Notes under the pieces: generated by a model | Database searches by the model: none | The model's input: the letters and a program-made list of their open reading frames with translations, nothing else | Told to the model about the DNA's origin: nothing | Made by a program: the position numbers and the translations under genes | Shown here: piece by piece, positions 1 through 32,745 of the stretch | Layout: every line of letters begins with the position of its first letter | Numbering within the stretch: the first letter of the stretch is position 1 | NCBI GenBank assembly: GCA_031253655.1 | Contig: JAIRVY010000038.1 | Coordinates: forward strand, 1-32,745 | Length of the DNA: 32,745 nucleotides | Direction of reading: 5' to 3' | From: Bacteroidales bacterium | GTDB taxonomy: Bacteria; Bacteroidota; Bacteroidia; Bacteroidales; WCHB1-69

Positions 1-897
1 GAGTACGGCAAGAAATTGATAGAGTACTCTAATGGTGCCATTCGCTTTTTATTCTGCTTTAAAAAAGATGCTACCGCTTACACTCCTACCATTTTGGACG
101 GATTGGACAGTGATGTTTACCTGGCGGCTATCGAAGCCCAAAAGTTGGGCGTTCACGCAGCTGATGTGTTCTTTGCACCCTGTGCGGTATTTTTGGAAGG
201 CAGACATTTTACCGGAACACCTGCCGACTTAAAAGAACTGCAACAGGGCGACCTGAACCGCGTAGGTATTTTGATCGGCGATACGGTTTCCGGCAGTAAC
301 GGTGCCACATTGGGAACACTTGCCGGTACGCTGGCAAACATTCCGGTGCAACGTTCCATTGCCCGCGTAAGAAGCGGCACTTTGCCTGTAGGCAAACTCT
401 ACATAAAGGACAAAATCGTAGAAGATGCAGATGTGGAAGTGATAAGCGATAAAGGTTTTATTACCTTTCGCACTTTTGTGGGTAAAGCCGGCTACTATTT
501 CTCAGATGACAAACTGGCTACAAAAGTAGCAGATGACTACGCATTGATTCCGAGACGTAGAGTAATTGACAAGGCGTATAGAATTGCTTACATTACCTTA
601 CTTGAAGAATTGAATGAGGAGCTACCCGTTGATGACAACGGACGTATTCCCGCACCCGTTGCAAAAAGCATTCAAAACAACGTAGAACGTGCCATCATCA
701 ACAATATGACCGCTTACCGTAACCTTGGTAATGATCCCGGCGATCAGAACGACACCGGTGTTGTGTGTTACATTGACACCAATCAAAACGTGGTGGCGAC
801 TTCCAAATTAGAAGTGCGTTTGCGTGTAAAACCCTACGCCTATCCGAAATACATTGATTGTTATTTAGGGTTTAAAGTAGCCCCCGCAACCAATTAA
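1..897 (+). CDS. Phage contractile tail sheath protein (DUF2586-like), 5'-truncated by window edge
   Basis: Frame is open from base 1 (EYGKKLIEYSNG...), so the reported TTG at 16 is not the true start. Sheath-like C-terminal half (YALIPRRRVIDKAYRIAYITLLEELNEELPVDDNGRI...). Followed by tube and chaperone genes. Confidence 0.75.
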   Translation, partial: EYGKKLIEYSNGAIRFLFCFKKDATAYTPTILDGLDSDVYLAAIEAQKLGVHAADVFFAPCAVFLEGRHFTGTPADLKELQQGDLNRVGILIGDTVSGSNGATLGTLAGTLANIPVQRSIARVRSGTLPVGKLYIKDKIVEDADVEVISDKGFITFRTFVGKAGYYFSDDKLATKVADDYALIPRRRVIDKAYRIAYITLLEELNEELPVDDNGRIPAPVAKSIQNNVERAIINNMTAYRNLGNDPGDQNDTGVVCYIDTNQNVVATSKLEVRLRVKPYAYPKYIDCYLGFKVAPATN

Positions 898-930
898 TCA
901 TTTATCACTAACCATTAATCATTAATAATT

Positions 931-1344
931 ATGTTTGATTCAAGACAATACGAGTGGAATGATATGACGCTTATTTTAGGCGGCAGAGATGTAACCGGTT
1001 TTAGAGGTGTAAAATATACCGAAAAACAGGAAAAAGAGCAAGTTTACGGTAAGGGCAACTTACCCTTATCCACACAAAAAGGTAACAAAAGCTACGATGG
1101 CGAACTTACTATGTTGCAATCGGAATATGAGACCTTGCGCGAAGTATCTAAAACAAAGTCTGTTTTAGATTTACAGTTAGATGCCGTAGTTTGCTATGGC
1201 AATCCGGCTAACGGTGATGTTATGATTACCGATGTTCTACAGGGCGTTCAATTTACCGAAGGACCCAAAGAGATGAAACAGGGAGATAAGAACATGGAAA
1301 TTACACTTCCATTTATCTTCCTGAGACTTAAAAAAGCAGTTTAA
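931..1344 (+). CDS. Phage tail tube protein
   Basis: 137 aa immediately after sheath; size and position typical of the tube (FDSRQYEWNDMTLILGGRDVTGFRGVKYTEKQEKEQVYGKGN). Confidence 0.7.
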   Translation: MFDSRQYEWNDMTLILGGRDVTGFRGVKYTEKQEKEQVYGKGNLPLSTQKGNKSYDGELTMLQSEYETLREVSKTKSVLDLQLDAVVCYGNPANGDVMITDVLQGVQFTEGPKEMKQGDKNMEITLPFIFLRLKKAV

Positions 1345-1362
1345 CCTTAAAAATTAGAAGCA

Positions 1363-1674
1363 ATGAACAAAGAAACATTAACAGGTCAGGCGACCGATGA
1401 ACAGATAAAAGCGTGGAAAGAAAAACACGAAAAAGTGTTTTTTATCAAAGTATTGGGAAGCATAGGATATTTAAGAAAACCAAGCCGCAAGGCTCTTAGT
1501 TATGCCTCTATTGCCGGGCAAAAAGACCCTTTGAAGTTTAACGAAGTTCTACTGAACGACTGCTGGCTTGGCGGTGATGATACTATAAAGACTGATGACA
1601 CAAAGTTTTTGTCGGTATCTCAAGATCTAGCCAAAATAGTTGAAGTTGCGGAGGCGGAACTGGGGGAGCTTTAA
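1363..1674 (+). CDS. Tail assembly chaperone, short (zero-frame) product
   Basis: 103 aa between tube and tape measure; terminates at TAA 1672 right after a G5 run, with an open -1 frame continuing. Confidence 0.7.
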   Translation: MNKETLTGQATDEQIKAWKEKHEKVFFIKVLGSIGYLRKPSRKALSYASIAGQKDPLKFNEVLLNDCWLGGDDTIKTDDTKFLSVSQDLAKIVEVAEAELGEL

Positions 1675-1862
1675 AAAAAGCAGCCGTGGATGAAAGGATT
1701 CACGGCTTGCGTATTCGCAATGCCCAACTTATGTACTATATGGGGATACACGACCCGGACAGGCTAAGCGATGAAGAGTGGGCGGCAAGATATAGGGAAA
1801 TGGATTATCTGAGGGGGGTTGAAGCAAAAATTAACAGTAAGATGCTATCAAATAGATTGTAA
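1644..1862 (+). CDS. Tail assembly chaperone, -1 frame extension (frameshift product; not in ORF track)
   Basis: The -1 frame is open from 1644 to TAA at 1860-1862 and encodes ...VDERIHGLRIRNAQLMYYMGIHDPDRLSDEEWAARYREMDYLRGVEAKINSKMLSNRL. Coding-like, no early ATG start; classic G/GT-type position. Confidence 0.7.
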   Translation, partial: SCGGGTGGALKKAAVDERIHGLRIRNAQLMYYMGIHDPDRLSDEEWAARYREMDYLRGVEAKINSKMLSNRL

Positions 1863-2091
1863 AAATAGCGTACAATATACCTGATAAAACATATAATATT
1901 TTTGCTTGTGTAGGATGTTCCACCTTATTTTTATAAGCTATATAAAATGGCATTACGGGAAGCAACAGCGTGTAAAAAAGTATTGTTGGAGTATTCTTTA
2001 AAATTCCAAATATTAACGCAATAAGATAATATACTCCCATACACAGTAGCCAAATAACCCAGCAAATTAGAAAAAGGTTAATTATCATCAT
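1831..2091 (-). CDS. Small multi-span membrane protein (possible moron)
   Basis: 86 aa with about three hydrophobic segments, minus strand in a + strand tail operon, starts ATGATG, fills the gap between chaperone and tape measure genes. Confidence 0.55.
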   Translation of the reverse strand: MMIINLFLICWVIWLLCMGVYYLIALIFGILKNTPTILFYTLLLPVMPFYIAYKNKVEHPTQAKILYVLSGILYAIFTIYLIASYC

Positions 2092-2113
2092 AACACCGCG
2101 AAAATAGTAAAAA

Positions 2114-4147
2114 ATGGCAGAAAATATAGCAGAATATGTTTTTTCTATAAAAGATAAGGTAAGTGGTGCTCTCGCAAAGATAAAAATAAAGAATGAGGAG
2201 CAGCTTGCGGTATGGGCAAAAGTGCAAACTCAGGTGAACGCGGCAAGCAATACCATGCAAAAATGCGGAATATCTATTGGCAGTATTATTCAACGAATAG
2301 CTGCGTTGAAAGCGGAAAAAGAATGGATACCGGCTAATAATATCAATGCCATTCGCCGCTCTAACAATGAAATTGTTAAACTTGAAAATCAGATTAGAAG
2401 ATTAGAAAGTGTAAACGGCGGAAAATTAAAACAATGGTTTGGAAACCTCAAGCAGTCTATTCCTGTTCTTGGAATGGTAACAAATCCGTTAGTTCTTATG
2501 TCTGCAGCTTTTTATAAAGCCAATCAATTTATTTCGGGAGGAGTTAAGGCGTGGGAAGAACAGGCGGTGGCGGAAACAAAACTTGCCGCCGTAATGCGTA
2601 ATACAATGGGTGCAGGTAAAGATAAAGTGGAAACTATTAAAAAATTAACAGATGAACAGCAAAAATTAGGTGTTATTAGCAGTAGCGTACAACTTGCCGG
2701 TGCACAGGAACTTTCCACATACCTGACCAAAAAAGAAAGCATGGAAAAGATAATGCCGGTAATGAACGATATGCTTGCGCAGCAATACGGCTTAAATGCC
2801 TCTCAGGAACAGTCCGCCCAAATAGCAACCATGCTTGGAAAGGTAATGGACGGTCAGGTTGGCGCACTTTCGAGATACGGTTACAAGTTCGATAAAGCGC
2901 AGGAAAAAATACTGAAGCATGGGACAGAGGCGCAGCGCGCCGCCGTGCTTTATAATGTTGTAGGTAGTGCTGTTGGCGGGGTAAACGAAGCTCTTGCCAA
3001 AACACCGGAAGGAAAACTAAAGCAACAGGCAAATAACCTTGAGAGCATTCAGGCAAGATTTGGTAAATTACGGATTCATATTAAGAACTCACTCTCGCCG
3101 GCTTTTGATTCCTTCCAAAGCAAACTGGAAACCATTGTTTCGTGGCTTGAGGAAAACAAAGAAAAAATTATCCAAATTATATCTGCAATTGTAACCAATA
3201 TTAAAAAAGTAGCAAATATTATCGGAAAAGTATTGGGCTTTGTTGTCGACGGTTTCGGCTGGCTTTGGGATAAGTTAAAGGCTGGTGATCCTATAATTAC
3301 GGGAGTGGCATACGCAATTGGAACTTTGGGGGCAGCAATGATGTTAATAACTGCAAAAGCAAAAATAATGGCGTTATGGAATGGGATATGTACAACGGCA
3401 ACATGGCTTTGGGCTGCAGCATCAAACGCCCTGAATTTGTCATTACTTGCTAATCCGATTACTTGGATTATAGCCGGTATCATTGCGCTTATTGGCGTAA
3501 TTGCATATTTATGCTACAAAATTGAGGGATGGGGGTCACTTTGGGATGGGATTATCGGTTTTATGAAATATGGCTTTTTAGCTTATGTGGAAAGTATTAA
3601 GTTATGCTGGAGCACGTGGATTAACACTTTCATGATAGGGTTAGACAAAATTCAATTAGGCTGGTACAAGTTCAAGGAGGCTATTGGCTTGGGAAATTCT
3701 GAGGAAAACCAAAAAGCCATTGCTGAAATAAACGCAAGTGTTGAAAATCGCAAAAAAGCCATTACGGATGGCGCAAAAAAAGTAGCAGACTATGCGCAAA
3801 AAGCCAAAGATTCGCTTGCCAATATAAGCATGAGCTGGAACTCTGAAAAGTCACTCAGTGATATAACTTCAGGAATAAAGAAAAAATTAGGGTTTGGTGA
3901 AAATCCCATACCGGGAGTGGTTGACTTGGGTGCAGCAAGTGATAAGGGAGGGGTTTCAGACTTCGGAGGGAAAGCCGAAGCCACCGCCACCGGCGGAACA
4001 CGCAGTACGACTATCAATATCAACATGGGAAAATTCTTTGATAATATAGTATTCAATGGCGGCTTTAGCGAAAATGCAAAAGATATTGAACGTAAGATAG
4101 AAGAATGTCTGTTAAGAGTGCTATATTCGGCGCAAAACACAGGGTAA
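2114..4147 (+). CDS. Tail tape measure protein
   Basis: 677 aa, N-terminal coiled-coil-like region, central hydrophobic segments, located after the frameshifted chaperone. Confidence 0.85.
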   Translation: MAENIAEYVFSIKDKVSGALAKIKIKNEEQLAVWAKVQTQVNAASNTMQKCGISIGSIIQRIAALKAEKEWIPANNINAIRRSNNEIVKLENQIRRLESVNGGKLKQWFGNLKQSIPVLGMVTNPLVLMSAAFYKANQFISGGVKAWEEQAVAETKLAAVMRNTMGAGKDKVETIKKLTDEQQKLGVISSSVQLAGAQELSTYLTKKESMEKIMPVMNDMLAQQYGLNASQEQSAQIATMLGKVMDGQVGALSRYGYKFDKAQEKILKHGTEAQRAAVLYNVVGSAVGGVNEALAKTPEGKLKQQANNLESIQARFGKLRIHIKNSLSPAFDSFQSKLETIVSWLEENKEKIIQIISAIVTNIKKVANIIGKVLGFVVDGFGWLWDKLKAGDPIITGVAYAIGTLGAAMMLITAKAKIMALWNGICTTATWLWAAASNALNLSLLANPITWIIAGIIALIGVIAYLCYKIEGWGSLWDGIIGFMKYGFLAYVESIKLCWSTWINTFMIGLDKIQLGWYKFKEAIGLGNSEENQKAIAEINASVENRKKAITDGAKKVADYAQKAKDSLANISMSWNSEKSLSDITSGIKKKLGFGENPIPGVVDLGAASDKGGVSDFGGKAEATATGGTRSTTININMGKFFDNIVFNGGFSENAKDIERKIEECLLRVLYSAQNTG

Positions 4148-4188
4148 TGATTAGTGGTTAGCGGTTAATGATTAATGATTAATGAAAT

Positions 4189-4800
4189 ATGGATCCGGTA
4201 AGAGTTGTAAATGAAAAGACAAACTTGGCGATGAAGATTACTAACGCATTGGGGTATAATACGCCACCGTCTTTTCTTTTTGGAAAGTCGGTTGTGCTGG
4301 ATCCGGAATTAAACAAATCAGATTATAGCAAGGATAGGTTTGATGCAAAGTATGGCAAAAACTTTGAAAGCACACTGTTTTTAGTACCGGTTAAATTGCG
4401 TTTAAACAGCGAATCGGAAAATGCCGGTTTCCAACTTCCGCTTGATCCACTTATTTCAATTAGCGGTAAAAATATCATTCGCCGGCGCTATGTGGCAAAA
4501 AGTAAAATGCGCGGTTCCATAAAAGAAACCTGGAGTCAAGACGACTATGAAATAACCATTGCCGGGCTTTTACAAAACGAAGAACAGGGATGTTTGAATG
4601 ACGATATTATCACACTAAGAGAGTATTTGGAATCGGCGGAATCAATTCATATTATTTGCGATTTGCTAAATAATGTTTTTGATATTAGGAGAATAGCCAT
4701 TGAGAGTTACGACTTCCCTTTTACAAAGAGTGTCGAAAATCAGGCATTTACCATTAAAGCATATTCAGACGACAACTATCAACTTTTGGAGGATAAATAA
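4189..4800 (+). CDS. Phage tail/baseplate protein (DUF6046-like)
   Basis: 203 aa between tape measure and hub; SGKNIIRRRYVAKSKMRGSIKETWSQDDYEITIAGLL. Confidence 0.5.
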   Translation: MDPVRVVNEKTNLAMKITNALGYNTPPSFLFGKSVVLDPELNKSDYSKDRFDAKYGKNFESTLFLVPVKLRLNSESENAGFQLPLDPLISISGKNIIRRRYVAKSKMRGSIKETWSQDDYEITIAGLLQNEEQGCLNDDIITLREYLESAESIHIICDLLNNVFDIRRIAIESYDFPFTKSVENQAFTIKAYSDDNYQLLEDK

Positions 4801-5786
4801 TGTATAAAATGAGCTGGAAAATCAGTATCGGCAATTACAATCTGAAAATGATTGAGAGCGTGAATATAAAACGCTCTGTAGAATCATTGGTGGATACGGC
4901 TAAAATTACGCTTCCCGCAACAGTATTTAATAAGGCTTTAACAGTAAATAATAAACCCTTTGAAGAGATTATAAAACGGGGTGATTCAGTGAACATCGAA
5001 CTTGGTTACGATGATAATCCTCATGCCGAATTTGAAGGCTATGTGGAAAGTATCAGCACCGATGGCGGTTCTTTAGTATTGAACTGCGAAGATGGCATTT
5101 TCTTATACCGGGTTGAAATTCCAAACAAGGAATTTGCAAACGCTAAGGTAAAGGATATTCTCAATTACGTAAATTCGGAAGTTGGTAAAAAACAAGACAA
5201 AAAATTCTCATTGGAGTGCGATTATGATTTTTCTTATGACAAGTTCGTGATTAAAAGCGCCAATGGCTACGATGTTTTAAAGAAGATTCAGGAAGAGGCA
5301 ATGCCAAATATCTATCTAAAAGAAGATATCCTGCATATTCACCCGCAATATTCTGAAATCTTTGGGGAAGTAAAATACGATTTTTCTAAAAATATTGATG
5401 CAGAGGGCACCGACCTGAAGTATAAGAAAAAAGAGAACAGGAGAGTAAAAGTTACTATTGAATATACCGGAAGTGATGGCAAAACAAAAAAATACGAATT
5501 TGGCGATATGGGCGGCGAAAGTGTTACCAAAAAAACAAGCACAAGCAATCAGGACAGCATTAAACTGTTGGCAAAGCAGGAGTATGAATCGAAAAGCTAT
5601 GACGGATACGAGGGCAGCTTTCAGGGGTGGTTAATTCCCTATTGCGATGCCGGATATAAGGCAACCATTACCGATCCGGATTATGAATATAAAGACGGAA
5701 CGTATTATGTATTGGAAGTAGAAACCAATTTTGGCGAACAGGGCGGAGTGAGAAAAGTTACATTGGGGAAAATAATATCAAAATAA
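4800..5786 (+). CDS. Baseplate hub protein (gpD/Mu gp44-like)
   Basis: 328 aa, beta-rich hub-like start (IKRSVESLVDTAKITLPA... GYVESIS), overlaps previous stop (TAATG), followed by spike gene. Confidence 0.65.
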   Translation: MYKMSWKISIGNYNLKMIESVNIKRSVESLVDTAKITLPATVFNKALTVNNKPFEEIIKRGDSVNIELGYDDNPHAEFEGYVESISTDGGSLVLNCEDGIFLYRVEIPNKEFANAKVKDILNYVNSEVGKKQDKKFSLECDYDFSYDKFVIKSANGYDVLKKIQEEAMPNIYLKEDILHIHPQYSEIFGEVKYDFSKNIDAEGTDLKYKKKENRRVKVTIEYTGSDGKTKKYEFGDMGGESVTKKTSTSNQDSIKLLAKQEYESKSYDGYEGSFQGWLIPYCDAGYKATITDPDYEYKDGTYYVLEVETNFGEQGGVRKVTLGKIISK

Positions 5787-5816
5787 TGGTTAATGATTAG
5801 TGATTAATGATTAATA

Positions 5817-6377
5817 ATGAGTACGAATAGTAGAAAAATCGGACAGGCTTTAAGGCACTTTTCTAATAATAATGGGAAGGGGGACAATCGTAATTTGTTT
5901 TTTACAGCAGAGGTAAAAAAGGTGGACGATGAGAGATGCGATGTGGAAATTGCGGAAACTACTTTTACCGGTGTTCATTTGGCAGCAGTTTCGGATGGAA
6001 ACGAAAACAGCCTGATTATTAAACCAAAAGTGGGTAGTGTGGTATTGATTTGCGACAAAACCGGAGGCGACATGGCATGGATGAATGTAGTAGCATTTTC
6101 GGAAATTGCAAGTATTACGATGAAAATTGATAAAATTGTTATAAACGAGGGAAAAAATGATGGTATGATTATTATTCAAAAGTTAACGGATAAGTTGAAT
6201 GGATTAAAAGATACACTCAATAGCTTAATCTCTGATTACAATGCACATATCCATACAACGACTGCCACAGTTGGACTTGGTCCTGCCTTGGGTGTAATAT
6301 CCCCTATTGCGAAAAAAACTAATCCCGCTTTAACCTTTAATAAATCCGATTACGAAAACGAAAAAATTAAACACTAA
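5817..6377 (+). CDS. Baseplate spike/assembly protein (gpV/gp45-like)
   Basis: 186 aa with OB-like N-terminus (AEVKKVDDERCDVEIAETTFTGVHLAAVSDGNENSLIIKPKVGSVVLI) and NAHIH motif region. Confidence 0.65.
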   Translation: MSTNSRKIGQALRHFSNNNGKGDNRNLFFTAEVKKVDDERCDVEIAETTFTGVHLAAVSDGNENSLIIKPKVGSVVLICDKTGGDMAWMNVVAFSEIASITMKIDKIVINEGKNDGMIIIQKLTDKLNGLKDTLNSLISDYNAHIHTTTATVGLGPALGVISPIAKKTNPALTFNKSDYENEKIKH

Positions 6378-6679
6378 TGAATAGAGTAACAGGCATACTT
6401 TTAGACGAAACCGGCGATATAATGGTAAAAAACGGCAGCATGGTTATTGACGATTCTACCCGGCAAAACCAATATTTGATTTTGGTTGCGCAAAAAGGTG
6501 AATATAAGGAATATCCTACGTTTGGGGTTGGCATTAGCGATATGCTAGGCGATGACGATGTGTTGGAGTGGAAAAAACGAATTAGGGAGGAGCTTACGAA
6601 AGATGATTTGAAAGTGAATAAAATTGATTTGAATTTACAGACAGGAGAGATAGAAATAGAAGCAAAGTATAACAAATAA
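6377..6679 (+). CDS. Baseplate wedge protein, gpW/gp25 family
   Basis: 100 aa: NQYLILVAQKGEYKEYPTFGVGISDMLGDDD...EIEIEAKYNK, typical of gp25-like proteins. Confidence 0.75.
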   Translation: MNRVTGILLDETGDIMVKNGSMVIDDSTRQNQYLILVAQKGEYKEYPTFGVGISDMLGDDDVLEWKKRIREELTKDDLKVNKIDLNLQTGEIEIEAKYNK

Positions 6680-6685
6680 TTAATT

Positions 6686-7300
6686 ATGGAACATTTTGCA
6701 AGTATTATTTTAGGGGCTTTTGTGCTTATACAGGCAGTAATATTAGGATGGTTTGCCTACAACCAAAAAACAAAAGACAAGATGACGGAATTAAAAATAG
6801 AGGGCGTGAAGTTAGAAAACGAAAAACGGATTGCTACCAACAACAGGAGCGTGGCAACCATTCATGGTGTACTGTGGGGGCTTTTACACGAGTTGGATTT
6901 TAGCAGATGCTTTATTATCCAGCCCCACCCTGAGCATAAACATCTTTATTTGTCTGTAGCATTTGAAGTTGACAAACCGGGTGTTTCTGAGGTAAAGGCT
7001 TTCTTTCAAAACATTCCGATTAGTACGATGGCAAAATTCGTTAAAGAAATTGCAACAACATCTATAATTCTTATTGAAGATGTAGATAGAGAAATAAGTG
7101 ATACAAAAGCACAGTCCATGATGATGCTGGCAGGAACATCGCAGCTGATATTAAAGCAATTAATGGACGAGAATGGTTCCTGGATAGGAACACTTGTGGT
7201 AGAGAATACCAACAGGAAGCAATACAATAAGGAAGAGGCAATAGAAAAGATGGTAGTTGCCGCCACACATATACAGTACATTTTACCACCAATTAACTAA
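6686..7300 (+). CDS. Membrane-anchored protein with GAF-like soluble domain; possible holin or sensor
   Basis: N-terminal TM (FASIILGAFVLIQAVILGWFAY) then a GAF-like pattern ending NGSWIGTLVVENTNRKQYNKEEAIEKMVVAATHIQYIL; precedes endolysin. Confidence 0.5.
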   Translation: MEHFASIILGAFVLIQAVILGWFAYNQKTKDKMTELKIEGVKLENEKRIATNNRSVATIHGVLWGLLHELDFSRCFIIQPHPEHKHLYLSVAFEVDKPGVSEVKAFFQNIPISTMAKFVKEIATTSIILIEDVDREISDTKAQSMMMLAGTSQLILKQLMDENGSWIGTLVVENTNRKQYNKEEAIEKMVVAATHIQYILPPIN

Positions 7301-7302
7301 CT

Positions 7303-7665
7303 ATGATAACAAGTAAATATTTTACGGAAAACGAATTTAGGATGGCATCGCCTCAATGTTCCCTGCAAAACATGAGTCAGGAATTCATGGATAAGTTAGG
7401 CCGAACACGTGAAATTGCAAAAATTCCATTTATCATAAATTCGGCGTACCGCACGGAAGCCCACGAAAAGAAAATGGGCAGAAGCGGGAACTCAGCACAC
7501 ACGGAAGGATGCGCCGCAGATATTAAGGCGTTGGATGGTAGAAGTAAATACCTGATTGTTGACGCAGCAATAAAAGCCGGTTTTAACAGGATTGGTATTA
7601 ATGCAAATTTTATTCATTTAGATAACTCAAAAAAATTAGAACCATGCGTAGTGTTTACTTATTAA
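7303..7665 (+). CDS. Endolysin, peptidase M15 (D-Ala-D-Ala carboxypeptidase-like)
   Basis: INSAYRTEAHEKKMGRSGNSAHTEGCAADIKA...FIHLD: M15 zinc ligands HxxxxxxD...H. Confidence 0.85.
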   Translation: MITSKYFTENEFRMASPQCSLQNMSQEFMDKLGRTREIAKIPFIINSAYRTEAHEKKMGRSGNSAHTEGCAADIKALDGRSKYLIVDAAIKAGFNRIGINANFIHLDNSKKLEPCVVFTY

Positions 7666-8159
7666 TTATATTGACTCTCTTCCTAACGGGGTGCAAAACC
7701 GTAAAAAATAATATCAGAGAAAAAAGCAAAACAGAGGTGTCAATACAAAATGACACAAAAGAGAATATAACGATTTCGGAAGGAGTAAAAGTATCGGATA
7801 ATGTTACAAGGCTAACCGATGAATTTGTTACTATCATTGAAAAAATTATTACCGTAAAACTGTCCGCTCCCGACAGTTTGAATAATCAGTACCCAACGAA
7901 AGTTACTGCCACAGAGCGTGAAATATCCAAAGGAAAAACGATAAAAGACGAAGTGAGCGGAAGTATTGAGCAAACAAAAAATTCTGAAATTCAAAAAACT
8001 GATAATTCGACAGAATGCATTAAAGCAGTATCCGAAAAAACAGACAAGACTGTTACTGAAAAAAGAACGCCGGGTTGGGTATATGTTGTTGCAATTATTT
8101 TCAGTGTTGGAATATTGATTATCATTTTTCTTTTTCTAAAAAAATACCGCATAATATGA
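7644..8159 (+). CDS. Putative unimolecular spanin (u-spanin): lipoprotein with C-terminal TM
   Basis: N-terminal signal plus lipobox LFLTGC and C-terminal TM GWVYVVAIIFSVGILIIIFLFLKKYRII; overlaps the 3' end of the endolysin gene. Confidence 0.65.
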   Translation: MRSVYLLIILTLFLTGCKTVKNNIREKSKTEVSIQNDTKENITISEGVKVSDNVTRLTDEFVTIIEKIITVKLSAPDSLNNQYPTKVTATEREISKGKTIKDEVSGSIEQTKNSEIQKTDNSTECIKAVSEKTDKTVTEKRTPGWVYVVAIIFSVGILIIIFLFLKKYRII

Positions 8160-8455
8160 GAACTATATCGCCTCTTTCGGGACAATCCATTTTCGATATT
8201 GCGCTGATGACGTGTGGCGTGGCAGAGATGGCGTATGATATTGCACTGGCAAACGAAGTGGGTGTTACAGACGACGTGGAGAATATATTACTTGTGATAC
8301 CGGAGGACGCAGAAAAAAACAGGAAAGTAGTTGAATATTATACTATTAATTCTGTAACTCCTGCAACAGATATTGAAATAATAAATATAGTATATGATCC
8401 GGGAGTACCTGTTGACCCCGGAGTAATAATAGATAACCCAAATATGATACCCTAA
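8156..8455 (+). CDS. LysM-like tail protein (gpX-like); start reassigned to 8156
   Basis: MRTISPLSGQSIFDIALMTCGVAEMAYDIALANEVGVTDDVENILLVIP is LysM-like. ATG 8156 gives an ATGA overlap with the upstream stop; the upstream start at 8075 lies inside the spanin TM. Confidence 0.6.
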   Translation: MRTISPLSGQSIFDIALMTCGVAEMAYDIALANEVGVTDDVENILLVIPEDAEKNRKVVEYYTINSVTPATDIEIINIVYDPGVPVDPGVIIDNPNMIP

Positions 8456-8457
8456 AA

Positions 8458-9297
8458 ATGACACGAACCGTACAAGAAATTAAAAAAGTGATGACTGACG
8501 TTTGGATTAACAATAGTAACGTCAGAAATAAATATGGGCTGCAAAATACCGATACTTTTGATGAAAGATTTAAAAAGGCACATATTGAAAATATTTTCTT
8601 TTACATTGTTGCATTTGCAATACATATTCAGGAGAGAATCTTTGACACGGAAAAAGAGAAACTGACTCAATATGCCGAAAGTTTGCGCCCGCATACAAAG
8701 CAGTGGTACATCAATACGCTTAAGTCATTTCAATTGGGATATTCTCTTGATGAGGACGGAAAATACAAAAAGATTGATGAGAAGGCGCAAATAATTAAAT
8801 ACTGCTCTTTGAGAATAAAAGGTGGGGAACTATATTTTCTTATAGCAACAGACGATAACGGAACTCCTCAAAAAATAAGCGATAATACAAAAATAGCATC
8901 TATAAAAAACTATGCGGAAAGAGTATTTGATGCAGGTGTTCACTTTAAACTTTTCTCTAATGACGCAGACACATACCGTTGCAAATTATTGATAAACTAC
9001 GACCCTCTCGTTCTTGATACAGACGGGAAGCGTCTTGACGGCACTAATGACAAGCCGGTATCTGATGCAATAAAGAACTATTTTATATCCTTTCCCTTTG
9101 ATTCGGAATTTAGCAATATGGCGCTTATTGATGCTATTCAAAAGGTGGAAGGGGTAAGAGTGGTTGAGTTAACAGGGTCAATGGCAAAATCTAACATTGC
9201 CGGTTCGGTGTTTATTCCAATTGAATCTACTTACATTGCTAATGCCGGCTATATGATGTTCGATGAAATAAATAGTCAAATTTGTTATGTAATATAA
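8458..9297 (+). CDS. Baseplate J-like protein
   Basis: 279 aa; position after gp25/LysM; LLINYDPLVLDTDGKRLDGTNDKPVSDAIKNYFISFPFDSEFSNMALIDAIQKVEGV is J-like. Confidence 0.65.
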   Translation: MTRTVQEIKKVMTDVWINNSNVRNKYGLQNTDTFDERFKKAHIENIFFYIVAFAIHIQERIFDTEKEKLTQYAESLRPHTKQWYINTLKSFQLGYSLDEDGKYKKIDEKAQIIKYCSLRIKGGELYFLIATDDNGTPQKISDNTKIASIKNYAERVFDAGVHFKLFSNDADTYRCKLLINYDPLVLDTDGKRLDGTNDKPVSDAIKNYFISFPFDSEFSNMALIDAIQKVEGVRVVELTGSMAKSNIAGSVFIPIESTYIANAGYMMFDEINSQICYVI

Positions 9298-9300
9298 ACT

Positions 9301-9756
9301 ATGAATATAAATTTTGAACGTTTACTGCATCTACTCTTACCCACTTTTTTAAGAAAAGATGTAATAAAATCGTTTTTAAGCGCGGCTTCAGTGGCATTGC
9401 AGGAAAACAAAAATAATGTTGATGATTATTTTACAAGTATAAATTATCATTTGCGAGTTACCCCCCAAACATTTTCTCTGGAAAAAATGTTGAACGACAA
9501 ATGCGATAAAACCCTTAGGCGTATATATGTTGGTGCACCGGAGCCGGAACCCCCTTTCTATTTTTTGGAAAATGGCAAAATAGAGATGCAGTATTTTTCA
9601 AATAACAACTATTTTATGGGCAACTCCGTATATGCTTATGATTTTATTGTTTTTGTGCCTTTAATACTTAAAAGCGAAAACACAACAAATTTTATTACCG
9701 CCATGCTAAATAAATATAAGTTAATAACAAAATCATTCAATATTCAATATCTATGA
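9301..9756 (+). CDS. Tail protein I-like / baseplate protein
   Basis: 151 aa between J-like and fibre gene. Confidence 0.45.
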   Translation: MNINFERLLHLLLPTFLRKDVIKSFLSAASVALQENKNNVDDYFTSINYHLRVTPQTFSLEKMLNDKCDKTLRRIYVGAPEPEPPFYFLENGKIEMQYFSNNNYFMGNSVYAYDFIVFVPLILKSENTTNFITAMLNKYKLITKSFNIQYL

Positions 9757-10598
9757 AAAAATTAATTACAGATTATTTGCAACACAGACTACCTGCAAAT
9801 AGCAATTTTTTGCAATATATTAGCGGAGAAATGCACAGTAACTTGATTATGCTTTGTGAGTCTCTTTACCCCGATTCGGAAAACAATGCTTATATTTTAT
9901 CAGGTTGCGAAAGGACAATCAACGCCGGCATAGTTAATTATTCAAGCGGTATTGTTTTTTACAATAAGGAAATATTTTTAGTTTCACCATACAGCCATCC
10001 AACCGGCTCTACAAGCTATGGATTAATTTTACAAACAACCTTTCAAACAGAAGAATATGGCTCAGGGGATGAATTGCCCGCATATCAAGTCAAAGTGCTG
10101 AATTGGGGTTCAGTTAGTTCAGGGGCTCTCAAGTTTGAGAATATGATTCGAAAAGATTGCTACTCATACGATATCAATTATTCGGGAACTGTACTTGCAA
10201 AAAAAGAATATAAAGTAATATCAAACCACTCAACACAAACATTAACCATACACATGAAACTCCTAAACTCTGCAATAACAAGTACGGGATGGGTAACCTT
10301 TTCTGCACCCGGATTTGAAAAAAAAGGGTTTTTGGGAATGGGGTATGTAGTAAATAGAGCAAACGGGCAGGTGTATAATGTGTGTATTTATTTGTATGGT
10401 AAAACCATTTTGGTAGCACGTACAACTGATCCGGAGCCCACCGGCGGCGTTATTCCAGTTGGCCTTATAAAGTGGAATGAACTTTGCCAATATATTGGTT
10501 TTCAAAATGGAAATGAAGCAGTTATACATATTAATTTAACACACGGGAGAGAAGCGGTTGGCGGAAACGGACTTATAATAATAGACGATATGGCCTAA
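9753..10598 (+). CDS. Putative tail fibre / receptor-binding protein
   Basis: Last structural gene, 281 aa; SGIVFYNKEIFLVSPYSHPTGSTSYGLILQT resembles fibre-type beta-rich proteins. Confidence 0.45.
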   Translation: MKKLITDYLQHRLPANSNFLQYISGEMHSNLIMLCESLYPDSENNAYILSGCERTINAGIVNYSSGIVFYNKEIFLVSPYSHPTGSTSYGLILQTTFQTEEYGSGDELPAYQVKVLNWGSVSSGALKFENMIRKDCYSYDINYSGTVLAKKEYKVISNHSTQTLTIHMKLLNSAITSTGWVTFSAPGFEKKGFLGMGYVVNRANGQVYNVCIYLYGKTILVARTTDPEPTGGVIPVGLIKWNELCQYIGFQNGNEAVIHINLTHGREAVGGNGLIIIDDMA

Positions 10599-10625
10599 AA
10601 AAAGCCCTCATCTCCCGCGTAGCAA

Positions 10626-10732
10626 ATTCTCACGCTCGTTACGCAAAGCAAAGGTGCTCACACACCACGACAAAGGCTAAATGCCTTGTAGGTGTGTGAG
10701 CACCTTTATATATAAAAAGAACGCGTGAGAAT
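10626..10732. repeat. Three-tier nested inverted repeat
   Basis: Outer ATTCTCACGC (10626-10635)/GCGTGAGAAT (10723-10732); middle AAAGGTGCTCACACACC (10650-10666)/GGTGTGTGAGCACCTTT (10691-10707), 17 bp perfect; inner ACAAAGGC/GCCTTGT. Confidence 0.9.
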
Positions 10733-10757
10733 GGCGCAAAAATAATAAAAATTAAAA

Positions 10758-10895
10758 ATGGAAAAAGAACAAAAGAAATTCAACTACCAACAGCAATATG
10801 GCGTGATTATCATTTGCAAGGACGAGGCAGAGCAAATTCGCATTTATGAGGAACTACAAAAACAGGATTTAACATTAAAAGTAGTAACAGTATGA
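10758..10895 (+). CDS. Small 45-aa protein upstream of and overlapping the ABC-GNAT gene (not in ORF track)
   Basis: ATG 10758 to TGA 10893: MEKEQKKFNYQQQYGVIIICKDEAEQIRIYEELQKQDLTLKVVTV; ATGA overlap with next ORF. Confidence 0.6.
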   Translation: MEKEQKKFNYQQQYGVIIICKDEAEQIRIYEELQKQDLTLKVVTV

Positions 10896-12025
10896 TTATT
10901 AAAATAGAAAACAGATGTAGCGATTACAACAGTTACAGGGCGGCACGGGTAAAATCGCTGTTCAATGCCGAAACTGGCTGCAACTGGGACCATACGGCTG
11001 AATTACCCATTGAAAATTTTGATTGGAAAATAGGGCTAATCGTGGGACCATCCGGAAGCGGAAAAACAAGCATCGGCAGTCGTATTTTTCAAAAGCCGAT
11101 TTATGATTTGTACGCAGGATGGGATATAGACAAACCTATTGTTGACTGTATTGCTCCCGACAACGATTTTAACGCGGTAACCGGTGCCTTGTCGGCAGTG
11201 GGCTTAGGTGATGTTCCGGCGTGGCTTCGACCTTTTGACATATTGAGTAACGGCGAAAAATTTCGTGCCGGATTGGCGCGTTTGGTTTGCGAACAACCCG
11301 CACAAGCAGTGGTTGACGAGTTTACCAGCGTTATTGATCGTCAAATTGCCAAAATCGGCGCACAGGCGTTTGGCAAGGCGTGGCAGCGAGGAACAGGGCA
11401 AGTTGTGCTTTTATCGTGCCATTACGATATAATAGAATGGCTACAGCCCGACTGGGTTTATGATACGGCGGAGGCGCGGTTTTATACCCGCGACTGCCTT
11501 CGGCAACGCCCAACAATCGAACTTCAAATTTATAAAGTCAAAGGAAGTGCTTTCCGGCATTTTAAGCCGCATTACTATTTAGATTTGCCCCACCCGGTAG
11601 CAGCAGAGTATTTTGTTGGCATTATTGGCAACGAACCGGTTTGCCATATTGCCGTTTGTCCGCTGTTTACTGCAAAAGCATATCGTGCTACACGATTAGT
11701 TGTTATGCCGGAGTGGCAGGGTGCAGGAATCGGTATGCGATTTTTAAACACAATAGGACAATATCATCTTGATGGACGTGGTCGTTGCGGATACAAACTG
11801 CCAACATTTTTTCACACATCGCATCCGCAGCTGTGCATGGCGTTACGACGTTCCGATAAGTGGATGCAAACAGGAGCACAACTGTATGGCGATAACAAGG
11901 TAAAAAGTGCACTAAGTTTAAAGCGGTCGCGAGACAAAAAAAATATAAGTAATAGAGCAAGTACGGGTTACGGCGGACATTTTAGGGCTGTACAGGCATT
12001 CAAATATATAGGAAATGATAATTAA
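10892..12025 (+). CDS. ABC-type ATPase fused to GNAT-like acetyltransferase domain (Mom-like role hypothesised)
   Basis: Walker A GPSGSGKTS, ABC signature LSNGEKFRAGLARL, Walker B QAVVDEFTSVID, H-loop LLSCHYD; C-terminal GNAT acyl-CoA motif ATRLVVMPEWQGAGIGMRFLN and distal SHPQL...GGHFRAVQAFKYIG. Confidence 0.75.
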   Translation: MIIKIENRCSDYNSYRAARVKSLFNAETGCNWDHTAELPIENFDWKIGLIVGPSGSGKTSIGSRIFQKPIYDLYAGWDIDKPIVDCIAPDNDFNAVTGALSAVGLGDVPAWLRPFDILSNGEKFRAGLARLVCEQPAQAVVDEFTSVIDRQIAKIGAQAFGKAWQRGTGQVVLLSCHYDIIEWLQPDWVYDTAEARFYTRDCLRQRPTIELQIYKVKGSAFRHFKPHYYLDLPHPVAAEYFVGIIGNEPVCHIAVCPLFTAKAYRATRLVVMPEWQGAGIGMRFLNTIGQYHLDGRGRCGYKLPTFFHTSHPQLCMALRRSDKWMQTGAQLYGDNKVKSALSLKRSRDKKNISNRASTGYGGHFRAVQAFKYIGNDN

Positions 12026-12497
12026 TATTTTAGGTAAAAAAGGAGAGGCATATAAAGCCGCAAGCGATTTGGTTATAGCATTGGGGCACTGTATTGCAAC
12101 AAATGGATTGTCGCATGTAGCCATTGCGCCGCTATTAACACAGAAAATAACACTTCAGGAAATCAATTATCCATTATTAGGCACATTGATTTTTCATCCT
12201 TCGCCACTCCCATACGGACGTGGTGCATCGGCAATAAGATGGGCATATCGAAGACGGGAACCGGTAACGGCAGCCACATGGCTTTGGGCAAACGAAAATT
12301 TAGATGCAGGTGATATTTGTGAGCAGGAAATAGTAAAAATTGATTATGAACTGCGTCCGCGTGAGTTTTACGAGCAGCACGTTATTCCGGCGATGCTTAG
12401 AACCTTGGATCGTGCTCTAAATGATATTGAAAAGGGAGTTAAACGGCAAATAAAACAGGTAGAAGAATATGCGACCTATGACTGTAGAATTGAATAA
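12015..12497 (+). CDS. Formyltransferase-fold protein (PurN/Fmt/ArnA-like core)
   Basis: FHPSPLPYGRGASAIRWAYRRREPVTAATWLWANENLDAGDICEQEIVKI matches the HxSLLPxxRGxxPixWa...DxGxI signature; the Asn of the canonical NxH is replaced by Ile. Confidence 0.7.
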   Translation: MIINILGKKGEAYKAASDLVIALGHCIATNGLSHVAIAPLLTQKITLQEINYPLLGTLIFHPSPLPYGRGASAIRWAYRRREPVTAATWLWANENLDAGDICEQEIVKIDYELRPREFYEQHVIPAMLRTLDRALNDIEKGVKRQIKQVEEYATYDCRIE

Positions 12498-13488
12498 AAT
12501 TTATTGTGGAGATGCCTTGAAAACGTTACAGCTGTTCAAAACTGAAAGCGTGAATTGTATAGTGTCATCGCCTCCTTACTATGCGCTTAGAAATTATAAT
12601 GTTGATGGGCAAATTGGTCTTGAGCCAACACCGAAGCAATATTTAAAGCGACTTGCAGATGTATTTATGGAGTGTAGGCGTGTGCTAACAAAGGACGGCA
12701 CAATGTGGATAGTCATTGGTGACAGTTATGCCGGTAGTGGACGTGGAATTGGCGATATAAACAAAAAAGGAATTCAGCAAAAAGCAAGTTTTGTGGGTGA
12801 ATTTTGCAAACCTTACCAACTTGACGGCTATAAGGGTAAGGACTTAATAGGTATTCCGTGGTCGCTGGCTTTTGCATTGCGCGCCGGGGGCTGGTACTTG
12901 CGCCAAGATATAATTTGGCACAAACCAAATCCAATGCCTGAAAGTATCCGCGACCGCTGTACGAAAGCACATGAATACGTTTTTTTATTCAGTAAATCGG
13001 CAAAATATTACTTTGCCCACAACGCCATATTAGAGCCTGCAAAGTATGATGGTCGCAAAAAGATGACACACGAAGGCAGTGCGAAGTACCTTAACGATGC
13101 CGCCGGAATAGCAACACAAAACGTGTCAAAAGGCGGACGTGAGAGATGGCCCAATAAACAGCGCGGATTTTCTACAAAAGACGGCGATACGGGCTTTCCG
13201 GCACAACATCACGGCAGTAATATACCAATGCTCCCTGCACGTAACAAACGCAGCGTGTGGACGGTGCCAACGCGGGGATTTAAAGGTGCGCACTTTGCTA
13301 CCTTTCCGCCCGATTTGATACGCACGTGCATTATTGCAGGCTGCCCACAGGGTGGCATTGTGCTTGACCCGTTCATGGGTGCCGGCACAACGGCAGTTGT
13401 AGCAAAGAAACTCGGCAGAAATTTTATAGGGATTGAACTAAACAGCGACTATATACGTTTAGCAGAGGAGCGGTTGGGTAGTGTGTGA
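12469..13488 (+). CDS. DNA methyltransferase, N-4/N-6 type (SPPY motif)
   Basis: Motif IV VSSPPYYALRNY early and motif I DPFMGAGTTAVVAKKLGRNFIGIELNSDYI at the C-terminus (beta-class order). SPPY is commonly m4C-type. Confidence 0.85.
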   Translation: MRPMTVELNKIYCGDALKTLQLFKTESVNCIVSSPPYYALRNYNVDGQIGLEPTPKQYLKRLADVFMECRRVLTKDGTMWIVIGDSYAGSGRGIGDINKKGIQQKASFVGEFCKPYQLDGYKGKDLIGIPWSLAFALRAGGWYLRQDIIWHKPNPMPESIRDRCTKAHEYVFLFSKSAKYYFAHNAILEPAKYDGRKKMTHEGSAKYLNDAAGIATQNVSKGGRERWPNKQRGFSTKDGDTGFPAQHHGSNIPMLPARNKRSVWTVPTRGFKGAHFATFPPDLIRTCIIAGCPQGGIVLDPFMGAGTTAVVAKKLGRNFIGIELNSDYIRLAEERLGSV

Positions 13489-13528
13489 AAAATGTACAAA
13501 TTGATTTAAAAAAATGTACAAATTGATT
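13488..13528. repeat. Two direct repeats AAAAATGTACAAATTGATT, 22-bp period; candidate transposase/end-binding sites
   Basis: Copies at 13488-13506 and 13510-13528, immediately after the last phage gene and before dnaX. Confidence 0.8.
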
Positions 13529-13633
13529 ATAGGGCTATACTATTTTTAGGTTCGTATTATACAATGATTGTTTTAATATTTGTGAGAATTTATTTTTTGC
13601 AAAATTATTAATAATTTTTTTACAAAAAAAACC

Positions 13634-13641
13634 TATTTTTG
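13634..13641 (+). promoter_or_regulatory. Bacteroidetes-type -7 element TATTTTTG upstream of dnaX
   Basis: Matches TAnnTTTG; 56 bp upstream of dnaX start; -33 element weak. Confidence 0.4.
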
Positions 13642-13696
13642 CAAAACCCTTCATCTCTTGTTAAGGTATTGTTTATCAAATTATTGTTCTTAATCT

Positions 13697-14830
13697 ATGG
13701 ATAATTTTATTGTTTCCGCCCGAAAATACCGTCCACCCACTTTTAATATGGTGGTGGGACAGGATTCTATTGTTTCTACTTTAAAAAACGCCATTAAAAC
13801 CCAACAGGTAGCACAAGCGTTTCTGTTTTGCGGTCCGCGCGGTGTGGGAAAAACTACCTGTGCCCGTATCTTCGCCAAAGCCCTCAACTGCCATAACCTC
13901 ACTTCCGGTTTTGAACCCTGCAACGAATGCGATTCCTGCAAATCGTTCAACGCATCCGCCTCATTTAATGTGTATGAATTGGATGCCGCATCAAACAACT
14001 CTGTAGAAGATATTCGCTCTTTGGTGGAACAAGTGAGAATTAGTCCACAAGGTGCTAAATTTAAGGTTTACATCATTGATGAGGTTCACATGCTATCGTC
14101 ATCTGCTTTCAATGCTTTTTTGAAAACTTTGGAAGAACCACCCCACTACGCCAAATTTATCTTGGCAACTACCGAGAAACATAAAATCATCCCTACGATA
14201 TTGTCTCGCTGTCAAGTATATGACTTTAAGCGAATTGGCGATAATGACATTATGAAACATCTGGCTTATGTAGCTCAAAAAGAGGAGATACAGGCTGAGG
14301 AGGAGGCGCTTCGAGTTATAGCTTCCAAAGCCGATGGCGCACTTCGGGATGCTCTCTCTATCTTCGACCAATTGGTTAGTTTCTCGGGAAAAGATATTAC
14401 CTATCAATCCACCATTCAGCATTTGAATGTGTTGGATGTTGATAACTATTTTAAAATGATAGACTTTCTGTTTAGCGAGGATACTTCTGCAGGATTGTTG
14501 CTTTTTGATGCTATATTGAACTGTGGTTTCGACGGACAGCATTTTATTTCCGGATTGGCGGCACATTTTCGACAGTTGTTGATGGCGCAAAATCCGGCTA
14601 CTATCAAATTGATGGAGGTATCGGCTGCTGTGAAACAAAGTTTTATGGAACAAGCCCAAAAATCGGATAAACAGTTGTTACTTCGTGGGTTAGAATTAGC
14701 CAACCAATGTGATTATAACTATAAACTATCACAGAATAAACGACTTAGTGTTGAAATTTGTTTGATGCAAATCAATGGTAATTATCTTTACAAATTAAAT
14801 GCAGGGGTCAGGCAATCACGGGAGAAGTAG
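13697..14830 (+). CDS. dnaX: DNA polymerase III gamma/tau subunit, domains I-III (gamma-like product)
   Basis: GPRGVGKTTCARIFAKALNC, zinc-binding CNECDSC, IDEVHMLSSSAFNAFLKTLEEPP, ATTEKHKIIPTILSRCQ. Confidence 0.95.
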   Translation: MDNFIVSARKYRPPTFNMVVGQDSIVSTLKNAIKTQQVAQAFLFCGPRGVGKTTCARIFAKALNCHNLTSGFEPCNECDSCKSFNASASFNVYELDAASNNSVEDIRSLVEQVRISPQGAKFKVYIIDEVHMLSSSAFNAFLKTLEEPPHYAKFILATTEKHKIIPTILSRCQVYDFKRIGDNDIMKHLAYVAQKEEIQAEEEALRVIASKADGALRDALSIFDQLVSFSGKDITYQSTIQHLNVLDVDNYFKMIDFLFSEDTSAGLLLFDAILNCGFDGQHFISGLAAHFRQLLMAQNPATIKLMEVSAAVKQSFMEQAQKSDKQLLLRGLELANQCDYNYKLSQNKRLSVEICLMQINGNYLYKLNAGVRQSREK

Positions 14831-15446
14831 TAACGACCCCCCGCCAACGGGTATCGGCAGTTTGGTACAAAACACTACGCCGCAACAATCTACTCGCGGA
14901 TTTGTTGCCCCCTCCGCCGCCCCCGTTAAGAAGACACCGGATATAACGGACATCATTGTAGAGTCGCGGCATGCCACGTCTCAGAAAACGCAGAATGCAG
15001 AAGAGGAGAAGAGCAAAAATGCAGAAGAACAGAAAACTTTACCGCCAGTTTTAACCCCAATGTCCTCAATTTCAACCAACGGGACAGAATCTCAAAAGAA
15101 TTTCCCAGAAATATGGCAGGCAATGTTTGAACTTGTATTTTCCTCTGTTCCAACGATTTATTTTCCATTAAAAAACATTATCCCCGAAATAGAATACAAC
15201 ATTCTTAATCTAACTGTTAAGAATGAAATTCAAAAAGAACACTTTGAAGCCAAAAAAAGAGAAGTGCTGGAATATTTACGCACACATTACAGTGAACAGA
15301 TTGAAAATGTTGTAGTTAGAGCAAACGAACAGATGGAAACTAAGAAAATTATTTACGACATAAAAGATAAATTGCAAAATTTTAAGGAACAAAATGTTGA
15401 ATTTGATGATTTTTTACAAATTTTAGACCTGAAAATTAAAGACTAA
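14799..15446 (+). CDS. dnaX: dnaX tau C-terminal region in +1 frame
   Basis: Overlaps the end of the gamma frame; Pro/Ser/Thr-rich linker then a tau domain-V-like region (FPEIWQAMFELVFSSVPTIYFPLKN...). Confidence 0.8.
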   Translation: MQGSGNHGRSSNDPPPTGIGSLVQNTTPQQSTRGFVAPSAAPVKKTPDITDIIVESRHATSQKTQNAEEEKSKNAEEQKTLPPVLTPMSSISTNGTESQKNFPEIWQAMFELVFSSVPTIYFPLKNIIPEIEYNILNLTVKNEIQKEHFEAKKREVLEYLRTHYSEQIENVVVRANEQMETKKIIYDIKDKLQNFKEQNVEFDDFLQILDLKIKD

Positions 15447-17690
15447 ATGGATATTTATATTCCCAATCCTACTTTAGAGCGAAAAACTATCTTAAAAAAG
15501 TATAGAGATTTGTGCAATATCTTGCCACCCGGGGTTACCAAACAACAGCGCAAACTTTTTCACAAGGCTTTTTCGTTAGCCGTTGATGCTCACAAAGATA
15601 TGCGCAGAAAGGGCGGAGAACCTTATGTTTATCACCCAGTTGCCGTTGCGGAGATTGTTGCACAGGAGATAAATTTGGGCGTAAAATCTATGATATCGGC
15701 ATTACTGCACGATGTAGTAGAAGATACCGACTTTACCTTTAAAGATATTCGGGGATTGTTTGGGGAAGATATAGCCAAAATTGTGGATGGACTTACTAAA
15801 ATTGAAGATATTGTAGTGGATGTGGATCAATCGGTACAAGCGGAAAATTTTAGGAAAATCTTACTCTCTACTGTAGAAGATGTGCGCGTTATCTTGATAA
15901 AATTGGCGGACAGGCTGCACAATATGAGAACATTGAACGCAATGCCACAGGAAAAACAATGGAAAATATCATCAGAAACTACTTTTTTCTTTGTTCCCAT
16001 CGCCCACAGGTTAGGGCTTTATACCATAAAAAGTGAATTGGAAGATTTGGCAATGAAATATAACGACCCAACCGAATACAACAAAATTTCGTATGCTCTT
16101 GAATCTACTGCGGAGGAAAGAAAATCTTTAATTGATGATTTTACAAAGCCGGTGATTGAAAAGTTTAAGGAACTTGGCATTGAAGCGGAAATTACCAGCA
16201 GAACAAAATCGGTATATTCTATTCATCAAAAAATGATGAAGAAAAAGATTAGTTTTGAAGATATTTACGACATCTTTGCTGTACGTTTTGTATTTGATTC
16301 CCCTCCTGAAGAGGAAAAAATTATCTGTTGGCGCATCCATACCATTATAACAGAGATGTATAAAACCAATCAATTGCGTGAAAGAAATTTTATTACCAAT
16401 CCTAAGCCCAACGGGTATCAATCGCTGCACCTTACTGCTATGAGTAAGGCAGGTAAATGGGTAGAAGTGCAGATTCGCTCGAAACGTATGAACGAAATTT
16501 CCGAAAAAGGTCTTGCTGCGCATTTCAAATATAAAGAGGAAAACAAGAATCCGCAGGAATACGAAAACCGTGTAGAAGAGTGGCTTACAAAAATCAGGCA
16601 TATGTTAAAGAGTGAAGATACTACCGCTTTGGAACTCTTGGACGAAGTAAAACTAAACCTTAATTTAAAAGAAGTAATTGTGTTTACCCCAAAAGGTGAA
16701 AGAAGAGTGTTGCCGGCAGGTGCTACAGTGCTCGATTTTGCCTACGACTTGCATACAAATCTTGGTAATAGATGTATCGGAGCGAAGGTAAATTATAATA
16801 TCGTCCCTATTGATTATGTGCTAAGAAGTGGAGATCAACTTCACATTATTACTTCAAAAAAACAGATTCCAAAACCGGAATGGTTTAATTACGTAAAAAC
16901 TACCCACTCCCGTGAAAAAATTAAGGAAGCGTTGCGGGATGAAAATAAAAAGAAAGAGGAACAGGGAAAGAAAATATTAGCAGAAATTTTTACCGCTCTT
17001 AAAATTGAAAACACCGCTTCAAATATAGGGCGTGTTCAAGCAGATGCCAGAATATTATCTCCCTACGAATTTTGGAACAACGTGGCAGAAGGAGTAATTA
17101 CCAAAGACCGCATCCGTAAAATTTTTAGAAGAAAGAATACGGATTTAAGCGCTATTGATGACTTTAGAAAAAAAATTTCAAACAATTCTCATAAAGGTAT
17201 TGATATATTAATTGATGAACAGTTAGAGAAAAAACCTGAAGCATTTCTCTTGGATGAGATTTCGGATGTGATACGTTACAACGTTGCAGAATGTTGTAAC
17301 CCAATTCCCGGAGACCAAGTGGTAGGATTTCAAATTACAAACGACTCCATTGAAGTGCATCAAACCAAATGCCCCGTTGCTATTGAACAAATGTCGAAAT
17401 TTGGAAATAGAATTATTAAAGCGAAATGGAGAAAAGAATCGAATCTGGCATTTTTATCCGGTATCCGTATCACCGGTTTCGACAAAAAAGGGATGCTGAA
17501 AGAGATTATTGATGTTGTCTCTTCGCAGATGGAATTGAATATCAGGTCGCTCGATTTTTGGAGTAAAAGTAATACCTTCAACGGAAAATTAATGGTTTAC
17601 ATTCAAAATGTAAAAGCATTAAATGAATTGATTGAAAATCTATATAAAATTGACCAAGTAGAAAAAGTAGAACGCATTGCGCCTGAATAA
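15447..17690 (+). CDS. Bifunctional (p)ppGpp synthetase/hydrolase, RelA/SpoT family
   Basis: HD domain (ALLHDVVEDTDFTF), synthetase domain (NGYQSLHLTAM), TGS, C-terminal ACT-like region. Confidence 0.95.
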   Translation: MDIYIPNPTLERKTILKKYRDLCNILPPGVTKQQRKLFHKAFSLAVDAHKDMRRKGGEPYVYHPVAVAEIVAQEINLGVKSMISALLHDVVEDTDFTFKDIRGLFGEDIAKIVDGLTKIEDIVVDVDQSVQAENFRKILLSTVEDVRVILIKLADRLHNMRTLNAMPQEKQWKISSETTFFFVPIAHRLGLYTIKSELEDLAMKYNDPTEYNKISYALESTAEERKSLIDDFTKPVIEKFKELGIEAEITSRTKSVYSIHQKMMKKKISFEDIYDIFAVRFVFDSPPEEEKIICWRIHTIITEMYKTNQLRERNFITNPKPNGYQSLHLTAMSKAGKWVEVQIRSKRMNEISEKGLAAHFKYKEENKNPQEYENRVEEWLTKIRHMLKSEDTTALELLDEVKLNLNLKEVIVFTPKGERRVLPAGATVLDFAYDLHTNLGNRCIGAKVNYNIVPIDYVLRSGDQLHIITSKKQIPKPEWFNYVKTTHSREKIKEALRDENKKKEEQGKKILAEIFTALKIENTASNIGRVQADARILSPYEFWNNVAEGVITKDRIRKIFRRKNTDLSAIDDFRKKISNNSHKGIDILIDEQLEKKPEAFLLDEISDVIRYNVAECCNPIPGDQVVGFQITNDSIEVHQTKCPVAIEQMSKFGNRIIKAKWRKESNLAFLSGIRITGFDKKGMLKEIIDVVSSQMELNIRSLDFWSKSNTFNGKLMVYIQNVKALNELIENLYKIDQVEKVERIAPE

Positions 17691-17699
17691 AAAATAGTT

Positions 17700-18779
17700 A
17701 TGAATATTTTAGAAAAATTAGAAGCGATTTATCAACGCTGGTTAATAATTGGGGAAGAGATTACACACCCCGATGCGATGGCAGATATGAAGCGTTATAT
17801 TAAGTTGAACAAAGATAATAAAGACTTAACCTCCGTTGTTGATGCCTATAAAGAGTATAAAAATGTGCTACAAAATATTGAGCATGCAAAAGAACATTTG
17901 ACAAACGAAAAAGATGAGGAATTTAGAGAGATGGCAAAATTTGAACTTGATACCTTTGTGTTGCGCCGAGATGAATTAGAAGAGGAGATAAGGTTATTGT
18001 TACTTCCTTCCGACCCACAGGACGGCAAAAACGCGCAAGTTGAGATTAGAGCAGGCACAGGAGGAGACGAAGCCAGCATCTTTGCTGGAGACCTCTTTAG
18101 AATGTATGAGCACTATTGCGACAAAAAAGGCTGGAAAGTGGAAGTACTTTCTATGACCGAAGGCACAGTGGGCGGTTTTAAAGAGATTGTGTTTGAGATT
18201 GCCGGCGTTGGTGTTTACGGGTTAATGAAGTACGAATCGGGAGTGCATAGAGTGCAGCGGGTGCCTCAAACCGAATCACAGGGGCGCGTACATACCTCCG
18301 CCGCATCTGTCGTAGTACTCCCCGAAGCCGACGAGTTTGACGTTGAACTGAAACAAAGCGACATTAGAAAAGATACTTACTGTTCTTCCGGTCCCGGCGG
18401 TCAATCGGTAAATACTACCTATTCAGCCGTGAGACTTACACATATCCCTACTGGAATTGTGGTAGCTATTCAGGATGAAAAATCGCAGTTAAAAAACTTG
18501 GACAAAGCGATGCGCGTATTGCGTACTCGCCTTTTTGAACGTGAATATCAAAAATGGCTAGATGATGTAGCCTCTAAACGAAAAACGATGGTTTCAACCG
18601 GCGACCGTTCTGCAAAAATCAGAACCTATAATTATCCGCAAAATCGGGTAACAGACCACCGGATCAATCTAACTATGTACAATTTAACAGGATTTATGGA
18701 CGGCGAAATACAAGCCACCATCGAAGCCCTTCAAGTAGCCGAAAATGCAGAAAGACTGAAGGAAGCGGTGGAAATTTAA
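17700..18779 (+). CDS. prfA: Peptide chain release factor 1
   Basis: HRVQRVPQTESQGRVHTSAASV and GPGGQSVNTTYSAVRLTHIPTG. Confidence 0.95.
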   Translation: MNILEKLEAIYQRWLIIGEEITHPDAMADMKRYIKLNKDNKDLTSVVDAYKEYKNVLQNIEHAKEHLTNEKDEEFREMAKFELDTFVLRRDELEEEIRLLLLPSDPQDGKNAQVEIRAGTGGDEASIFAGDLFRMYEHYCDKKGWKVEVLSMTEGTVGGFKEIVFEIAGVGVYGLMKYESGVHRVQRVPQTESQGRVHTSAASVVVLPEADEFDVELKQSDIRKDTYCSSGPGGQSVNTTYSAVRLTHIPTGIVVAIQDEKSQLKNLDKAMRVLRTRLFEREYQKWLDDVASKRKTMVSTGDRSAKIRTYNYPQNRVTDHRINLTMYNLTGFMDGEIQATIEALQVAENAERLKEAVEI

Positions 18780-18879
18780 CATTAAAGAATAAAAATTTAT
18801 AATGTAAAACTTTGAATCCTTATTTTCAAAAGCACTCTGAGTCGCAATATTTTACACTTAACAATTAATAATTAATATT

Positions 18880-19467
18880 TTGTTGGAAACCATAACACAT
18901 ATTGATACGGTAGTAACGTTGTTTTGTAACGGACTACATACATCGTGGCTTGACTCTGTAATGTATTGGATCTCTGATAGATTTGTTTGGATTCCTTTGT
19001 ATGTTTTGGTTATTTTATTTGTAGTAAAAAAATGGAAAAATAAATCAATTTGGCTGATAATACTACTTTTTTTATCTGTAACACTCTCAGACCAGGGATG
19101 TAACTTGCTAAAAAAAAACACGAAACGGTTACGTCCAAGCCATAGAATTGAATTAGAACAAAACATCCATTTGATAGAGAAACCGGACGGGGAGCTCTAT
19201 CGGGGCGGGCAGTTTGGCTTTCCTTCTTCCCACGCCTCCAATGCGATGGTTTTTTCGCTTTTTGTATTCTTTTTCGTTGGAAATAGAAAAATGTGGATAC
19301 TTGTTGCCATCTTTTTTTGGGCAGCGTTGTTGGGCTACAGCCGAATTTATCTCGGTGTGCATTACTGGTTGGATGTGGAATGCGGGTATCTATTTGGCGC
19401 AATTTGTTTTGCGATTACATTCCTGCTACTCAGGGTGCCTTTAAAAAAGTACCTGCGTTTTGTTTAA
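18880..19467 (+). CDS. PAP2-superfamily membrane phosphatase
   Basis: KKNTKRLRPSH, FPSSHASNAM and SRIYLGVHYWLDV motifs; TTG start. Confidence 0.85.
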   Translation: MLETITHIDTVVTLFCNGLHTSWLDSVMYWISDRFVWIPLYVLVILFVVKKWKNKSIWLIILLFLSVTLSDQGCNLLKKNTKRLRPSHRIELEQNIHLIEKPDGELYRGGQFGFPSSHASNAMVFSLFVFFFVGNRKMWILVAIFFWAALLGYSRIYLGVHYWLDVECGYLFGAICFAITFLLLRVPLKKYLRFV

Positions 19468-19649
19468 GCAATCTATTATTTTTCTACTAACTAACAACTT
19501 AACCGTTACCTATTTGCTGAAAGAACAAAATACAATAACCCGAAGCATTGCGTTTGTTGGAAATGTGCCGCAACTCAATATACTTTTTTTCGACAAACTG
19601 GTATTTAATATTTTTCATTTATTTTGCGCTCCTGAAATCATAAACAATT

Positions 19650-20189
19650 ATGAACAAAATTTACACAAAAACCGGCGATGTCGGCTCCACCTCTTTAGTG
19701 GGTGGAACCAAAATAGATAAATCGGATCAGATTCTCGATGTTTACGGTACTTGCGACGAACTGAACGCGCATGTTGGAGCACTGATAGCCGAAGAAAATA
19801 TACCGTTTCTCACTGAAATTCAAGAAAAAATGTTTCTTGTTGGGGGTATCTTGGCTACCCCAAAAGAGAAATTTGAAAAATACTGGAAGGAGGTTGACCT
19901 TGATTCGTTTTTAACACAAATTGAAAAAAAGATTGATGAAATAGATGCAACGCTTCCGCCGTTGAAAAGTTTTTTACTTCCGCAGGGTTCCCGCGCTATT
20001 GCTCAAGCACATATCTGCAGAACTGTTTGTCGGAAGCTGGAAAGAAAAATTGCCCTATTCCTTCCTCAAAACGAGTACTTGCTTAGAGTTCTGCCAATTA
20101 CAAATAGACTATCGGATTACTTCTTTATTTTGGCGCGTTTTCTCCATAATACAGAAAATATCTTAGAGAAATATTTGAAAATGAGATAA
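19650..20189 (+). CDS. PduO-type cob(I)alamin adenosyltransferase
   Basis: MNKIYTKTGDVGSTSLVGGTKIDKSD...YGTCDELNAHVG and C-terminal CRTVCRKLER...NRLSDYFFILAR. Confidence 0.9.
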   Translation: MNKIYTKTGDVGSTSLVGGTKIDKSDQILDVYGTCDELNAHVGALIAEENIPFLTEIQEKMFLVGGILATPKEKFEKYWKEVDLDSFLTQIEKKIDEIDATLPPLKSFLLPQGSRAIAQAHICRTVCRKLERKIALFLPQNEYLLRVLPITNRLSDYFFILARFLHNTENILEKYLKMR

Positions 20190-20231
20190 ATAATTATTTT
20201 TCATAACACGCTGTTCGTATTAATAAAAATA

Positions 20232-20239
20232 TAATTTTG
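20232..20239 (+). promoter_or_regulatory. Bacteroidetes-type -7 element TAATTTTG
   Basis: Matches TAnnTTTG, 37 bp upstream of the DUF2795 ORF. Confidence 0.45.
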
Positions 20240-20275
20240 CGCCCCACTTAAAAGAACCCTTAAACACTGTTTTTT

Positions 20276-20497
20276 ATGTATTGGACGTTAGAATTAGCCT
20301 CGAAATTAGAAGACGCTCCCTGGCCCGCCACCAAAGAAGAATTGATTGACTTTGCCACCCGTTCCGGAGCCCCTATGGAGGTAATAGAAAACCTGAGAGA
20401 GGTGGAAGACGACGGAGAAATTTATGATAATATCGAAGACCTATGGCCCGATTATCCTTCCAAAGACGACTTCTTCTTTCACGAAGACGAATACTAA
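20276..20497 (+). CDS. DUF2795-like small acidic protein
   Basis: 73 aa: PWPATKEELIDFATRSGAPMEVIENLREVEDDGEIYDNIEDLWPDYPSKDDFFF. Confidence 0.75.
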   Translation: MYWTLELASKLEDAPWPATKEELIDFATRSGAPMEVIENLREVEDDGEIYDNIEDLWPDYPSKDDFFFHEDEY

Positions 20498-20506
20498 AGA
20501 TTGTGA

Positions 20507-20830
20507 ATGAACGAGTTTGAAAAACAATATTATTGCATTAGTGAAACCGCCAAAATTTTTGGGGTAAAAAATTCTCTTTTACGCTCCTGGGAAAATGATT
20601 TCGAACTTCTGAATCCTTATAAAAACAAAAGAGGAACCCGCTTCTTTACACAAAAAGATTTAGAAATTATTAATACTATTCTATATCTTACTAAAAATAA
20701 GGGATATACGCTACAAGGTGCCAAAGATGAAATTAGAAGTAATTTTGCGAAAAATGCAACCCAAGCAGAAATTGTTACAAAACTGACAAATGTTAAGGAT
20801 TTTTTACTAGAACTTAAAAACAATCTGTAA
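20507..20830 (+). CDS. MerR-family transcriptional regulator (HTH only)
   Basis: YCISETAKIFGVKNSLLRSWENDFELLNPYKNKRGTRFFTQKDLEIINTI. Confidence 0.8.
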   Translation: MNEFEKQYYCISETAKIFGVKNSLLRSWENDFELLNPYKNKRGTRFFTQKDLEIINTILYLTKNKGYTLQGAKDEIRSNFAKNATQAEIVTKLTNVKDFLLELKNNL

Positions 20831-21960
20831 TGACTCCAATTAAGATGGTTGACTTGAAAGGTCAATATGAGAAAATAAAAAATGAGATTGATGATAGTAT
20901 TCTGCAAGTTGTTGAAAGTACATCGTTTATCAATGGACCCAAAGTAAAGGAATTTCAAACCGCTTTAGAGCATTATTTAGATGTCAAAAATGTAATTCCT
21001 TGTGCAAACGGCACCGATGCGTTGCAGGTTTCTCTTATGGCGCTGGGACTTAAACCCGGAGATGAAGTCATTACTACCCCGTTTACTTTTATTGCCACGG
21101 CTGAAGTAATTGGGTTACTCGGTCTCACTTGCAAATTTGTTGATGTGGAATGGGAGAGTTTTAATCTTGATGTTTCTCAATTGGAAAAGACTATTTCTGG
21201 GAAAACAAAAGCGATAATTCCAGTACATCTTTTCGGACAAAGTTGTAATATTGAAGAGATTATGAGAATTGCGAAAAAATATTCGCTTTATGTAATTGAA
21301 GACACTTGTCAGGCAATTGGTGCGGAATATCTTTATAAAACAGGAGAAAAAAAGAAGTTGGGAACCATCGGAGATATTGGATGTACCTCTTTCTTCCCCT
21401 CTAAAAATCTGGGATGCTTCGGCGATGGCGGTGCAATTTTTACCAACGATGCCGAACTTGCCCGAAAATTGAGAGGTATTTGTAATCACGGAATGTTTAC
21501 ACAATATTACCACGAATTGTTGGGGGTTAACTCCCGCTTAGATTCTATCCAGGCAGCAATTCTAAATGTGAAATTGAAATATTTAGACGAATATAATGCA
21601 ACTCGCCAAAAAGCAGCCGAATTTTACAATAATATGTTTGAAAATTATCCAAACATTGAAATTCCCGTAAACTCGCCATTTTCTACACATGTCTTTCATC
21701 AATATACTTTAAAATTGAAAAATGTTGAACGGCAAAAATTGGTAGAAAAGATGAAAAATTCCGAAATTCCCGTGATGGTATATTATCCTGTCCCTTTACA
21801 TCTACAAGAAGCGTTTAAATATTTGGGATACCAAAAAGGAAACTTTCCGGTTGCAGAAAAACTTTGCGAATCGGTAATCTCACTGCCTATACACACAGAA
21901 CTTACCGAAGAACAACAGAAATATATTGGAGAACAATTGATTAAAGAGTTAGTAAATTAG
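20830..21960 (+). CDS. DegT/DnrJ/EryC1/StrS-family PLP aminotransferase
   Basis: ANGTDALQVSLMALGLKPGDEVITTPFTFIATAE; IEDTCQAIGAEY; SFFPSKNLGCFGDGGAIFTN. Confidence 0.95.
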   Translation: MTPIKMVDLKGQYEKIKNEIDDSILQVVESTSFINGPKVKEFQTALEHYLDVKNVIPCANGTDALQVSLMALGLKPGDEVITTPFTFIATAEVIGLLGLTCKFVDVEWESFNLDVSQLEKTISGKTKAIIPVHLFGQSCNIEEIMRIAKKYSLYVIEDTCQAIGAEYLYKTGEKKKLGTIGDIGCTSFFPSKNLGCFGDGGAIFTNDAELARKLRGICNHGMFTQYYHELLGVNSRLDSIQAAILNVKLKYLDEYNATRQKAAEFYNNMFENYPNIEIPVNSPFSTHVFHQYTLKLKNVERQKLVEKMKNSEIPVMVYYPVPLHLQEAFKYLGYQKGNFPVAEKLCESVISLPIHTELTEEQQKYIGEQLIKELVN

Positions 21961-22045
21961 ATAAATTGAGATTTATAACTAATAATTAATAATTTACTAA
22001 TTCACCTTAGACTATTAAACTACTGAACTTTTGAACAAATAAATT

Positions 22046-22699
22046 ATGATTGTAATAAAAGACATTGAAAAAAGTTACGACAATTTAAAAGTGCTGAAGG
22101 GGATTGATTTAGAAATTTTAGAAGGTGAAGTGGTGGCTATTTGCGGTGCTTCCGGTGCCGGCAAATCCACCCTGCTGCACATTATGGGAACATTGGATAA
22201 GCCGGACAAAGGCGAGGTGCTTTTTGACAATACTTCAGTTTTCTCATTTAATGATAAAGAATTATCTCTTTTTAGAAACCAAAATATTGGGTTTGTGTTT
22301 CAATTTCATCATCTGTTGCCTGAATTTACTGCTGTAGAAAATGTGGCACTTCCTGCTATGATTGCCGGAATCTCTAAAAAAAACGCTCTGAAACGAGCGC
22401 AGGAGATGCTTCAACTTATGCAACTTTCGGAACGTTTAGCGCATAAACCCGCGCAACTTTCCGGGGGCGAACAGCAGCGCGTGGCTGTCGCCAGAGCATT
22501 GATTAACAACCCGAAAATTATCCTTGCCGACGAACCATCAGGAAATTTAGATACTGAATATGCAAAAAAATTACATCAACTGTTCTTTGAATTGAGAGAC
22601 AAACTTAAAAAAACGTTTGTTATCGTTACTCATAATGAAGAACTTGCAAGCCTTTCTGATAGAAAAATCACCATCTGTAACGGCACAATCATAGCTTAA
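22046..22699 (+). CDS. ABC transporter ATP-binding protein, LolD/MacB-like
   Basis: [44 protein letters not shown]. Confidence 0.9.
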
Positions 22700-22716
22700 T
22701 CATTAAAAAAAATTGT

Positions 22717-23622
22717 ATGAAAATTGGTCTTATAGGTTGCGGTCACCTTGGTATTATTCACGCAAAATGCATTCAGGAAGTTAGTCAGCTAGATTTAAAG
22801 GGTGTTTTCGATATCTCGCAACAAAAAGCACGGAAGACCGCCCGGCTGTTCAATACAACACATTACAACAACTTACAAGAATTGATTGATGAGTGTGACG
22901 CAATTGATATTGTTGCCACAACTACAGCACATTACGAATTAGCAAAACAAGTTATTGAAGCCCAAAAGCACTGCTTTATTGAAAAACCGATAGCCGCAAC
23001 CGTTGATGAAGCCGAAAAACTGATTGAACTTGCCGCTCACTACAATGTTACAGTTCAAATTGGACATGTGGAAAGATATAATCCGGCTTTTGTTGCCGCT
23101 TTACCCTATGTTTCTAATCCATATTATATTGAAGTTCAACGATTCGGAAAATTCAGTCCCCGCGGTTCCGATGTCTCTGTGGTTCATGATATTATGATTC
23201 ATGATATTGATTTGGTATTATCTATCATTAATAGTGAGATTATTGATATTCAGACAATAGGATACAAGTTAGTAACAGATAACTGGGATTATGTAAATGC
23301 GCGGCTTTTTTTTGCAGATAATACTATGGCTCATCTTGCTGCAAGTCGTGTAGCATCAGATACTTTACGAAAAATGTGCATTTATCAGCCAAATAATTGC
23401 ATTTCTGTTAATTTTCACGAGAAAAAAGCAGAATACGTTGAATTTGAAAGAAAAAAAACTGTAATCCATGAGATTCCCGTTGTAGAACACAATGCTATTG
23501 TGGCAGAATTGGAAGATTTTGTACACGCCATCCAACAGGATAAAACTCCGAAAGTTAGCATGAATGATGGTTATTACGCCTTAGTTGTGGCTGATAAAGT
23601 AATTGCGAAATTATTGCAATAA
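22717..23622 (+). CDS. Gfo/Idh/MocA-family oxidoreductase
   Basis: KIGLIGCGHLGIIHAKC; CFIEKPIAATVDEAEKLI; IGHVERYNPAF; HDIMIHDIDLVL. Confidence 0.9.
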   Translation: MKIGLIGCGHLGIIHAKCIQEVSQLDLKGVFDISQQKARKTARLFNTTHYNNLQELIDECDAIDIVATTTAHYELAKQVIEAQKHCFIEKPIAATVDEAEKLIELAAHYNVTVQIGHVERYNPAFVAALPYVSNPYYIEVQRFGKFSPRGSDVSVVHDIMIHDIDLVLSIINSEIIDIQTIGYKLVTDNWDYVNARLFFADNTMAHLAASRVASDTLRKMCIYQPNNCISVNFHEKKAEYVEFERKKTVIHEIPVVEHNAIVAELEDFVHAIQQDKTPKVSMNDGYYALVVADKVIAKLLQ

Positions 23623-23671
23623 AATCTAAAGCATTGTATAATAATTAATACTTTATGACGTTTTTTTTCAA

Positions 23672-24613
23672 ATGAAAAATCGCTATTTATTATTTTTTGT
23701 ATTCCTCATTGTTTTTCTAAACTTTTCATGTAATAAACCTGACATTACTCCTGTATATCTTTCCTTAACTAAGGAAGAGTTTGAAGATTGTTTGGAAAAT
23801 GATCTCGCCAAATTCAACAAAATCCACGACACAGACTACTTAGATGAAGAGTTTCAGATTATTAGACAGCATTTGTTTAAAGATGTGCAGGTAAGTATCA
23901 ACGGAACCTCGGTTGGTTTTTGGCAACTTCCCTGTCACATTCCGCTTATTCCGGAATATGGGAAAACTAATAATATTCGTGTATTGGCTTGTGTGAGGCT
24001 ACCTAATTCGGAGTTGTTTACTAAGGAGTATCTTTTTGTAACTCCTATTACGCAACTATTTGATGGTTTAGTAAAAGGAGATACTATTAGACTGTCCCCC
24101 TTTAAATTGGAGTACGTTCCCAGTGTGGCATTTCCCATTCTGGAAGCATTTATCCAGGATTCAAAGTTTTCGCCACGCGATACAATTTATAACACTCCTA
24201 TGAAAATTGTTAAAATGGATTCCGACACGAATAAGAATATGGGGTCCATTACCTTAGGTGTATCTGATTTCTATTTTGATGTGGCAACTCAGTATCAACA
24301 AATGCCCGGTAGGGGACAGCGGCAATATTGGGAAATTTCCTATATGTCGTATAACGGAGAGATGGTAGGATATCTTGGTTTTGAAAAATCTCTTACAGGA
24401 ATACAACAAAAAAACGTATTTGTACTTCCCTCTACTGAGGGAAAATGGAAAAAAGTATATTTTGATGCTACCCAAGAAATTAATTACGCTTGCTCCGTAG
24501 CATCTCAAATTAATGTTCGATTAGGGATTAGTGGATATAAAGTCGATGATTCTTATGGTGCACAATTCAATTTTGAATCTGTTAAATTAATTACTATGAC
24601 CGCTTACTATTAA
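23672..24613 (+). CDS. Lipoprotein of unknown function
   Basis: Signal peptide with lipobox-like LNFSC; 313 aa. Confidence 0.6.
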   Translation: MKNRYLLFFVFLIVFLNFSCNKPDITPVYLSLTKEEFEDCLENDLAKFNKIHDTDYLDEEFQIIRQHLFKDVQVSINGTSVGFWQLPCHIPLIPEYGKTNNIRVLACVRLPNSELFTKEYLFVTPITQLFDGLVKGDTIRLSPFKLEYVPSVAFPILEAFIQDSKFSPRDTIYNTPMKIVKMDSDTNKNMGSITLGVSDFYFDVATQYQQMPGRGQRQYWEISYMSYNGEMVGYLGFEKSLTGIQQKNVFVLPSTEGKWKKVYFDATQEINYACSVASQINVRLGISGYKVDDSYGAQFNFESVKLITMTAYY

Positions 24614-24625
24614 CAATTATACTGT

Positions 24626-26047
24626 ATGAACAAAACGAGGAAACTTTTTTTCTACATACTATTTGATATTCTTTCAGCCGCATTTACCTGGTTCATCTTT
24701 TTTATTTATCGCAAATATAACGTAGAACGTTCTGTTTTTGAACATTTTAACACAGCAATAATTCAAGATTCAAAACTCTACATCGGATTATTAGTGCTAC
24801 CAGTTTTCTGGCTTTTTTTACACGCTTTTACAGGTGCTTATACTAATCCTTTCAGAAAATCAAGATTACGTGAGTTGGAAATTACAATATTGACCACCTT
24901 CTTCGGTACACTGATTTTCTTTTTTATCTTTATTCTTGATGATATTGTAAATAGCCCTTTCGATTATATCAAGTATTTCGTTATCCTGCTATTTCTTCAG
25001 TTTATTTTGACATACATTCCACGAGTTCTTATTACTACATCTACTATTAACAAAATCAATAACGGAAAAATTGGTTTTAGAACACTCATCATTGGCAGTG
25101 ATATAGTGGCGTTGAATGTATTTCAAAATATTATTAAACAAACTCCTTATGTTGAAAAATTTATTTTGGGGTACATTCAAGTGCCCAATGAAGAAGATGA
25201 ATCTATCTCAACCAAACTCCCTTGTTTGGGAACACTTGTTGACCTCTCTTCTATTGTTAAAGAGCATCAAATCAACGAATTGGTTATTGCTGTTCAAAAC
25301 GGCAAACGAAAATTAATTGAAACTATTATTACCTCTATCAGTGATAATCAGAATTTGATGCTCAAGATTATTCCTCAGTCGCAAGATTTTTTAATAGGAA
25401 ATGTTAAGATTTCAGCCATTTTACAAGAACCCTTAATGTCGGTTTCTGCTAATGATATACCTGTTTGGCAGCAACTTATAAAAAGATTTATGGATATCTC
25501 TTTGTCGGCATTTGCAATGATTACTTTATTTCCTTTTTATCTTTTTTGTGCAATTGGTGTAAAATTATCCTCAAAAGGTACTATTTTTTATCTACAGGAA
25601 AGAATTGGATTAAATGGCAAACCTTTCCAAATCATCAAATTTCGCTCTATGGTAGCGGATGCCGAAAAGGGGACCCCGCAGTTGTCCAGTAAAACTGATG
25701 ACAGAATTACAAAATTCGGACGTTTTATGCGAAAATCACGCTTGGATGAAATGCCTCAATTTGTGAACGTTTTGTTGGGAGATATGTCTTTAGTAGGCCC
25801 CAGACCCGAAAGACAGTATTACATTGACCAAATTCTAAAAGTGGCACCGCACTATAAATTACTGCTTACCGTAAAACCCGGAATGACCTCGTGGGGACAG
25901 GTAAAATTCGGTTATGCCGAAAATATTGATGAAATGGTGGAACGATTAAAATGGGATATCCTCTACCTTGATAATATGTCGTTGCAAACCGATATAAAAA
26001 TATTAATATATACTGTATTAATTGTTATCAAAAGAACCGGAAAATAA
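24626..26047 (+). CDS. Polyprenyl glycosylphosphotransferase (bacterial sugar transferase)
   Basis: N-terminal TM segments; RFMDISLSAFAMITLFPFYLF; FYLQERIGLNGKPFQIIKFRSM; SRLDEMPQFVNVLLGDMSLVGPRPER. Confidence 0.9.
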   Translation: MNKTRKLFFYILFDILSAAFTWFIFFIYRKYNVERSVFEHFNTAIIQDSKLYIGLLVLPVFWLFLHAFTGAYTNPFRKSRLRELEITILTTFFGTLIFFFIFILDDIVNSPFDYIKYFVILLFLQFILTYIPRVLITTSTINKINNGKIGFRTLIIGSDIVALNVFQNIIKQTPYVEKFILGYIQVPNEEDESISTKLPCLGTLVDLSSIVKEHQINELVIAVQNGKRKLIETIITSISDNQNLMLKIIPQSQDFLIGNVKISAILQEPLMSVSANDIPVWQQLIKRFMDISLSAFAMITLFPFYLFCAIGVKLSSKGTIFYLQERIGLNGKPFQIIKFRSMVADAEKGTPQLSSKTDDRITKFGRFMRKSRLDEMPQFVNVLLGDMSLVGPRPERQYYIDQILKVAPHYKLLLTVKPGMTSWGQVKFGYAENIDEMVERLKWDILYLDNMSLQTDIKILIYTVLIVIKRTGK

Positions 26048-26048
26048 T

Positions 26049-26798
26049 ATGCCCTATTTTTTTCAAGAAGATTTAAGTCAAGATTCTTTCATCCTCGCCG
26101 CTAAAGAAGCAAAACATATTTCAAAATCAATGCGTTTGAAAGAGGAAGATAATATTTGGATTACTGATGGTAAAGGAACGAGGGCAAAAGCTGCGTTAAC
26201 AAGCGTAAGAAAAGAGGGCTGCGAAGTAAAAATTGAAGAACGCAGTTTTATTGAGCAATCACATATTAACAGATTTCATTTGGTTGTGGCTCCTACCAAA
26301 AACCCTAATAGAATGGAGTGGTTGGTAGAGAAAGCAGTAGAAATTGGAGTTTCAAAAATTACCTTTGTAATTTGCGAACGTTCGGAACGAAAATATGTTG
26401 AATTGAATCGTTTGCAAAGAATTTCAATTGCCGCACTAAAGCAATCTCAAGGCGTTTGGCTGCCGGAAATTATTGTTGTTCCCTTTTCACAATTTATTAA
26501 GGAAAGTGCTCAATTCAACGCTGATAAATTCACTGCTTGTTGTGATGACAAAATACCAACAATACATATCTCTGATATTAAATACGATTTTAAGGAAGTA
26601 GTTTTTCTCATAGGACCTGAAGGTGATTTTACCCCACAAGAGGTAGAACTTGCTATGGCACAAGGATTTCAACCGGTTACATTGGGCGAAAAAATATTAC
26701 GCACTGAAACGGCTGCACTATTTGTGGCTTGTTGTTGTGCAGCGATGAAAAAATCATCTTTTATCACGTCTAAATACCATTGTTTACATAAAGAGTAA
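26049..26798 (+). CDS. rsmE: 16S rRNA m3U1498 methyltransferase; start reassigned to 26049
   Basis: KNPNRMEWLVEKAVEIGVSKITFVICERSER; FLIGPEGDFTPQEVELA; LGEKILRTETA. Confidence 0.9.
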   Translation: MPYFFQEDLSQDSFILAAKEAKHISKSMRLKEEDNIWITDGKGTRAKAALTSVRKEGCEVKIEERSFIEQSHINRFHLVVAPTKNPNRMEWLVEKAVEIGVSKITFVICERSERKYVELNRLQRISIAALKQSQGVWLPEIIVVPFSQFIKESAQFNADKFTACCDDKIPTIHISDIKYDFKEVVFLIGPEGDFTPQEVELAMAQGFQPVTLGEKILRTETAALFVACCCAAMKKSSFITSKYHCLHKE

Positions 26799-26972
26799 TT
26801 ATATAGAACATCCATTTTTTCAGTTTTCGATTAAACATAACAACGTTTTAACACAAATACGCTAAGAATAATTGCGAAGATATCAAATGATAAGTATCTC
26901 AAGTTTAAAATTTTGCGTTCTTTGTTTAATCTTTTGCACATCTAGCAGTTAAATAAATATTGACTTTTAAGA

Positions 26973-27002
26973 TTGACCTATCAAATAAAAAGATTATTTT
27001 TG
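26973..27002 (+). promoter_or_regulatory. Bacteroidetes sigma-type promoter TTG-N19-TATTTTTG
   Basis: TTG 26973-26975, TATTTTTG 26995-27002, 27 bp upstream of the GT start. Confidence 0.6.
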
Positions 27003-27029
27003 TCGGACACTAATGCAAATGATTAAACT

Positions 27030-28316
27030 ATGAAAGTACTAATGTTTGGCTGGGAGTTTCCCCCTCATATTGCAGGCGGCTTGGGTACAGCCTGTTACGG
27101 ACTTACCAAAGGATTAGCTAAAAATAATGTAGAGGTGCTTTTTGTGATGCCTAAAGCCTCGAAAGATGAAGATGAATCTTACGTTAAGATTATTAATGCC
27201 AGCGATGTGGAGGTTAATACACGGCAGGTGCATTTAGATACTTTTTCCGATAAAGTGGAATTTTTGGAAGTAGAATCGAAATTAGTGCCTTATATCGGAA
27301 TGGATGAATATTACCGCATTGTTGACCAGTTGAATAGTGGTATTTTTGAGGAAGAAGAGGTCTTGGAAAAAAGAAAATATTCGTTTTCAGGAAAATACAC
27401 CGAGAACTTAATGAATGAAGTGGAACAATATGCCATTGTGGCTGCCGAAATTGCACGAAATTACGAATTCGACATTATTCATGCTCACGATTGGCTTACC
27501 TATAAAGCCGGTATAGCTGCCCGGAAAGTAAGCGGAAAACCATTAGTGATTCATGTACATGCTACAGAATTTGACCGCTCAAGTGAACACAACCGTAACG
27601 ACATCGTGTATGGACTTGAAAAATACGGAATTACCGAAGCAAATGCCGTTTGTGCCGTGAGCGAACTCACCCGAAATATCGTCATTAACAAATACGGTGC
27701 TTCTCCGGAGAAGGTATTTGCCTTGCACAACGCAGTGGAACCTACCGGAAAAGAGGTAGTTCGTCAAAAATATGTAGAAGAAAAAATTGTAACTTTCTTA
27801 GGACGTGTTACTTTCCAAAAGGGACCTGAGTATTTTGTGGAAGCAGCAAAAAAAGTGTTGGAAAAAGTACCGAATGTACGTTTTGTACTTGCCGGAGACG
27901 GCGATATGATGGCACAAACCATTAGCCGCGTGGCAGAATTAGGAATTGCCGACCGGTTTCATTTTACCGGATTTTTAAGAGGCAGCGACATTGACCTGAT
28001 GTTTGGAATGAGCGACGTATATGTAATGCCCTCTATTTCTGAACCATTCGGCATCTCGCCGTTAGAAGCAATGCGGGCAAACGTACCTACTATTATCTCT
28101 AAACAATCCGGCGTTGCCGAAGTGCTTACCCACGCAATAAAAGTAGATTTCTGGGATATTGACGGTATGGCGGATGCTATCTACGGCATCATCAACTACC
28201 CCGCACTATCCAACTTCTTCGCCGTGAAAGGAAAAGAGGATGTGGATAATCTGAAATGGGAGCACGTGGCAAAAAAATTGAAAGAGATTTATCAATTATT
28301 TATCCGAACAAAATGA
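27030..28316 (+). CDS. Glycosyltransferase, GT4 / glycogen synthase-like
   Basis: MKVLMFGWEFPPHIAGGLGTACYGLTKGLAK; HAHDWLTYKAG; FLGRVTFQKGPEYFVEAA; PSISEPFGISPLEAM. Confidence 0.9.
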   Translation: MKVLMFGWEFPPHIAGGLGTACYGLTKGLAKNNVEVLFVMPKASKDEDESYVKIINASDVEVNTRQVHLDTFSDKVEFLEVESKLVPYIGMDEYYRIVDQLNSGIFEEEEVLEKRKYSFSGKYTENLMNEVEQYAIVAAEIARNYEFDIIHAHDWLTYKAGIAARKVSGKPLVIHVHATEFDRSSEHNRNDIVYGLEKYGITEANAVCAVSELTRNIVINKYGASPEKVFALHNAVEPTGKEVVRQKYVEEKIVTFLGRVTFQKGPEYFVEAAKKVLEKVPNVRFVLAGDGDMMAQTISRVAELGIADRFHFTGFLRGSDIDLMFGMSDVYVMPSISEPFGISPLEAMRANVPTIISKQSGVAEVLTHAIKVDFWDIDGMADAIYGIINYPALSNFFAVKGKEDVDNLKWEHVAKKLKEIYQLFIRTK

Positions 28317-28969
28317 TTACACTCAATAATATCCACAAAACTTACTTCGGAGCGGCACCGCTACACGTGTTAAAAGGTATTTCCATGAAAATTGAAGCAG
28401 GTGAAATGATATCCATTATGGGCGTATCCGGCTCCGGTAAGTCCACTCTGCTTAATATTTTGGGAATCCTGGATAATTACGATTTCGGAGATTATATTCT
28501 GGATAATACTCTGATAAAAAATCTATCGGAAACCAAAGCAGCCGAGTTTAGAAATAAATATATCGGGTTTGTTTTCCAAAATTTTAACCTCATCAATTAT
28601 AAAACGGCATTAGAAAATGTTGCCTTACCGCTGTATTACAGAAGTATTTCACGCAAAAAGAGAAATAAAACAGCTATGGAATATTTGGAAAAAGTGGGGT
28701 TAGGACCGTGGTCGCATCACTTTCCCAACCAACTAAGCGGAGGACAAAAACAGCGGGTAGCTATTGCAAGAGCACTCATCACCGAGCCGAAAATTATACT
28801 TGCCGACGAACCTACTGGTGCTTTAGACAGCACAACCTCTTACGAAGTGATTGACCTCCTGAAAGAAGTAAATCAAGCGGGAATGACAATTATTATTGTT
28901 ACCCACGAGCAGTTTGTTGCTGAAGCTACACACAGAGTGATTAGAATTAGTGATGGCGTAATTAGATGA
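28313..28969 (+). CDS. ABC transporter ATP-binding protein (MacB-like); start reassigned to 28313
   Basis: [52 protein letters not shown] overlap with upstream stop. Confidence 0.9.
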
Positions 28970-29007
28970 GCAACAACTAATAACTAATGATTAATAATTA
29001 ACATTTT

Positions 29008-30249
29008 GTGATAGAGCTATTTAGAGAGATTGGTACAACTTTAAATCGAAATAAGTTAAGGACTTTTTTGACGGGCTTCTCTATTTCCTGGGGTATCTTT
29101 ATGCTGATGATTTTGTTGGGTGCAGGGAACGGATTGAAAAACGGAGTAACCTCCAATTTCAGTTCTCAATCCAAAAATAAAGTAACAATATACGCCGGAT
29201 GGATATCTAAACCTGTTCCGGGAAAACAGATGTGGCAGCGAGTTATTTTCGACCACACAGACTCTGCACTTCTGAACACTTTAACAGAAGTTGATGAGAT
29301 CATTCCTTCCTATAATACCTGGGGCAAAATTTCCTACAAAAAAAGGGCAGTAGATTCACAGCCATGGGCAGTATTTCCACAATATCAAGGTTTTGAAGAT
29401 GTTATTATTACCTCAGGGAGATTTATTAACGATATTGATATCAGAGAGAAAAGAAAAGTAGCCATTATTGCCGATAAAGATGCTTTAGTATTGTTTGATA
29501 ATGATGATCCTTTGGGAAAAACTATCATTTTTAACGGAATAGCATTTACTGTGGTTGGTATTTATAAAACCCGTGGTGCCCACTGGTCCAATCAATCATT
29601 TATTCCTTTCACTACTTTGAATGCTATCTATAATCCCTCGGGTAAACTTAGCGAGTTTGTTTTTACGGTAAAAAACTTGGAAACAGTAGAGGCAAATAAA
29701 AATTTTGAGGAAAATTTACGCAAACAGATGAGTAGAAAACATGGTTTTGACCCTGAAGACAGGAACGCTGTTTATATCTGGAATATGTTGGAACACTATA
29801 TGCAAACCATGCAAATCTTTAATACCATTTCAATTTTCGTCTGGATTATAGGTATTGGTACACTTATTGCCGGTATTGTCGGGGTGGGAAATATTATGTT
29901 AATTACGGTAAGGGAACGCACAAAAGAGTTTGGAATTCAAAAAGCTTTGGGAGCAAAACCAAGCGTGATTTTACGCCAAATTGTGCTCGAAGCACTCAGT
30001 ATTACCGGCTTGTTCGGATATATTGGTATGGTTGCCGGAATAGGTGTTACAGAACTCATTAACTATATTTTAGTTAAGGCAGCCATGGGAAGTGATACCG
30101 GATTTCAGGTTTTTGCTAATCCTACTGTTAATTTGGGAATTGCAGCTGCATCCACCGTTGTGTTGGTTATTGCCGGGGTGTTAGCCGGCTACTTCCCCGC
30201 ACGTAAGGCAGTGAAAATAAGACCAATAGAAGCGTTGAGGTATGAGTAA
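29008..30249 (+). CDS. MacB/FtsX-type ABC transporter permease
   Basis: REIGTTLNRNKLRTFLTGFSISWGIFMLMILLG...; VGNIMLITVRERTKEFGIQKALGAKP; YFPARKAVKIRPIEALRYE. GTG start. Confidence 0.9.
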   Translation: MIELFREIGTTLNRNKLRTFLTGFSISWGIFMLMILLGAGNGLKNGVTSNFSSQSKNKVTIYAGWISKPVPGKQMWQRVIFDHTDSALLNTLTEVDEIIPSYNTWGKISYKKRAVDSQPWAVFPQYQGFEDVIITSGRFINDIDIREKRKVAIIADKDALVLFDNDDPLGKTIIFNGIAFTVVGIYKTRGAHWSNQSFIPFTTLNAIYNPSGKLSEFVFTVKNLETVEANKNFEENLRKQMSRKHGFDPEDRNAVYIWNMLEHYMQTMQIFNTISIFVWIIGIGTLIAGIVGVGNIMLITVRERTKEFGIQKALGAKPSVILRQIVLEALSITGLFGYIGMVAGIGVTELINYILVKAAMGSDTGFQVFANPTVNLGIAAASTVVLVIAGVLAGYFPARKAVKIRPIEALRYE

Positions 30250-30257
30250 TTAAATTC

Positions 30258-30572
30258 TTAAACACACCCGTCAGGTTTTGGTAATCCTGCAACACGACAT
30301 GCGCCGCGGGCAGGTCCCAACGGAAAAAGTTCATAAATATCCTTTAATTTTAGTCCCGTTTCTTTGCAAATGGAACGAATCATCGGAGCCATACCGGTCT
30401 CTTCAAAACTACGGCGAATAATTCTGATAACCGCCCAGTGATTTTCTGTTAAATCTTGAATATCATCTTCTTTGGCAATTAACGCTGCCAAATCATCACT
30501 CCATAATTGCGGCTCAAGCATAAAGCCGTCGCCGTCCATCTCAATAAGTTTTCCGTTAAATTCTATTGTCAT
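30258..30572 (-). CDS. DsrC/TusE-family protein with two C-terminal cysteines (DsrC-like)
   Basis: LKDIYELFPLGPARGACRVAGLPKPDGCV: penultimate Cys plus a second Cys separated by ten residues. Confidence 0.85.
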   Translation of the reverse strand: MTIEFNGKLIEMDGDGFMLEPQLWSDDLAALIAKEDDIQDLTENHWAVIRIIRRSFEETGMAPMIRSICKETGLKLKDIYELFPLGPARGACRVAGLPKPDGCV

Positions 30573-30600
30573 AAATCTATTGTTTATATAAGGTAAAAAT

Positions 30601-31437
30601 CTATTTATTAACTCCGCAAAGTTTTTCTCTGCTAATTATCACCGGATTATTCCGTTTATAATGCGATTGATGATAACGCTTTATGAGCGGGTGTATTTCC
30701 AATTCTTTTTCACCAAGAAGATAGCGTATAAAAATTCTATCCGCCTCGTAATAATCTTGAACCCCTAGTTGCTCACAGTCGCAGGAACTGATTCCCAAGC
30801 CATCCACCGGAACGGCATCTATGCATATTTGCAGGGCGTTCTGTTGTTGGTCATTACATTCAGCCAATAGATACTTAGCCAGCGAATATATTTCTGTTTT
30901 CCAAAGATTTAACATTGGTGCGTAATCGCCCACATCGCCGTGAAGCGTCCAAAAACCTGTTAAATATTCGGTATAATTGTCGGTGGCAATCACAACACCA
31001 CTATTTAGTTGGGCTAAATCATACAAAATCATCATCCGCATTCTTGCTTTCATATTCCCTTGTCGTAATTTGGAAAGTTTCGAATCATCCAAATCTAGCA
31101 AGTTCTTTCTGTTTTCAAAATAGGTGTTGGTAACATCAAGATATTGAAAATCATTGCAAAAACTTTTGCCCACAAGAATTGACCGTTCAATTTCATCGGG
31201 TTTATTAGTTTCAATCGTAATGGAACGGCCTATCAAGGGGATATTGCATAGTTCACAAACCGGTTTCAGCAAAGCTGCACACAACGTACTGTCAATCCCC
31301 CCTGAAATACCCAATACCAACGCCTGCAAACGATTTTCCCTAATGTAGTTTTCTATATGCCTACGAATATTTTTGGCAACACGTGCGCAAATATCTAATG
31401 AAGTTATGATAGGAAAATGTTCTTGGAAGTTTTTCAT
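30601..31437 (-). CDS. nadE: NAD(+) synthase; start reassigned to 31437
   Basis: LGISGGIDSTLCAALLKPV (PP-loop), ATDNYTEYLTGFWTLHGDVGDYAPMLNLWKTEIY, GLGISSCDCEQLG; extra N-terminal 23 aa of the ORF look non-native. Confidence 0.9.
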   Translation of the reverse strand: MKNFQEHFPIITSLDICARVAKNIRRHIENYIRENRLQALVLGISGGIDSTLCAALLKPVCELCNIPLIGRSITIETNKPDEIERSILVGKSFCNDFQYLDVTNTYFENRKNLLDLDDSKLSKLRQGNMKARMRMMILYDLAQLNSGVVIATDNYTEYLTGFWTLHGDVGDYAPMLNLWKTEIYSLAKYLLAECNDQQQNALQICIDAVPVDGLGISSCDCEQLGVQDYYEADRIFIRYLLGEKELEIHPLIKRYHQSHYKRNNPVIISREKLCGVNK

Positions 31438-31536
31438 TTTGAAAAATGTAATAAATAACGCCCTGCGAAAATACATTAAATATGAAAAAAGATTTAGCCA
31501 TCGCATTTTTTTCTAAAGCTTCTATAATTTTTTTTT

Positions 31537-31544
31537 TATCTTTG
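31537..31544 (+). promoter_or_regulatory. -7 element TATCTTTG driving the LytTR leader region
   Basis: TAnnTTTG match in the divergent nadE/LytTR intergenic region. Confidence 0.5.
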
Positions 31545-31617
31545 CACCCGATTAAAATGATAAAATATATTGCCTATGATATAAAAATGCAGTACCAAAA
31601 AGCACAAAATAATAAAT

Positions 31618-31640
31618 AAAATAGCGATTTGCTATTTTTT
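31618..31640 (+). terminator. Short hairpin plus T-run (AAAATAGC-GATTT-GCTATTTTTT)
   Basis: 7-8 bp stem followed by a U-rich tract. Confidence 0.45.
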
Positions 31641-31641
31641 C

Positions 31642-31795
31642 TTGAGTATCATTTTTCCACATTTATCTCAATTAATGAGTATAGGTTTCGAATAAGTTAG
31701 TAAAACGCCATGTATTGGCGTGGAACAATTTGTTGAAACCTATAGGCGTGGAAACCTGATACTCAGACAGGTTGTATCCACGCTATTTTATTTTC
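31642..31795 (+). ncRNA. Structured leader with mutually exclusive stems ending in a terminator-like hairpin
   Basis: Several long complementary segments, including GCGTGGA-AACCTG/CAGGTT-GTA-TCCACGC followed by TATTTTATTTT. Confidence 0.5.
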
Positions 31796-31853
31796 ATAAT
31801 ACTTTGCTTAATTGGAATTGGTAGGATAAGTAAGTTAAAAAATAATAATAAAT

Positions 31854-32207
31854 ATGAATTTTGATTTTAGTAAACAACGAAATATGGTTATTTTCACAAC
31901 AGGCCGCAAAAAAGAATGGATAAATGTTGGTGATATTTTGTACATTACTGTTGATTTAACTTTATCTTCAGTTTTCGTATTACAAAAAGATACACTGTAT
32001 TATTTTGTAAAACAATTAAAAGAGTTTGAAACAGATTTAAAGGATTACGGTTTTTTTAGAGTAAATGGGAAGACGCTTGTTAATGGATGTTATGTAAAAA
32101 GTCTTGAAAAAGAAAATAAAAAAAACATTATTCAACTACAAAATGGAAAACAAATTCATCTTTCCCGAAGACAGTATTCACAAATCAGAAAATTAATAAA
32201 ATCATAA
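31854..32207 (+). CDS. Solitary LytTR DNA-binding domain protein
   Basis: 117 aa: INVGDILYITVDL...YFVKQLKEFETDLKDYGFFRVNGKTLVNGCYVKSLEKENKKNIIQLQNGKQIHLSRRQYSQIRKLI. Confidence 0.8.
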   Translation: MNFDFSKQRNMVIFTTGRKKEWINVGDILYITVDLTLSSVFVLQKDTLYYFVKQLKEFETDLKDYGFFRVNGKTLVNGCYVKSLEKENKKNIIQLQNGKQIHLSRRQYSQIRKLIKS

Positions 32208-32268
32208 TTTTTTTCGCTAACATTCAAGGTATTTGTGCTTATACGGCAGATAAATTTGTATATGGCAC

Positions 32269-32478
32269 TTATTGCATCTTTCTAGTTCTATTCGAAAATA
32301 GGTAAATGATTGGAAGTACCCCCAAAGTATTAAAAAAAATGATGCAAATAAACCATACAATATGATTATTTTTAGCTGCTCTCCATAAAGCAAATCCTTT
32401 CCATATCAATTCCCAAACGATACATACAATAATAGTTACCAATAAGTGTAGATTACTAAAATTATTAATAAAATCCAT
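32269..32478 (-). CDS. Small membrane protein (DUF5652-like)
   Basis: 69 aa with two TM segments: WELIWKGFALWRAAKNNHIVWFICIIFFNTLGVLPIIYLF. Confidence 0.7.
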   Translation of the reverse strand: MDFINNFSNLHLLVTIIVCIVWELIWKGFALWRAAKNNHIVWFICIIFFNTLGVLPIIYLFSNRTRKMQ

Positions 32479-32489
32479 AATATATTATT

Positions 32490-32636
32490 TTATTGTTCTT
32501 TATATTTTGCTTTTAACCAATCTGCAATAATTTCTAAAACCTCTTGCGAAAATGTTTCTTCAATCTGTACATATTCTGATACAAATCCTGTTTGCGATAG
32601 TTGAAATAAATGATTTAATTTAGGAAGTGCAAATTC
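32490..32636 (-). pseudogene. C-terminal remnant of alpha/beta hydrolase, apparently truncated by an IS end
   Basis: Minus strand reads EFALPKLNHLFQLSQTGFVSEYVQIEETFSQEVLEIIADWLKAKYKEQ*, typical of the catalytic-His region of alpha/beta hydrolases; similarity stops near 32636. Confidence 0.6.
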
Positions 32637-32745
32637 CGTTCATATCCCCCCAGCGATTCCGGTGATACCCCCCCACTTTTTGTGAGGTAATATTTCAATG
32701 AACGTGCGGCAAAAGTATTATTTTTTTCTAAGACTTTCACCTTTT
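32637..32745. mobile_element. Probable insertion-sequence end (IS21-like suspected), continues past window
   Basis: C-rich repeats TCATATCCCCCCAGC (32640) and TGATACCCCCCCACT (32663), with ATTCCGGTGATACCCCCCC, abruptly replacing the hydrolase sequence. Confidence 0.45.

Follow-up and report, generated by a model that had tools for sequence, protein, structure and literature searches.

Which chemistry is encoded at the right end of this Mu-like prophage, and does it act on the phage DNA? The window, the whole stretch of 32,745 nucleotides that was analyzed, comes from a Bacteroidales bacterium. It contains four overlapping open reading frames (ORFs) arranged head-to-tail at the right end of the prophage, adjoining the host dnaX gene (Table 1). 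They encode a 45-aa protein, an ABC ATPase fused to a GNAT domain (ABC-GNAT), a formyltransferase (FT), and a methylase. An earlier note on this DNA had described three overlapping genes with a 45-aa ORF, and all ORFs and overlaps were recovered as described. An alternative ATG of the methylase at about 12478 would shorten its overlap with FT.

Table 1. Features at the right end of the prophage (window coordinates).
Feature	Position	Strand	Remarks
Inverted repeat	10650..10707		17 bp, perfect, terminator-like hairpin; between last tail gene and cassette
45-aa ORF	10758..10895	+	ATGA overlap with ABC-GNAT
ABC-GNAT ORF	10892..12025	+	377 aa; 11-nt overlap with FT
GNAT acyltransferase domain	11513..12022	+	AlphaFold pLDDT 88.5, modelled alone
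FT ORF	12015..12497	+	160 aa; 29-nt overlap with methylase
Methylase ORF, N6/N4 DNA methyltransferase (SPPY)	12469..13488	+	339 aa; orphan, accessory; N6_N4_Mtase PF01555, 1.8e-52
Two 19-nt direct repeats, AAAAATGTACAAATTGATT	13488..13528		Just inside phage right end
Phage right terminus, GATTATA	13525..13531		Conserved end

The right terminus could be placed at 13531, which puts the four genes within the phage, in agreement with the position before the phage end given earlier. The terminal letters of the Porphyromonas phage011a record were ...CGATTATA, and the close relative L007 had ...GCGATTATA, followed by flanking DNA unlike that of the window. The 19-nt direct repeats were absent elsewhere in the genome assembly, and their arrangement was identical in L007; they are probably transposase-binding sites. 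The 17-bp inverted repeat of L007 carried a C-to-G change in one arm and a compensating G-to-C change in the other. Close relatives encode transposase, MuB, and Gam; the right-end repeats and the terminal GATTATA are present in the window, and the left part of the phage lies outside it. A search of the assembly for the Mu-transposase family gave no match, and the controls gave no match either.

The ABC-GNAT protein is predicted to be an ATP-dependent acyltransferase. It matched phrog_11143 (7.5e-145) and consisted of an N-terminal ABC ATPase (about aa 1–200) fused to a C-terminal GNAT domain (about aa 208–377). The Pfam matches of both domains were under the cut-off (ABC_tran 7e-5 and GNAT 6e-4), and the AlphaFold model was supportive (pLDDT 90.3). 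The ABC domain showed Walker A (G52-S-G-x-G-K58), the signature (L118-S119-x-G121), Walker B (D142-E143), and the H-loop (H177). The GNAT motif was R268...P273...G277-x-G279. These residues were invariant or nearly so in 82 homologues. The domain calls made earlier for ABC, GNAT, formyltransferase, and methylase were thus confirmed by Pfam matches and by the model of ABC-GNAT.

Relatives of ABC-GNAT were found 539 times in IMG/VR (one scan) and in 74 phage records, an abundance well beyond chance, with hosts ranging from Bacteroidota to Planctomycetota and Actinomycetota. In other phages the gene stands directly upstream of terminase genes; 128 loci had a terminase large subunit no more than 3 kb further downstream. 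Places upstream of terminase or at a Mu-like right end fit genes for DNA packaging or modification. In the part of PMC7824862 that treats this family, which cites Iyer 2013 and gives Tenacibaculum phage pT24 as the example, the family is predicted to acylate DNA bases. The pT24 protein is of the same family as the window protein (match over 99% of the query), with the same predicted activity. That part of PMC7824862 makes no mention of a ParB-tail partner, an FDH/HypX-type FT, or a PanD and CoA-transferase slot, some of which Iyer 2013 may contain. No evidence on ABC-GNAT function came from papers about Serratia phage eta, about carboxymethylcytosine, or about Leptospira LE3/LE4.

Like mom, the cassette occupies the right end in Mu-like phages, so the Mom-like position pointed out in the earlier note was upheld. 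The kinship with Mom was not. Mu Mom matched PF25680 at 2.4e-75, whereas the window protein had no PF25680 match at E ≤ 1, and hhalign of the GNAT domain against Mom gave a probability of 0.1% with a shallow Mom alignment (6 close sequences). Homology to Mom was dropped at the sequence level. Like Mom of Mu, which makes N6-carbamoylmethyl-adenine, the window enzyme belongs to the GNAT superfamily, is encoded at a transposable phage's right end, and has a small overlapping gene upstream (com in Mu). The window enzyme differs in its added ABC domain, in the ParB tail upstream instead of the Com regulator, and in the candidate donor enzyme within the operon.

The small upstream gene belongs to a conserved family. 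The 45-aa ORF matched phrog_28816 (2e-13), which also matched residues 155–193 of the ParB-like protein of locus L040. By alignment, the 45-aa protein is the C-terminal part of about 40 aa (the tail) of the ParB-like protein that accompanies ABC-GNAT, and in this phage it has a gene of its own. The ParB part is missing in the window, whereas most other phages encode a ParB-like protein with the tail upstream of ABC-GNAT. The tail was fused in 215 loci and stand-alone in 46, and a ParB-like gene adjoined ABC-GNAT in 268 of the 277 loci with room upstream. Membership in this family ruled out a spurious or anti-CRISPR ORF. The detached ParB tail was missed in the earlier note.

The FT matched Formyl_trans_N (PF00551, 3e-9), and its best PDB matches were the hydrolase domain of ALDH1L1 (FDH, 6e-16) and HypX/HoxX (5e-8). 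The H-x-S...D site was present in 144 of 144 FTs, and two positions before the His there was G, I, A, or V, and in no sequence N. The protein thus had the fold and the catalytic His/Ser/Asp, without the Asn of amine formyltransferases. The same His/Ser/Asp set is common to FDH hydrolase and HypX/HoxX N-terminal domains, which aligned best with FT. The phage enzymes differ in being stand-alone proteins of 160–220 aa without a dehydrogenase, ACP-like, or crotonase domain, and in the window type the N-terminal half is compacted. These features suggest a compact protein of the FDH/HypX class and a candidate formyl-donor enzyme. The PurN- or Fmt-type annotation used elsewhere was rejected, with FDH and HypX best in the PDB and the Asn in no member. 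FDH transfers formyl to a phosphopantetheine thiol, and formyl-CoA synthesis by HypX is a proposal (PMC6802093).

The linkage of FT with ABC-GNAT was investigated in both directions. FT adjoined ABC-GNAT in 74 of 298 loci. Pseudomonas phage Komp_PAO1_1 and Gordonia phages of the Axumite type are of this FT kind. In the reverse scan of viral contigs, all 77 testable FT loci were beside ABC-GNAT (69, plus 8 with overlapping called ORFs); the seeds of the reverse scans were ABC-GNAT-linked and the best 80 matches were taken, which biases the counts toward linked copies. The conserved co-occurrence expected earlier for these two genes was therefore found. GNATs partnered with FT have residues of their own: H252, H308, and G361-G-H363. 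On the tree, the FT label changed 2 times and marked essentially one clade, so a single historical event may underlie both the linkage and these distinctive GNAT residues.

In 11 loci of relatives, the FT slot was occupied by PanD (aspartate decarboxylase) and a minimal CoA-transferase. PanD matched PF02261 (1e-29 to 2e-33) and a PDB entry (5e-15), with scores under the TIGR00223 equivalog cut-off. Its Gly-Ser self-cleavage site and the active Lys, Arg, and Tyr were kept, with Y-x-G-S in 39 of 41 sequences. The CoA-transferase was about half the normal length, matched only the N-terminal half of PF02515 (4e-10), and had no PDB match. Its G-D-[ST] motif, present in 48 of 50 sequences, presumably resembles the Asp169 region of formyl-CoA transferase. 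Among the best 80 matches of the reverse scan, 37 of 37 testable CoA-transferase loci and 32 of 40 PanD loci were beside ABC-GNAT; a few loci repeat a contig. Among 50,697 phage records, the CoA-transferase was found only in Gordonia/Rhodococcus phage Jace, beside ABC-GNAT. The PanD/CoA-transferase label changed 9 times across the 22 non-redundant rows of the tree, and supported branches force at least 6 of these changes, so this association with ABC-GNAT recurs. The interchange of FT with PanD and CoA-transferase, which the earlier note missed, is the best clue to the chemistry. Most ABC-GNATs had neither donor enzyme; Pasteurella Pmp13 and Nonlabens P12024S are examples. The downstream slot in phages without FT or PanD (86 ORFs) contained no recurring metabolic enzyme, only packaging and miscellaneous genes.

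The reading that we favor, with a probability of about 45%, is a late phage DNA-acylation cassette whose donor is made by the downstream gene and whose mark is protective. Gene content, conservation, two-way linkage, active-site motifs, and fold are observed, and the steps that follow are inferred. The ABC ATPase would bind DNA and, with the help of the tail protein and at the expense of ATP, bring a base before the GNAT domain. The GNAT domain would move an acyl group from acyl-CoA to an exocyclic amine (N6 of A, N4 of C, or N2 of G). In the window phage, the FDH/HypX-class FT would transfer formyl from 10-formyl-THF to CoA, leading to an N-formyl base. In the second subset, PanD and the minimal family III CoA-transferase would make beta-alanyl-CoA, and phages without a slot enzyme would use host acyl-CoA. 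The acyl mark would shield phage DNA against restriction. Slot enzymes swapped beside the same core suggest a chemical tag particular to each phage. A more general version, possible but less likely than not, is a modular base-acylation machine (ABC-GNAT with the ParB tail) in which an exchangeable acyl-CoA-making enzyme determines the mark, N-formyl in one lineage and N-beta-alanyl in others.

A different role of FT would be to formylate DNA directly, either at an exocyclic amine or at an amino group within a bulkier acyl mark that GNAT had installed, as a second-step decorator without formyl-CoA. Amine formylation is common in enzymes of the FT fold, and FT is immediately downstream of ABC-GNAT in the operon. 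However, the Asn that amine formyltransferases use two residues before the catalytic His was missing throughout, with the FDH/HypX set in its place. The compacted window FT also offers scant space for a DNA-binding surface, and the parallel PanD and CoA-transferase slot indicates donor synthesis. Direct formylation is thus unlikely.

Acylation of a protein rather than DNA is also improbable, and ranks next. The target would then be host RNA polymerase, a protein of a restriction or CRISPR system, or a phage protein for packaging; ParB/tail would serve as adaptor, and ABC-GNAT would work in host takeover or counter-defense. Searched alone, because ABC ATPases dominated the PDB fold search of the whole protein, the GNAT domain matched only GNAT folds, with a TM of about 0.6 and about 10% identity, the nearest being amine/protein and small-molecule acetyltransferases. 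These neighbors are consistent with a protein target, and RNA-polymerase-modifying phage GNATs are known (Rac, as cited in a passage of PMC7824862). The earlier note had stated that matches to such acetyltransferases only would speak against its DNA reading. Such matches were literally what was obtained, but they carry no weight because almost all solved GNATs are of this kind. The ABC and ParB-like partners, the nearness of terminase, and the location at the Mu right end are better suited to DNA, an enzyme that acetylates proteins would have no need of its own donor enzyme, and the broad host span of the family also argues against this reading.

TmcA/NAT10 couples an ATPase to a GNAT domain and makes tRNA N4-acetylcytidine on a nucleobase exocyclic amine in an ATP-dependent reaction. 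ABC-GNAT may be analogous in joining an ATPase to a GNAT whose target is an exocyclic amine; TmcA/NAT10 differs in having an RNA helicase instead of an ABC ATPase, an RNA substrate, and acetyl-CoA as donor. E. coli PanD is regulated by the GNAT protein PanZ, so a GNAT beside PanD may mean something else. On these grounds, the cassette could modify tRNA or other RNA, or alter the CoA pool or PanD activity, in the manner of PanZ, and redirect host metabolism. This has little chance of being correct: the ATPase is an ABC ATPase and not a helicase, most loci have no PanD, and the ParB partner and terminase neighborhood point elsewhere.

The weakest proposal, a joint action of the three enzymes on one base, with the methylase priming or capping a base hypermodified by GNAT and FT, is suggested by the tight gene overlaps and the methylase lying inside the phage, but a methylase occupied this position only in the window and L007, and other ABC-GNAT and FT loci had none there. 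The three-gene hypermodification set of the earlier note, with the methylase as a working part, was accordingly not supported. The methylase is outside the conserved cassette, which consists of the tail, ABC-GNAT, and FT.

If the DNA-acylation reading is true, hundreds of phages would have a DNA-base acylation system whose product is predictable from the neighboring gene. Cultivable carriers include Pseudomonas, Gordonia, Aeromonas, Leptospira, Lactococcus, and Porphyromonas phages, and a family predicted in 2013 would gain a concrete biochemical test (nucleoside and donor). The annotations 'acr candidate', 'tRNA-methyltransferase', and 'ABC iron siderophore transporter' would be corrected. 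Folate- and aspartate-derived marks would be added to phage DNA chemistry, and N-formyl and N-beta-alanyl bases would be DNA marks without an earlier report in the literature searched.

The coordinates and overlaps of the four ORFs described in the earlier note were confirmed by an ORF check of the window. That note had proposed an ATPase-acetyltransferase fusion, a formyltransferase and a methylase as a joint DNA-hypermodification and anti-restriction cassette. The cassette is real and conserved as the 45-aa tail ORF, the ABC-ATPase::GNAT fusion (ABC-GNAT) and the formyltransferase (FT); kinship with Mom and membership of the methylase were not supported. The four ORFs come after the phage tail genes and end 43 nt short of the phage terminus. 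Close relatives were Mu-like transposable phages carrying transposase, MuB and Gam genes; the window phage is without its left part. The right terminus was placed by the inner repeats, the ends of relatives and the junction in L007, a close relative with the same four genes (ABC-GNAT 90% identical), the same phage end and different flanking DNA. Relatives terminate in ...GATTATA, where the record of Porphyromonas phage011a stops exactly. The inner repeats were absent elsewhere in the genome assembly searched. Host dnaX starts beyond the phage end; its two ORFs cover aa 1–360 and 434–613 of one NCBIfam model, and the split reflects a programmed frameshift or else an assembly error close to a C run. 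The hairpin preceding the cassette has a counterpart in L007 (about 5760–5815), in which a base change is offset by a matching change in the opposite arm. A hairpin-capable-looking stretch of different sequence lies before the cassette in locus L017 (about 5770–5830). Together these suggest that the cassette is transcribed or regulated separately from the tail genes.

Features at the right end of the phage in the window
Feature	Position	Strand	Remark
Terminator-like hairpin	10650-10707		17-bp perfect inverted repeat
Tail ORF	10758-10895	+	45 aa
ABC-GNAT	10892-12025	+	377 aa
FT	12015-12497	+	
Methylase	12469-13488	+	N6/N4 type
Direct repeats	13488-13528		two, 19 nt, just inside terminus
Phage right terminus	13531		GATTATA
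Host dnaX	13697-15446		two overlapping ORFs, different frames

The Pfam matches of ABC-GNAT were weak (ABC_tran, 7e-5; GNAT, 6e-4). The protein belonged over its full length to phrog_11143 (7.5e-145), and the motif residues of both domains were invariant or nearly so in 82 diverse homologues. The AlphaFold model had pLDDT 90.3 and pTM 0.84; the GNAT domain modelled alone (pLDDT 88.5) retrieved only generic GNATs from the PDB (TM about 0.6). Judged by its sequence, the cassette GNAT is not Mom: Mu Mom matched PF25680 (2e-75), ABC-GNAT gave no match to it, and the profile comparison with Mom, whose alignment was shallow, gave a probability of 0.1%. The family had 539 relatives in one IMG/VR scan, 484 in a genome collection and 74 in phage records. 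A 214-aa BFVD protein named 'aspartate 1-decarboxylase' (A0A8S5PZ92, Siphoviridae sp. ctG0D7) matched the ABC-GNAT model in fold; it may be GNAT/PanD-related, or else a GNAT that was given the wrong name. According to a 2021 jumbo-phage survey, an ABC ATPase-coupled GNAT was predicted to be a DNA-base acylator by Iyer et al. 2013, with Tenacibaculum phage pT24 as a named example (PMC7824862). The pT24 protein was among our matches; thus ABC-GNAT belongs to a previously predicted family and the basic DNA-acylation prediction is already known.

A ParB-like gene adjoined ABC-GNAT in 268 of the 277 loci with room upstream (298 surveyed). The C-terminal 40 aa of the ParB-like protein aligned as homologous to the 45-aa ORF, and independent PHROG scans matched phrog_28816 to both the ORF and residues 155–193 of the ParB-like protein of locus L040. 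In 215 loci this tail was part of the ParB-like protein; in 46, nearly all from FT-group phages, it was a separate ORF. The ParB domain was absent from the complete genomes of Porphyromonas phage011a and Pseudomonas Komp_PAO1_1, searched whole with our ParB profile. Since the tail persists alone where the domain is absent, the tail rather than the ParB domain is the conserved partner, and it may dock onto ABC-GNAT. Tail homologues were annotated 'acr candidate', a predicted anti-CRISPR (L001:3876-4004; L443:33301-33429, in Porphyromonas phage011a); conservation argues instead for a ParB tail partner of ABC-GNAT. Two successive ParB-like genes precede ABC-GNAT at L299:1266-2544, with PanD and CoA-transferase downstream, and L232 likewise has two.

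ABC-GNAT lay beside terminase genes in 128 loci. The ABC and ParB partners, the location next to terminase genes or at the right end of Mu-type phages, and the earlier prediction from the literature point to DNA as substrate, and ABC-GNAT probably modifies it in some way. The methylase (PF01555, 1.8e-52) lies inside the phage, at the cassette position in the window and L007 only, and is most readily interpreted as a separate anti-restriction gene gained at the end of the phage.

FT directly followed ABC-GNAT in 74 of the 298 loci. In 11 loci this slot held aspartate decarboxylase (PanD) and/or a CoA-transferase III homologue (213–241 aa) instead, as assigned by Pfam. In 86 slot ORFs from loci with neither, packaging and miscellaneous families were found and no recurring metabolic enzyme. 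Reverse searches, seeded with ABC-GNAT-linked copies and with some loci repeating a contig, found ABC-GNAT adjoining all testable loci of FT (77/77 among the best 80 matches; 69 scored, 8 with overlapping ORF calls) and of CoA-transferase (37/37; 36 and 1 likewise). Among 50,697 phage records, CoA-transferase was confined to phage Jace; strong long-FT matches (at least 38% identity over at least 90%) were confined to Gordonia phages and Komp_PAO1_1, every one also carrying ABC-GNAT. On the ABC-GNAT tree (22 rows), the PanD/CoA-transferase state required nine changes, at least six forced by supported branches, and the FT state two. FT is annotated 'tRNA-methyltransferase' in several Gordonia phages, e.g. 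Axumite gp3 (L003:1805-2452; Formyl_trans_N, 1e-8). ASCH-domain proteins lie just 3' of ABC-GNAT at L109:7158-7511 and L091:6090-6467; because the ASCH protein YqfB hydrolyses N4-acetylcytidine, they might be removers or readers of acyl marks.

The best FT matches were the hydrolase domain of FDH (ALDH1L1) and HypX/HoxX. All 144 FTs had His-x-Ser...Asp, and none had Asn two residues before His, the residue that amine formyltransferases (PurN and ArnA, for example) carry there. GNATs take their acyl group from acyl-CoA. FDH uses His106, Ser108 and Asp142 to transfer formyl from 10-formyl-THF to a phosphopantetheine thiol, and formation of formyl-CoA by HypX through the same route has been proposed (PMC6802093). 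Given this likeness and the acyl-CoA donor of GNATs, the economical reading is that FT would make formyl-CoA, which the fused GNAT would use as donor. In parallel, PanD and CoA-transferase would supply beta-alanyl-CoA. This fits the intact self-cleavage and catalytic residues of PanD and the G-D-[ST] kept in CoA-transferase, which resembles the surroundings of formyl-CoA transferase Asp169. The distinctive residues of FT-partnered GNATs (H252, W275, F307-H308, G361-G-H363) are consistent with a different acyl group; they could instead reflect shared history, as FT phages form essentially one clade. The probability of the whole donor-enzyme mechanism is put at about 45%, and a formyl mark in the window phage is a tentative assignment. 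What seems to be new is a donor-enzyme slot with two chemistries and a detached ParB tail.
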